A stretch of 48,870 nt of DNA from Promethearchaeia archaeon (GTDB lineage: Archaea; Asgardarchaeota; Lokiarchaeia; Sigyniarchaeales; SOKP01). The translations under genes and the position numbers were made by a program. The notes under the pieces are model-generated. The model did not search any database. It was not told the origin of the DNA and worked only from the letters and a program-made list of their open reading frames with translations. Shown here piece by piece: positions 1 through 48,870 of the stretch. The stretch covers positions 1 through 48,870 of the forward strand of contig JAHQWG010000015.1 of NCBI GenBank assembly GCA_029856045.1. The letters run 5' to 3'. Positions within the stretch are counted from its first letter, which is position 1. Each line of letters starts with the position of its first letter.

Positions 1-85
1 CTATTAATCCGATTATGCTTATCGTCAATAACATGCTTATAATAAATAAAACTACTCTTGGATTGGCCGTCCAGCCAATAGAAAC
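1..85 (-). other. Open frame after the TAG encoding a membrane-anchor-like tail
   Basis: Directly after the TAG at 86-88, the same minus-strand frame continues for 28 sense codons to the edge. It reads a short polar stretch (VSIGWTANPR) followed by a strongly hydrophobic segment (VVLFIISMLLTISIIGLI). That is the expected shape of a C-terminal membrane anchor for the secreted protein just upstream. The open frame and fitting topology suggest one ancestral coding sequence, now split by a nonsense codon, or less likely read through. Confidence 0.5.
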
Positions 86-769
86 CTACACCGCATCCTT
101 AGGAAATGAAACCCCATAAGTATATTGTTGCATTGGAACATTTGTTTCAGTCCATGTATAAATTAAATAATCGGTACTATCAATTTCCGTGAAACTATAG
201 CTATTATATTCCCTGTAATGCCATTTAACTTCGTTTCCATTTGTGAAATTTGGTGGAAAATAAAAATTAACTTCAAGATATTCATAAGTAGGACAAAAAC
301 TAGAACTAAACCAAGTTGGAGAAAATTCAACACTTGCCAAACTTTCATTTTCATAATCGCCAAAAATCATATTTGGATTGTTTCCAATCACATAAAGCTG
401 ACCAGATTCTCCTGGATCAATATAATGCCCAGTAAGCCATATTTCAACACCAATATTTATAACTTCTGATACTTCGATATTATAACTAGGTATATCATAC
501 TCACCAATTTTTGCTTTTACACTTGATAAATCATAATCAGCAGTTGGAAAACCAATATCAACTACGTTAATCGGATCTGCCCAAGAATGACAAGTAAAGT
601 TAATCCAATATTCAATTGTAATAGACCCATCTAGTTCAATATAAACATTTGTTTTCATATAATCAACATCAAAAGAATACGTATGAGCGTTAACGTTTGT
701 AGTGGTCGAAGCAATGAAGATTATTGCTAATCCAATAATACTACTATAAATTAACCATTTTTTGTTCAT
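86..769 (-). CDS. Secreted/surface protein of unknown function, ending at an in-frame TAG
   Basis: I do not recognise the family. The protein starts with basic residues and a hydrophobic stretch (about residues 5-25) ending near VNAHTYS, which looks like a signal peptide or N-terminal anchor. The rest is beta-rich with many aromatic residues and N-glycosylation-type NxS/T sites, as in extracellular archaeal domains. I chose the ATG at 769 over two GTG codons at 784 and 781 because a GGTGA lies 8 bases upstream and it avoids overlapping the upstream gene, which ends at 778. The frame stops at TAG (86-88), but the same frame stays open beyond it to the window edge and encodes a hydrophobic helix, so the C-terminal anchor of this protein may be cut off by a nonsense codon. 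It probably forms an operon with the membrane zinc-ribbon gene 9 bases upstream. Confidence 0.65.
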   Translation of the reverse strand: MNKKWLIYSSIIGLAIIFIASTTTNVNAHTYSFDVDYMKTNVYIELDGSITIEYWINFTCHSWADPINVVDIGFPTADYDLSSVKAKIGEYDIPSYNIEVSEVINIGVEIWLTGHYIDPGESGQLYVIGNNPNMIFGDYENESLASVEFSPTWFSSSFCPTYEYLEVNFYFPPNFTNGNEVKWHYREYNSYSFTEIDSTDYLIYTWTETNVPMQQYTYGVSFPKDAV

Positions 770-777
770 TTTCTTTC

Positions 778-1164
778 TCACCACTTCACTTTATCTTTAG
801 GCAATTTAATCGCTTCCCCGCATTTCTCGCAATAAACTATTTCTTTTTTCTTCATATCCTCTGATATTTCAATTGGGGTTCCACAATTTTTACAAATCAT
901 TTCAGATGGCACATATTTTGTTTCTTCTTTTATATCCTTAGGTTCTTTAACTTTTACAATCTTATACTTGGTTCTCTGAATTAAACGCAAGATTATAACT
1001 AAAAGAGTAATGGCAATAATTATCAATAATACTCCAATTGTCAACCGTAAAACCGTTTGTGTTGGATCTACTGGGGATGCAAGTATATAAACCACACCGA
1101 AAAATGTAAGAACCACAAAAAGAATTATTGCTATAATTTTTAAAAAGATATTTGATTCACTCAT
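778..1164 (-). CDS. Two-helix membrane protein with C-terminal zinc ribbon
   Basis: This is a 128-residue protein of unknown function. Two hydrophobic segments (about residues 8-30 and 41-61) form a membrane hairpin, followed by a basic linker and a cytoplasmic-type zinc ribbon with C91-x2-C94 and C112-x2-C115. The ATG at 1164 is the only reasonable start. The gene is followed 9 bases later by the start of the secreted protein on the same strand, so the two are probably cotranscribed. Membrane-anchored zinc ribbons are common in archaea and recur in this window (16383-17546), but the ribbon alone does not define a ligand. A regulatory or scaffold role is only a guess. Confidence 0.7.
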   Translation of the reverse strand: MSESNIFLKIIAIILFVVLTFFGVVYILASPVDPTQTVLRLTIGVLLIIIAITLLVIILRLIQRTKYKIVKVKEPKDIKEETKYVPSEMICKNCGTPIEISEDMKKKEIVYCEKCGEAIKLPKDKVKW

Positions 1165-1294
1165 TTTTTTCTTAAATTTTTATATTTTTTTTTAAAATAT
1201 ATGAATTTTTTAAGTTAAAGTAGGTATAATAAGGTTGCGCACGGAATTTTTCAAAGTAGTTTCATTTAAATTATGAATTGAATAAGATTTAATT

Positions 1295-2053
1295 ATGGAT
1301 TTACAAGAAAAAATTGAAACTTGTGCAAAATGGATTGCAGAATCTGAAAAGATTGTAGCCTTTACAGGTGCTGGAATTAGCACAGAATCTGGATTACCAG
1401 ATTTTAGAGGACCTGATGGACTATGGACTCGTCGAGATAAAGGATTACCTCCCCCTAAAACCACAAAGCCTTGGCATATGGTTGAACCAAATCCTGCGCA
1501 TTACACACTTGTAGAATTGCAAGATATGAATAAATTGGATTTTCTTATCAGTCAAAATGTCGATAATCTTCATTATAAATCGGGAATTAAGCTCGAAAAA
1601 CTTGCAGAACTACATGGAAATATGACTCTAATGAAGTGCCTTCAATGTAACAAAAAAATGACGTTCGAAGATGCTGGATGGGATCAAGAAAAATGGGGTA
1701 AAGGTTATCGCACTTCAAGAATAAGAAAGGGACAACCTGCATGTCCAAATTGTGGAGGAAGGTTAATAAACTCAATTGTAAATTTCGGAGATCCATTACC
1801 ACAAGAAGATTTACGTAATTCTATAATGCACACTGAAAAATGTGATGTTTTTCTTGCAATAGGTAGTTCCCTTGTTGTTTATCCAGCTGCAGAAATGCCC
1901 GCCATAGCGTATCGAGCTGGAGCAAAGTTGATTATAATCAATAAAGGAGACACTCCATATGATAACATGGCAGATATAAAAATGAGTGAAAATGTTGCAG
2001 AAATTATCCCAGCGATTGTGAATAAAGTAAAGAAACTTATAAAAGAAAAATAA
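1295..2053 (+). CDS. Sir2 family NAD-dependent protein deacylase, SIRT6/7-like
   Basis: Sirtuins remove acetyl or longer acyl groups from lysines using NAD, giving nicotinamide and O-acyl-ADP-ribose. The NAD-binding motifs are clear: GAGIS (25-29), PDFRG (35-39) and QNVDNLH (87-93). The catalytic histidine is H107 in LAELHGN, and the zinc site is C115, C118, C150 and C153. GSSLVVYPA forms the later Rossmann part. The combination GPDGLWT after PDFRG, SQNVD-x-LH-x2-SG, and the C-terminal 'ADIKM..NVAEIIPAIV' is closer to the eukaryotic SIRT6/7 group as I know it than to bacterial CobB. One residue is unusual: N91 where most members have Gly (QN.DGLH). The gene is monocistronic, with T- and A-rich flanks. 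Possible targets include the histone-fold protein encoded at 37.2 kb, which is inference only. Confidence 0.9.
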   Translation: MDLQEKIETCAKWIAESEKIVAFTGAGISTESGLPDFRGPDGLWTRRDKGLPPPKTTKPWHMVEPNPAHYTLVELQDMNKLDFLISQNVDNLHYKSGIKLEKLAELHGNMTLMKCLQCNKKMTFEDAGWDQEKWGKGYRTSRIRKGQPACPNCGGRLINSIVNFGDPLPQEDLRNSIMHTEKCDVFLAIGSSLVVYPAAEMPAIAYRAGAKLIIINKGDTPYDNMADIKMSENVAEIIPAIVNKVKKLIKEK

Positions 2054-2196
2054 TAAATTTCTCTATTTAAAATCATTCAAACTATTAATTCAATCTTCTA
2101 GACTGTTAGAGTTTCTATTTAATAAATCTTTAAAATGAAATATTGCTGTGTTCAATAGGTTATTAAGTTAGAAAATATTTTCTAATAAAAAAGAAA

Positions 2197-3636
2197 TCAC
2201 AGTTTTAATTTCTTTAATTGTTCTTTAATTTTTTGTGTTTTTTCTGGAGTAAGGTTGTATACTTTCACGAATATAATAAACCCGATGAGAGTCAAGATCA
2301 TAGGAATAAACGCTGTATGTAATCGAATTCCAAAATTTGCCAAATCAGTTTGAGTTGTTAAATTCGGATTAAAACCTGTTAATTCATGTACAAAGGCAAA
2401 GATCAAACCTTGGGCAATAAGAGAGAATTTATTGAAGAATGTATATACTCCCATCAAAGCACCTTCGATATGTTGCCCCGCTTTTACAGTTGCCTCGTCA
2501 ATTGTATCAGCCATAACAGGATTTCTTCCAATTCTTAGGGCTCCTCCACCGATTCCGAGTAGGATACAACAAATCACCATACCAATTAAGGATTGTGCGA
2601 ACATGAATGGTAACAAGAAGATAGTGTTAAGAAAGACTCCTATTATTAACATCTTGCGATTATTATTAAGTTTTTGAGATAATATAAGCCAAGGCCAAAG
2701 TGATCCTAAAGCACCCAAGATAAATCCTGCTAAAAGATATATGGACAATTCTGCTTCCGCCTCTAAAACATATTTAGCTACATATTGGATTGATGCAGTT
2801 AAGCTTGCCCCTATTATTGCGTCCATAAAAAAAACTAAAATTACCACTACAAAATTTTTCTGAGATATCACAATTTTAAGGGTTTTCCAGAAGGATATCT
2901 TCTCTTTTTCTTCTTGTTCCATAACATACCTTGCCTTCAACTCCCTAGATTCAATATGTCCTGGAATAAGTGTTAAAAAAATAATCATATTAAAAACCAC
3001 GAATATCCAAGCCATATTCGTATATGACTGGCGGTCTCCGTATGTAATAAGCAATGGAGGAATTATAAACCCCACTGCGGTCCCTACAAGAGATAATGCC
3101 ATTCGAATTCCACCAGCTTTACGCCTATCAGTATCTAAACGAAATTTATCAGGATATAATGCAAAATGGTTCAATGAGATAATCGTAAAGAATAACTCGA
3201 AAAGACATGTAGAAATTAAGATCCATGCAAAATAAATCCAAACTCCACTTATAGGATCTAGATATGGTGGACTAAAAATAGCAGCAAGTGTTAGAATCGC
3301 AGGGATTCCCCCAATGATGATAAATGGAAATCTTTTTCCATACTTTTTCCAAAATTTTTTGGGACGATCTGCGAAATATCCTACAAGTGGATCGTTAATA
3401 GAATTCCAGATAGCATAAATGATGTAACCAAGTACCACAATCCATATATTTAATTTAACTTCAGTTTCCCAGAATAAAAAGTAAAACCCCCCAAAAATCC
3501 CGTTAAAAATGTCAAATAAAAAATCTGCCATACCAAACGAGAACATCGAACGATTAGATTCATGGAGAATGGTTGATTCCTTTAGAATTGAATCCCCATT
3601 AATATTTAAAGATCTCTTATTATTCTTTTCTTTCAT
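2197..3636 (-). CDS. MFS transporter, GPH (glycoside-pentoside-hexuronide:cation symporter) family
   Basis: A 479-residue polytopic protein with about 12 hydrophobic segments. Near the N-terminus is the GPH/MelB signature: NDPLVGYFADRPKK followed by YGKRFPFI (about residues 80-105), which corresponds to the 'NDP..G...D....GRRRP' loop of melibiose-type symporters. The cytoplasmic loop LKARYVMEQEEKEK lies in the middle and the C-terminal half carries GALRIGRNPVMADTIDEA. It is transcribed away from the FAD oxidoreductase at 3783, with 146 bases between the starts. A second, related transporter lies on the far side of that gene (5427-6884); the two share the overall plan and the LTP(D/E)K tail. 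Substrate cannot be read from the sequence; a sugar or an organic acid is most likely. Confidence 0.85.
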   Translation of the reverse strand: MKEKNNKRSLNINGDSILKESTILHESNRSMFSFGMADFLFDIFNGIFGGFYFLFWETEVKLNIWIVVLGYIIYAIWNSINDPLVGYFADRPKKFWKKYGKRFPFIIIGGIPAILTLAAIFSPPYLDPISGVWIYFAWILISTCLFELFFTIISLNHFALYPDKFRLDTDRRKAGGIRMALSLVGTAVGFIIPPLLITYGDRQSYTNMAWIFVVFNMIIFLTLIPGHIESRELKARYVMEQEEKEKISFWKTLKIVISQKNFVVVILVFFMDAIIGASLTASIQYVAKYVLEAEAELSIYLLAGFILGALGSLWPWLILSQKLNNNRKMLIIGVFLNTIFLLPFMFAQSLIGMVICCILLGIGGGALRIGRNPVMADTIDEATVKAGQHIEGALMGVYTFFNKFSLIAQGLIFAFVHELTGFNPNLTTQTDLANFGIRLHTAFIPMILTLIGFIIFVKVYNLTPEKTQKIKEQLKKLKL

Positions 3637-3782
3637 ATTACATACCTTGCCAAAATTAAATTTAAATATTTTTTAATGAAATAACATTTTAATTCTATCT
3701 ATTAATGAATTTATATAATTTTCTCTAATTCTTTATGATAAAGTAATTAATAAAGAAGTTCGAAATTAAAGTTGATAAAAAA

Positions 3783-5324
3783 TTGAAAGTAATTATTATA
3801 GGTTCCGGTTTATCTGGATTAACCGCGGGTGCTTATTTAATTCGTAAAGGATATGACGTTACAATTTATGAACAGTTTTCAGAGATAGGAGGAGTTACAG
3901 CAACAATCCACAAAGATGGATATTCTTGGGATCTCGGACCTCTTCTCTTGGAAGGTTTTGCACCTCATGAAAAACTTGGTAGAGTTCTAGCAGAGTTAGG
4001 TTTAACCGATAAAATAACAATAATAAGAGAAGATCGTGGACAATGGTTTCAAGATTTTGAATTTTGGAGGCCAAAAGAATATGAGGGACCTTATTGGAGG
4101 CGAGAATTGCTAAAAAAAAAATTTCCATCTGAAAGCTTAGCATTGGATCGATATTATGAGTTCTATGATCAAATGATGACGCTTTTAGCAGTTGTAAACC
4201 AATTAGAATGGACAAAAGGATTAAAAGCTATCTGGCTTAAATTAAAGCTACTTCCAAAATTTTTAAAAGTAAAGAAGTGGATGGATTGGAACGCTGCTCA
4301 AGTTATGGATTTTTTCTTTAAAGAACCTAAAATAAAGGCAATATATTTGGGAATTTTAGCAGATTTTGTAATAAAGCCGAGTGAGTTCTATGGATTGGGA
4401 GTACCAGCAGTCAATATAGAGACTGCTTTTGATAAACGCATACCCCTTGAGATTAAAGGAGGTAAATTGCCTACATACCATTATATAGAAGGTGGTTGTG
4501 AACAATTAGTAAAAGCATTTGCAGATTATATTACTACTAACGGAGGAAAAATTCATACAAATAGTTTAGTTCAAAAAATTATTATTGAAAATGAACGGAC
4601 TATGGGAGTAAAATTAGAAAATGGGAATGTTATACAAGGTGATCTAGTATTAGCTAGTGGTAGTGCTCATAAAACCTTTTTTAATTTAATTGGACGAGAA
4701 CATTTGTCCGCAGATTTCGTCAAAAATCTTGAAAATCTAGTTCATATGGAGTCTGTATTGATGGTGCATATTGGAATTGATTTTGATCCTACTCCATATC
4801 AACGGGCCGCTCTTTGCTACTATTACCTCACATATGATATTGAAGAAGGTGTTAATCACTGCAGATCGGGTGATTATCACGAAGGGAAAGAAGGGTTTTT
4901 AATATATATACCATCTCTCCATTCTCCAGAGATGGCTCCAGAGGGGAAATATGCAGTTACTGTATATACAATTGCACCTGATCAGCTAAGTGAAGGGAAT
5001 TGGACAGAACGTAGAGAAGAACTTGCAGAAAAATTGCTAATAGAGGCTGAAAAGATTATCCCAAACTTAAGAGAAAGAACACAAACCAAAATAATTCTCA
5101 CTCCAGACGATTTTAAAAATAGAATCAATGTTGATCGTCATAGTTTCGGTGGATTGCCTCCAGTTATAGGGCAACAAGGACCTCCTCACCGAACACCAAT
5201 CCATGGATTCTGGTTTATAGGCGCACAAAGTGAATCAGGTGGTGGAGTGGCAGGTGTTGTTGCTGGAACTCGAAAAGCAGTCCAGATGATATTTAAAGAG
5301 AAATCTCGAGTATATGAAAAATAA
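3783..5324 (+). CDS. FAD-dependent oxidoreductase of the phytoene desaturase/retinol saturase type
   Basis: A 513-residue flavoprotein. The N-terminal dinucleotide fold has G7-S-G9-L-S-G12 and E30 at the end of the second strand (YEQFSEIGG), where it would contact the adenosine ribose. The C-terminal FAD segment is FWFIGAQSESGGGVAG (about 475-490). This pattern is typical of the CrtI/carotenoid isomerase/retinol 13,14-reductase superfamily, which removes, adds or rearranges hydrogens on polyenes or other lipids. No phytoene synthase or prenyltransferase lies nearby, so a carotenoid role is unproven. The start is a TTG at 3783 with little room for a leader, so it may be leaderless. It is flanked by two GPH transporters; the downstream one is on the same strand 102 bases later, which suggests a shared substrate or product. 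Confidence 0.8.
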   Translation: MKVIIIGSGLSGLTAGAYLIRKGYDVTIYEQFSEIGGVTATIHKDGYSWDLGPLLLEGFAPHEKLGRVLAELGLTDKITIIREDRGQWFQDFEFWRPKEYEGPYWRRELLKKKFPSESLALDRYYEFYDQMMTLLAVVNQLEWTKGLKAIWLKLKLLPKFLKVKKWMDWNAAQVMDFFFKEPKIKAIYLGILADFVIKPSEFYGLGVPAVNIETAFDKRIPLEIKGGKLPTYHYIEGGCEQLVKAFADYITTNGGKIHTNSLVQKIIIENERTMGVKLENGNVIQGDLVLASGSAHKTFFNLIGREHLSADFVKNLENLVHMESVLMVHIGIDFDPTPYQRAALCYYYLTYDIEEGVNHCRSGDYHEGKEGFLIYIPSLHSPEMAPEGKYAVTVYTIAPDQLSEGNWTERREELAEKLLIEAEKIIPNLRERTQTKIILTPDDFKNRINVDRHSFGGLPPVIGQQGPPHRTPIHGFWFIGAQSESGGGVAGVVAGTRKAVQMIFKEKSRVYEK

Positions 5325-5426
5325 CGTTGGAGACAAAATCTCTATAAATTTAAAAAATATTTTAAGAAGTTAAAAGAAAATTAATATAAATAATTATAAA
5401 ATTATCTAAAAAAAAATGATATAGAA

Positions 5427-6884
5427 ATGAATGATAAAGTAGAAGAAAGGGAAGTTTATGAGAATTCTAAAAAAATCATGGCGAGCTATGGAACCACTCA
5501 ATTTTTCGGTCAATGGATAACTGGGCCCTTTTCATTTTACGTTTTCTTTTTCTTTAAGCAAGAGATTGGTCTCAATGTTATATTAGCTATGACGGCGATG
5601 ATTATATACGCTGCTTGGAATGCAGTTAATGATCCTCTATTTGGTTATCTAATAGAACGTTTTCATATGAAATGGGAAAAACGTTGGGGAAAAAGATTTC
5701 CTTGGATTATAATTGGAGCTATTCCTTGGCTTTTTTCATATTTACTTATTTATATGGTTCCACTTGAGTGGGATCCAATTGCTGATCCTTCGGCTAATTG
5801 GCCAGTTTTTACTTGGTATGTATTGACAACAATATTATTTGATACTCTATTTACAATATGGAATGTGAACACTACAGCAATATATCCGGACAAATTTCGA
5901 GGATTAAATGAACGGAGAACCGCTGGAGGTATTGGTACACTTATAGGTATTCTAGGTATCGTTTTTTCTTCTATAATTCCACCACTTTTTATTAACGAGG
6001 GTGTTCCTCAAACCTATAGAACCGCAGCTTGGATGGGCATAGGTTTAGGGATAATTATATTTCTCTTTATGATTCCGGGAATATTTGAAGATAAAAAAAC
6101 GAGAGCTCGGTATGAAGAAAGGAGGATAAAATTAGAAGGAAAAGAAGCTGAGAAATTCCTTAAAACTGCTAGAAGAGTAATTACTGATAGACGTTTCATG
6201 GTAAAAACTATATACTTTTTTGGTTATCAAGCAGCCGTTGCACTATTGTCTGCGTCTGCTCAATTTATGGTAATATTCGTTATTGGAGGAACCACGCCCG
6301 ATATTAGCATTTTTATGGCTGCGATGCTTTTAGGTGCTCTTGGATCCGTCCCACTCTGGCTTTATTTTTCGAAGAAAGTAAATAACAATAAGAAAATGAG
6401 TTTAATAGCAGGTTTTGCAATGGTTCTTACATTTTTACCAATATTCTTTGCTGTCGGTTATGTATTTTATTTCATTGCTTTACTTTTATTCGGAATTGGC
6501 TTGGGGGGTCAGTGGTTCATGGATCCACCGGCTATGGGTGATGTCCTCGATGATCTCGCATTAAGAACAGGAAAAAGAGAAGAAGCAATCTATTATGGAT
6601 ATCAAACTTTCTTTATTCGATTTGGAGAGGCATTTAAAGTAATTATAATCGCTATTGTTCATATAATGGTTGGTTTTCCAGAAGGTGTTGCGACTTATCA
6701 AGAATTGGTAAATGAAGTTGGAGCAGAAAATGTTTTCTTACCATTATTAGGGATTCGATTACACTCAGCTCTCATTCCAGCAATATTAGTTCTCATAACA
6801 ATCTTTATCTTTTGGAAATGGTATGATTTAACACCTGATAAAGTTGAAAAAAATAGAATCAAATTAAAAGAACTTGGAATCTAA
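5427..6884 (+). CDS. MFS transporter, GPH family (second copy)
   Basis: A 485-residue polytopic membrane protein with the same GPH hallmarks as the gene at 2197: WNAVNDPLFGYLIERF and RWGKRFPWIIIGAIPW near the N-terminus, a charged central loop (KKTRARYEERR), and PPAMGDVLDDLALRTG in the C-terminal half. It follows the FAD oxidoreductase on the same strand and is probably cotranscribed with it. The two GPH proteins differ enough in loops and length to be an old duplication rather than a recent one. A stem-loop plus T-run ends the unit 7 bases after the stop. It likely couples uptake or export of a glycoside or related compound to a cation gradient. Confidence 0.85.
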   Translation: MNDKVEEREVYENSKKIMASYGTTQFFGQWITGPFSFYVFFFFKQEIGLNVILAMTAMIIYAAWNAVNDPLFGYLIERFHMKWEKRWGKRFPWIIIGAIPWLFSYLLIYMVPLEWDPIADPSANWPVFTWYVLTTILFDTLFTIWNVNTTAIYPDKFRGLNERRTAGGIGTLIGILGIVFSSIIPPLFINEGVPQTYRTAAWMGIGLGIIIFLFMIPGIFEDKKTRARYEERRIKLEGKEAEKFLKTARRVITDRRFMVKTIYFFGYQAAVALLSASAQFMVIFVIGGTTPDISIFMAAMLLGALGSVPLWLYFSKKVNNNKKMSLIAGFAMVLTFLPIFFAVGYVFYFIALLLFGIGLGGQWFMDPPAMGDVLDDLALRTGKREEAIYYGYQTFFIRFGEAFKVIIIAIVHIMVGFPEGVATYQELVNEVGAENVFLPLLGIRLHSALIPAILVLITIFIFWKWYDLTPDKVEKNRIKLKELGI

Positions 6885-6890
6885 AACAGA

Positions 6891-6936
6891 TTATCCTTCC
6901 GTGAACCTAATCACCTAAGGATAACAAATTTTTTTT
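6891..6936 (+). terminator. Stem-loop followed by T8
   Basis: TTATCCTT (6891-6898) pairs exactly with AAGGATAA (6917-6924), and a run of eight T follows at 6929-6936. It begins 6 bases after the stop of the second GPH transporter. Archaeal termination needs mainly the T-run, so the stem may instead protect the 3' end. Confidence 0.6.
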
Positions 6937-7065
6937 ATTTTAATCGAGTATAAAAATTAATATTTTTTCCTATTTTTCCAATTTTTAAAATTCTCATCTA
7001 TTTTACGAAAATTTTTACAATAATAAAAAATAAATAATAATATCCCCATTAATTATTGAAGAAAT

Positions 7066-7305
7066 ATGACCGATATTTCATTTTCTGTATCTAAGGAATT
7101 ATTAAAAAGAATGAAAAAATATCCCGAAATTAAATGGGATACAATTGCACAGGCTGCTGTTGAAAATTACCTCCAAAAATTGGAAATTGCAGATAAAATT
7201 ACCTCTAAAAGCACTTTTACTCTAGAAGACGCTGAAATGATAGGTAATGAGATAAAACAAAAAATTTGGGAAAAACACAAAATATACTTAGAAAATCTTC
7301 CTTAA
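7066..7305 (+). CDS. Ribbon-helix-helix, VapB-antitoxin-like protein
   Basis: A 79-residue protein whose first half (ISFSVSKELLKRMKKYPEI.W..IAQAAVENYL) has the beta-helix-helix pattern of a ribbon-helix-helix DNA-binding domain, as in archaeal VapB antitoxins. The second half is helical and charged and could bind a partner. No free-standing VapC toxin gene lies beside it. The next gene, only 5 bases away and convergent, encodes a large PIN-ATPase, which is not a classical VapC partner. It is either an orphan antitoxin or a stand-alone small regulator. The ATG at 7066 sits in an A/T-rich region without a Shine-Dalgarno site. Confidence 0.6.
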   Translation: MTDISFSVSKELLKRMKKYPEIKWDTIAQAAVENYLQKLEIADKITSKSTFTLEDAEMIGNEIKQKIWEKHKIYLENLP

Positions 7306-7310
7306 AATAC

Positions 7311-8945
7311 CTATTTTAATCGTGCATATAGCTTTTTATTATCATCGAGTTTTTCTAATAATAATTGGGCATCTCTATTATCAACAGAAAGAGTTATATC
7401 TCCTCTCTTACTAAAACACCCTGTAAAAATAACTCTCGACCCAGAATATATCTCTACGTTCTTACCAGCGTAAATCGGATTCGCAGAAACCACGAGATTG
7501 TTATCTTGTATTTCTAAATCCAATTGAATTTGCTCTCTTTTTCTAGATTTTTTTTTTGTTATGTAATTACTATAACTTTCTTTGTATTCTCTTGAAATAG
7601 GAACCACTACAGTATCTTGCCCGAAGGAATATATTTCAAAAATTAGAGAATTATTAAAGAATTCTCGTGCCTCAATAACAGGTCTAGCCAAATCTTTATC
7701 TCTGAAACCCGTAGGAACTTTAACTGCCATTTTTACAACCAGCACAGATGACACTTCTCCACCCTTTATGAAAATTATTGTGTCTATAATGGATGGAAGC
7801 ATCCCAAGCTCAATTCGAGCAATAAACCTCTGTAAAGCATCAATGGCCGAGGAAGAATGAATTACGCCCACCATTCCTACACCACTTAGGCGGAAATCAG
7901 AGTAGACCTTGAAATCATCCGTGGTTCTAACTTCATCGAAAATTGTGAAATCTGGTCTTGCCAAAAGAAGTATATCAGCAGAATTTTCCAAACTACCTTC
8001 TAATTTAGTATATTGAGTTATTTCGGGGTTGACTTGTAAATCTCTAACACTTTCTAACGTTTTTACAATTTTATTTTGTTTTAAATAATTATTTGCTAAT
8101 GCTGCAGCGAACGTGCTCTTTCCCGCCCCAGGTGGTCCGCAGACTAAAATGCCTTCTGCTCGTTGAAGTCTTTTCATTAATTTATTGTCAAGATTATAAT
8201 CATTAAGCTCTTTTCTAATTAGGGGTTTGGTTATTGTAACTTCGATCTCATTAGAAAAATTTGGCCGAGTTATGACAATACGATATTCTCGTAGCTGCGC
8301 TACAATAGCCCCTTCTTTCTCAATTTCGATAAATGAGCGAGGGTCTTCTTTTACAGCCTCAAGAATTTCATAAATAATATCTTCAATTTGTTTTGTAGTT
8401 ATATATTCATCATTGATCTTGCTTAAATACCAATTTCCTGGACTCCCTTTTTTTGCATAGGGTGGAATATATCTTTTTAGATGAACAGACATCGTATTTT
8501 CATCAAAAAAATCGAATAATTGCAAATGAGGTAATCCTTTTTTCCTCTTTTTGACTTCTTCTTTAATTAGAATCACATTTAAGCCCTCAAAAATACCCAT
8601 ATCATATTGAACTTTATCTCCCGTAATTAAAGTGGCATCATGCGTATCTTGGCGAATGGCTGCATCTAATTCCCCCCCATAATTGAGTTTTATTTGTTCC
8701 ATAGTGGGACGTTTTCCTACTAATTCTAGTTTAATTTTATCTTGATTATGATATTCTCTTAACTTTTTTAATACATACAATCCATATTTACCAATTACTT
8801 TGCCTACATTTGCTTGAAATTCAATTTCTGCGGTAACAATTCTTGATATTAAAATATTGGGTTTAATACCTAATTCTTCTTCGTTTATCAATTCTAAGAT
8901 TTTTCCATTCAGGATAACTGATGTATCCACAATAAATTTTTCCAA
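7311..8945 (-). CDS. PIN-domain / VirB11-like ATPase fusion protein
   Basis: A 544-residue archaeal protein with two clear modules. The N-terminal PIN nuclease-like domain (1-125) carries the acidic residues D7, E40, D94 and D110 expected for metal binding. The second module is a secretion-ATPase (PilT/VirB11-like) core with Walker A GPPGAGKST (270-278), an acidic box TIFDEVR (334-340) and the conserved His in HSSSAIDALQRF (H363). The C-terminal tail (from about 470) is beta-rich and may be an RNA-binding KH/TRAM-type domain. This fusion is a conserved archaeal family of unresolved function, usually discussed in the context of RNA processing or translation. The next gene upstream on the same strand is the tRNA-splicing endonuclease-like gene, 60 bases away, consistent with an RNA role. 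The stop is TAG. Confidence 0.85.
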   Translation of the reverse strand: MEKFIVDTSVILNGKILELINEEELGIKPNILISRIVTAEIEFQANVGKVIGKYGLYVLKKLREYHNQDKIKLELVGKRPTMEQIKLNYGGELDAAIRQDTHDATLITGDKVQYDMGIFEGLNVILIKEEVKKRKKGLPHLQLFDFFDENTMSVHLKRYIPPYAKKGSPGNWYLSKINDEYITTKQIEDIIYEILEAVKEDPRSFIEIEKEGAIVAQLREYRIVITRPNFSNEIEVTITKPLIRKELNDYNLDNKLMKRLQRAEGILVCGPPGAGKSTFAAALANNYLKQNKIVKTLESVRDLQVNPEITQYTKLEGSLENSADILLLARPDFTIFDEVRTTDDFKVYSDFRLSGVGMVGVIHSSSAIDALQRFIARIELGMLPSIIDTIIFIKGGEVSSVLVVKMAVKVPTGFRDKDLARPVIEAREFFNNSLIFEIYSFGQDTVVVPISREYKESYSNYITKKKSRKREQIQLDLEIQDNNLVVSANPIYAGKNVEIYSGSRVIFTGCFSKRGDITLSVDNRDAQLLLEKLDDNKKLYARLK

Positions 8946-9005
8946 TCTATCTCATCCCTTTTTTATTTATTCGATTAAAACAGTTTCATTTTTAATTTAT
9001 TTAAA

Positions 9006-9617
9006 CTAAATGTCAATTTTCTCAAGTGCAATTTTTTTAACAAGATAATAAATAGGTTTACTTAGACGGTCCACTGCTGCAATTACTAATTCTTTTCTTG
9101 AGCTTATAGAAGTCTGGGTTATTTTATCTAACTCATTTAAATTGATTGGAGTCCCCTCGAAAATGGGATATATTAAATATTTTGCAGGTTCAGTTGTAAA
9201 ATCAGCACCTCTTTTATATACTCTGAATTCAAACCCTTCGCCATAACCTGCTCTAACAAAATAACCTCTTTTTCTCAAATCATTATAGACTACATATTTT
9301 TGCCATAAATTTTTATTCCACTTAGAGAAATAAATTAATAAATCCTCAAATGAAAGTAAATCATTTTCTTCAGTAGAGTCATCTTTTGCAATATATATTC
9401 TGTCTCGCTCATGTAATAATAAAACTTCAATTGGTTCCAATATTAAAATATCTTTTTCATCATCCGTCTCTTTATTTCCAAGATAAGAGTTATCAAAAAA
9501 TTCATTAATTCCGTCTTGATCTTCAATAATTGCTTTATCGTCTCTTAAAAATGCTCTAAATAAACGTTTTTCTTGTTCATTTTCCTTAGATTGTTCTTCG
9601 TCGTTATTTTTATTCAT
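9006..9617 (-). CDS. tRNA-splicing endonuclease (EndA) family protein lacking the catalytic histidine
   Basis: The C-terminal half (about 105-200) matches the archaeal tRNA-intron endonuclease catalytic domain: KYVVYNDLRKRGYFVRAG, then FEFRVYKRGA, and SSRKELVIAAVD. Tyr134 of FRVY and Lys175 of SSRK correspond to the family's catalytic Tyr and Lys. The catalytic His, normally in an EHS-x-YLV context about ten residues after the Tyr, is replaced: here the segment reads EPAKYLI, with P144 at the His position. That predicts a structural or inactive subunit of a heteromeric enzyme. The N-terminal region (1-60) is acidic and low-complexity, and 60-105 looks like the usual N-terminal domain (LLSFEDLLIYFSKW). 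An active partner should be encoded elsewhere. It lies just upstream of the PIN-ATPase on the same strand. Confidence 0.82.
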   Translation of the reverse strand: MNKNNDEEQSKENEQEKRLFRAFLRDDKAIIEDQDGINEFFDNSYLGNKETDDEKDILILEPIEVLLLHERDRIYIAKDDSTEENDLLSFEDLLIYFSKWNKNLWQKYVVYNDLRKRGYFVRAGYGEGFEFRVYKRGADFTTEPAKYLIYPIFEGTPINLNELDKITQTSISSRKELVIAAVDRLSKPIYYLVKKIALEKIDI

Positions 9618-9733
9618 TTTTTTCCATTAATTATATTTTAAGACTATTATTATCTTAATTATTAATAAAATTTGAAAATAGTAAAATTTTTGCTTTTAAG
9701 AGTTAAATTTTCAAGTAATAGGAAAAAATAAAA

Positions 9734-10306
9734 ATGGATTTGGAAGAAAAAATATTAGAAAAGTTAAAGGGCGCTAAAAAAATTGTTTTTTTGGGCATTG
9801 GTGAAGATAAATTACGCGATGATGGTGTAGGTCCCTTTATAATTACTCAATTAAGTGAAAATCCCAAATCAAATATACAATATATAAATGCAAGAATTGT
9901 TCCTGAGGAGAGAATGGAAGATATACTAGATTTTACCCCATCTCATATTGTTTTAATTGATACATGCACCTTAAACAAACCTCCCGGAACTGTAGCAATC
10001 TTAGAAAAGGAAGATATTCTAAAATCTGTGCCAATATCCTCACATACCATTCCTGTGCCCATTTTTATTAATATTTTGGAAGAAAAATTAAATAATATAA
10101 AAATTTTCATGATTGGAATAGTACCTAAAAATATTAACCTTTCTGAACCTTTAATACCTTATAAGGAAGGATTAATTTCATTAGATGATTATGATGAGAA
10201 CCCAGAACTGCCTTATTTTGAATTTCAATTATCAAAAGAAGTGCAAACAGCGGCAGAATCTGTAATTAAAATAATCTTGAATATAATAAATGCAGTGAAA
10301 ATTTAA
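9734..10306 (+). CDS. hycI: NiFe-hydrogenase maturation endopeptidase (HycI-like, peptidase M52)
   Basis: M52 proteases cut the C-terminal tail off the hydrogenase large subunit after nickel insertion. The three nickel-sensing ligands are placed exactly as in E. coli HycI: D30 (LRDDGVG), D76 (LIDTCTL) and H104 (SSHTIPV), with the same 46- and 28-residue spacing as D16, D62 and H90. At 190 residues it is longer than the usual 150-160; the extra part is a C-terminal acidic segment (about 150-168, DDYDENPELPYFEF). No hydrogenase structural gene is in the window, so the substrate is encoded elsewhere. It stands alone, divergent from the endonuclease gene and convergent with the hydrolase at 10329. 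Confidence 0.85.
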   Translation: MDLEEKILEKLKGAKKIVFLGIGEDKLRDDGVGPFIITQLSENPKSNIQYINARIVPEERMEDILDFTPSHIVLIDTCTLNKPPGTVAILEKEDILKSVPISSHTIPVPIFINILEEKLNNIKIFMIGIVPKNINLSEPLIPYKEGLISLDDYDENPELPYFEFQLSKEVQTAAESVIKIILNIINAVKI

Positions 10307-10328
10307 TCTTCTTGTTTTTTTGAGAATT

Positions 10329-11114
10329 TTACTTGAAAGTTTCAATGAATTCTTTCAAAGGTAAAAAATATTCTTCTTTATAGGAAAAAATGTCATTATG
10401 GCCAGCCCCTTCTATCATAATTAATTTTTTTTCAAATTCATCAGGGAGGGCATTATATATTACTTTTGCCTCATCACAAGGAATAATCCAATCCATTGTT
10501 CCATGAATAATCAATACTGGTTTTTTAAATTTTTCAATACGAGTATCATTTGAGTATTGCTTTAATATTTCAGGTGTGATATTGGGACCACTTACTCTAA
10601 ATAATCTCGTCATCATATTATAAATACTCCCAAATCCACTCTCAAAAATAATGCCACGTAAATCTTTTGGATTATGAGCTCCGATTTCTGCGGCACAAGC
10701 GCTTCCTAGCGATCGTCCCAGGATAAAAAGCGAATCTTTTAAATTATTATCATCCATCCATTTTTTCATTTCATTATAAATTGGAATTGCGTCTGATATT
10801 AAACTGCTATATATTGGATCACCTGTACTAAAACCATACCCCCGAAAATCAGCAACTGCTAAATTTACCCCACATTGAAAAAATAGAGGTGCAAAATATT
10901 GATAATCAAGTGCAATTTCACCATTACCATGGAATAATAAAATCGTTGGGAGATCAGGATTATTTAGAAAAAAAAATCCACCAATTAAGAGATTTTTATC
11001 AATTTGAAATTTTAACACTTTAATGCTTGGATCTAAATTATTCGGAATCGCTATTTTGCGGGGATAAAACACGACATTAGAAATTCTAGGATCATCCAAA
11101 AACAATATTTTCAC
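10329..11114 (-). CDS. Alpha/beta hydrolase (serine hydrolase, BEM46/FrsA-like)
   Basis: A 261-residue alpha/beta hydrolase. FHGNGE (61-66) forms the oxyanion region, GRSLGSA contains the nucleophile S135, D208 in HGTMDWIIP is the acid, and H239 in GAGHNDIF is the base. The wider pattern (RGYGFSTG, FESGFGS) matches the BEM46/ABHD13-like branch of esterases and peptidase-like hydrolases. There is no obvious signal peptide, so it is probably cytoplasmic or loosely membrane associated through its hydrophobic N-terminal part. The substrate is unknown. It is convergent with the hycI gene with 22 bases between the stops. Confidence 0.8.
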   Translation of the reverse strand: MKILFLDDPRISNVVFYPRKIAIPNNLDPSIKVLKFQIDKNLLIGGFFFLNNPDLPTILLFHGNGEIALDYQYFAPLFFQCGVNLAVADFRGYGFSTGDPIYSSLISDAIPIYNEMKKWMDDNNLKDSLFILGRSLGSACAAEIGAHNPKDLRGIIFESGFGSIYNMMTRLFRVSGPNITPEILKQYSNDTRIEKFKKPVLIIHGTMDWIIPCDEAKVIYNALPDEFEKKLIMIEGAGHNDIFSYKEEYFLPLKEFIETFK

Positions 11115-11231
11115 TTTTTTTTTAGAATTATACTAATTAAAAAAAACACAATTATGAGATTCTAAGAAATAAAAAGATATTTAATATTAAATTTTATTAC
11201 TTTTCATAAAATTGAATACTTTTTTTTAATT

Positions 11232-11591
11232 ATGAAAAAACTTAAAACAAAATTAGTTCGGTGTAAACTTTGTTCAAATCCTTTTTTTAGAGATGAAAAT
11301 TCTACAAGTGAAATTTGCGAAAATTGCATTAAGCTTGAAGAAAGACGTAAAAGAACTACTGCATTAAAAGTAAAGCAAGAAGAAATGCAAAAAGACATAG
11401 ACAAAATGGAAAATCAACTTAAGATTACTATGTCGAAGCGAAGAAAGGAAGAAATTAAAAAAGATATTGAAGCAAGAACTTTTGCTTTATCAAAATCAAT
11501 AGAACTGTTAGTAAAATATGAAGAAACAGGTGATGAGATTTATATTGAGCAATATATGAATTTATTTAAGTTATTAAAAAATAATTCGTAA
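11232..11591 (+). CDS. Small zinc-binding coiled-coil protein
   Basis: A 119-residue protein I do not recognise. The N-terminus has a zinc-binding treble-clef-like pair, C11-x2-C14 and C29-x2-C32, and the rest (35-115) is a long charged helix with heptad-like spacing (ERRKRTTALKVKQEEMQKDIDKME). This is the shape of small archaeal DNA- or ribosome-associated proteins, but no family is clear. It starts 120 bases from a divergent gene and overlaps no neighbour. Confidence 0.55.
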   Translation: MKKLKTKLVRCKLCSNPFFRDENSTSEICENCIKLEERRKRTTALKVKQEEMQKDIDKMENQLKITMSKRRKEEIKKDIEARTFALSKSIELLVKYEETGDEIYIEQYMNLFKLLKNNS

Positions 11592-11658
11592 TATTATAAC
11601 AATAAATTCTGTGTCTATTTTTAAATAAATTATTATACTTCCTAATTTGGGGATAACG

Positions 11659-12888
11659 TTATTGTTTCTTATTTTTTTGTAAAATTTCCATAAAGCTTTC
11701 AAGCTTATTTTTGAGTTGTTCTTCATTCATTTTTCTTGGATCGTTCATATCCGCTTCAATAACAAGGGATGGAATTCCTTCCTCCTCCATTAATCTTTGT
11801 TTAAGGTCATACATACCACAAGAGTTTGGTCGGCAAGAAAGATTATTATGTAAAATAACTCCATCAATTTTCCATTCTTTAATTACTCGTTTAAATTCCT
11901 TAACTCTCGTCTCAAGGTCGTATATATACCAAAAACTCAGCATAATTTTACTCATGGCTTTTATTGGATTATTTATAATATAATCTTTCGTCATCGTTGG
12001 GTCTAAGAATTTTCCAAATGAATATGTATAAGGTTCAAAAACAATAATTGCTCCCCATTGTTCCAAGACACCAAAGAATTTTAAGTTATACCAAAAAGGT
12101 ATTCCCTCAAAAAGTAGCCGGAATTGTTCGTTCTCTAAAGCCCCGATTCCATTATCTACTCTTTCTTTAGTCTCTTGATACATTTTTTTAAATACTCTAA
12201 TTGGCTCTTTTAACCCGGGCATAGTAAAAAGTGGAAAGAGTCCACCGAAAGTATCTTTTGTTGACACTGGACACGGTATTGTTTTTCTTAATTCAAAAAT
12301 TTTAATCCAGTATTCACTTAACTCGTAGGAATTAGTAATGACCTCTCTTGATTTTTCTTCATTATATTCTTTTTTAGTTATTTCTGAGATCCAATCCATT
12401 AATTCAAGCATCTGTTCTTCTACATATGACTGATAATACTCTTTTTGTTTATTTGTTGTATTGCTAGTGACATGAGGGACATCAATTATATATAGTGGAA
12501 CTTTATATCTTTGAGATTGGACTTGAAACCATTTCACATGCGTATCACAAATTACATCTGCTGCGACCATAAATGTTGGAGGTTTTATTCCTCCTAAGTC
12601 AATAGGTGCATTATTTTGCATAGCTCCAACATTTGTTTTAAAATAAGAACATAAATCATATGAAAAACCTAAGTCTTCAGCAGATTCAATATATTTTTTT
12701 GAAACTTTCTGGGCGGCAGAAATAGTAGCAGCATTTTCAGGTAAAATTGGTTGAACGTCAAAAGTATAAAGCATCTCGACAGAAGTCCCACTAGTAGCCC
12801 AAGCTGTAGGAGTTCCATCTCGATAGGCTTGTTCTATCGCTAAATAATGGCGTCCCATTAAATTTTTAACACTTAAAGATGATTTCAA
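11659..12888 (-). CDS. 2-hydroxyacyl-CoA dehydratase / benzoyl-CoA reductase-type subunit (HgdB-like, larger subunit)
   Basis: A 409-residue member of the HgdB/FldB/BcrB family, which holds an iron-sulfur cluster and performs ATP-primed one-electron chemistry on CoA thioesters. The candidate cluster cysteines are C80 (YDLCSYF), C114 (DVICDTHVKW), and C352/C357 (SCRPNSCG). The tail IPSLVIEADMNDPRKM is typical of the family. The start is a TTG at 12888; an ATG at residue 11 is the alternative. The second subunit is encoded 26 bases upstream on the same strand, so the two form an operon and probably a heterodimer. No activator ATPase (HgdC-like) is present nearby; one must act in trans. Confidence 0.8.
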   Translation of the reverse strand: MKSSLSVKNLMGRHYLAIEQAYRDGTPTAWATSGTSVEMLYTFDVQPILPENAATISAAQKVSKKYIESAEDLGFSYDLCSYFKTNVGAMQNNAPIDLGGIKPPTFMVAADVICDTHVKWFQVQSQRYKVPLYIIDVPHVTSNTTNKQKEYYQSYVEEQMLELMDWISEITKKEYNEEKSREVITNSYELSEYWIKIFELRKTIPCPVSTKDTFGGLFPLFTMPGLKEPIRVFKKMYQETKERVDNGIGALENEQFRLLFEGIPFWYNLKFFGVLEQWGAIIVFEPYTYSFGKFLDPTMTKDYIINNPIKAMSKIMLSFWYIYDLETRVKEFKRVIKEWKIDGVILHNNLSCRPNSCGMYDLKQRLMEEEGIPSLVIEADMNDPRKMNEEQLKNKLESFMEILQKNKKQ

Positions 12889-12914
12889 TATTTTACTTTT
12901 AGTTCTTTGTGTTG

Positions 12915-13976
12915 TTATTTTTTAACACCTCTTAATATTTCTTTAAAAGCTTCTAATTTTGTGGATAACTGTTTATAGGAGTCCCTCTTGTATTCTTTTT
13001 CTAAAAAAATAAAAGGCATTCCAATTTTTTTAAACGAATCTCTAAAAAATGGATATTCATAAAGTAAAGGCTCACAAAACTTTTGAACTAAACATATTAC
13101 TCCTTGAACTTGATACTTTTCTGCAAGCGTTTTAATAAAATCGAATCTCCCCGACGAAGGATGTTCGGTGGAATAGGGTGGTTTTGATAAATGAAAGTTC
13201 GCAATATCTTTTATGGGATCTCCAGTTATTTCTATTAAATTATGAAAATATCTTGTGCCAATGCATAAATCATCAGTAACAATTTCAAAACCTAAGCTTT
13301 CTAGATAAATAAGTATTTCTGTATCATCTAAAATAGAACCAGTTAATAAAATCCTTTTTTTACTACCATCAACGTAGGGTAAAGGTTCTTTAATTTCCAA
13401 CTTTTTTAATTTTTCTTTTAAGTTGTGTAAAACATCCTTTTTATCCGATTTATATGCATTTTTAATAATTGCATGAAATTCTGATCCTAGCAATAACCCT
13501 TTATTTCTATATTCAGAAATCTTTTTTAATAACTTTCGAATTTCATTTGTTAGGTTTATTGCTTCATATAGTTTTTTATCAGTTATTTCAGCCCCAAAAT
13601 GTTCTTCCAGTTGAAATTTTAATTCTTTTAAATCATTAATAAAAAATTTTAAAGATATTTTATCTCGCTTTAATGGTGCATTTAAGAAATAATAAAAATC
13701 ATAAGGTACATGGCTATACCATATATCATATTCGCGATTTGAACAATCGCATGCGTGAGTTATAATAATTCCTTTTATATCTTTATCCAATCCATTTAAA
13801 CCTCTCTGAAGGCAATTTCTTGCCCAAAAACAATGATTAGGGGGTACGAATTTATCAGCATCCATTAGATCAATTGTTGGATCCCCAAAAATTCTATATG
13901 GAATTAAATTCGCTGCCATCATTAATTCTTCCGGAGTATTAAAACTTGGATCAACATAACCTATTTTGTAAGCCAT
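12915..13976 (-). CDS. 2-hydroxyacyl-CoA dehydratase / benzoyl-CoA reductase-type subunit (smaller subunit)
   Basis: A 353-residue partner of the gene just downstream. Conserved cysteines lie in HCFWARNCLQRG (C49, C55), HACDCSN (C76, C78) and VQKFCEPLLYEYP in the C-terminal part, in the places where this family binds a [4Fe-4S] cluster. The middle holds charged helices. The KKRILLTGS...LESLGFEIVTDDLCIGTRYF segment is the characteristic second Rossmann-like part of HgdB-type proteins. Together the two subunits could dehydrate a 2-hydroxyacyl-CoA or reduce an aromatic or enoyl-CoA; the sequence does not decide between them. It is probably oxygen-sensitive, fitting an anaerobic host. Confidence 0.78.
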   Translation of the reverse strand: MAYKIGYVDPSFNTPEELMMAANLIPYRIFGDPTIDLMDADKFVPPNHCFWARNCLQRGLNGLDKDIKGIIITHACDCSNREYDIWYSHVPYDFYYFLNAPLKRDKISLKFFINDLKELKFQLEEHFGAEITDKKLYEAINLTNEIRKLLKKISEYRNKGLLLGSEFHAIIKNAYKSDKKDVLHNLKEKLKKLEIKEPLPYVDGSKKRILLTGSILDDTEILIYLESLGFEIVTDDLCIGTRYFHNLIEITGDPIKDIANFHLSKPPYSTEHPSSGRFDFIKTLAEKYQVQGVICLVQKFCEPLLYEYPFFRDSFKKIGMPFIFLEKEYKRDSYKQLSTKLEAFKEILRGVKK

Positions 13977-14163
13977 TTTATTTTAAATCCGTAAATTATA
14001 ATTTAATTTTAACCAATGTTTAGTTAAATTATATGATTAAATATTATAAGCTTTTTATTAATCACGAGAATATTCGCTTGAAATCAATATTTAAAATAAA
14101 AAAATATTTAAGTTTTAAAATAAAATACAACTTATAATCTAACCAAATTCAGTCGAAGATATT

Positions 14164-14496
14164 TTGGAACACGTACAGAATATTCATAATTATTTAGCAA
14201 AAGCGACACTTCAGCCAAGTGTAAGGATAAAAATTAAAATTTGGAATACTTACATAGTTGGAAAGATAATTAAATTTGATAATCATCTGAATCTTTTATT
14301 ATCTGATGCAAGAGAAATTTATTTGGGACCAGGGGGTAATCGAGAAAAAGAACTTGGAAATATTATGATACGTGGTGCAAGCATTATATTAATTGGACAA
14401 AAATATGAAACCATAAATCTAAGCGAAGAAAAAATTTCCAAATTGATGGCAGATGAAGATGAAGAGATAGATGACAATGAAGGCGCAGAATATTAA
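14164..14496 (+). CDS. LSm (Sm-like) RNA-binding protein
   Basis: A 110-residue Sm-fold protein. The Sm1 motif is RIKIKIWNTYIVGKIIKFDNHLNLLL (about 19-44), with the typical D-x-H-x-N-L-L signature; the Sm2 motif is NIMIRGASIILI (about 73-84), matching the IRG.N...I consensus. These proteins form hexa- or heptameric rings that bind U-rich RNA. The tail after 100 is strongly acidic (MADEDEEIDDNEG), longer than in most archaeal LSm proteins. The start is TTG at 14164. It is 21 bases upstream of eL37, a conserved archaeal arrangement that supports the assignment. Confidence 0.88.
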   Translation: MEHVQNIHNYLAKATLQPSVRIKIKIWNTYIVGKIIKFDNHLNLLLSDAREIYLGPGGNREKELGNIMIRGASIILIGQKYETINLSEEKISKLMADEDEEIDDNEGAEY

Positions 14497-14517
14497 ATTT
14501 TAAAGAGTGAATAAATA

Positions 14518-14718
14518 ATGACAAAAGGAACACCAAGTTTTGGAAAGCATAATAAAAGAGCCAGCCACAAGATATGCCGTAGATGTGGAAATAGATCTTA
14601 TCACCGACAGAAAAAGGTTTGTGCAAGTTGTGGCTTCGGAGCTAGCGCTAAATTAAGAAAATATAATTGGAGCCGTCACGTAAAAGCTTTTAACGGTCAA
14701 AAGGCATATCATAAGTGA
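14518..14718 (+). CDS. rpl37e: Large ribosomal subunit protein eL37
   Basis: A 66-residue protein with the complete eL37 pattern: [10 protein letters not shown] at the N-terminus, the zinc finger C20-x2-C23 and C35-x2-C38, and the conserved RKYNWSRH segment. It belongs to the large ribosomal subunit and is found in archaea and eukaryotes but not in bacteria, which fixes the domain of the host. It follows the LSm gene by 21 bases and is almost certainly cotranscribed with it. The start ATG at 14518 has a weak GAGTGA upstream. Confidence 0.96.
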
Positions 14719-14783
14719 TTAATTATCTAATTTTTTATGATATTAGACTTTTTATGTTTTATTAAATTTATTGAGAATATATT

Positions 14784-15317
14784 ATGATAATTGAAAGTCC
14801 TCATAGTGGAAAAAAGCCAATTATTCATGAATCGGTATTCATTGCTCCAACTGCAGTAATTATAGGTGATGTTGAGATTGGAGAGGGATCAAATATATGG
14901 TTTGGTGCAGTTTTAAGAGGAGATTGGGGCAAAATTCGAATAGGAAAATATACTTCAATTCAAGAGAATGTAACTATTCATACCGAAGTCAATAAAGAAG
15001 CAAAAATTGGAGATCATTGTATTGTGGGACATCATGCGATGATTCATGGACCGTGTGTTATTGAAAAGGGATGTTTAATAGGAATAGGTTCTAATGTACT
15101 TAATAATTCCAAATTGGGCGAAGGCTGTTTATTAGCTGGTGGGGCGGTTTTAACAAATAAGGAAATACCTCCAAGAAAATTAGTTGTTGGCATACCTGCT
15201 GAGATAAAAAAAGATTTGAAAAGTACTGGAAAGGCATTGGGAGTAATTGATTCAATGGGTTATTATAGAAACGGTCAGGAATTCAAAAAACTTTTTGAAA
15301 AGTTAAGTAAGAATTAA
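14784..15317 (+). CDS. Gamma-carbonic anhydrase family protein (left-handed beta-helix)
   Basis: A 177-residue hexapeptide-repeat protein of the gamma-carbonic anhydrase/YrdA group. The left-handed helix repeats run over about residues 11-140. Three histidines of the metal site are visible: H66 (TIHTE), H83 (VGHH) and H88 (MIHG), with the 5-residue gap of the second and third ligands. The family includes true carbonic anhydrases, but many members have other or unknown activities; the acidic proton-shuttle loop of the Methanosarcina Cam enzyme is not obvious here. It follows eL37 by 65 bases and precedes the SDR by 33 bases, so it may share their transcript. Confidence 0.82.
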   Translation: MIIESPHSGKKPIIHESVFIAPTAVIIGDVEIGEGSNIWFGAVLRGDWGKIRIGKYTSIQENVTIHTEVNKEAKIGDHCIVGHHAMIHGPCVIEKGCLIGIGSNVLNNSKLGEGCLLAGGAVLTNKEIPPRKLVVGIPAEIKKDLKSTGKALGVIDSMGYYRNGQEFKKLFEKLSKN

Positions 15318-15350
15318 TAATTGTTTTTAATTAACATTAGGTGAAATTTT

Positions 15351-16232
15351 ATGTTATTAAAAGGAAGAAATATTGTTATAACAGGTTCGGGGCGGGGTAT
15401 TGGAAAGGAAGTTGCATTGGCTTGTGCAAGGGAAGGAGCCAACATAGGATTGACATCAAGAACTAGAGAAGAATTAGATAATGTGAAGAAAGAGATAATA
15501 GATTTAGGATCTGGAGTAAAAGTTGTTATAGCGACTGGGGATATTTCAAAATATGAAGATACTGAGAATATTTTTAAAACCTTTCATAATGAACTTGGTC
15601 CATTAGATGGTGTTATTGCAAACGCAGGATATTCTCGTAGGGGTTCTTCAGATACATTCGAAATTGAGAAATTCCGACAAATCCTTGATGTAAATATTCT
15701 TGGTGTCTATTATACTTTAAGAGCAGCCTTACCTTATTTAAGAAAGGATGATAAAAAAAATAAAGCTAGGTTTATTGTGACTGGGAGTGGTGCTTATCAA
15801 ACGGTAATGCCCTTGTTTGCAGCTTATACTGCCAGTAAATGGGGTGTAGTTGGTTTAGTTAAGGCGTTAGCGGCGGAATATAAAAAAGAGAACATTACTT
15901 TTAACATAATATTACCAACAATGGTGGATACACGATTATTACGTGGAAGAAAAGCGGGTGATGGAAATAAAGATGATTTTGTAATGAATCCATGTGATTT
16001 AAATGAATATTATCTGTTTTTGTTATCAGATGAAGCGAATAGAATAAATGATGAATTGATTTATACGCAGAATTTTCAACAAGTTAAAAAAATTATTAAT
16101 GAAGCCCCAACCGATAAAAAGGAAAATTGGGATATATTTGAAGGTTATCTTGAAGAAAAGAATCCTAAACTGTTTAATTCTGTTAAGAAATTAAGAAAGT
16201 TTATTGAATTTCTTTTAGTAAGAAGCAATTAA
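15351..16232 (+). CDS. Short-chain dehydrogenase/reductase (SDR)
   Basis: A 293-residue SDR. The cofactor motif is TGSGRGIG (about 11-18), followed by NAG in the fourth strand, a catalytic Ser in VTGSGAYQ and the YTASKWG tyrosine-lysine pair (about 163-169). The protein is longer than classical SDRs because of a C-terminal extension (about 225-290). R residues after the first strand (LTSRTREE) suggest NADP use. An AGGTGA sits 9 bases upstream of the ATG. The substrate is not evident. Confidence 0.85.
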   Translation: MLLKGRNIVITGSGRGIGKEVALACAREGANIGLTSRTREELDNVKKEIIDLGSGVKVVIATGDISKYEDTENIFKTFHNELGPLDGVIANAGYSRRGSSDTFEIEKFRQILDVNILGVYYTLRAALPYLRKDDKKNKARFIVTGSGAYQTVMPLFAAYTASKWGVVGLVKALAAEYKKENITFNIILPTMVDTRLLRGRKAGDGNKDDFVMNPCDLNEYYLFLLSDEANRINDELIYTQNFQQVKKIINEAPTDKKENWDIFEGYLEEKNPKLFNSVKKLRKFIEFLLVRSN

Positions 16233-16382
16233 GTTTTTAATACTTTTTTTTTCCATTTATATATTATTTACATAGAGATTTTAAACAAACTATACTTAAA
16301 ATGTGCTAAAGATTGGTCTAAAAATATTTTATTATATAGCGAAATCATATTTTATTAACAATTATTAGGAGATTTTAAAAAA

Positions 16383-17546
16383 ATGTATTGTTCAAATTGT
16401 GGAAAAAAAATATTTGATGATGTAAAATTTTGTCCTGAATGTGGTGCTGATATTAAGACAGGGATAATACCTACAAGAGCAAAATCTGTCGCTCCAACCC
16501 CATATCAGGCTCGAAGTCATACAGGGAGAAATATAGCAATAATCATCATACTTTTAACCATTATAATTATGGTGCCGGTTACTATTTTTATAATTGTTCC
16601 TGGTACAACATGGGAAAAATATGAAGAATCTTTTGACTACTATTATACGCCAGCATCTCCATCGAGTTTAGAGTCAATGGACTTTAATCTCGATATAGGT
16701 AAGATAATTATTAAATACAATCAAACACCCACACCACATGTTGCGAAAATTGATGTTGATTTAGATATTGAAGGTCCATCTGTAGCTGGTAAAACTTATG
16801 AAGATTATTTTGAGCCAATTTCTTGGGTAAATACTAGCAGCCCCATAACATTTACTTTAGAATCCAAACCAGACGCTTGGGTTTCCCCTATAACGTGGTT
16901 CCCTTTTCACCAAAATATCACTTTGACTGTAACTCTTAGAACAGATGTCATCTACAAGATTGATGCAACAGCTATTACTGGAGGTGTAGAAATGACAGTT
17001 CCAACTGGTGTTACTGTCGGTGATCTTCAACTTATATCCACTACGGGTGGAGTTTCGATATTAGCAAATGGCGCCAATTTTTCTACTGGTGTAAATGGAA
17101 AAATTATTACAGGGGGTCTAACAATGAATTTTACCAATTGTATTTTTGGAGGAAATATAGTGGGGGATGTTACTACAGGTGGAATAGATTTTAAAATCTA
17201 TAATCCAGAATTTACACAAACCAATCAATGGACACTTACTTCTACAACCGGCGGTATTGATATTGAGATTTACCAATATAAACCAGTGGGTGCAAATATA
17301 ACTGGGCAAGTAACAGTAACTACTGGTGGAATTGACTTGCTTTATGAGGATAATCAGGCTTCGGTTGGTGCTAGATTTAGTGGAACGACAACAACAGGTG
17401 GAGTTGATCTTGATAATAGTGGAGGATTTACTCAAATTGGAGATGAAATATTAGTATCCGATGATTATAACACTGCTAGTTATAAATATACTTTTGATTT
17501 ACACACTACTACTGGCGGTATTGGTGTGGATGCAAAAAGTGCTTAA
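16383..17546 (+). CDS. Zinc-ribbon membrane protein with repetitive beta-rich exterior domain
   Basis: A 387-residue protein. The N-terminus is a zinc ribbon, C3-x2-C6 and C17-x2-C20; a single hydrophobic span lies at about 51-75 (IAIIIILLTIIIMVPVTIF), and residues 80-387 are beta-rich and presumably outside. The outer part contains about eight evenly spaced TTGG[IV] or ITGG motifs (TTGGVS, ITGGLT, TTGGID, and so on), 25-35 residues apart, each followed by a short strand; this resembles the DUF4097-type adhesin beta-helix. The ATG is preceded by AGGAG 11 bases upstream, one of the clearer Shine-Dalgarno sites here. It looks like a surface or sensor protein with a cytoplasmic zinc-binding knob. 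Two T-runs follow the stop. Confidence 0.7.
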   Translation: MYCSNCGKKIFDDVKFCPECGADIKTGIIPTRAKSVAPTPYQARSHTGRNIAIIIILLTIIIMVPVTIFIIVPGTTWEKYEESFDYYYTPASPSSLESMDFNLDIGKIIIKYNQTPTPHVAKIDVDLDIEGPSVAGKTYEDYFEPISWVNTSSPITFTLESKPDAWVSPITWFPFHQNITLTVTLRTDVIYKIDATAITGGVEMTVPTGVTVGDLQLISTTGGVSILANGANFSTGVNGKIITGGLTMNFTNCIFGGNIVGDVTTGGIDFKIYNPEFTQTNQWTLTSTTGGIDIEIYQYKPVGANITGQVTVTTGGIDLLYEDNQASVGARFSGTTTTGGVDLDNSGGFTQIGDEILVSDDYNTASYKYTFDLHTTTGGIGVDAKSA

Positions 17547-17564
17547 ATAATAATTTTTAATTCC

Positions 17565-17585
17565 TTTTTTTTTTTGATTTTTTTT
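17565..17585 (+). terminator. T-run terminator
   Basis: T11 at 17565-17575 and T8 at 17578-17585 follow 19 bases after the surface-protein stop. Long T-runs are the usual archaeal termination signal. Confidence 0.55.
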
Positions 17586-17696
17586 CACTTGATAAATGTT
17601 ATCAAGATCTTTTAATTTAAAAAGCTAAACTACAAATTTCCTTATTTATTTTATATAATATTTAATTTTTTCAATCATTTGGTTCAAAGTTGTCAT

Positions 17697-18716
17697 ATGT
17701 ATAAGTCTGAATTTAGTGAAATTGAAGGAGTTTATCGATTTAAAATAGATGTTCCGTTTCATGTAAAATTTGTGTGTATATATCTATTGAAAATTGATAA
17801 TAAGAATGTTCTGATTGATGCGGGTGTAAATTTAGGGGATTGGAGTAAAGTTTTTTTTTCTGTATTAAATGATGCAAAATTAAATATCAAAGATATAGAC
17901 TATTGCATTATTTCACATGCCCATATGGACCATGTTGGTTTACTTAAGAAATTTAAACGCAAAAATCCCAATTTACAGATATTTATGCATGATATTACTA
18001 ATGATATACTCAAGTGGAGCACGGATCCTGAAAATTTTGAAGAAATTGAAAGTTCAGCAGAGAAAATGGCTCAAAAGATGATAAAATATGGGATCAGTGA
18101 TAAACAGGGTAAAAGAGTAAGTCAAATTTTTACTTCTTGGTCAAAAATGGTAAAATATCAAAAACCAGATAACCTTTTGAATGATGGCGATGAAATATCT
18201 TTTGGGACGAATAAATTAAAAATCATTTGGACCCCAGGGCATAGTTTTGGACATATTTGCATTTTTGACCAAGATAAGAAGCATCTTTTTGCCGGAGATC
18301 ACATATTGTCTAGAATAACACCACATATTGGTGTTTTTAATGTATCCCCTGCTCTTAAAAATAAATATAATTTTAATAATATCTTGAAAAATTACTTAGA
18401 ATCATTAGATCATATTGATAAATTAAACCCTAAGATTATTTTTCCTGCACATCAAGAAATCATTTATAATCCTCATCAACGAATTATGGAAATTAAAGAG
18501 CATCATAAGAACCGATTAAACGAAATTTATAACTTAATTAAGGAGAATCCATTAACTCCTTATAGGATTTCGCAAATTCACTTTGGAGAAGATTTAGACG
18601 AAATGAATTCATTTTTAGCGTTAAATGAGGTGTTAAGTCATTTGATTTATTTAGAACATCAAGAAAGAGTAAAAAGAATCGAAAGGAATGATAAAATTTT
18701 ATTTACGGTCAATTAA
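17697..18716 (+). CDS. Metallo-beta-lactamase fold hydrolase
   Basis: A protein of 339 residues from the ATG at 17697 (a TTG at 17679 is the alternative start and would add 6 residues). The metal motif SHAHMDHVG is typical for the family, followed by a later Asp/His set (TPGHSFGH, AGDHIL, FPAHQE). The family includes glyoxalase II, ribonucleases and quorum-quenching lactonases; this one has a C-terminal helical extension (from about 270), as in the 'MBL with winged-helix' hydrolases. The substrate cannot be named. Confidence 0.85.
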   Translation: MYKSEFSEIEGVYRFKIDVPFHVKFVCIYLLKIDNKNVLIDAGVNLGDWSKVFFSVLNDAKLNIKDIDYCIISHAHMDHVGLLKKFKRKNPNLQIFMHDITNDILKWSTDPENFEEIESSAEKMAQKMIKYGISDKQGKRVSQIFTSWSKMVKYQKPDNLLNDGDEISFGTNKLKIIWTPGHSFGHICIFDQDKKHLFAGDHILSRITPHIGVFNVSPALKNKYNFNNILKNYLESLDHIDKLNPKIIFPAHQEIIYNPHQRIMEIKEHHKNRLNEIYNLIKENPLTPYRISQIHFGEDLDEMNSFLALNEVLSHLIYLEHQERVKRIERNDKILFTVN

Positions 18717-18754
18717 TATGCAAGATTCATTTATAATTAACTAAAATTACTATA

Positions 18755-19498
18755 TCATTTTGAACAAATACATTTTTCATGTCTTTGAACAGGAATTTTA
18801 TCAAAAGACATTTTAAGTAAATTTACCATTAGCAAATTGTTTTCTAGAGTTACTCCAATATTTAATAATGATTTGATTACCTCTAGAGCCTCTAAAGTGC
18901 CTAACACTCCAGGAGCCACCCCAATAACTGGTAAGGGGGCTTCCTTTTTAGTTAATTTTTCAGGCTCACCAAAAAAAACACATCGATAACAAGCAGATTT
19001 TCTTGGATTAATTGTCATCATTTGTCCATAAAAATCTTTTACACCCGCAATTGTGCATTTCACATTATTCCTTATGGCGGCATCGTTAACCATAAATTTT
19101 GTTCTAGCATTATCACTACAATCAACAATATAATCCTTTCCAATGATTAATTCATCAATAGATTTATCATCAACATACATTTTTTTAATAATAATTTGTG
19201 TATCAGGATTCATATCATTCAATCTTTCTTTAGCTGCCTCAACCTTCACTCGATTCAATGAACTACCATCATATAATATTTGTCTCTGTAAATTTGATAA
19301 CTCCAAAATATCATTATCAACAATAGTTAATTCTCCAATTCCAGCTGCCACCAAATACATTGAACAAGGAGACCCTAACCCTCCCGCTCCTATTTGTAAT
19401 ATTTTGGACTTTAATAATTTTTCTTGTCCTTTTTCTCCAATTTCTGGGCTAATCAACTGCCTTGCATATCTTATTTTTTGTTCTTCAGATAATGGCAT
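18755..19498 (-). CDS. ThiF/MoeB-family E1-like adenylyltransferase
   Basis: A 247-residue enzyme that adenylates the C-terminus of a ubiquitin-like sulfur carrier (MoaD/ThiS or SAMP type). The nucleotide-binding site is IGAGGLGSP (37-44); D61 and R72 (NLQRQIL) belong to the adenylation centre. Zinc ligands are CYRC (C170, C173) and C243, C245 at the very end. Two oddities: the second pair is C-x-C rather than the usual C-x2-C, and no cysteine lies at the usual E1 catalytic position (the segment reads LTKKEAPLPVIGVAPG), as is tolerated in MoeB-type enzymes. AGGAG lies 10 bases before the ATG. No carrier protein is encoded beside it. Confidence 0.85.
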   Translation of the reverse strand: MPLSEEQKIRYARQLISPEIGEKGQEKLLKSKILQIGAGGLGSPCSMYLVAAGIGELTIVDNDILELSNLQRQILYDGSSLNRVKVEAAKERLNDMNPDTQIIIKKMYVDDKSIDELIIGKDYIVDCSDNARTKFMVNDAAIRNNVKCTIAGVKDFYGQMMTINPRKSACYRCVFFGEPEKLTKKEAPLPVIGVAPGVLGTLEALEVIKSLLNIGVTLENNLLMVNLLKMSFDKIPVQRHEKCICSK

Positions 19499-19614
19499 AA
19501 TTTTATCACTCCTATTTTTTCTTCAACAAATATCGTTGTTTTAAAAAGATCAATATTATTGATTTAAATATTGTGATTAAAATTTATTAAATTACTATAA
19601 ATAGAAATGATAAT

Positions 19615-19719
19615 ATGGACGTTTTAAAATTTTCAGAAGATTTAGTGAATAGTGAGATAAAATTAGCTTTAAGCCAGATTTCCAGCTCAAATATCGAAGT
19701 TGTTTCAACGAGAAAATAA
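19615..19719 (+). CDS. Possible small ORF (34 residues)
   Basis: A short frame from ATG 19615 to TAA 19719 encodes MDVLKFSEDLVNSEIKLA and a hydrophilic end. It lies in the 222-base gap between two outward-facing genes, in front of the stop of the methyltransferase gene, and has ordinary codon use. There is no Shine-Dalgarno site. Its existence as a gene is doubtful; comparison with a related genome would decide. Confidence 0.25.
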   Translation: MDVLKFSEDLVNSEIKLALSQISSSNIEVVSTRK

Positions 19720-19720
19720 G

Positions 19721-20425
19721 CTATTTTTTATTATTAAGTTTATTATGAATTGAAAAATCCATAAAACTAGGAGTTAATTGCCATTTATCTCTTAAATTCG
19801 ACTTATCAAGCATCTCTTTGACTTCTTTCGGTGTATATCCCGCCATTATTGAAGTTTTCCAGCCAATTCTCATGAATTTTGGACCAAAATATTTAAATAT
19901 GTGAAATATGAGTTTTCCCCTCCAATCTAAGTCTCGTCTTCCATCGCTAACACAAAAAATCCCATCTTTTTTTAAAACTCTATAAATTTCGTTAAAAACT
20001 TGTATAGAATCTTCCCAGTGATGAAGATTTCCGTTAGATATTACGACATCGAATGAATTGTCTGAAAATTGCTTCATATCTTTGCCATTCCCTAATACAA
20101 ATGAGACACGATCTTGAACTCCTTCCGATTCTTTATTTTTATTTGCAACCCGAATCATATCTTCAGAAATTTCTAATCCAATAATTTTTAGTGAAATATT
20201 TGTTTTTGCCATCCAAATTCCTATCCAACCCGGTCCAGGACCAATCTCCAATACTTTTGAATTATCATTAACTCCCAGATCATTAACTACAAATTTTATA
20301 AATCGATTGTATTCACCCTTAAGCATTTTTCTCGCCGTTTTGCTATAATCTTCCATAGTAAAATCAAGATCATCTAATATTGCCTCTCCTTCGGGGATTC
20401 TGGGTTTAACTTTCTTTTTTTTCAA
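19721..20425 (-). CDS. Class I SAM-dependent methyltransferase
   Basis: A methyltransferase of about 234 residues. The SAM motif is VLEIGPGPGWIGIWMA; later motifs are VSFVLGNGKDM, VVISNGNLHHWED and VLKKDGIFCVSDG, which is the Methyltransf_11 (UbiE-like) pattern. The longest open frame starts at a TTG (20497) that overlaps the upstream gene by 44 bases; I prefer the TTG at 20425 because a perfect AGGAGG (20438-20443) lies 12 bases upstream and it removes the overlap. It is the second gene of an operon with the VOC protein. The substrate is unknown. Stop is TAG. Confidence 0.8.
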   Translation of the reverse strand: MKKKKVKPRIPEGEAILDDLDFTMEDYSKTARKMLKGEYNRFIKFVVNDLGVNDNSKVLEIGPGPGWIGIWMAKTNISLKIIGLEISEDMIRVANKNKESEGVQDRVSFVLGNGKDMKQFSDNSFDVVISNGNLHHWEDSIQVFNEIYRVLKKDGIFCVSDGRRDLDWRGKLIFHIFKYFGPKFMRIGWKTSIMAGYTPKEVKEMLDKSNLRDKWQLTPSFMDFSIHNKLNNKK

Positions 20426-20453
20426 AAAATGCTCTCGCCTCCTAAAAAATAGG

Positions 20454-21263
20454 TTATAATTTGAATCTAATTGGGTGTCGCAAGATTTTTGCTGCAATCC
20501 ATTTTAACATAATAAATGGTAACATTTTCCATAGTTTTTCTACTACAGGTTGAAGAATTATACCTGAAGGCAACATTATCATAGATTCCTCCAATCCAGG
20601 CATGACTTTATATGGGGGGATTAAGATTTCAGCACCTGCTTCTTGTAGCTGCTTGGTGGCCTTTTTATGATCCGAACAAGATAAAGTAATGCGATGCCAA
20701 CCATGTAGACTCTGATTCGGATCTATTTTTAATAAATCTTCTGTAGATATGATAGATCTTTCAATTAATGGGTGAAATTCTATTCCTACACTCGAAAGAG
20801 ATAGAATTAAATTTTGGTCTGAACCCGTATTTTTTTTGCAAAATCCGCATTGATTCTGGAGAATATTAATATCATTCTCTATTGTGTTTGAGTATACTTG
20901 AATTTCGGCAATCCGTGCTTTTAATCCTGACTTAATTATAATAGTCAAATTAGGTTCCAACTGAAACTCTCCTGGTTCTTTATTTGGGATTTCTAGCATT
21001 ATTCTGTCAATATAACCAATATTTTTGGGACGAGTTCCGCTAGCAAATCCTAGTAATTCAAGCGAAAAATTGCCGCATTCTATTAAAGCAACAGGTACAG
21101 TCCTTTCCCTCGATATGAGCTCAAATCTAAGGAATGGTTTTAAACCAGTTAAATCATATAATTTAGTTAATACCGTATCCAAATCGGATACATTTCCTAC
21201 AATTCCATCTATTTGATACTTAATTATAGAATCTGTAATTTCCTTCTTAGCTTTGTTTTTCAT
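20454..21263 (-). CDS. VOC/glyoxalase-fold protein
   Basis: A protein of about 269 residues from the ATG at 21263; a TTG at 21278 would add 5 residues. The pattern of paired beta-alpha-beta units, with IALIECGNFSLELLGF-like strands in the first half and 'HGWHRITLSCSDHKKATKQLQEAGAEILIPP' in the second, points to a vicinal-oxygen-chelate fold with two modules. Clear metal-ligand spacing is not visible, so it may be a binding protein rather than an enzyme. The C-terminus (from about 240) is hydrophobic and basic (LWKMLPFIMLKWIAAKIL), suggesting membrane contact. It is the first gene of the operon, reading away from the TrmB regulator; the shared intergenic region holds a palindrome. Confidence 0.5.
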   Translation of the reverse strand: MKNKAKKEITDSIIKYQIDGIVGNVSDLDTVLTKLYDLTGLKPFLRFELISRERTVPVALIECGNFSLELLGFASGTRPKNIGYIDRIMLEIPNKEPGEFQLEPNLTIIIKSGLKARIAEIQVYSNTIENDINILQNQCGFCKKNTGSDQNLILSLSSVGIEFHPLIERSIISTEDLLKIDPNQSLHGWHRITLSCSDHKKATKQLQEAGAEILIPPYKVMPGLEESMIMLPSGIILQPVVEKLWKMLPFIMLKWIAAKILRHPIRFKL

Positions 21264-21308
21264 TTTTTTAATCTTCAATTAATAAAAAATTTATTTTATT
21301 TATAAATC

Positions 21309-21338
21309 TTTGTCAGATTGTCATAAATTTGTGACAAA
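21309..21338. promoter_or_regulatory. Candidate operator between divergent VOC and TrmB genes
   Basis: TTTGTCA (21309-21315) and a second TTGTCA (21318-21323) are followed by TGACAAA (21332-21338), an inverted repeat of the same element. It sits 58 bases before the TrmB start and 46 bases before the VOC start, in the promoter space of both. A TrmB-type protein could bind here and control both units; binding is not shown. Confidence 0.5.
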
Positions 21339-21395
21339 AACTTAAATATTATTTTAATTTAATAATTATTTGGAATTAATTCATTTTGAAATGAA

Positions 21396-22271
21396 ATGAG
21401 TGAAAATAAATTCGAAGAATATTTTAAAGAATTACTTAGTTTTGGATTAAATTCTGATGAAGCAAGAGTATATCTAGCTCTATTAAAAAAGGGTAAAAAT
21501 GGAGATATAATTGGGAATCTTTTTAACGAACTTGAGATAAAAAGGCCAACAATATACAAAATAATATATCAATTAATTGAAAAAAGATGGGTTTCAAAAG
21601 GTGGATTTTCAAATACGCCTAAAAGGGCACAAATTTTCGTTGCAAGACCACCACTCAGAATATTAAACGAACTTATCGAAAAAAGTGAAAAAAAGTTAAA
21701 TAACTTAAAGGAACAGTGCCTTTTCATTGGAGACAATCTTGAAAAAATTTATTTAAAGCATAGAAAATTAACAATTTACGATATTTATCCTAGTACAGTA
21801 AAATACTTAAAACCTCTTTTTAAAAAAAAATGGATAGTGCTTTCAGAAGTAATCGAACAATCAAAAGTGTTAGGACGCAAGGTATTCGATTATGAATTTA
21901 AGAGCTATAAAAGTGATCGTAAAGATGCGGGGCTTATTATTTTTGATTATGATCGAAATATTGAAAATGATAAGAAATTAACAAAATCAGCATTGAATAT
22001 GTTTAAAAATAAAATGAAATATGATATTAAAAGCGGTCATAATTCAATCGTCGAGGATCTGAAAATTGTTGATGAAAAAATTCAAGGTTATTTAGGAGGA
22101 AACACCTTTTTAAAGTTTAAAGAAGGTTCACCACCTGTAAAATTTATGGGTACAGATTGGGTACATGCTGGGAAGTATGTTGTGATTCCTATAAAATATA
22201 AGATATTCTTAATTTGGGCTGAATTAAAAAACTTTAGCTTTTTAATGGAGTCGGTTTTGAGTGTTAAATAA
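21396..22271 (+). CDS. TrmB-family transcriptional regulator
   Basis: A 291-residue regulator. The N-terminal winged helix has the TrmB signature LLSFGLNSDEARVYLALLKK (about 13-32), then recognition helix IKRPTIYKIIYQLIEKRW (about 47-66). The remainder is an effector-binding region with no recognisable sugar motif. Members control sugar and energy metabolism genes, often those next to them. It is divergent from the VOC/methyltransferase operon and shares a palindrome with it. ATG at 21396 chosen; another in-frame ATG was not found upstream. Confidence 0.8.
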   Translation: MSENKFEEYFKELLSFGLNSDEARVYLALLKKGKNGDIIGNLFNELEIKRPTIYKIIYQLIEKRWVSKGGFSNTPKRAQIFVARPPLRILNELIEKSEKKLNNLKEQCLFIGDNLEKIYLKHRKLTIYDIYPSTVKYLKPLFKKKWIVLSEVIEQSKVLGRKVFDYEFKSYKSDRKDAGLIIFDYDRNIENDKKLTKSALNMFKNKMKYDIKSGHNSIVEDLKIVDEKIQGYLGGNTFLKFKEGSPPVKFMGTDWVHAGKYVVIPIKYKIFLIWAELKNFSFLMESVLSVK

Positions 22272-22310
22272 TATAAAAAAAAGATTAATTTATTTAAATT
22301 AAATTAATAA

Positions 22311-22526
22311 TTATTTATTTGAAAATCCTAAAATAGTATCACAATGCGGGCAGGTAAACATTTTTATTAGGTAAATTCTATTATTTTTGAATTGTTTTTC
22401 CGTCAATCCTGGAGAAAATTCTTCTCCGGAGAAATCATATGATGGATATTTGAATGTACCAGTTTCAATATTCTGAAAAAAATCTTTAAGATGAACTTCT
22501 TTCTTGCAATATGGACATTTTCCCAT
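22311..22526 (-). CDS. Small zinc-binding protein
   Basis: A 71-residue protein with C4-x2-C7 and C59-x2-C62, spaced by an aromatic, acidic middle (FKYPSYDFSGEEFSP). The two pairs would form one zinc site. I cannot assign a family. It is convergent with the TrmB gene (39 bases) and codes for a cytoplasmic-type product; no partner gene is evident. Confidence 0.55.
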   Translation of the reverse strand: MGKCPYCKKEVHLKDFFQNIETGTFKYPSYDFSGEEFSPGLTEKQFKNNRIYLIKMFTCPHCDTILGFSNK

Positions 22527-22696
22527 GGATTTTTCACTTTATTTTTCATTTTTTATTGGAATTAATATGATATCTATAAAAAATTGAGTATTTATATCCA
22601 TCTGGGTTATTTTTAGTCATTTGTAGAAAAAGATAATATATGAAAATATTTTTTTTAAAAGGTTATACCCACTTTTTTTATAAAAAAATTGATATA

Positions 22697-23260
22697 TTAC
22701 TCAGTCTTCTTTTTTAATCTACTTATTAGCATCAATAATAATGCTATTACCAAGAAGATTATTCCTACAAATAAGAAACCGAACTTAATCACAGCAGATA
22801 AAGATGCAACAAATGGAATAAATGGTTGAATAAGGGAAGAATTTCCTAGCATTATAAGCAAATGAATATTTTCAATTACGTCAAAAACACCTGCTATTAA
22901 CGGAGTTAAAGACATAAAAAGACCAATTTCTTGCAATTTTCCTTCTGCCCAACGAATAGGAATTAGAACCAATCCAAAACCGAAAATAGAATAACCAAGA
23001 AGATATAAAAAATCAATATATGTTGCGAATATTTCTTTCGCTATACCCTCTGAACCCCACGCTGCAAATATGTTATTTATTACTTCTGGAACCCAAGCAA
23101 ACTCAAATTCCAATACCCCATAACCAGTACTAGATTTTAATTCGCTTTCAATAGGACCCATAACTATTACTTGAATTAGCAGAAATGATAAGAAGGCAAT
23201 TATGGTAATTAAAATCAAAATCTTATTTTTCGGGAATTCCTTTAATTTTTCTAAAAACAT
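22697..23260 (-). CDS. Four-helix integral membrane protein
   Basis: A 187-residue protein with four hydrophobic segments (about 14-32, 65-88, 107-129 and 150-177), a basic N-terminus and a basic, lysine-rich end (SRLKKKTE). No conserved functional residue is visible and I do not recognise the family. It is monocistronic, with an A/T-rich leader. Confidence 0.65.
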   Translation of the reverse strand: MFLEKLKEFPKNKILILITIIAFLSFLLIQVIVMGPIESELKSSTGYGVLEFEFAWVPEVINNIFAAWGSEGIAKEIFATYIDFLYLLGYSIFGFGLVLIPIRWAEGKLQEIGLFMSLTPLIAGVFDVIENIHLLIMLGNSSLIQPFIPFVASLSAVIKFGFLFVGIIFLVIALLLMLISRLKKKTE

Positions 23261-23376
23261 TTTGGTTGACCTTCATTTAAATTTATTATACTAAAATATA
23301 ATATGTGTTATTTATACTTTTATTTAATTGGAAATAATATATTAGTGATAAATTTAAAGAGCGTGGGATTATTGGT

Positions 23377-23532
23377 ATGGCAACCGGTATATCAAAAAAT
23401 ATGAAATATAACACATTTGGATTGGCTTGGGAGCAAGTAAAAATATTTACTGATGCATTTTTGGATATTGCAAAAAAATATAATTTGATAGAGATAAAAT
23501 TGGAAGAAAAAATAGTTCAAATAAGTTATTAA
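23377..23532 (+). CDS. Small protein of 51 residues, unknown
   Basis: ATG 23377 to TAA 23530-23532 encodes a compact protein (MATGISKNMKY..., ending VQISY) with a helical middle (WEQVKIFTDAFLDIAKKYN). It lies 23 bases upstream of the 88-residue gene on the same strand, so the two are probably cotranscribed. A TAA ends the same frame upstream, so the gene cannot be longer than a few codons more. Too short to identify. Confidence 0.45.
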   Translation: MATGISKNMKYNTFGLAWEQVKIFTDAFLDIAKKYNLIEIKLEEKIVQISY

Positions 23533-23555
23533 GCAAAATTAAGGATGTATATAAT

Positions 23556-23822
23556 ATGGAGCCACTAATTATTAATCCAAATGAAATTTTGCATGTTATT
23601 GAAGAAAAGTTTGGAATTAAATTTCAAGATTCAATTTTAGATTTTCAATATGAACCAGTCTCACATTTATTTGGTATTCGGTTCTTTCAAGCTAAAAATG
23701 TAATTAGTGATTCAATTGATGAAGAGGGGCAGATAATTTTCAATCGGGATGAGAAATCAGAAAAAATCGCGAGTCTTGAGATTTTAGATTTAATTTATTT
23801 CTTATCTGAAATTTCTGTTTAA
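23556..23822 (+). CDS. Small acidic protein, unknown
   Basis: An 88-residue, acidic protein (pattern MEPLIINPNEILHVIEEKFGI..., later SDSIDEEGQIIFNRDEKSEK). Alternating strands and helices suggest a small alpha/beta domain. No family is recognised. It follows the 51-residue frame by 23 bases and is probably in one transcript with it. Confidence 0.5.
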   Translation: MEPLIINPNEILHVIEEKFGIKFQDSILDFQYEPVSHLFGIRFFQAKNVISDSIDEEGQIIFNRDEKSEKIASLEILDLIYFLSEISV

Positions 23823-23938
23823 CTTTTAAAACTGACAAAATTATAATAATTATTAGAGAGATAAACTTCGCCTAACTAATTGTAAGAATTAAAAAAAACC
23901 TATTTATTTCATTTAGAAAAGAGTTTTTTTATTTTGAG

Positions 23939-25744
23939 TCATTTAACTTCTATATTTTTCTTTAGAAATTTAATAAATAAAATTAAAATCCCTAATATTC
24001 CAAAACCAATTAGAAACTCAGGAAAATAACCAAATATATAATTTCCAACACAAGAATTATCATAAATAATAGTATCCACTCCCAAGTCACTGATACATCC
24101 ACCAAGATTATAATAAAGAAAATTCTGGTAGATTTCATTATCATTTGAATCACAAATACACAACATTCCAGGGATATCTTCCAATCGGATTCCATACATA
24201 TTATTATATGAAGCATTATTGCTAAAAATTATATTATAATCCGATCCTTCTAGTTGAATGCCATTAGCATTATTAAATGATGCATTATTTGCAAAAAGCT
24301 CACTAAAATCCGCAGACCAGAGTAAAATCCCATATTCATTATTCATTGCTATGTTATTAGAAAGATTATTATAATATGAATTCTGCAATAAAATACCTGT
24401 AAAATTGTTATATAAGGCTTGATTTTCAGAAAGAACATTATATGAACCCTGCAACATAATACCACACTCATCATTAAATGAAATTTGGTTTTTAACAAGT
24501 ATATTATTATTTGAAATGTCAATATTGATACCGTTTTGATTATTAGATGCTTCATTATTCAAAAGAGAATTATTATTTGAACAACGTAAGAGAATACCAT
24601 AGTGGCTATTATATGAACAACTATTATTTACAATAGTATTGTTATAGCAATCGGAGAGTAAAATAGCTGTTGCTGTGATAGAAATATCCGAATTTGAGAT
24701 TAGTGAATTATTGCAATTAACCAATATGAGTTGCCCAACATTTGAAATTCCATTAATTTCCAATCCAATCTGATTCTCATGATATATTATTGATTTTCCA
24801 TTTACTAAATTTGTTGAATCAATCAAATTATTAAAAGATTTATATATATCTATCCAATCTTCTACCAATACATTGTAAGATAGAATATTGTTATTTGCAT
24901 AGTAAGATAAAGAAATTCCAGAATATCCATTATATGAGATGGTATTTTGGGAAATATTATTATTAGTTCCATATATTTTAATTCCAGAGATGTTATTAAA
25001 AGAAACCAAATTATTAATAACGGTGTTATTTGAATTCCAAATATTAATACCATAAGCGTTATTTAAAATAAAGTTATTAGAAAGGAAATTATTTGAACCA
25101 GAAACACTAATCCCCCATAGAAAGTTATAAGATGCAAAATTGCCAGTAAGGTTATTATAACTTGAATGCCCTAGGTAAATTCCATCATGTTCTAAATTAT
25201 GGGAAGCGTCGTTTCTTAAAAGAGAATTATTATTCGAATAAAATAAGCGAATACCATTATTATTATCTATTACCTTATTATCCGACAGAACAATATTATG
25301 TGATTTATGTAAAAAAATTCCATAGTCATTATTTTCCACTTTACAGTGATTGATATTTACATTCGTGCAATTATATAGCTTAATTCCCGTACTCCATAAT
25401 CCCGATCTGGAATTTTTAGTAATGCAATTTTTTATAATTAAAAATCTATCAGTATTTAAAACTTCAATACAAGTCTCAATCCCTCCTTTATCAATAATAT
25501 ACCCTTCAATTATATGGGCGGTAGACCATGAAAGACCATCTGTACCAGTTCCCGTACAAAAAGCATCTAATGCAGTATTTCCATCAATATAAATAGGTGT
25601 TCGTATTTCTGCTTTTGATAAATTAAATAATTTATCGCTGAATATTTCATTATTAATTTGATCTTCCCTTTTAATTGTAGGATGAAATACCAAATTAATT
25701 ACTAAAAACAATAAAAAAACAATAAAATATGATTTTTTCAACAT
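23939..25744 (-). CDS. NosD-like right-handed beta-helix surface protein
   Basis: About 601 residues from the ATG at 25744 (a TTG at 25756 is possible, but GGAGGGG lies directly before the ATG and acts as its ribosome-binding site). An N-terminal signal segment (KSYFIVFLLFLVINLVF), then from about residue 80 to 560 a long series of 22-24-residue repeats rich in Asn, Ser and Ile (patterns such as NNISGI, NNSLLNNEAS) typical of the NosD/PbH1 parallel beta-helix, and a final hydrophobic anchor (FLIGFGILGILILFI) with basic end. The fold often binds polysaccharide or copper. It presumably sits outside the membrane, tethered by the C-terminus. Confidence 0.85.
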   Translation of the reverse strand: MLKKSYFIVFLLFLVINLVFHPTIKREDQINNEIFSDKLFNLSKAEIRTPIYIDGNTALDAFCTGTGTDGLSWSTAHIIEGYIIDKGGIETCIEVLNTDRFLIIKNCITKNSRSGLWSTGIKLYNCTNVNINHCKVENNDYGIFLHKSHNIVLSDNKVIDNNNGIRLFYSNNNSLLRNDASHNLEHDGIYLGHSSYNNLTGNFASYNFLWGISVSGSNNFLSNNFILNNAYGINIWNSNNTVINNLVSFNNISGIKIYGTNNNISQNTISYNGYSGISLSYYANNNILSYNVLVEDWIDIYKSFNNLIDSTNLVNGKSIIYHENQIGLEINGISNVGQLILVNCNNSLISNSDISITATAILLSDCYNNTIVNNSCSYNSHYGILLRCSNNNSLLNNEASNNQNGINIDISNNNILVKNQISFNDECGIMLQGSYNVLSENQALYNNFTGILLQNSYYNNLSNNIAMNNEYGILLWSADFSELFANNASFNNANGIQLEGSDYNIIFSNNASYNNMYGIRLEDIPGMLCICDSNDNEIYQNFLYYNLGGCISDLGVDTIIYDNSCVGNYIFGYFPEFLIGFGILGILILFIKFLKKNIEVK

Positions 25745-25928
25745 TTGCCCCTCCAATTCTTTCCATCATATATATTCTTTTTTATCCTAAAAACCTTTTG
25801 CAACTCAATATTCAACTAATTTTTAAAATCAAAATAATTGCTAAAATTACTCCCAATTACATATGAAATTGAATTATTGTCTGAGTTTTCTTAAAAGGAA
25901 AAAAGAAATTTTTGTAATTTACTCTATT

Positions 25929-27416
25929 TTATTGCCAATTATCTTTCCTAATCAGATAATTTAAAAGAATAACTGAAACCAAACAGAGAGTATTAATTGC
26001 AATCCATAAACTATAATATAAATCGGCAGGTAAATACCAGAGAGGTTGAGTCAAATTAGTAAACTTATGGGGTTCATTGGTTTTAACATAATTAACCCCC
26101 AAACACCAAAGCTGGGAATAGCGTTCTATGAAGTCAACAGTATATGTAACCACTGAAATATTTGCTTCCGAATACTCTCTAAATTTTGAATTACTCAAAC
26201 TATAATGTGTGTTAATTTGATCATAATCAGAAGCTAAGAATTCCTCTATAGAACAAGCGCTCCTCATTTTTGTTATGTTAGGAGCTTTATCTTCAATCAC
26301 ATCAAATAATTCATCATCGGTGGGTATCCAAATCTTATCTTCAATACCTGCCCCTACAATTAAGTCTATACAAATATTGTAAAATTGCTGACGGTATGGA
26401 TGACCCTCTGGAGGTCTTCTAAGGTCAAAATCAAATAATAGATTATTATCTCTAGTAAAATTTAAAGCTTCTTCGAATGTTGGAATTTTAATCCCGCGAT
26501 ACTCTTCCGCTTGAGTAGGAGTGATGAGACCCTTAGCTATAGCATAATATGGATCATTATCAACAAACCATGAACCTGCATCAAGTTGTTTAATCTCGGA
26601 TAAAGTAAAATTGCTCGCCCTTAAATCAGTACGATCAGGAAAAATCGCTTCAACATTAGTTGTTCGCTTGAGTGTAGAATCATGAATTAAAAAGGGAATT
26701 CCGTCGTAGCTGATTCGAACATCTGATTCCCATCCAACACATCCATAATTAACAGCTAATGTTGCAGCTTTAATTGTATTTTCCGGGGCAAGATGAGACG
26801 CCCCTCGATGAGCAACAATACCAGGTTTTGGAGGTAAAGGACCTTCAATAACATTTGCAGGCACATATAAAAAAGGCAGACTAAAGATAAATCCATAAGC
26901 CGTGATAAAACAAATTAAAATCAAAATGGATTTGGGTCGTTTTATTGATTTCTTTATTATTGTAATAATTGGGTCTAGAATAATTATTATGCCAATGGCA
27001 ACTCCAATGAAAATTAATATATTTATAGTCTCAAAAAGATAAGATACTATTGCAGCTTCCTCGCCGAATAGGTCTAGCATTATAAATAAAAGTGCACTAA
27101 AAAAAACAATAAGAATTATAGCAAGGATTTTATGTACTATATGAGGATCAATTCGATTAATTGTAAAGATATTTTTAAGGTTGAGTATTAATAAAACTGA
27201 AGAATATGCTAGTGGAATTCCAATGATGATTAAAAAGATTAGAACATAATTTGCTTTAGATCCTATGAGATCTCCAAGATATTCATTGAAATCTGCCCAA
27301 AGCGGTTCTATTGACAAAAGGATCATTTCAAAAATGAATAAACTAACAAAAGCTATTATGAAAACTAGAAGCCATTTTTTTCCTTGTTTTCTATAAAATG
27401 ATTCAAACCAATACAT
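25929..27416 (-). CDS. Membrane-anchored glycerophosphodiester phosphodiesterase
   Basis: A 495-residue protein. Residues 1-190 contain five to six hydrophobic spans, and a final span lies near 470-490 (YYSLWIAINTLCLVSVILLNYL). The soluble middle has the GDPD catalytic pattern: VAHRGASHLAPENT (HR), WESDVRISYDGIPFLIHD (E, D, H), and later aspartates. It hydrolyses glycerophosphodiesters such as phospholipid head groups, releasing glycerol phosphate. The membrane domain is longer than in simple GDPDs and resembles the GdpD-with-N-terminal-membrane-domain group. The substrate in an archaeal membrane may be a glycerol-linked lipid; this is inference. Confidence 0.85.
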   Translation of the reverse strand: MYWFESFYRKQGKKWLLVFIIAFVSLFIFEMILLSIEPLWADFNEYLGDLIGSKANYVLIFLIIIGIPLAYSSVLLILNLKNIFTINRIDPHIVHKILAIILIVFFSALLFIMLDLFGEEAAIVSYLFETINILIFIGVAIGIIIILDPIITIIKKSIKRPKSILILICFITAYGFIFSLPFLYVPANVIEGPLPPKPGIVAHRGASHLAPENTIKAATLAVNYGCVGWESDVRISYDGIPFLIHDSTLKRTTNVEAIFPDRTDLRASNFTLSEIKQLDAGSWFVDNDPYYAIAKGLITPTQAEEYRGIKIPTFEEALNFTRDNNLLFDFDLRRPPEGHPYRQQFYNICIDLIVGAGIEDKIWIPTDDELFDVIEDKAPNITKMRSACSIEEFLASDYDQINTHYSLSNSKFREYSEANISVVTYTVDFIERYSQLWCLGVNYVKTNEPHKFTNLTQPLWYLPADLYYSLWIAINTLCLVSVILLNYLIRKDNWQ

Positions 27417-27533
27417 AATACTTAAATATTCAGATCAATAATTAATAAAAATTTAGTTGTGAGTAAATAAAATTAAATTAAAAAAATTCAGATCACCCGG
27501 AAAAGATAAGAAAATTTTAATATTCAAAAAAAA

Positions 27534-28835
27534 TTAATTTTGAGGTTTAATTTTCCCTTTCAGTATTGGATCATTTGTCTTTCTCATCCAATCAAATAAT
27601 TTTTGTTTTAATTCAACTGCCACATTCTTGTAATCTGAATTATTAATTAAATTATTCCGTTCATTGGGATCTTTTTCAAGATCATAAAGTTCTTCTTTAC
27701 TTCTCGGTTTATTATATTTATTTTTCATATATCTTCCCGAAAGATCTCTCATTAAATCCATAGGCATTTGATATAAAGTGTCTAATTTTTCAAAATTATA
27801 GATATATTTGTATTTATTTGTTCTTATACTTCTAATAGGATCATATATTTCATGATAGGTTTTTTCCGTAAAAATTTCTTCTCGAAAGGATTGATTATTA
27901 TTTTTAAGAACAGGGAGGAAGCTTTTTCCTTCTATATCTTTTGGTATATCTGCTCCAATAATGTTTAAAAGAGTAGGAAGTAAATCGATATTACTTATCA
28001 TTTTATTTACAACATTCCCTCCTTTAAATAGATTTAAATTTGGCCAAGACATCAATAATAGTGTTTTAATTCCAGGATCGTATAATGTACATTTAGCTCT
28101 TGGAAAAGCACTCCCATGATCAGTAGTATAGATAAATAAAGTATTTTGTATTAATCCATTTTCTTCTAAACTCTTTAAAATTTTCCCAATCAAATTATCT
28201 ACCGCATGAATTGCTCCATAAAATTGTCCAAGATCTTCTCTAATCATTGGATGGTCAGGTAAGAAAGGAGGGATCTTAACTTTCTCTGGTTCAACTGGAT
28301 CCCCCCAAACAATAAAAGGTCTATGTACTTCAATCATTCCAATATTTACATAAAAAGGTAAATTATCGTCTTTATGTTCTTGGAAAAATTTTAAAATCTT
28401 ATTTTCCATGTATTTCTTACAATATTTATATTCTCTTGTTCTTTTACTCACTGTATCATATCCTAAGGATGAGATATTATTACTTTCATGTTGAAAACCA
28501 AGTAAATGCGTTGAATAACCATTCTCTTTCAAATACATTGGTAAAGTTTTATTGATACTAGGCAGTGTCCAACCTCTATCCACAAGTCCCATAAGCCCAT
28601 TTTGGTGAGGATATTTAGAAGTTTGAATACTTCCACGACTTGGAGAGCACTGGGGGGCAGTACAGAAATAATTTGTAAATTTTACTCCATTGGAAGCGAT
28701 TCTATCTATGTTTGGGGTATTAAGCGAATTAGGTGTTTGTGGACTATTATAACAACCGAGGAATTGTCCTTGATCATGTGTTATAAATAAAACAATATTA
28801 GGTTTCTGCCCATCTATTTTATTTGTCTTTGACAT
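27534..28835 (-). CDS. Sulfatase (formylglycine type)
   Basis: A 433-residue alkaline-phosphatase superfamily sulfatase from the ATG at 28835 (a TTG at 28847 would overlap the upstream gene by 8 bases). The catalytic CSPSR, where Cys becomes formylglycine, lies at about 63-67. The other metal and substrate residues are visible: THDQGQ (about 19-24), HRPF and YTTDHGSAFP. No signal peptide is seen, so it may be cytoplasmic. It needs a formylglycine-generating enzyme or radical-SAM maturase, which is not in this window. It directly follows the D-aminoacylase gene on the same strand, implying cotranscription and a shared polymer-degradation role, for example of sulfated glycans. Confidence 0.85.
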   Translation of the reverse strand: MSKTNKIDGQKPNIVLFITHDQGQFLGCYNSPQTPNSLNTPNIDRIASNGVKFTNYFCTAPQCSPSRGSIQTSKYPHQNGLMGLVDRGWTLPSINKTLPMYLKENGYSTHLLGFQHESNNISSLGYDTVSKRTREYKYCKKYMENKILKFFQEHKDDNLPFYVNIGMIEVHRPFIVWGDPVEPEKVKIPPFLPDHPMIREDLGQFYGAIHAVDNLIGKILKSLEENGLIQNTLFIYTTDHGSAFPRAKCTLYDPGIKTLLLMSWPNLNLFKGGNVVNKMISNIDLLPTLLNIIGADIPKDIEGKSFLPVLKNNNQSFREEIFTEKTYHEIYDPIRSIRTNKYKYIYNFEKLDTLYQMPMDLMRDLSGRYMKNKYNKPRSKEELYDLEKDPNERNNLINNSDYKNVAVELKQKLFDWMRKTNDPILKGKIKPQN

Positions 28836-28839
28836 GTTA

Positions 28840-30486
28840 TTATACAATTATTTTTTCGTGTTTTAAAATTTGACCATTTAGAATACCTAAATGCTTTCCT
28901 TTTTCGACGGTGATTTCACCATTTACAATGACATAATCAATACCCTCAGGATATTGACGACCATTTTCGTATGTCGAGTTATCTCTTATTGTTTGATGAT
29001 TAAAAATTACCAAATCAGCTTTAAAATTTGGTCGGATTATACCTCTATCTCTAAGACCTAAAATGCTTGCAGGTAAAGAAGTCATTTTTCGAATAGCTTC
29101 TTCTAAAGAAACAATCTTTTTTTCTCTAACATATCTTGATAAGATTCTGGGGAAGGTACCATAAGATCGAGGATGGGTATTTCCCTCAATAACCAAAAAT
29201 CCATCAGAACCTACACAAACAAAATCTTGTTTAAATAATGATAAAATACTTTTCTCCTCGCTCATCTGTCTAATGGAGATCATGATGGAGCCTTCTTCAT
29301 CTCTAATGAAATCTAATACAGCATCGTAAAATGATCTTTTTGGATAAAGAATTTTTAATGCCTCGCCTAAAAATTTTCCTTCAATATGATGGTTTTTTAA
29401 AACACTAATAATTCTTATGTCTTTCTTGAAAGAGGAAAAAATTAGTTTTTTCATTAAGAATTTTGGAATAATCCGAATTATGAAAGGAAGATCTGATAAA
29501 AAAGTCGAGAATATCATATCTAGGATTTCTGTAACAATTTTTTTCCTTGCTTCTGAATTAGTTAAATTTTGTTCAAAATCATCATAAACCCAAGGGTTAA
29601 GTAGAATGCCTGATAAGCTGGTTGATGATTCTTCATAAGGATATAAATCCGCATGAAGAAAAATTTCTTTTTCTTTAGCATTTTTAATCAGATTTATGAC
29701 ATCATGAGTTAATTTCCAAGCATATTTACCTACAGTTTTTAGATGAGAAATATGGGCGCGAACATTCGACTTTTTGGCAATCTCAATAACTTCTCTAATT
29801 CCTTGTTCTATTATCCTTGTTCCTTCATTTCTCATATGTGTATCATATAGACCTCCAAAATCAGATACAACTTTACAGAGCTCAATAATTTCGGACGTTG
29901 GAGTGATTGAACCGGGAGGATAAACCAATCCTGTAGATAAACCAAAAGCGCCTATTCCCATTTCCTTTTTTACTATTTTTTTCATTTCCTCAAGTTCTTC
30001 TGATTTTGATGGACGATCTTCCAATCCTAGGATATAAGTTCTTATATTTCCGTGTGGTATAAAAAAAGCAAGATTTGAAGAAACGCCTTTTTTCTTGAGC
30101 ACTTCCATATAATCTTGAATGGAGTCATATAATTGTGATACTGATGAACCAAAAGCCTTAGTTATAAAATTAGAATAATAATTTCGAACTTTTTCATTTG
30201 CGGGTGCTCGCCCAATTCCACACATCCCTACTACAAGTGTTGTAACACCCTGCATTATGGCGGCTTCTGCTTTATTTACTTCTAATATAGTTAAATCAGC
30301 ATGAGAATGCATGTCAATAAATCCAGGTGCAATTATTTTATTTGAAACATCAATTATATCATATCCATTTCCCTCCAAATTTGCACCAATCTTTAGAATT
30401 TTATTATCTTTTATTGCAATATCGGATTTATACCTTGAAGAACCAGTTCCGTCAATTATCCATCCATTTTTTAGCAGAATTTCCAT
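28840..30486 (-). CDS. N-acyl-D-amino-acid deacylase (amidohydrolase)
   Basis: A 548-residue amidohydrolase. The metal motif is FIDMHSHADLT (about 57-67), preceded by the domain start (KNGWIIDGTG); the GMCG segment follows, and the later metal and catalytic residues are in HADLYPY, HISHLKT, and CVGSDGFLV. The length and the GHAD-like set match the D-aminoacylase/dihydroorotase-like branch (N-acyl-D-Glu/Asp deacylase). It removes acyl groups from D-amino acids. It precedes the sulfatase with 4 bases between the genes. Confidence 0.82.
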   Translation of the reverse strand: MEILLKNGWIIDGTGSSRYKSDIAIKDNKILKIGANLEGNGYDIIDVSNKIIAPGFIDMHSHADLTILEVNKAEAAIMQGVTTLVVGMCGIGRAPANEKVRNYYSNFITKAFGSSVSQLYDSIQDYMEVLKKKGVSSNLAFFIPHGNIRTYILGLEDRPSKSEELEEMKKIVKKEMGIGAFGLSTGLVYPPGSITPTSEIIELCKVVSDFGGLYDTHMRNEGTRIIEQGIREVIEIAKKSNVRAHISHLKTVGKYAWKLTHDVINLIKNAKEKEIFLHADLYPYEESSTSLSGILLNPWVYDDFEQNLTNSEARKKIVTEILDMIFSTFLSDLPFIIRIIPKFLMKKLIFSSFKKDIRIISVLKNHHIEGKFLGEALKILYPKRSFYDAVLDFIRDEEGSIMISIRQMSEEKSILSLFKQDFVCVGSDGFLVIEGNTHPRSYGTFPRILSRYVREKKIVSLEEAIRKMTSLPASILGLRDRGIIRPNFKADLVIFNHQTIRDNSTYENGRQYPEGIDYVIVNGEITVEKGKHLGILNGQILKHEKIIV

Positions 30487-30629
30487 TAATTCTTTACCTT
30501 AATAATCTTATCATCAAAAAAATCGGTTGATTATATTTTGAATTAATTAAACACTCTTAATTTTTATTAATTATTTTCGATATCTTAAGATTTTTTTAGG
30601 TAAGAATTAATATTTATGTTAGTAAATTG

Positions 30630-31325
30630 ATGTTTGAAAGATATGAATCCCGTTTTGAAGCGGGAATTATTTTAACGAAATTCATAGAAAAGTTAAATCC
30701 AGAATTACACGATTCAATTGGAGAAAATTCCAAGAATTATTTTTGTTTTTGTATTCCAAATGGCGGAGTACCGGTTGCTGAAGGATTTTGTAGTGAATTC
30801 AATATATCATATGATTTATTAATTGTAAGAAAAGTTAAGATACCATATAATCCAGAGGCAGGATTTGGTTCGGTTACAACGGATGGAACTGTCCTATTAA
30901 ATGATTATTTGTTATCTCATTTAGGATTAAGTGAAGTAGAAATAAATAAATCAATAGAAATAACTAAACAAGAGATTCAAAAAAGGTTAGAGTTTTATAA
31001 TATTTCTTTAGATTTAGAAAATAGATATTCTCATATTAAAAATAAAACACTTTTTATTATTGATGATGGATTAGCTTCTGGTTTTACAATGTTAGCTGCT
31101 ATAAAAATGTTGAAGAAGTATAATCCAGCGTCCATTTATGTTCCCGTACCAACAGCATCGAAAAGTGCAGAGAAATTAATAATAAATGAGGTTGATGATC
31201 TATTTTGTCCTAATATACCGAATACATGGCATTTTGCCGTTGCAAATGCATATAAATATTGGTATGATGTACCTGAGAAAGAAGTGAAAGAGATCCTTTC
31301 AAAATCTAAATGTTACCTTAAATAA
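30630..31325 (+). CDS. Phosphoribosyltransferase family protein
   Basis: A 231-residue PRTase-fold protein from the ATG at 30630 (a TTG precedes it by 3 bases). The PRPP loop LFIIDDGLASGFTMLAA is the clear signature; the hood is not a known class. N-terminal RYESRFEAG is typical of the 'predicted phosphoribosyltransferase' group that can also include adenine/uracil PRTase relatives. It might salvage a base, but the substrate is not defined. It is divergent from the D-aminoacylase gene, and its 3' end borders the PadR promoter. Confidence 0.75.
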   Translation: MFERYESRFEAGIILTKFIEKLNPELHDSIGENSKNYFCFCIPNGGVPVAEGFCSEFNISYDLLIVRKVKIPYNPEAGFGSVTTDGTVLLNDYLLSHLGLSEVEINKSIEITKQEIQKRLEFYNISLDLENRYSHIKNKTLFIIDDGLASGFTMLAAIKMLKKYNPASIYVPVPTASKSAEKLIINEVDDLFCPNIPNTWHFAVANAYKYWYDVPEKEVKEILSKSKCYLK

Positions 31326-31363
31326 AAAACTAAATAATTAATAAAAATTTGGTCTCCTAAACC

Positions 31364-31400
31364 TTTATAAATGAGCAATACTATACCACTCATAGTATTG
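31364..31400 (+). promoter_or_regulatory. PadR promoter with palindromic operator
   Basis: A TATA box TTTATAA (31364-31370) is followed by CAATACTAT-N7-ATAGTATTG (31376-31400), a perfect 9-base inverted repeat. The palindrome covers the region where transcription should begin, about 57 bases before the PadR start, the classic place for an autorepressor. PadR family proteins commonly bind palindromes in their own promoter, so autoregulation is likely. Confidence 0.7.
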
Positions 31401-31456
31401 GATAAATAATATAAAAAAAATACTAAAATAAAATAAAAAAATAAAAACACACAGAG

Positions 31457-32002
31457 ATGAGAAAAATTATAAAACGAGTAAAAGAATTAGGTCCAACAGC
31501 TTTAATTGCATCAAGAGAATTTAGAAATTTCGTTGAAAAATTTGAATCTGAAATAAATCGTGGCATTAGTACATTATGCATATTATCCATTATTAATCAA
31601 GCAGGAGATGAAGGAATGTATGGTTACAAAATTCTTAAAGAATTAGAAGAACAAACAAATGATATGTTAGTTATTGAGGAGGGCACCCTTTATCCTCTTT
31701 TGAGAAAACTTGAAAGAGATAAACTGATTAAATCGGAACGGAGAGAATTTAGTGGAAGACCAAGAAATTATTATTTCATGACTGAAAATGGTCTTAAGAT
31801 TTACAATCATATTAATGGCTTTTTTTCTAAACTAACTGAATCTATTTCACCATTGATGGATATGAATGTTAATCTAAAAGAAGATTATATTTATTGTCCA
31901 AATTGTGCGAATAAAATTGACATTTCTAAAGAGGATTTCAATTTTTGCGAGATCTGTGGTTTAAATATTAGAGATTTAAAAGAAAGGAGGTTAAAAAAAT
32001 GA
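31457..32002 (+). CDS. PadR-family transcriptional regulator with C-terminal zinc ribbon
   Basis: A 181-residue PadR protein. The winged-helix part is GISTLCILSIINQAG..GYKILKELEE (about 35-66), then 'IEEGTLYPLLRKLERDKLIKSE', the canonical PadR recognition helix. A final zinc ribbon has YCPNCANKIDISKE and FCEICG (C-x2-C twice), an addition not usual in PadR. The last codons overlap the HAAS gene start by 4 bases (ATGA), and AAAGGAGG lies upstream of that start, so the two are translationally coupled. It likely represses its own operon through the palindrome at 31376-31400. Confidence 0.85.
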   Translation: MRKIIKRVKELGPTALIASREFRNFVEKFESEINRGISTLCILSIINQAGDEGMYGYKILKELEEQTNDMLVIEEGTLYPLLRKLERDKLIKSERREFSGRPRNYYFMTENGLKIYNHINGFFSKLTESISPLMDMNVNLKEDYIYCPNCANKIDISKEDFNFCEICGLNIRDLKERRLKK

Positions 32003-33045
32003 GTCGACAATATATGGAAGCAATGGTTAAAGAATTCTTAAAAAATGTGAAGAAAAAATTACCAGAATGGTTAAAAGAAAAAAAGAAGGAAGTTAAGGAT
32101 ATTTTAGCTGAACTTGAGGAACACATTTGGGAAAAAGCTGAAGAGTTATCAGGTATGGCTCAACCAACTGAAGATTCGGTACGATTAGCAATAGCCCATA
32201 TGGGAACACCAGAAAGCATAGCAAAGGAATATAAGCGTCGAGGAACACCTAAATATTATATAACGGAGGAACTTTGGCCAATTTATACAAAGGTTTTGAC
32301 AATAATATTTCTCGTAATTATAGCAATTGGTATTTTTTCTACAGTATTTAATATAATAACTGGTGACTTAGCAGAGGCTTTAAATTTTTTCAGTTTTTTC
32401 ACAGGATTTTTTTCTGCATTTACAATAGTGACAATAATTTTTGTAGTTTTATCAATGGAAGGTTATTTTCCTGAAGATTTCAAATCAGAAAGAGAACTTA
32501 AGAAGGAGGCTCGTCGGCTTGAAATCGCTCAAGAAAAGGGATTACCTATCTCTTCCAGAACTGGGAAACCTTTAAAACCTTTTATTCATCCCATTGGTGA
32601 AATTATTGGAGGAATCGTTGTAATTATTATTGGTGTATTTCTTATTACATTTCCAATTCCAGGGTTAGTCAATTCGATGAATCCAGGATTTCTATTAATA
32701 CTTGGTGTTTTTGGAGTGTTAATAATAATAGAGGGAGGATTGGATACAACTCGTGGAGTTATTGGAAATTATAAAGTAAAAACCCATCAGATAATTCATA
32801 TAATAACGATTGGAGTAAAATTAGCTTCAATACCATTAGTTGTAATTCTTTGGAGTCGACCAGACGTAATTCCTTTTCTAATTTGGGATAATTCAACAAA
32901 TACTTTGGTTAATATAGGAGTCACACCAGAATTCTATGATCTTTGTAGAAATATAATGGCTGTAATAATATTAATAACAATAATTACTCCAATAGAAGAC
33001 ATATACAAAATCATAAAGTTGGAAAAATATAAAGTAAAAAATTAA
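31999..33045 (+). CDS. HAAS-domain (DUF1700-like) membrane protein
   Basis: A 348-residue protein. The N-terminal cytoplasmic HAAS motif (LPEWLKEKKKEVKDILAEL..., then SVRLAIAHMGTPESIAKEYKRRG) is typical for this helical domain. Six or so hydrophobic spans follow (about 93-115, 122-143, 197-218, 230-247, 265-285 and 312-330). PadR-HAAS pairs occur in many bacteria and some archaea, where the membrane protein is the target of PadR regulation. A strong Shine-Dalgarno (GGAGG) lies 8-10 bases before the ATG. A T-run terminator follows the stop. Confidence 0.85.
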   Translation: MSRQYMEAMVKEFLKNVKKKLPEWLKEKKKEVKDILAELEEHIWEKAEELSGMAQPTEDSVRLAIAHMGTPESIAKEYKRRGTPKYYITEELWPIYTKVLTIIFLVIIAIGIFSTVFNIITGDLAEALNFFSFFTGFFSAFTIVTIIFVVLSMEGYFPEDFKSERELKKEARRLEIAQEKGLPISSRTGKPLKPFIHPIGEIIGGIVVIIIGVFLITFPIPGLVNSMNPGFLLILGVFGVLIIIEGGLDTTRGVIGNYKVKTHQIIHIITIGVKLASIPLVVILWSRPDVIPFLIWDNSTNTLVNIGVTPEFYDLCRNIMAVIILITIITPIEDIYKIIKLEKYKVKN

Positions 33046-33052
33046 TAATAAA

Positions 33053-33067
33053 TTTTTTTTTCTTTTT
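33053..33067 (+). terminator. T-run after the PadR-HAAS operon
   Basis: A run of nine T (33053-33061) interrupted by a C and followed by further T, beginning 8 bases after the HAAS stop. Confidence 0.45.
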
Positions 33068-33089
33068 AAATTAAAATTTTAATTCTGCT

Positions 33090-33165
33090 ATAGTCGAGAG
33101 GATAATCTGAAAGCCCCAGCTTTAGAGCTGGTTCTGAATAAAAGCTATACCTTTTCCTTTTAAAA
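33090..33165 (+). mobile_element. Solitary IS200/IS605 (TnpB) right-end-like element
   Basis: The stretch TCGAGAGGATAATCTGAAAG is followed by CCCCAGCTTTAGAGCTGG, with an exact stem CCAGCT/AGCTGG around TTAG (33116-33131). This 'GAAGCCCC-stem-TTTAG-stem' layout is what I know from the right end of IS200/IS605 elements with tnpB, which doubles as the guide-RNA scaffold. No tnpA or tnpB coding sequence is present, so this is a relic, a PATE-like element or an orphan RNA. The 311-base gap (33046-33356) holds nothing else recognisable except an A/T-rich promoter stretch before nadA. Identification rests on motif memory only. Confidence 0.45.
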
Positions 33166-33356
33166 GAAAATGGATGTTTTAATCGTTCTTTAAGATAAAA
33201 AAGAAAGAGTTTTAAAATATTAATTTGTAAAGCCAATTTCTTTTACCTCAATTATTTTATTGAATTCAATTATTCTTTACTTAATTATAATTATTACATT
33301 TAAATTTAGTAGAAATTGTAATTATAATAAGAAAGATTCGATTATTAAAATGTATT

Positions 33357-34319
33357 ATGATGATTCAGACTAATCAAGAGATACAAGAGATTCAAAAGTT
33401 AATATTAAATCTTAAAAAAGAGAAAGATGTTACAATTCTTGCTCATTATTATCAAACCTTGGAAATTCAAGAGATTGCAGATTTTGTAGGAGATTCCTTG
33501 GAACTTTCAAAAATTGCCAGAGATCATACTAATACGAAAAATATTATTTTTGCTGGAGTTCTTTTTATGGCAGAAACGGCTTCCATTTTAAATCCTGTAA
33601 AAAGAGTGCTAATGCCAGATAAACAAGCCGGCTGTCCTTTAGCTTCATTTCTTAATGGAGACACCTTGAAGATTTATAAAGATAAATATCCTGGGGTTCC
33701 AGTGGTTGTGTATGTTAATTCCACAGCCGAAACAAAAGCAGAGGCTGATGTAGTATGTACATCTTCAAATGCAATTAAAGTTATTCAAGGAATACAAAAA
33801 GAGTATAACTCTAAAAAAGTTTTATTTGGACCAGATAAAAATCTTGCTGATCATGTGAGATTAAATACCAACATAGAGATTATCAATTTGCCAGACGTAG
33901 GTTTTTGCTATGTACATAATGATATAAATAAATCGGATGCAATAAGAGCTAAAAATGACTATCCAAATGCAGCCGTTGCTGTACATCCAGAATGTAAAAG
34001 GGAGGTGCGTAAATTAGCTGATTTTATAGGTTCTACAAAAGGTATGTATGATTATGTCAAAGAAAACCCTTCAATTGTAAATGAATTTATAATCGGAACT
34101 GAAATTGGATTCGTTCAAAGGCTTCAAAAAGATTTTCCAAATAATAAAATTTACCCAATGACCGAGAATTTTATTTGCAAAGATATGAAACGCACGAATC
34201 TAAAAAAAATTCTTAATTTATTAAATAATTTAGATAATGATAATAATATAGTCAATGTACCAAATTCTATCTCCGTAAAAGCAAGAATTAGTCTTGAAAA
34301 AATGTTAAAATATTCCTAA
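33357..34319 (+). CDS. nadA: Quinolinate synthase
   Basis: NadA condenses iminoaspartate with dihydroxyacetone phosphate to quinolinate in NAD synthesis, using a [4Fe-4S] cluster. The three cluster cysteines are present: C93 (QAGCPLA), C184 (DVGFCYVH) and C274 (NFICKDM). Other family motifs include ILAHYYQ (28-33), FVGDSLELS and MAETASILNP. At 320 residues it is complete and of normal archaeal length. No nadB/aspartate dehydrogenase or nadC lies nearby, so the pathway is split across the genome. The ATG at 33357 starts a Met-Met pair. Confidence 0.92.
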   Translation: MMIQTNQEIQEIQKLILNLKKEKDVTILAHYYQTLEIQEIADFVGDSLELSKIARDHTNTKNIIFAGVLFMAETASILNPVKRVLMPDKQAGCPLASFLNGDTLKIYKDKYPGVPVVVYVNSTAETKAEADVVCTSSNAIKVIQGIQKEYNSKKVLFGPDKNLADHVRLNTNIEIINLPDVGFCYVHNDINKSDAIRAKNDYPNAAVAVHPECKREVRKLADFIGSTKGMYDYVKENPSIVNEFIIGTEIGFVQRLQKDFPNNKIYPMTENFICKDMKRTNLKKILNLLNNLDNDNNIVNVPNSISVKARISLEKMLKYS

Positions 34320-34486
34320 ATTTCTACTTGATTAATCTGGAAAATTTAAATTAGTAAATTATTAAATAAAATATAGCAAAAATATTTTAAACAAAATTAA
34401 GATATTAGAATTATAAAAACAATGGAAAAAAAATTAAATTTACAATTTTTATAACCACATAAATCTAAAAATCACTTAAAACTTAA

Positions 34487-34879
34487 TTGAGGTTGAAGAA
34501 GATTCCGATAGGTATAATTATCATTAGATGGGATAACGAGATCGGTCCAATCAGCGAAGCTTTTTATCCAGAGAGCCTAAAAATTACCAATAATTTATTA
34601 ACTCAAGTTTATAGCTCCCATAGATATCAATCATTAAATCCTGGGTTTGCTTCCATATCACTAAAGAACAATAAAGTTGTGTCCTTTTTCTCTGGCGTTG
34701 GCGATAATTTTGTAGAGATTGAGAATTATGTTATAGCATTAGTATTACGTAGAGATGAGCAAACCAATAAATATAGAGAAATTCTTAAAAAAATTGCTGC
34801 TGAAATTTTAGGGAAAATACGGGAGGGGGATTACAAAAAAGCGCTCCCAAATTTATATAAGGATCTTGCCAAAATCTAA
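34487..34879 (+). CDS. Longin/roadblock-like small protein
   Basis: A 130-residue protein with the order beta-beta-alpha-beta-beta-alpha (IGIIIIRWDNEIGPI, then helix NLLTQVYSS, strands FASISLKNNKVVSFFSGVG and ENYVIALVLRR, then C-terminal helices), as in longin or roadblock folds that are common in Asgard archaea near small GTPase functions. No GTPase gene is nearby. The start is TTG at 34487 or TTG at 34493. The assignment is by fold pattern only; it might also be an unrelated small alpha/beta protein. Confidence 0.45.
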   Translation: MRLKKIPIGIIIIRWDNEIGPISEAFYPESLKITNNLLTQVYSSHRYQSLNPGFASISLKNNKVVSFFSGVGDNFVEIENYVIALVLRRDEQTNKYREILKKIAAEILGKIREGDYKKALPNLYKDLAKI

Positions 34880-34897
34880 AATTGGAGGAAAAAAAAT

Positions 34898-35905
34898 TTA
34901 TTCTTCCAAAAAATCCATTTTTAATACTACTTCTCCAAGATCGTTGTATTCAAAAATATTTGCGGCAATTAATTTTTCTACGTAATTTTGAACAGTTACA
35001 GTAGGTATTCCCAATGCATTCTTCAAATCTGACAAAGAAATGTGTTTTATTTCTCTGACAATTATAAATGCCTTAAAAAGAGATTCTTCTTCAAAAAGAG
35101 GTTGTAGTCGATTAAAAAATTCAATAACTTCAATATTATTATTTTTAAAATCAGTTAATTCCGTTATTTGGTCTGTCAGTCGTTTTAATTTTTCCTTCAT
35201 CTCTTTATTTTCTTGATCGCGTTTATCATATTTAGTGATCAAATCATCATATTTTTTGACCATATCCTCGTATAATTTTAGAGCAGTTTCTTTTGCTGAT
35301 ATAGACTCTTTTGTGGAAAGTTTATCTTCCAAAATCTGCGATTCTAACGATTTAACCTTATCTTCCAACTCCATCTTCTCTGTTAAAGCTTTTTCCCGTA
35401 TAGTTTTAATCTGCTCGTCATATCCTTCTTTAATATTTTTCTCTACAGTTTCTAATTCCTGGACTCGAATTTTTAAATTATTTATTTCTTCTTCTTTAAA
35501 TCTAAATTTTGTGTCGATCTCTGCAATTGTAGTTTTTAGATCTCCAACAGTTTCAGATTTAACTTCCATCATCTCTTGTAAAGGTTTGAATTGTTCTTTA
35601 AGTAATTCCATTTCTTTTTGTACTTCTGCAACTGTTGCGTTAGCAAGTTCAAGTTGAATGGACTTCTCAGATATTTCAGCTCTTTGTTCACCAATCAATA
35701 CTTTCAGTTCAATTACATCTGCTGGGACATCATACATTGAATCAATTTTCTGTTTTTGCTGCTCAATAACTGCATTTTGATCTGAAATTACATTTTTTTG
35801 TTTTTCAACTATTTCAGTCAGCCGGTCAATTTTTGCTTGAACCTGAGCGCTTTCTTTTTCTTGACCCTCTATTGAGTCAATTAAATTTTTAATATCTTTA
35901 GACAT
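34898..35905 (-). CDS. Long coiled-coil protein with C-terminal winged helix
   Basis: A 335-residue protein. Residues 1-260 are charged with heptad spacing and are predicted to form a long coiled coil (rich in E, K, Q, and repeats such as LVIE..QK). The end (about 270-335) has SLSDLKNALGIPTVTVQNYVEKLIAANIF, which fits a winged-helix DNA-binding or protein-binding domain. The combination resembles a chromatin or cytoskeletal adaptor, but the family is not recognised. Convergent with the longin-like gene, with 18 bases between the stops. Confidence 0.6.
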   Translation of the reverse strand: MSKDIKNLIDSIEGQEKESAQVQAKIDRLTEIVEKQKNVISDQNAVIEQQKQKIDSMYDVPADVIELKVLIGEQRAEISEKSIQLELANATVAEVQKEMELLKEQFKPLQEMMEVKSETVGDLKTTIAEIDTKFRFKEEEINNLKIRVQELETVEKNIKEGYDEQIKTIREKALTEKMELEDKVKSLESQILEDKLSTKESISAKETALKLYEDMVKKYDDLITKYDKRDQENKEMKEKLKRLTDQITELTDFKNNNIEVIEFFNRLQPLFEEESLFKAFIIVREIKHISLSDLKNALGIPTVTVQNYVEKLIAANIFEYNDLGEVVLKMDFLEE

Positions 35906-36017
35906 TTTTAAAATTCATTCCGACTTGAGTTATTAATTATTAAAGCTAGTGAGAATTAAATCTTATAATTATTTTTGATTATTTAAGAATTAAATAATTT
36001 TTATTATTTTTAATAAT

Positions 36018-36587
36018 ATGCTGACCAAAGGTTTTTACTTTTATTCTTCAGAGTTAGAAAAAAACATTATTATCTTATATCGTTTAAAAAATTCTAAAGT
36101 TTTTCTTGAAAGTGTGAATTTGATAGATAGTAGAAATCTTTCTAATTTTATTTCAGAGAATGATTTAATTGTTGAAAAATTTCAAAGTGTTAATAATACC
36201 TCGTTAATAAATATGGTTAAAATTATTAATTCATGTCTAAAAGGTGAAAGAGTTAATCTGTATGATAGTATTCGGAAATTAGGAATAGTAATTGATTATA
36301 AAAGAACTTTTAAAACAATGTTTGCTTCAAGTGTAATAAGAGAATTATTAAAGGTGAAATATGGCGAAACTATTTCCTATTCAGAATTGGCTTCTAAATT
36401 AAACTCAAATGCATATAGAGCTGTCGGGAATATAATGCGTAAAAATCCATATCCATTAATAATTCCCTGCCACCGTGTGATTAACAAAAATGGAAATATT
36501 GGCGGATTTATGGGATCAAATAATGATGAATCACCATTAAATCTTAAAAGAAAATTAATTAAACTTGAAAAAAATAGTAGAATCTGA
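36018..36587 (+). CDS. ogt: Methylated-DNA--[protein]-cysteine S-methyltransferase
   Basis: The DNA-binding and active-site module at the C-terminus is clear: YSELASKLNSNAYRAVGNIM (with R134 as the arginine finger), then LIIPCHRVI with the acceptor C151 and GNIGGF. It transfers O6-alkyl groups from guanine onto its cysteine, once per molecule. The N-terminal part (1-100) is unusual, with no clear similarity to the standard ribonuclease-like domain, but it has the expected size. It stands alone, convergent with the small helical gene at 36607. Confidence 0.88.
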   Translation: MLTKGFYFYSSELEKNIIILYRLKNSKVFLESVNLIDSRNLSNFISENDLIVEKFQSVNNTSLINMVKIINSCLKGERVNLYDSIRKLGIVIDYKRTFKTMFASSVIRELLKVKYGETISYSELASKLNSNAYRAVGNIMRKNPYPLIIPCHRVINKNGNIGGFMGSNNDESPLNLKRKLIKLEKNSRI

Positions 36588-36606
36588 AAAAATAATTATA
36601 AATCTA

Positions 36607-36936
36607 TTAAGTACTTTTTAAATTGGGAAATCTCTCAAAAACTAAATCTAAACCTTTTTTACATAAAGCAACAACGTCTTTATTTTTATTTTCTACATGC
36701 TTCTGGAAAAAAGGTATCAACTGTTTAGCAAAATTCCTATAATTAGTTATATTATCTCTTTTTATATGTTGTGCCATATTATTAAATTGGATATCCAATT
36801 CCGTCAAAAGCCATAAAAGAGATTCATTTTGAGATTTTCTTAGTTCCAACGTCAATTTACTTGGGTCTGCGACTTTTTGTAAATCAAGATATTCTGATGT
36901 GTATTTTCCTTTTTTATTATTTTCCCATGTACTCAT
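36607..36936 (-). CDS. Small helical protein, unknown
   Basis: A 109-residue protein that appears all-helical and hydrophilic, with many amphipathic stretches (LLWLLTELDIQFNNMAQHIK, FAKQLIPFFQKHVENK). I do not recognise it. No signal, zinc site or membrane segment. Upstream of its start lies a 273-base A/T-rich gap towards the histone gene on the same strand that contains no other recognisable feature. Confidence 0.5.
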   Translation of the reverse strand: MSTWENNKKGKYTSEYLDLQKVADPSKLTLELRKSQNESLLWLLTELDIQFNNMAQHIKRDNITNYRNFAKQLIPFFQKHVENKNKDVVALCKKGLDLVFERFPNLKST

Positions 36937-37209
36937 CCTATTATACCAGATTTTAATAATTTTAAGTCATTATTTATTATTTGAACTTACTAACAAACTT
37001 CAATTAATTTAAAGTAAAATGCCTATTAAATTTTTATAAATTTTTGAAAAGCACGTGCTATACGTTAAAATTATAAAAATTCATCAGATATTTAAAAATA
37101 AATATCATCTTAATATAACAAATAATAGTTTCTTAATATTTAGAAAAAAAAGAAAATGTTAAAAAAAAACATTCAATTTAAATTTTGAAATAAAATTATT
37201 AAGGAAGAT

Positions 37210-37446
37210 CTATACCTTCAATGCTTTTATATCTTCTTTCATAATTGTTTTTCTTTTTAGTTCTCCCTTTGACTTCCCTTTCGATTTCTTTGGTAGTATA
37301 TCAATAATTTGTTGAATATTGGCTTCGACTTGTTTATCAAGCCATTTAATAACTTCATCTTTGACGTCTCCAGCCCTTCTTATCCCTAATTTACTAAAGT
37401 ACTCATCTACGCGGCTTTTCATTAAAAATTTACTTTTATAACTCAT
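37210..37446 (-). CDS. Archaeal histone-fold protein with extended loop
   Basis: A 78-residue protein with the histone-fold order: helix 1 (about 10-20), long helix 2 (26-52, VKDEVIKWLDKQVEANIQQI) and helix 3 (69-76). The end RKTIMKEDIKAL is the familiar archaeal histone 'RKT..AEDI' segment. Typical archaeal histones are 65-70 residues; here helix 2 and helix 3 are separated by a Lys-rich loop (KKSKGKSKGELK) of about a dozen residues, and the N-terminus is longer. This suggests a divergent histone or a histone-fold DNA-binding protein that compacts chromatin. The stop is TAG. Start: the ATG follows GAGGG. Confidence 0.7.
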   Translation of the reverse strand: MSYKSKFLMKSRVDEYFSKLGIRRAGDVKDEVIKWLDKQVEANIQQIIDILPKKSKGKSKGELKRKTIMKEDIKALKV

Positions 37447-37845
37447 TTTTTTTCCCTCTTTTTTCTAGGTTAAAAATAAATAAATGAAGAATATCATTTT
37501 TCTATTGATATAATTATTTTCTTTCTTACTTTTTAAATGTTTTATTTTTACCTTATCTAGATATTGATATTTTTGATTTTTTTTAATAAAAATTTAAATG
37601 TTTTTAATGGGATTAGAGAAAAATTTAAGAGAATTTAGTTCTTTTAATTGTCAATATTTTTATCTAATCAGTTTTTTAAGGGATTTGTAGGTAAATTAGC
37701 ATTCGAATGATTTTAACGAGTATTTTGCACAATTTATGACATTGAGATCATTATAATTTAAGAAAATAGTAATTTTAGAAATAATATTTTAAATTAATAT
37801 GTTTATAAATTATTTATAATGAAGAACAAACAAATGGTATAAATC
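37447..37845. other. Intergenic region with glgP promoter
   Basis: A 399-base region, very A/T rich, with no coding frame I can support. The right end (37802-37810) has a TTTATAAAT TATA box 35-44 bases before the phosphorylase ATG, so the mRNA leader is short. The left part serves as the upstream region of the histone gene on the minus strand. No stable RNA fold or C/D box was recognised. Confidence 0.5.
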
Positions 37846-39558
37846 ATGGATTTAAAAGAGTTAAAGAAAAAGATAAGTGTAGCCTATTTTTCCATGGAAA
37901 TTGGTATTGACTCAAATATTCCCACCTATAGCGGTGGTTTAGGCGTTCTCGCTGGTGACACCATTCGGTCTGCAGCAGATTTAGAGATTCCTATGGTTGC
38001 TGTATGTCTATGCTATAGTAGCGGTTATTTCTATCAAGCATTCGATAACGATGGAAACCAACTAGAGCACGATATTAAATGGAACTTTTATTACGAATTC
38101 GAAAAGATAATGAATCCCATCAAGATCCAAATTCAAGGAAAAGAAATTGTAATTTCTGCTTGGAAATATAATGTAGTAGGACAAAGTGGTCATATTATTC
38201 CCATTTTGCTTCTTGAGACTGATGTAGAAGAGAATGAACCGTGGCAGAGAGATCTTACACATGTTTTATATGATTCGACCAGTAGATTTCATAGAATTGT
38301 TCAGGAGATGATTTTAGGGATTGGAGGTATTCGATTACTTAAGTCGCTTAATTATGATAACCTTCAAGTATATCATATGAACGAGGGGCATGCCGCTTTC
38401 ATCACTTTAGAATTATTGAAAGAATTTAATGGCAATTTAGATAAAGTGAAAGAAAAATGCGTTTTTACAACACATACACCTGTTCCTGCGGGGCATGATA
38501 AATTTAACTATAATTTAGTAAATGATGTATTTAGAGATGATTTACCAAGGAATATAAAAGAATTAGGAGGGAAAAATGAATTAAATATGACAATTCTTGC
38601 AGCAAATTGTTCTAGATATATTAATGGAGTTTCTAAAAAGCATGGTCAAGTGGCACAAAAGATGATGCCGCAATATAAAATTGATTATATTACAAATGGC
38701 ATTCATTTACCTCATTGGGTTTCAGGCTCATTTGAGGAAATTTTCACAGAAAAGTGGCCTCGATGGAAGATGAGGCCAGATTTTCTGCAGAATGCAATAG
38801 AACTTGAAGATTTAGACTTATTTGATGCACACAATGAAAACAAATTTAAATTGATATCTTATCAAAAAGCCCATTCTTGGAATTTATTGGATGAAGAATT
38901 AATAACAATTGGATTTGCTCGTCGTTTTGCGACTTACAAGAGAGCCACTTTACCATTTCATGATATCGATCGATTAGGAAAAATCTGTAAGGGTAAAGTT
39001 CAATTTATTTTTGCTGGGAAAGCTCATCCAAAGGATCAAATGGGTAAGGATTTTATTAAAAAGATATATGACAACAGTATTTATTTGTTTGATAATTATG
39101 GAGTAAAAGTTGTCTTAATGGAAAATTATAATATGGATTTATCTCATTTAATAACGGCGGGAGTTGATGTTTGGCTGAATTGCCCTGAGAGATATAGAGA
39201 AGCTTCAGGTACTAGTGGAATGAAAGCAGCCTTAAATGGTGCGTTGAACTTTAGTGTTTTAGATGGGTGGTGGCTTGAAGGATACAAAAAGAATCGGTTG
39301 GCTGGATGGGCAATCGGTCCAGATGATTCGGATCCCGACGCGATAAAAAATGATTGGAATAAAGATGCTGAATCACTTTACACGGTATTAGAAAATGAGA
39401 TTATTCCCACTTACATGGACCAAGATGAGTGGCTTTGGCGGATGAAAAATAGCATTGCACTTGCTGCGTATTTCAATACTCACAGAATGATAAACGATTA
39501 CGCAGAAAAATCCTGGAATTTAGTTAAACAAGATCCTTGGAAATTTATCCCAAAATAA
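37846..39558 (+). CDS. glgP: Alpha-glucan (glycogen/starch) phosphorylase, short GT35 form
   Basis: Phosphorylase releases glucose 1-phosphate from the nonreducing ends of alpha-1,4-glucans. At 570 residues it is the short form, lacking the N-terminal extension of about 100-250 residues found in longer archaeal and bacterial versions. Key motifs: VAYFSMEIGIDSNIPTYSGGLGVLAGD near the N-terminus, the phosphate/substrate site GFARRFATYKRA, and the PLP lysine K460 in SGTSGMKAALNG. The single gene is preceded by a good TATA box. The stop is followed by several T-runs. Confidence 0.92.
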   Translation: MDLKELKKKISVAYFSMEIGIDSNIPTYSGGLGVLAGDTIRSAADLEIPMVAVCLCYSSGYFYQAFDNDGNQLEHDIKWNFYYEFEKIMNPIKIQIQGKEIVISAWKYNVVGQSGHIIPILLLETDVEENEPWQRDLTHVLYDSTSRFHRIVQEMILGIGGIRLLKSLNYDNLQVYHMNEGHAAFITLELLKEFNGNLDKVKEKCVFTTHTPVPAGHDKFNYNLVNDVFRDDLPRNIKELGGKNELNMTILAANCSRYINGVSKKHGQVAQKMMPQYKIDYITNGIHLPHWVSGSFEEIFTEKWPRWKMRPDFLQNAIELEDLDLFDAHNENKFKLISYQKAHSWNLLDEELITIGFARRFATYKRATLPFHDIDRLGKICKGKVQFIFAGKAHPKDQMGKDFIKKIYDNSIYLFDNYGVKVVLMENYNMDLSHLITAGVDVWLNCPERYREASGTSGMKAALNGALNFSVLDGWWLEGYKKNRLAGWAIGPDDSDPDAIKNDWNKDAESLYTVLENEIIPTYMDQDEWLWRMKNSIALAAYFNTHRMINDYAEKSWNLVKQDPWKFIPK

Positions 39559-39562
39559 GTGA

Positions 39563-39597
39563 TTTTTTTTCTATTATATTTTTTAATTATTTTTTTT
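39563..39597 (+). terminator. T-rich terminator between convergent genes
   Basis: T8 at 39563-39570, T6 at 39579-39584 and T8 at 39590-39597 follow the glgP stop. They can serve the plus-strand gene. Confidence 0.5.
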
Positions 39598-39618
39598 ATG
39601 GAAATGATTTAAATCATT

Positions 39619-40101
39619 CTATATCTCATCTAAAATTGATAACGAAGGAATTTGTATATACTTTTCAAATTCATTTTCTTTAAAATAGTTAGAGAAGGTT
39701 TGCTCTAAAATAATTTTTAATGTATTAATTCCCCTTTCAAAACCCTTAAAATCAATTGCTTTCAGTAGAGTGAATTCTTTAGTCACTTCTATTTCGTAGG
39801 TTCCACTTTTTAATTGAATGTTTTCATATTTTTCAATTATTATATCTAATTCCTTTTCTTTTTCTAATTCGGCACATAGTAAAATTAGATATTTATCAGA
39901 ATATTCCTTTTTAAGATAATTATCTCTAATAGCAGTGGCGTCTAAAGGAATTCCAACCCTTTCTTTAAAAAAAATTTGCAGGTCCGTTATTAACTTGCGA
40001 ATTCTCGATTTATTATGTAATAAAATTAGATTTTTATGTAAAGCAAAGGATTGATTTTCATGGTATTTGAGAGATTTTAGTTTTTTCGGAAACTCATACA
40101 T
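39619..40101 (-). CDS. Unknown protein, 160 residues
   Basis: A soluble, charged protein without recognised motifs. The N-terminal third is basic (MYEFPKKLKSLKYHENQ), and the rest alternates helices and strands (YLILLCAELEKEKELDIIIEK, SGTYEIEVTKEFTLL). No membrane or zinc site. Convergent with glgP and divergent from the dihydrouridine synthase gene. Stop is TAG. It could be a small alpha/beta domain, but function is not evident. Confidence 0.5.
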   Translation of the reverse strand: MYEFPKKLKSLKYHENQSFALHKNLILLHNKSRIRKLITDLQIFFKERVGIPLDATAIRDNYLKKEYSDKYLILLCAELEKEKELDIIIEKYENIQLKSGTYEIEVTKEFTLLKAIDFKGFERGINTLKIILEQTFSNYFKENEFEKYIQIPSLSILDEI

Positions 40102-40183
40102 ATTAATTAATCAAGAAGGAAAACTATTAAATCTTTTTTAATATTAAATGAAATATAATTAAAAACTGTTAATATTAATGTAA

Positions 40184-41167
40184 ATGCAATTAGGTAAATT
40201 AAAACTCGAAAATAATTTAATTTTGGCACCTTTATTAAATATTTCAACAGGGCCTTATAGAAGGTTTTGCCGCCATTTTGGAGCCATCGGATTGGTTTCA
40301 GTACCCATGTTATATTCAAAAAGGTTTGGAGGCAAGTCAGACTCCATTGAGCATGAACTCTTTAAAATTGAAAAAGAAAAACCAATTAGTGTCCAATTAA
40401 TAGGTCCTGATACCGAATCAGTTAAAATGAGTGTTGATTTTCTTAACAGTTATGATTTTAATATTTTGGATTTTAATGCAGGGTGCCCTTCCAGAAGAGC
40501 TATTAATTCAAAAGAGGGAGGTTATCTATTAAAGGACATTGATTTATTAAAAGCAATTTTAAATACGATAATAAAATATTCAAATAAACCAGTTTCATTA
40601 AAAATGAGAACGGGATTTTATAAACCTAATGTTTATTTGAAGATAGGGAAGATAGCAGAAGATTTAGGTCTTGAATTTATTACATTACATGGGAGAACTG
40701 TAACAAAACGATTTCAAAGTACAACTGTAGAATTAGAGACAATAAAAAAATTAAAAGAATCGTTATCAATTCCTGTTGTTGGCAATGGAGATATATTTGA
40801 TCCGGAGTCTGCCAAAAAAATGTTAGATTATACAGGAGTTGATGCAATAATGATTGGAAGAGGGTCCATGGGGAATCCACAAATTTTTTCGGCTATTGAA
40901 ACATATTTAAAAACGGGAGAGAAAGAAACTTATAGAGTTCACAAGGATTTATTAAAAAAAATGATTGAAATCTATGAAAATTGTATTGATAGCTTTCTTT
41001 CCGGGATTAATTATCCTTATGATGATTTTAAATTTGTTGAATTAAAAAGAAATTCTTTATGGTTATCCAAATTTATGAAAAATGCAACAGTATTTAGAAA
41101 TAATATTAGTAGAATTAAAACCCTGTATGACTTTAAGAGAGAATTAGACAATTTCCTCAGTAATTAG
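40184..41167 (+). CDS. dus: tRNA-dihydrouridine synthase
   Basis: A 327-residue flavin enzyme that reduces uridine to dihydrouridine in tRNA. Signature elements: LAPLLNISTGPYRRFCR at the start, NAGCPSRRA with the catalytic C101, VSLKMRTG, ITLHGRT, VVGNGDI and MIGRGSMGNP for FMN binding. It is complete and monocistronic. Where bacterial DusA-C have MTD, it has NIS at the start of the barrel, a common archaeal variation. The stop is TAG. Confidence 0.93.
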   Translation: MQLGKLKLENNLILAPLLNISTGPYRRFCRHFGAIGLVSVPMLYSKRFGGKSDSIEHELFKIEKEKPISVQLIGPDTESVKMSVDFLNSYDFNILDFNAGCPSRRAINSKEGGYLLKDIDLLKAILNTIIKYSNKPVSLKMRTGFYKPNVYLKIGKIAEDLGLEFITLHGRTVTKRFQSTTVELETIKKLKESLSIPVVGNGDIFDPESAKKMLDYTGVDAIMIGRGSMGNPQIFSAIETYLKTGEKETYRVHKDLLKKMIEIYENCIDSFLSGINYPYDDFKFVELKRNSLWLSKFMKNATVFRNNISRIKTLYDFKRELDNFLSN

Positions 41168-41188
41168 GGTAAACTCCTTACTAATCAT

Positions 41189-41596
41189 TTAAATTTTCTC
41201 ACAATCAACATGCTCCAATTCATTATGTTGATATATTCTCTTGCCCCCCTGTTTTTTTAAAGCAATGAATGAAAAATGGAATACTAGTGCGGCACTCAAG
41301 AAAATAAGGGGGACAAAAAGATAATAAAGGAACTTAAATAGAAGACAAATTACAAGCAAAATTATTCCTAATAAATAAGTAATAATTACTTCAAATTTAT
41401 TAGGTCTTTCTGGTTCGTCATCACGAACTGATTCTATTATAAACATAAAAATACCCAATAGTGCAAGGGTTCCACATATAATGAAACTATTTGTATCTAA
41501 ACTAAGAAATAATTCAAAAATACTCCACCAGATTATACTAATGATAAACGTTATTCCAGATGATATTCGAACTGCATTTTTATAAGTTAATTCCAT
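41189..41596 (-). CDS. Small membrane protein with four hydrophobic spans
   Basis: A 135-residue protein with about four hydrophobic segments (about 12-31, 36-54, 71-89 and 91-112). The C-terminus is polar (KKQGGKRIYQHNELEHVD). No family is recognised. It is convergent with the dus gene, with 21 bases between stops. Confidence 0.55.
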   Translation of the reverse strand: MELTYKNAVRISSGITFIISIIWWSIFELFLSLDTNSFIICGTLALLGIFMFIIESVRDDEPERPNKFEVIITYLLGIILLVICLLFKFLYYLFVPLIFLSAALVFHFSFIALKKQGGKRIYQHNELEHVDCEKI

Positions 41597-41730
41597 TAAA
41601 TATATTATTTAATAATAATGTTAAAAAATTTTGGGTTTCTTTGGATGTAGATTAATACTTCGCATTTTGTTATCTAAATCACTTAGTCATTTCAATGATA
41701 ATATACTTAAAAGTTTACTTTCATCTCAGT

Positions 41731-42750
41731 TTAGGTATATTTTTCCACCAAATCTTTAGGTGGAAAGACACCGTCCTCAGTAATTACTGCCGAAACTAAT
41801 TCAAATGGTGTAAAATCAAAAGCATAATTAATACAATTAACTCCTTCTGGAACAATTTGAACTTTTCCTAACACATGACTTACTTCTTTAGAATCTCGTT
41901 GTTCAATTTTGACATCTTCAAATGATTCGCTTATTGATAAAGTTGATACGGGAGCTGCTACATAAAATGGGATTTTATTATCTTGAGCAGCTAAAGCGAC
42001 CATATATGTCCCAATTTTATTAAAAACACCATCTGATGTAATTCGATCTGCTCCAACTATGACTTTTTGGATTTTTCCTAATCTCATCATTAAACCTGAG
42101 GAACCATCTGAAATGACGCTTACTGGAATCTTATCATATTGCAATTCAAAAGCAGTTAATCGTGCACCTTGTAATCTCGGTCTGGTTTCATCAGCAACTA
42201 CAGAAATTTTTTTACCTTGTTCAATAGCAACTCTTACAGGAGCTAGTGCAGTACCATATTGAACTGTTGCAAGGGAGCCTGCATTACAGTGTGTTTGAAC
42301 TGTATCTCCGTCATTGAGTAATTCTGCTCCATGTTTTCCGATACTTTTATTAGTATCAATATCTTCTTGCCACATTTTTTTTGCTTCTTCTATAATGATT
42401 TCTGAAAGCTGACTAGGTTTTTTATCAACGCCCTTAATTTTATTTAAAATCCGATCTACTGCCCAAAATAAATTGACAGCTGTTGGTCTTGTCTGTTTTA
42501 TTAATTCTCCTGCTTCTTTTAATGAGCTCAGAAACTCTTCTTTATTTTTATTTTTAAATTCAATAGAAGCTAGGGCCATTCCCATGGCTGCTGCGACACC
42601 TATAGCAGGAGCTCCCCTTATATTCATTATTTTTATGGCTTTTGCAACATCTCTGTAATCTTTAAATTCTAAAAATTCAAGCTTATGCGGTAGAACTGTT
42701 TGGTCGATCATTTTGACTTTATTTTCAACCCATTCAATAGAAGGAATCAT
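41731..42750 (-). CDS. mtnA: S-methyl-5-thioribose-1-phosphate isomerase
   Basis: MtnA converts methylthioribose 1-phosphate to methylthioribulose 1-phosphate in the methionine salvage pathway. The catalytic Cys155 is in QTHCNAGSLA and the Asp235 in VGADRI (numbers from the ATG at 42750). The N-terminal MNIRGAPAIGVAAAMG and RPRLQGARLT segments are typical for this family and distinguish it from the aIF2B-like and ribose-1,5-bisphosphate isomerase branch. 339 residues is normal. I preferred ATG 42750 over a TTG at 42762. No other methionine salvage gene is nearby. Confidence 0.9.
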   Translation of the reverse strand: MIPSIEWVENKVKMIDQTVLPHKLEFLEFKDYRDVAKAIKIMNIRGAPAIGVAAAMGMALASIEFKNKNKEEFLSSLKEAGELIKQTRPTAVNLFWAVDRILNKIKGVDKKPSQLSEIIIEEAKKMWQEDIDTNKSIGKHGAELLNDGDTVQTHCNAGSLATVQYGTALAPVRVAIEQGKKISVVADETRPRLQGARLTAFELQYDKIPVSVISDGSSGLMMRLGKIQKVIVGADRITSDGVFNKIGTYMVALAAQDNKIPFYVAAPVSTLSISESFEDVKIEQRDSKEVSHVLGKVQIVPEGVNCINYAFDFTPFELVSAVITEDGVFPPKDLVEKYT

Positions 42751-42827
42751 AATCTTAACCAATCTAATGTTTTTTTTAAAAATAATAAAGAATATAGAAT
42801 TTAAAGCTCTATCATTAATAATGATTT

Positions 42828-44273
42828 TTACTTAATATCTAGAATCTCCTTAATTAGTTTTTTTTTACTTTCTAAATCTGCTTGTCTTCTTATCATTATT
42901 CTCTGTGCTTGAGGAGAGCCAGCTCCATGCATTGACTCTGTTCTATAACTCACGGAAGCAACACCCATAGATAAATTCTCTATAAAGCGAAAGACTTTAT
43001 ACCGATCTTCAACAGAAATTTCATTACAAGTGGTGAGATATTTTTTTAATAAGGAGCCAATTTCTTCAGATTTAAAATCTGCTTCAGAAGGAAGCGTACA
43101 TATTAACCCTCCAGCTAGGTCCTCAGCAATTCTACCAATTTCATATGGAAAACGGGTAACATTTAGTTTGCATACATTTGCTAAAAGCATATCCATTTCA
43201 TAATTTCCAGCTTCTCTTTGAAATCCTAATGAACTGCATGCGATTCCACAACTAAAAAGAGTTTCATTTAAATGCACCATCTCTACTAATTTATCTTGTA
43301 TATGACTGGTTTTTTCTACTCCATTATATTCTGTAATTAAAGCTGAGGCACCAATAAGAACATCTCCTACACCTACTTTGCAACCACCATATGATTGACG
43401 ATGAAATCCGGCAAAACGATTGACTAATTCTCCCGAGAATTTAATCTCTCTCTTCATAAAAATTCGTTCATTTGGGATAAATACATCGTCAAAAATTACA
43501 AATATTTCTTGACCACCATATTTATAATTTCCAATATCTAATTTTCCATTCTCCATTTTACGAGTATCACCTGATTGCCTTCCATATATTAATGTTATTC
43601 CCTTTTCATTTGTATCAACCCCAAAACTAACAGCATAATCCTCTTCACCGGGTCGTAAAGATAAAGTTGGCATAACGATGGCTCTATGTGAGTTTAAAAA
43701 TCCTGTCTGATGAATTTTTGCACCCCTTACTACAACTCCATCATCATTCTCATCCACAATATGTAAATATACATCCGGGTCTGTTTGTTTATTCGGTCTT
43801 TTACTCCGATCTCCCTTTGTATCCGTCATTGCGCCGTCAACGCTCAAATCTTGATTTTGAACCTCGATCCAATACTTCTTGAATCGGTCATGATAATTTG
43901 TTCCATATTCCTTATCCATTTCATAAGTTACACTATATAATGCATTTGCGGTATCAAATCCTACGCAACGTTGGAAACAACAAGCCGTTTTTTGCCCCAT
44001 CAATCTCTGCATTTTTACTTTTTTTATCAGGTCGTCTACTGATTGATGGATATGAGTAAATCGATTTATTGTCTCACCTGTTAAATGGGAAGTTGTTGTC
44101 ATTAAATCTTTATATTCATCAATTTGAGCTAATTCATAAATCTTCTTTACTGAATTAATTGAAGGGATTATTATCGGATGTTTCCAGAATTCTTTAATTT
44201 TCTCCCCAAACATGTACAAATTAACAGGTCTCTTTATACTTTCTAAATATTCTTCTGGACTTTTCAGTACCAT
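42828..44273 (-). CDS. abfD: 4-Hydroxybutyryl-CoA dehydratase / vinylacetyl-CoA isomerase
   Basis: A 481-residue flavin and [4Fe-4S] enzyme that turns 4-hydroxybutyryl-CoA into crotonyl-CoA. The four cluster ligands are in the positions known from the Clostridium enzyme: C99 and C103 (TACCFQRC), H291 and C298 (FHRQSYGGC), against C99, C103, H292 and C299. The starting pattern MVLKSPEEYLESIKR is the family's. ATG 44273 was chosen over a GTG at 44285 on this basis. The enzyme is used in 4-aminobutyrate/succinate fermentation and in the 3HP-4HB and dicarboxylate-4HB carbon-fixation cycles. No other gene of those pathways is beside it. It is oxygen-sensitive. Confidence 0.93.
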   Translation of the reverse strand: MVLKSPEEYLESIKRPVNLYMFGEKIKEFWKHPIIIPSINSVKKIYELAQIDEYKDLMTTTSHLTGETINRFTHIHQSVDDLIKKVKMQRLMGQKTACCFQRCVGFDTANALYSVTYEMDKEYGTNYHDRFKKYWIEVQNQDLSVDGAMTDTKGDRSKRPNKQTDPDVYLHIVDENDDGVVVRGAKIHQTGFLNSHRAIVMPTLSLRPGEEDYAVSFGVDTNEKGITLIYGRQSGDTRKMENGKLDIGNYKYGGQEIFVIFDDVFIPNERIFMKREIKFSGELVNRFAGFHRQSYGGCKVGVGDVLIGASALITEYNGVEKTSHIQDKLVEMVHLNETLFSCGIACSSLGFQREAGNYEMDMLLANVCKLNVTRFPYEIGRIAEDLAGGLICTLPSEADFKSEEIGSLLKKYLTTCNEISVEDRYKVFRFIENLSMGVASVSYRTESMHGAGSPQAQRIMIRRQADLESKKKLIKEILDIK

Positions 44274-44391
44274 TTTTATTTTCACCTAAAAATTGTGATA
44301 ATACAATAAAACAATAGTATTTATGATTTTATTTTTAAAATAATATTTATAATAATATTCTCTTGATTTAAACTCAATATAAAACTTTGGA

Positions 44392-44856
44392 TTAATTTGC
44401 ATTGATTAAACTTTTTCTCATTACAAAATGTTCAATTTCATTAAAAAGCGTATGACCTTTTCTAATTACTTCATAACCGAGTTTCTCAAAAAAGTCTTCC
44501 GCTGTTTTTCTAGCATTTAATATAATAGATTCTAATCCAAGATTTATTGAATGCATTTCTATATTTTTCATTAATTTTTTTCCAATACCCATTTTTTGAT
44601 ATTCTTTTTCTACTGCTAAATATCTTATTTGCCCCTCTTTTTCATTATTTTTATGAAGACGTGCTGTTCCAACAATTTTGTCATCTAAAATTGCAATGAA
44701 TGAATAAGATTCATCTTCTTTTTCATCTCTTTCGGATCCTTTTGGTTGATTCCATGGTTTTCTTAATAATTTCCATCTTAAATCATATAATTCCTCAAGT
44801 TCTTCTTTTGAAGCCGCCTTCCGAATTATTAATTTATCCTCTATTACATTGACCAT
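44392..44856 (-). CDS. GNAT family N-acetyltransferase
   Basis: A 154-residue acetyltransferase with the acetyl-CoA motif IRYLAVEKEYQKMGIGKKLM (about 88-107), and further family segments ARKTAEDFFEKLGYEV and KGHTLFNEIEHFVM. The latter resembles the ElaA-like/YjcF type. It transfers acetyl groups to a small molecule or protein amine; the acceptor is unknown. Located between abfD and the DUF1848 gene. Confidence 0.85.
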   Translation of the reverse strand: MVNVIEDKLIIRKAASKEELEELYDLRWKLLRKPWNQPKGSERDEKEDESYSFIAILDDKIVGTARLHKNNEKEGQIRYLAVEKEYQKMGIGKKLMKNIEMHSINLGLESIILNARKTAEDFFEKLGYEVIRKGHTLFNEIEHFVMRKSLINAN

Positions 44857-44910
44857 CTTTTAATTTATAAAAATTAATTAATTTTGATTTGATTTTAATT
44901 ATATAAAAAC

Positions 44911-45798
44911 ATGGCTAAAAATACAATTATCCCTAAATTAGTTAAATCTCCAATCATTTCTTGTTCCCGAAGAACAGATATCCCTGCTTTCCTTATGGAT
45001 TGGGTTATTGACAAGATTAAGAAAGGATATGTTGATGTTGTTAATCCTTTCAATCGAAAACAAGTTTATCGAGTCTCATTAAAACCAACAGATGTGAGAT
45101 GTATAGTTTGGTGGAGTAAAAATTTTAAAAATTGGATAGAATACTATAAAACCTACAATCAATTATTCAAATCCTATAAAGGGCACTATTTTCAATTCAC
45201 AATTAATACACCCTCAGAGTTAGAAGCAAATCTAAAGGTATCTTTAAAAGAAAGGTTTAAGCAATTTGAGTGGCTGGTCAATGAATTCGGAACTCTTGCG
45301 GTCAATTTCAGGTATGATCCAATAATATTTTATAAATCAATGGATTCAAATGTAGTTAAACATAATTTGCAACAATTTGATTATATTATAGAAAATATTG
45401 CAAGTTTTGGAGTAAAAGAAATGATATTTAGTTTCGCAAATATTTATCCAAAGGTAAAAAAGCGAATGTTAGCAAGAGGAAATATACCTCTCGAACTCTC
45501 TTTTAAAAAGAAACAAGAAACTCTCAGAAAATTAAAAAAAGTATGTGATAAGTTCCAAATGAAAATGATGGCTTGCTGTCAGCCGGATTTACTGAAAATC
45601 GATGGGATAAAACAAGCACATTGTATTGATGCAATAAAAATCCGAAAAATTGTTAAAGAAGAGATACCATTACTTAAAGACACCGGACAAAGAAAAGATT
45701 GTGGGTGTTATAAGTCAAAAGATATAGGAGGATATACAGGTATTTTTAAGTGTATTCATAACTGCGATTATTGCTATGCGTCTCCAGCCAAAAGATAA
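44911..45798 (+). CDS. DUF1848 family protein, spore-photoproduct-lyase-like C-terminus
   Basis: A 295-residue member of DUF1848. The start SCSRRTDIPAF (about 18-28) and KPTDVRCIVWWSKN identify the family. The C-terminus has a cysteine cluster DCGCYKSKDIGGY...CIHNCDYCYAS, with CxxxCxxC-like spacing as found in radical SAM proteins but at the end of the protein, suggesting an iron-sulfur site. Function is unproven. It runs against the SPASM relic downstream with 35 bases between. Confidence 0.85.
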   Translation: MAKNTIIPKLVKSPIISCSRRTDIPAFLMDWVIDKIKKGYVDVVNPFNRKQVYRVSLKPTDVRCIVWWSKNFKNWIEYYKTYNQLFKSYKGHYFQFTINTPSELEANLKVSLKERFKQFEWLVNEFGTLAVNFRYDPIIFYKSMDSNVVKHNLQQFDYIIENIASFGVKEMIFSFANIYPKVKKRMLARGNIPLELSFKKKQETLRKLKKVCDKFQMKMMACCQPDLLKIDGIKQAHCIDAIKIRKIVKEEIPLLKDTGQRKDCGCYKSKDIGGYTGIFKCIHNCDYCYASPAKR

Positions 45799-45833
45799 GA
45801 TTTTTAAAAATTTTATAATTTTATCTTAGTCAT

Positions 45834-46010
45834 TTAATGATTATTTAATATGCAAGTTGGATCAGATTTGGTATAAGAGTTAGTGGCGAGAAAAACTTTG
45901 GCTCGACAACCCCCACAAATTGTTTTATATACACATTTTCCACACTGGCCTTCAAACTTTAAATTTCTATATTGATTGAGAACAAGAGAATTTTGCCAGA
46001 TTTTTTGAAT
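45834..46010 (-). pseudogene. Relic of a SPASM-domain radical SAM protein (C-terminal fragment)
   Basis: A 58-codon frame with no start codon, bounded upstream by TAA (46011-46013), encodes the segment IWQNSLVLNQYRNLKFEGQC, then GKCVYKTICGGCRAKVF and ends in DPTCILNNH. The spacing C-x2-C-x5-C-x2-C plus a last Cys in 'SDPTC' is the SPASM pattern seen in the C-termini of AhbC/AhbD and related peptide-modifying radical SAM proteins. Nothing else of the gene remains; the preceding region has been replaced by the PHP gene. It is therefore a gene fragment, most likely left by deletion. Confidence 0.6.
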
Positions 46011-46041
46011 TTAAAACAATCAGTAATTGCAAATCAATCTT

Positions 46042-46773
46042 TTATTTCAATTCTCTTAATTTTAAAATTAATAATTGAAAATTATCCTCTAAATTATACT
46101 GGATAATTTTTTCAAGGGGTTCCTTAATATTAGCAAGATAAGGTAAAGAATGAGAGTCTGAACCAATACCTACAGGAATTTTATGTTCTTTTAATTTGTC
46201 AAAAAATAATCGATATTCGGATGAATAATATTGAGAATAACTATAGTTAAACTCAAAATAAATATCATATTCCTTCAGAAATTCAATCAAATCTTCTAAA
46301 TAATTATAAATTAAATATCCTGGATCAAAATGTGCTAATCCTATAATCGGAAAATCGGACTTAGAGTCAATTGAGACCTTCCAATATTTAATTATCCTTT
46401 CAATTTTAACAGCATCTTTCATATTTTGAAGATACTCAAATAAAACCAATTGGAATCTATCAATCTCAATATTATTCTTTATATAATCGATCGAGCTTCT
46501 TAAATCAATTTCAACACCACCCAACAATTTCAGAGGTAATTTTTTTGACCTTAAGAATTCTTGATAATCTGAAATTTCATCTAAATACCTTGAAATTTTT
46601 CTCCTACTATTTAAGGTTTTAATAATATTTGCCTTCCAAGTATTTGTAAAATGATCTGTAATTGCAATATAATCTAATCCTAATTTCAAAGACTCTAATA
46701 CAATTTCTTCAATTGAATTTGCCCCATCTGAAAAATTAGAATGAATATGTAGATTTACTCTCGGAAACTCCAT
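46042..46773 (-). CDS. PHP-domain phosphoesterase
   Basis: A 243-residue PHP protein. The metal motifs are NLHIHSNFSDG (H9, H11), AITDHF (about 37-42), a central GGVEIDL, later GLAHFDPG, and VGIGSDSH near the end. This set matches the histidinol-phosphatase-like and DNA polymerase-associated PHP family, which hydrolyses phosphoesters with several divalent metals. The length fits the histidinol phosphatase (HisK-like) group, but no other his gene is nearby, so a different phosphate monoester is possible. Confidence 0.83.
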   Translation of the reverse strand: MEFPRVNLHIHSNFSDGANSIEEIVLESLKLGLDYIAITDHFTNTWKANIIKTLNSRRKISRYLDEISDYQEFLRSKKLPLKLLGGVEIDLRSSIDYIKNNIEIDRFQLVLFEYLQNMKDAVKIERIIKYWKVSIDSKSDFPIIGLAHFDPGYLIYNYLEDLIEFLKEYDIYFEFNYSYSQYYSSEYRLFFDKLKEHKIPVGIGSDSHSLPYLANIKEPLEKIIQYNLEDNFQLLILKLRELK

Positions 46774-47057
46774 GTTCTTTAATTCTACAATAATCCATAG
46801 TTTTTAAAAATATTTATAAAGTTTTTCAATATTAAAATATATAAAATATTAAATTTTTGAAACCCAAATTAAAAAACCAAGCAAATTTTTTATAAAAGAA
46901 AAGAATCCCAGATTTCACTCTCCTTTGGAAAGAATATTAGGTAAAAATTATGTATTATACTTCAATGAAAAAAGAAATAGATTAGCAAAACCTTGAAATA
47001 AAGATTCATTATTCAAAAATCCATAATTATTAAATATCAGAATTATAAATTGTAATT
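46774..47057. other. Intergenic region without identified feature
   Basis: 284 bases, A/T rich, between divergent genes. It contains promoter-like A/T stretches (for example TATAAAATATTAAAT around 46840-46855) and no coding frame or RNA I can support. Confidence 0.4.
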
Positions 47058-47687
47058 ATGAAGATAAAATGGATATCCCATGCATGTTTTCAAATTATAA
47101 CAGAATCTGGCAAGGTTATATATTTAGATCCTTATGAAATTCCTACTGGCTTAGAAAAGGCAGATGTTATCATTTCAAGTCATTCTCATGGAGATCATAT
47201 GGATAGTTCATCGATTGGAGAAATATCAAAAGATTCTACTATTTTACTTGGACCAGAAAGTGAATCAGATAATTTAACAAAATTCAATGGCAAAGGTTTA
47301 AAATTAGGAGTAATTTTTGAGGTAGAAGATTTTAAGATACAACTTGTTCCCGCATATACAATCAAAAAGAGTACTCATCCAAAAAATAGAGGGTGGGCAG
47401 GTATAATAATTGAAGCAGAAGGAAAGAGAATTTATCACGCCGGAGATACAGAAAGAATTCCAGAAATGAAGGACTTAAAAGATATTGATGTTGCGATGCT
47501 TCCATGCGGTGGTACATATACAATGGATTTTGACGAGTCAACTGATGCTGCGTGTGATATTAACCCGAAGATCGTGATTCCCATGCATAATTGGGGTAAG
47601 GATTTAAACCAATTTAAGGAAATGTTGAAAAATAAAAATCCAGATATAATAGTTGAGATTTTAGAAGATAAAGATCTTCAACTATAG
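47058..47687 (+). CDS. UlaG-like metallo-beta-lactamase fold hydrolase
   Basis: A 209-residue hydrolase. The motif SSHSHGDHMD (H42, H44, D46, H47) with YHAGDTERIP and PMHNWGK completes the two-metal centre. The order and short length are those of the UlaG-like (YtkL/UPF0173) branch. Start ATG 47058. The substrate is unknown; related proteins include the L-ascorbate-6-phosphate lactonase. A T9 run (47690-47698) follows the stop, which is TAG. Confidence 0.85.
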   Translation: MKIKWISHACFQIITESGKVIYLDPYEIPTGLEKADVIISSHSHGDHMDSSSIGEISKDSTILLGPESESDNLTKFNGKGLKLGVIFEVEDFKIQLVPAYTIKKSTHPKNRGWAGIIIEAEGKRIYHAGDTERIPEMKDLKDIDVAMLPCGGTYTMDFDESTDAACDINPKIVIPMHNWGKDLNQFKEMLKNKNPDIIVEILEDKDLQL

Positions 47688-47689
47688 TC

Positions 47690-47698
47690 TTTTTTTTT
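47690..47698 (+). terminator. T9 terminator
   Basis: Nine T begin 2 bases after the TAG stop of the UlaG-like gene; the MFS gene on the other strand ends at 47711. Confidence 0.45.
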
Positions 47699-47710
47699 AT
47701 TAATTTAACT

Positions 47711-48870
47711 TTACTTGTCTGTTTTAAAGATTAATTTTTTAAATGCCATGAAAAATGCAACAAGAGAAAATATGGACATAACAATTCCCAACCAATAAGG
47801 TTCAAACGCCCATAATATAAAACCGCCAAGCAAAGGTCCAATCATTTGAGCAAAACTATCCAAAGCAGAGGAATAACCATTTATTTTTCCTTGTTCTTTA
47901 GGAGATACCGATTGAGTTATTTTACTACTGAGAGTACCCCTGGTACAAGAAGCTGCAAAACTAACAAATAATAATAAGATTAAAGCTTGTTGCCAATATT
48001 GAGTAAATCCAATGAGAAAAAATATAACAGTAAATATACCTAAACCAAGTTTTAACATTTTATTAAGACCTAATTTATTTAGAGTAGGCTTAAAAAGAGT
48101 AAATCTTATAATTGCTCTAAATATTCCTGAGACCATCAATAACATTCCGATCTGAAATCCATCTAGACCAAGAACACTAGCTGCAAATAATGAAAAGGTA
48201 GATACATATATAATAAAAGAAATCGTATGGAACCCCCATTGAGTTAATAAGAACATTGCATTTTTATTTTTTCTAATTTTAATTTTTATTTTCTCTTTGT
48301 CTTTTTTCACTCGATTATGTTTTGGCCAAGTTTCTTTTAATAAAAAGATAGTTATAATAATTGTGAATAGCGATAATCCCGCAGCAACTAATCCAGACGG
48401 CATGATACCCCATATTGATAATATACCTCCTAAACCTGGCCCAATAAGTGAAGATAAAACATGACATACTCCTACATTAGTCATTTGAATCGGTCTATCT
48501 TTCGGAGGCACGCTATCGCTAATAATAGCTTTAGCAATAGGATAATTCCCTCCGAAAAATCCATCAACAATACGTGAAAGAAAAAGCATTTCTAAAGAGG
48601 TTGAAAAAGCAAGCATTAAAAAGCCAACCATTGTTCCAATCTGAGATATTAATAATAATGGTCTTCGACCAAATTTATCACTTAATTTTCCCAAAATGAT
48701 TGCAAAAAAAAAAGAAAACATCGCATTTGTTGCCAAGAGGAGGCCAATAATAAATTCATTAGTTTCATATACTTCTACGAAAATTGGTAAAAATGGAATT
48801 AATATCGAAAATCCTAGAATATCGATAAAAATTGCTATCCATAAAGGGATTAAATTTGGATATTTAATTC
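47711..48870 (-). CDS. MFS transporter, drug:H+ antiporter-like (5' end beyond window)
   Basis: The frame is open to the right edge (its N-terminus lies beyond 48870) and has no plausible start inside the window upstream of 48736; the ATG at 48736 lies inside the second helix. Read from the edge, it begins PNLIPLWIAIFIDILGFSIL, a first transmembrane helix with the 'D..G......P' pattern of TetA-type antiporters, and continues with the motif GKLSDKFGRRPLL (the classical MFS loop 2-3). About 10 further spans follow. It probably exports a small toxic compound. The complete protein should be about 390-400 residues. Confidence 0.85.
   Translation of the reverse strand, partial: IKYPNLIPLWIAIFIDILGFSILIPFLPIFVEVYETNEFIIGLLLATNAMFSFFFAIILGKLSDKFGRRPLLLISQIGTMVGFLMLAFSTSLEMLFLSRIVDGFFGGNYPIAKAIISDSVPPKDRPIQMTNVGVCHVLSSLIGPGLGGILSIWGIMPSGLVAAGLSLFTIIITIFLLKETWPKHNRVKKDKEKIKIKIRKNKNAMFLLTQWGFHTISFIIYVSTFSLFAASVLGLDGFQIGMLLMVSGIFRAIIRFTLFKPTLNKLGLNKMLKLGLGIFTVIFFLIGFTQYWQQALILLLFVSFAASCTRGTLSSKITQSVSPKEQGKINGYSSALDSFAQMIGPLLGGFILWAFEPYWLGIVMSIFSLVAFFMAFKKLIFKTDK

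Follow-up and report, generated by a model that had tools for sequence, protein, structure and literature searches.

The left edge of the window (the whole stretch of 48,870 nucleotides analysed here) raises the question of what an in-frame TAG is doing in a gene whose reading frame stays open beyond it. On the minus strand, an open reading frame runs from an ATG at 769 to the TAG at 86-88, and past this codon a further 28 codons remain open in frame down to base 1, encoding VSIGWTANPRVVLFIISMLLTISIIGLI, a strongly hydrophobic stretch (Kyte-Doolittle peak = 2.53). Contig C14 ends at base 1; it belongs to an assembly (G000) of 55 contigs and 3.34 Mb with a listed completeness of 100%. The frame past the TAG is 92% identical to the orthologue in genome G004 over 24 residues, so it is not open by chance. 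A sequence-only reading of the window had described this open hydrophobic frame, and the ORF, its translation and the hydrophobicity profile confirm it (coordinates in Table 1).

Table 1 Coordinates of the interrupted gene, its surroundings in the window and comparable genes at other loci
Feature	Position	Strand	Basis and remarks
Tail-protein gene, 5' part, 227 sense codons + TAG	86..769	-	Predicted to comprise a signal helix, then an extracytoplasmic beta domain; from the translation, four same-genus orthologues and the L153 model
In-frame TAG, Asp codon in relatives	86..88	-	Alignment; sole internal stop among listed matches, 227 phylum genomes
Heptamer with four private substitutions creating the TAG, three adjacent codons altered	83..89	-	Count of private changes
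Same frame continued; first transmembrane segment begins, contig C14 ends	1..85	-	Remainder at G000:C40:21219-21737 (-)
Small membrane protein with zinc ribbon, upstream partner in the conserved locus	778..1164	-	Homologue upstream in 52/60 testable main-type loci (other genomes; among matches listed)
CHSAC-tail homologue, family f28	L199:5424-7592	-	Ends in CHSAC repeats, GG(F/Y)R
CHSAC-tail homologue, family f28	L200:12076-14334	+	Ends in CHSAC repeats, GG(F/Y)R
CHSAC-tail homologue, family f28	L201:6071-8203	+	Ends in CHSAC repeats, GG(F/Y)R
CHSAC-tail homologue, family f28	L202:2271-4430	-	Ends in CHSAC repeats, GG(F/Y)R
Degenerate radical-SAM-like protein without CxxxCxxC, possibly a non-catalytic partner	L043:4123-5316	+	Same loci
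Degenerate radical-SAM-like protein without CxxxCxxC, possibly a non-catalytic partner	L096:2848-4293	-	Same loci
Degenerate radical-SAM-like protein without CxxxCxxC, possibly a non-catalytic partner	L203:2288-3712	+	Same loci

An orthologue is present in all four other genomes of the same genus, with 90-92% identity to the window's part of the gene in three and 59% in the fourth; their frames are open for 631-639 codons and run uninterrupted past the TAG site. When 227 genomes of the phylum were searched with a profile built from these four proteins at full length, 62 had matches, and among the matches listed an internal stop occurs only in the window's own copy (G000:C14). The rest of this copy lies at the right end of another contig of the same genome (G000:C40:21219-21737, minus strand), where the C-terminus and stop codon are intact, and ~198 codons between the ends of C14 and C40 are absent from the assembly. 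Given orthologues of ~630 residues and the continuation on C40, the hydrophobic helix is the first transmembrane segment and not a terminal anchor. The sequence-only reading was therefore right that the frame past the TAG enters a membrane helix, and unsupported where it saw a secreted protein split from its C-terminal anchor: in the orthologues, further membrane segments follow, then a domain in the cytosol and a tail rich in Cys. The part on C40 (110 codons) has a dN/dS of 0.018 against L002 and 0.091 against L004, so that decay is not indicated there; for the first part of the gene, dN/dS is 0.21-0.38 in the pairs that include the window's copy, and ordinary purifying selection is seen in all pairs. 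Contig ends also break the tail-protein gene in G030 (on two contigs) and in G020.

At the site itself, GTA GAT GTA in the relatives is replaced by GTG TAG GTT. The window's copy carries 12 private changes in 768 nt, four of them inside the heptamer (P ~ 0.0005 if changes were uniformly distributed), and this cluster lies 83-89 bases from the contig end. Four private changes also share one heptamer in the relative L002, and elsewhere in the gene pairwise comparisons show 4-5 differences crowded into 7 nt. Among the 39 syntenic G004 ORFs matched in the window, four showed an internal stop. Two of the other three stops precede the true start (g31 and g42) and one lies in a spurious antisense ORF (g45), so the TAG-bearing gene is the sole frame in the window broken with respect to G004; genome-wide frame damage was rejected for the window on the same ground.

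We consider it very probable that the TAG is no programmed stop and that it breaks a conserved membrane-protein gene in this assembly only. For its source we lean towards a consensus or assembly artefact at the contig edge, on account of the private cluster near the contig end, the constrained part on C40, the contig breaks of the same gene in other assemblies, the intact rest of the window and PylS and PylB searches that stayed below cut-off. No other frame in the rest of the contig is broken, which lends no support to a consensus of poor quality throughout. Ranked after the edge artefact is a very recent true nonsense mutation, arising in one complex event and leaving the strain with a protein cut to its soluble secreted beta domain, which is possible and to which we give less credence. 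In its favour, one multinucleotide event could account for four changes in 7 nt, the window is otherwise unbroken, and the change is private to the window in a gene whose first part is under ordinary purifying selection; against it, selection on the C40 part is unrelaxed, and the site lies <90 bases from a contig end in a gene that is broken by contig ends in G030 and G020 too. It is quite improbable that a true disruption (an insertion element or a deletion) exists at the gap between C14 and C40 as well and that the whole locus is decaying. Such a reading would account for both contigs ending within the gene and for the missing ~198 codons, but the two ends do not abut, the downstream part and the radical SAM gene are intact and constrained, and contig breaks in the same gene recur in other genomes.

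Nonsense mutation and assembly error, which the sequence-only reading had listed beside selective readthrough, are thus the two options that lead, and readthrough is unsupported. Readthrough of the UAG, whether by pyrrolysine insertion or by a suppressor tRNA, would yield a secreted and an anchored form and would agree with the conserved frame past the stop and the strongly constrained downstream part, and pyrrolysine use is reported, in the accessible part of the source, for one Asgard class, Sifarchaeia (PMC9723677). The present case has in common with that recoding an in-frame UAG in Asgard archaea, and differs from what this part of the source describes in that the UAG is not conserved and the Pyl proteins searched for are not above cut-off: PylS and PylB gave only weak matches in G000 (28.5 bits vs. 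a cut-off of 178.15, and 26.9 vs. 348.2, respectively), with one of 14 control genomes, presumably Methanosarcina acetivorans, above cut-off in each search. No relative among the listed phylum matches has the TAG, and the stops of the 36 window genes with a syntenic G004 orthologue comprise 26 TAA, five TAG and five TGA. The TAG stops at 7311, 9006, 41167 and 47687, which had been taken as ordinary, are in this set, and that at 37210 falls outside it. Genome-wide amber recoding is therefore unlikely, as had been supposed, pyrrolysine recoding was rejected, and readthrough in any form appears extremely improbable.

The main interest of the locus is the interrupted gene, not its stop. Intact copies would begin with a signal helix and an extracytoplasmic beta domain, cross the membrane in one or three segments, and then carry a winged-helix-like region in the cytosol and, at the C-terminus, the disordered tail CACACACAGCACACAGGGR. 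In the model of the L153 homologue (pLDDT = 79, pTM = 0.46), a signal helix is predicted at residues 6-28 and the beta domain at ~40-225, followed by helices in the membrane, a cytosolic region that is helical and winged-helix-like (so described from secondary structure) and a disordered tail, which the model itself does not predict. Positively charged residues that follow the membrane segments suggest that the tail is on the cytosolic side. No Pfam or NCBIfam model scored above cut-off against the tail protein, and a search of solved-structure sequences with its profile gave one match (E = 0.8), taken as chance. In fold searches, the L153 model matched mainly M1 peptidases and ribophorin I/Ost1, with TM-scores of 0.20-0.25 taken over the entire query; these matches may reflect the shared fold of one domain, presumably the beta domain at ~40-225; we claim no function from them.

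The orthologues end in CACACA...GGGR. The pattern CACACAGGGR followed by a stop matched at least 117 stretches in contigs representing one genome per species; as these loci were chosen by their tail, its identity among them is built in, and they give a minimum for its breadth. As a check independent of the pattern, 29 loci were found by homology without the tail: 25 of them end in it, two end otherwise and two are cut, so that the tail is nearly invariant. Among the at least 117 listed stretches, the main-type tail is found in 98 and a second type, ending GCACACACAGGGR, in 19. By their record titles, the matches listed include bacteria (Chloroflexi/Anaerolineae, Armatimonadetes, Pirellulales, Aminicenantes, Acidobacteriota, Sabulitectum, Fermentibacteraceae, Coatesbacteria, Edwardsbacteria and Zixiibacteriota) and archaea (Methanomassiliicoccales, other Thermoplasmatota and several Asgard groups).

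The two homology-found loci without the tail are an apparently chimeric contig end and a short ORF in G011. In the former, the G003 copy (L005:1-265, G003:C25) runs into foreign-looking sequence at the tail and has a non-tail end, beside which lies a frame that we take to encode a LuxR/MalT-like protein. In the latter (L039:1351-2010, plus strand), a TAA follows 219 residues, with an unrelated leucine-rich-repeat-like ORF beyond it.

Among the matches listed, a catalytic radical SAM gene lies directly downstream of the tail gene on the same strand in 71 of 85 testable main-type loci and is absent from this position in 14, whereas at second-type loci the radical SAM gene is upstream instead (five of six loci with >=4 kb upstream, four of five with >=4.8 kb); a methyltransferase gene follows the tail gene in 44 of 63 main-type and nine of 14 second-type loci. 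Both the enzyme and the methyltransferase genes come after the tail gene on C40 of the window's own genome. For Asgard tail loci, the enzyme motif occurs within 1.5 kb downstream in 30 of 38 and not in the remaining eight. Two of these exceptions, G158 and G160, encode the enzyme elsewhere in the genome, in G158 side by side with a methyltransferase-like gene and away from the tail locus. In many Chloroflexi loci there is also a radical-SAM-like protein that is degenerate and lacks the cysteine motif; examples of such proteins from tail loci are given in Table 1. Past the methyltransferase in this genus, genes labelled by eye as ABC/ECF-like transporters and secreted/membrane proteins are present at L013:8936-13979 and L010:250-5281, and the order of the transporter and secreted genes past the methyltransferase is conserved between G000 and G004.

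The enzyme contains the Pfam domains Radical_SAM and SPASM (the latter at 49.2 bits vs. a cut-off of 21.5), and the three Cys of its CxxxCxxC radical SAM core are invariant in 36 sequences; among the matches listed, none to NCBIfam reached the curated cut-off. Pfam PqqD is matched in the sister-clade enzyme of L200 (29.3 bits vs. a cut-off of 23.4) and not in the enzyme of G000. In the clade of the window's enzyme, an RRE/PqqD-like domain is indicated by the predicted fold of the L153 enzyme only, in which residues ~38-122 of the N-terminal part form strands and then three helices. The structures nearest to this model are SkfB (Z = 27.4, 344 aligned, rmsd = 4.6, from residue 49) and SuiB (Z = 26.2, 377 aligned, rmsd = 4.4, from residue 39), and on re-alignment the residues before 121 are barely covered except in the rows of these two. 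A TAG flagged in the radical SAM match of G016 proved to be only a codon preceding the start.

Across the 227 Asgard genomes, the enzyme (E up to 1e-60) is found in 74 and some tail in 70, with both in 66, the tail only in four, the enzyme only in eight and neither in 149 (P = 7e-43, uncorrected for ancestry). Of the 227, 38 have the CACA tail and 32 the CHSAC motif, with no genome having both; in 29 of the 32 genomes with the CHSAC motif, the divergent enzyme is present. The enzyme is more divergent in family f28, G058 and G088, and four f28 loci encode tail-protein homologues of 710-752 residues whose ends consist of CHSAC and VSGG(F/Y)R repeats. In these 227 genomes, each of the two tail types thus pairs with its own score class within one enzyme family; the division into classes was made after the data had been seen.

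Tail protein and enzyme look like a membrane-bound, RiPP-like modification system that has had no name so far. We think it probable that, in this unnamed and widespread system, an RRE-bearing radical SAM/SPASM enzyme modifies a cytosolic CACACA...GGGR or CHSAC...GG(F/Y)R tail of a membrane protein, and that it does so in many bacteria as well as in Asgard archaea and Thermoplasmatota; the product would remain permanently membrane-tethered and serve perhaps as a metal or redox sensor or as a cofactor carrier. If the enzyme works like known maturases of the RRE-bearing radical SAM/SPASM kind, its RRE/PqqD-like domain would dock the substrate, and the radical SAM centre would alter the tail cysteines on the cytosolic side, for example through thioether crosslinks; the product could be a thioether-crosslinked or metal-binding tail. 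The C-terminal GG-x-R common to both tails may be the recognition end, and at many loci the methyltransferase and the degenerate radical-SAM-like protein may help. The Cys-Ala tail might instead be no substrate at all, being simply metal-binding or lipid-modified, and the radical SAM enzyme would then act on another target. This would suit the 14 main-type loci without an adjacent catalytic radical SAM gene and the His that sister tails hold besides Cys; the strong co-occurrence of tail and enzyme, the pairing of tail types with enzyme score classes and the RRE/PqqD domain of the enzyme nevertheless make a non-substrate tail unlikely.

Should an enzyme indeed modify the tail, archaea, including relatives of the eukaryotes, and many bacterial phyla would share a radical SAM modification that is carried on a protein and comes in two tail chemistries. 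Cultured bacteria carrying the system include Ornatilinea apprima, Bellilinea caldifistulae, Levilinea saccharolytica and Leptolinea sp. HRD-7, and it can therefore be tested. The TAG itself is a minor matter, a warning that annotation would give a truncated secreted protein in place of the full membrane protein made by relatives.

Among known systems, the RRE-bearing radical SAM/SPASM RiPP maturases (SkfB, SuiB, the sactipeptide maturase 5why, and PqqE with PqqD) have in common with the present enzyme the radical SAM and SPASM domains, a PqqD/RRE-like N-terminus and an adjoining Cys-rich candidate substrate. Their substrate is a short peptide, whereas the candidate here is the tail of a membrane protein of ~500-750 residues; accordingly, of the usual marks of a RiPP locus, we found an adjacent candidate precursor with a Cys-rich core and no short leader-core precursor peptide. 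The layout of the tail protein also resembles that of the DUF2207 membrane proteins (PF09972, PF20990), which have an N-terminal beta domain, membrane segments, a C-terminal domain and a Gly-rich tail. Matches to these were weak (E = 0.00043 and E = 0.079, below the Pfam cut-offs); one sister-clade member reached 21 bits vs. a gathering score of 24.4, and 57 CACA-tail members gave no DUF2207 match at E = 0.01. Our literature search, with most subscription papers outside its coverage, found no description of this tail or of its pairing with a radical SAM enzyme. The nearest published analogy found is TIGR04222, a group of multi-pass membrane proteins whose Gly/Ser/Cys-rich C-terminal segments are, in the accessible part of the source, proposed substrates of an adjacent MNIO iron enzyme and predicted to be periplasmic (PMC12452194). 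The TIGR04222 model had no match in three orthologues (E up to 10) or five distant homologues (E up to 1). As far as that part of the source goes, the two share a membrane protein with a Cys-rich end beside a gene for a putative modifying enzyme and differ in that the partner here is a radical SAM enzyme and the tail is apparently cytosolic.
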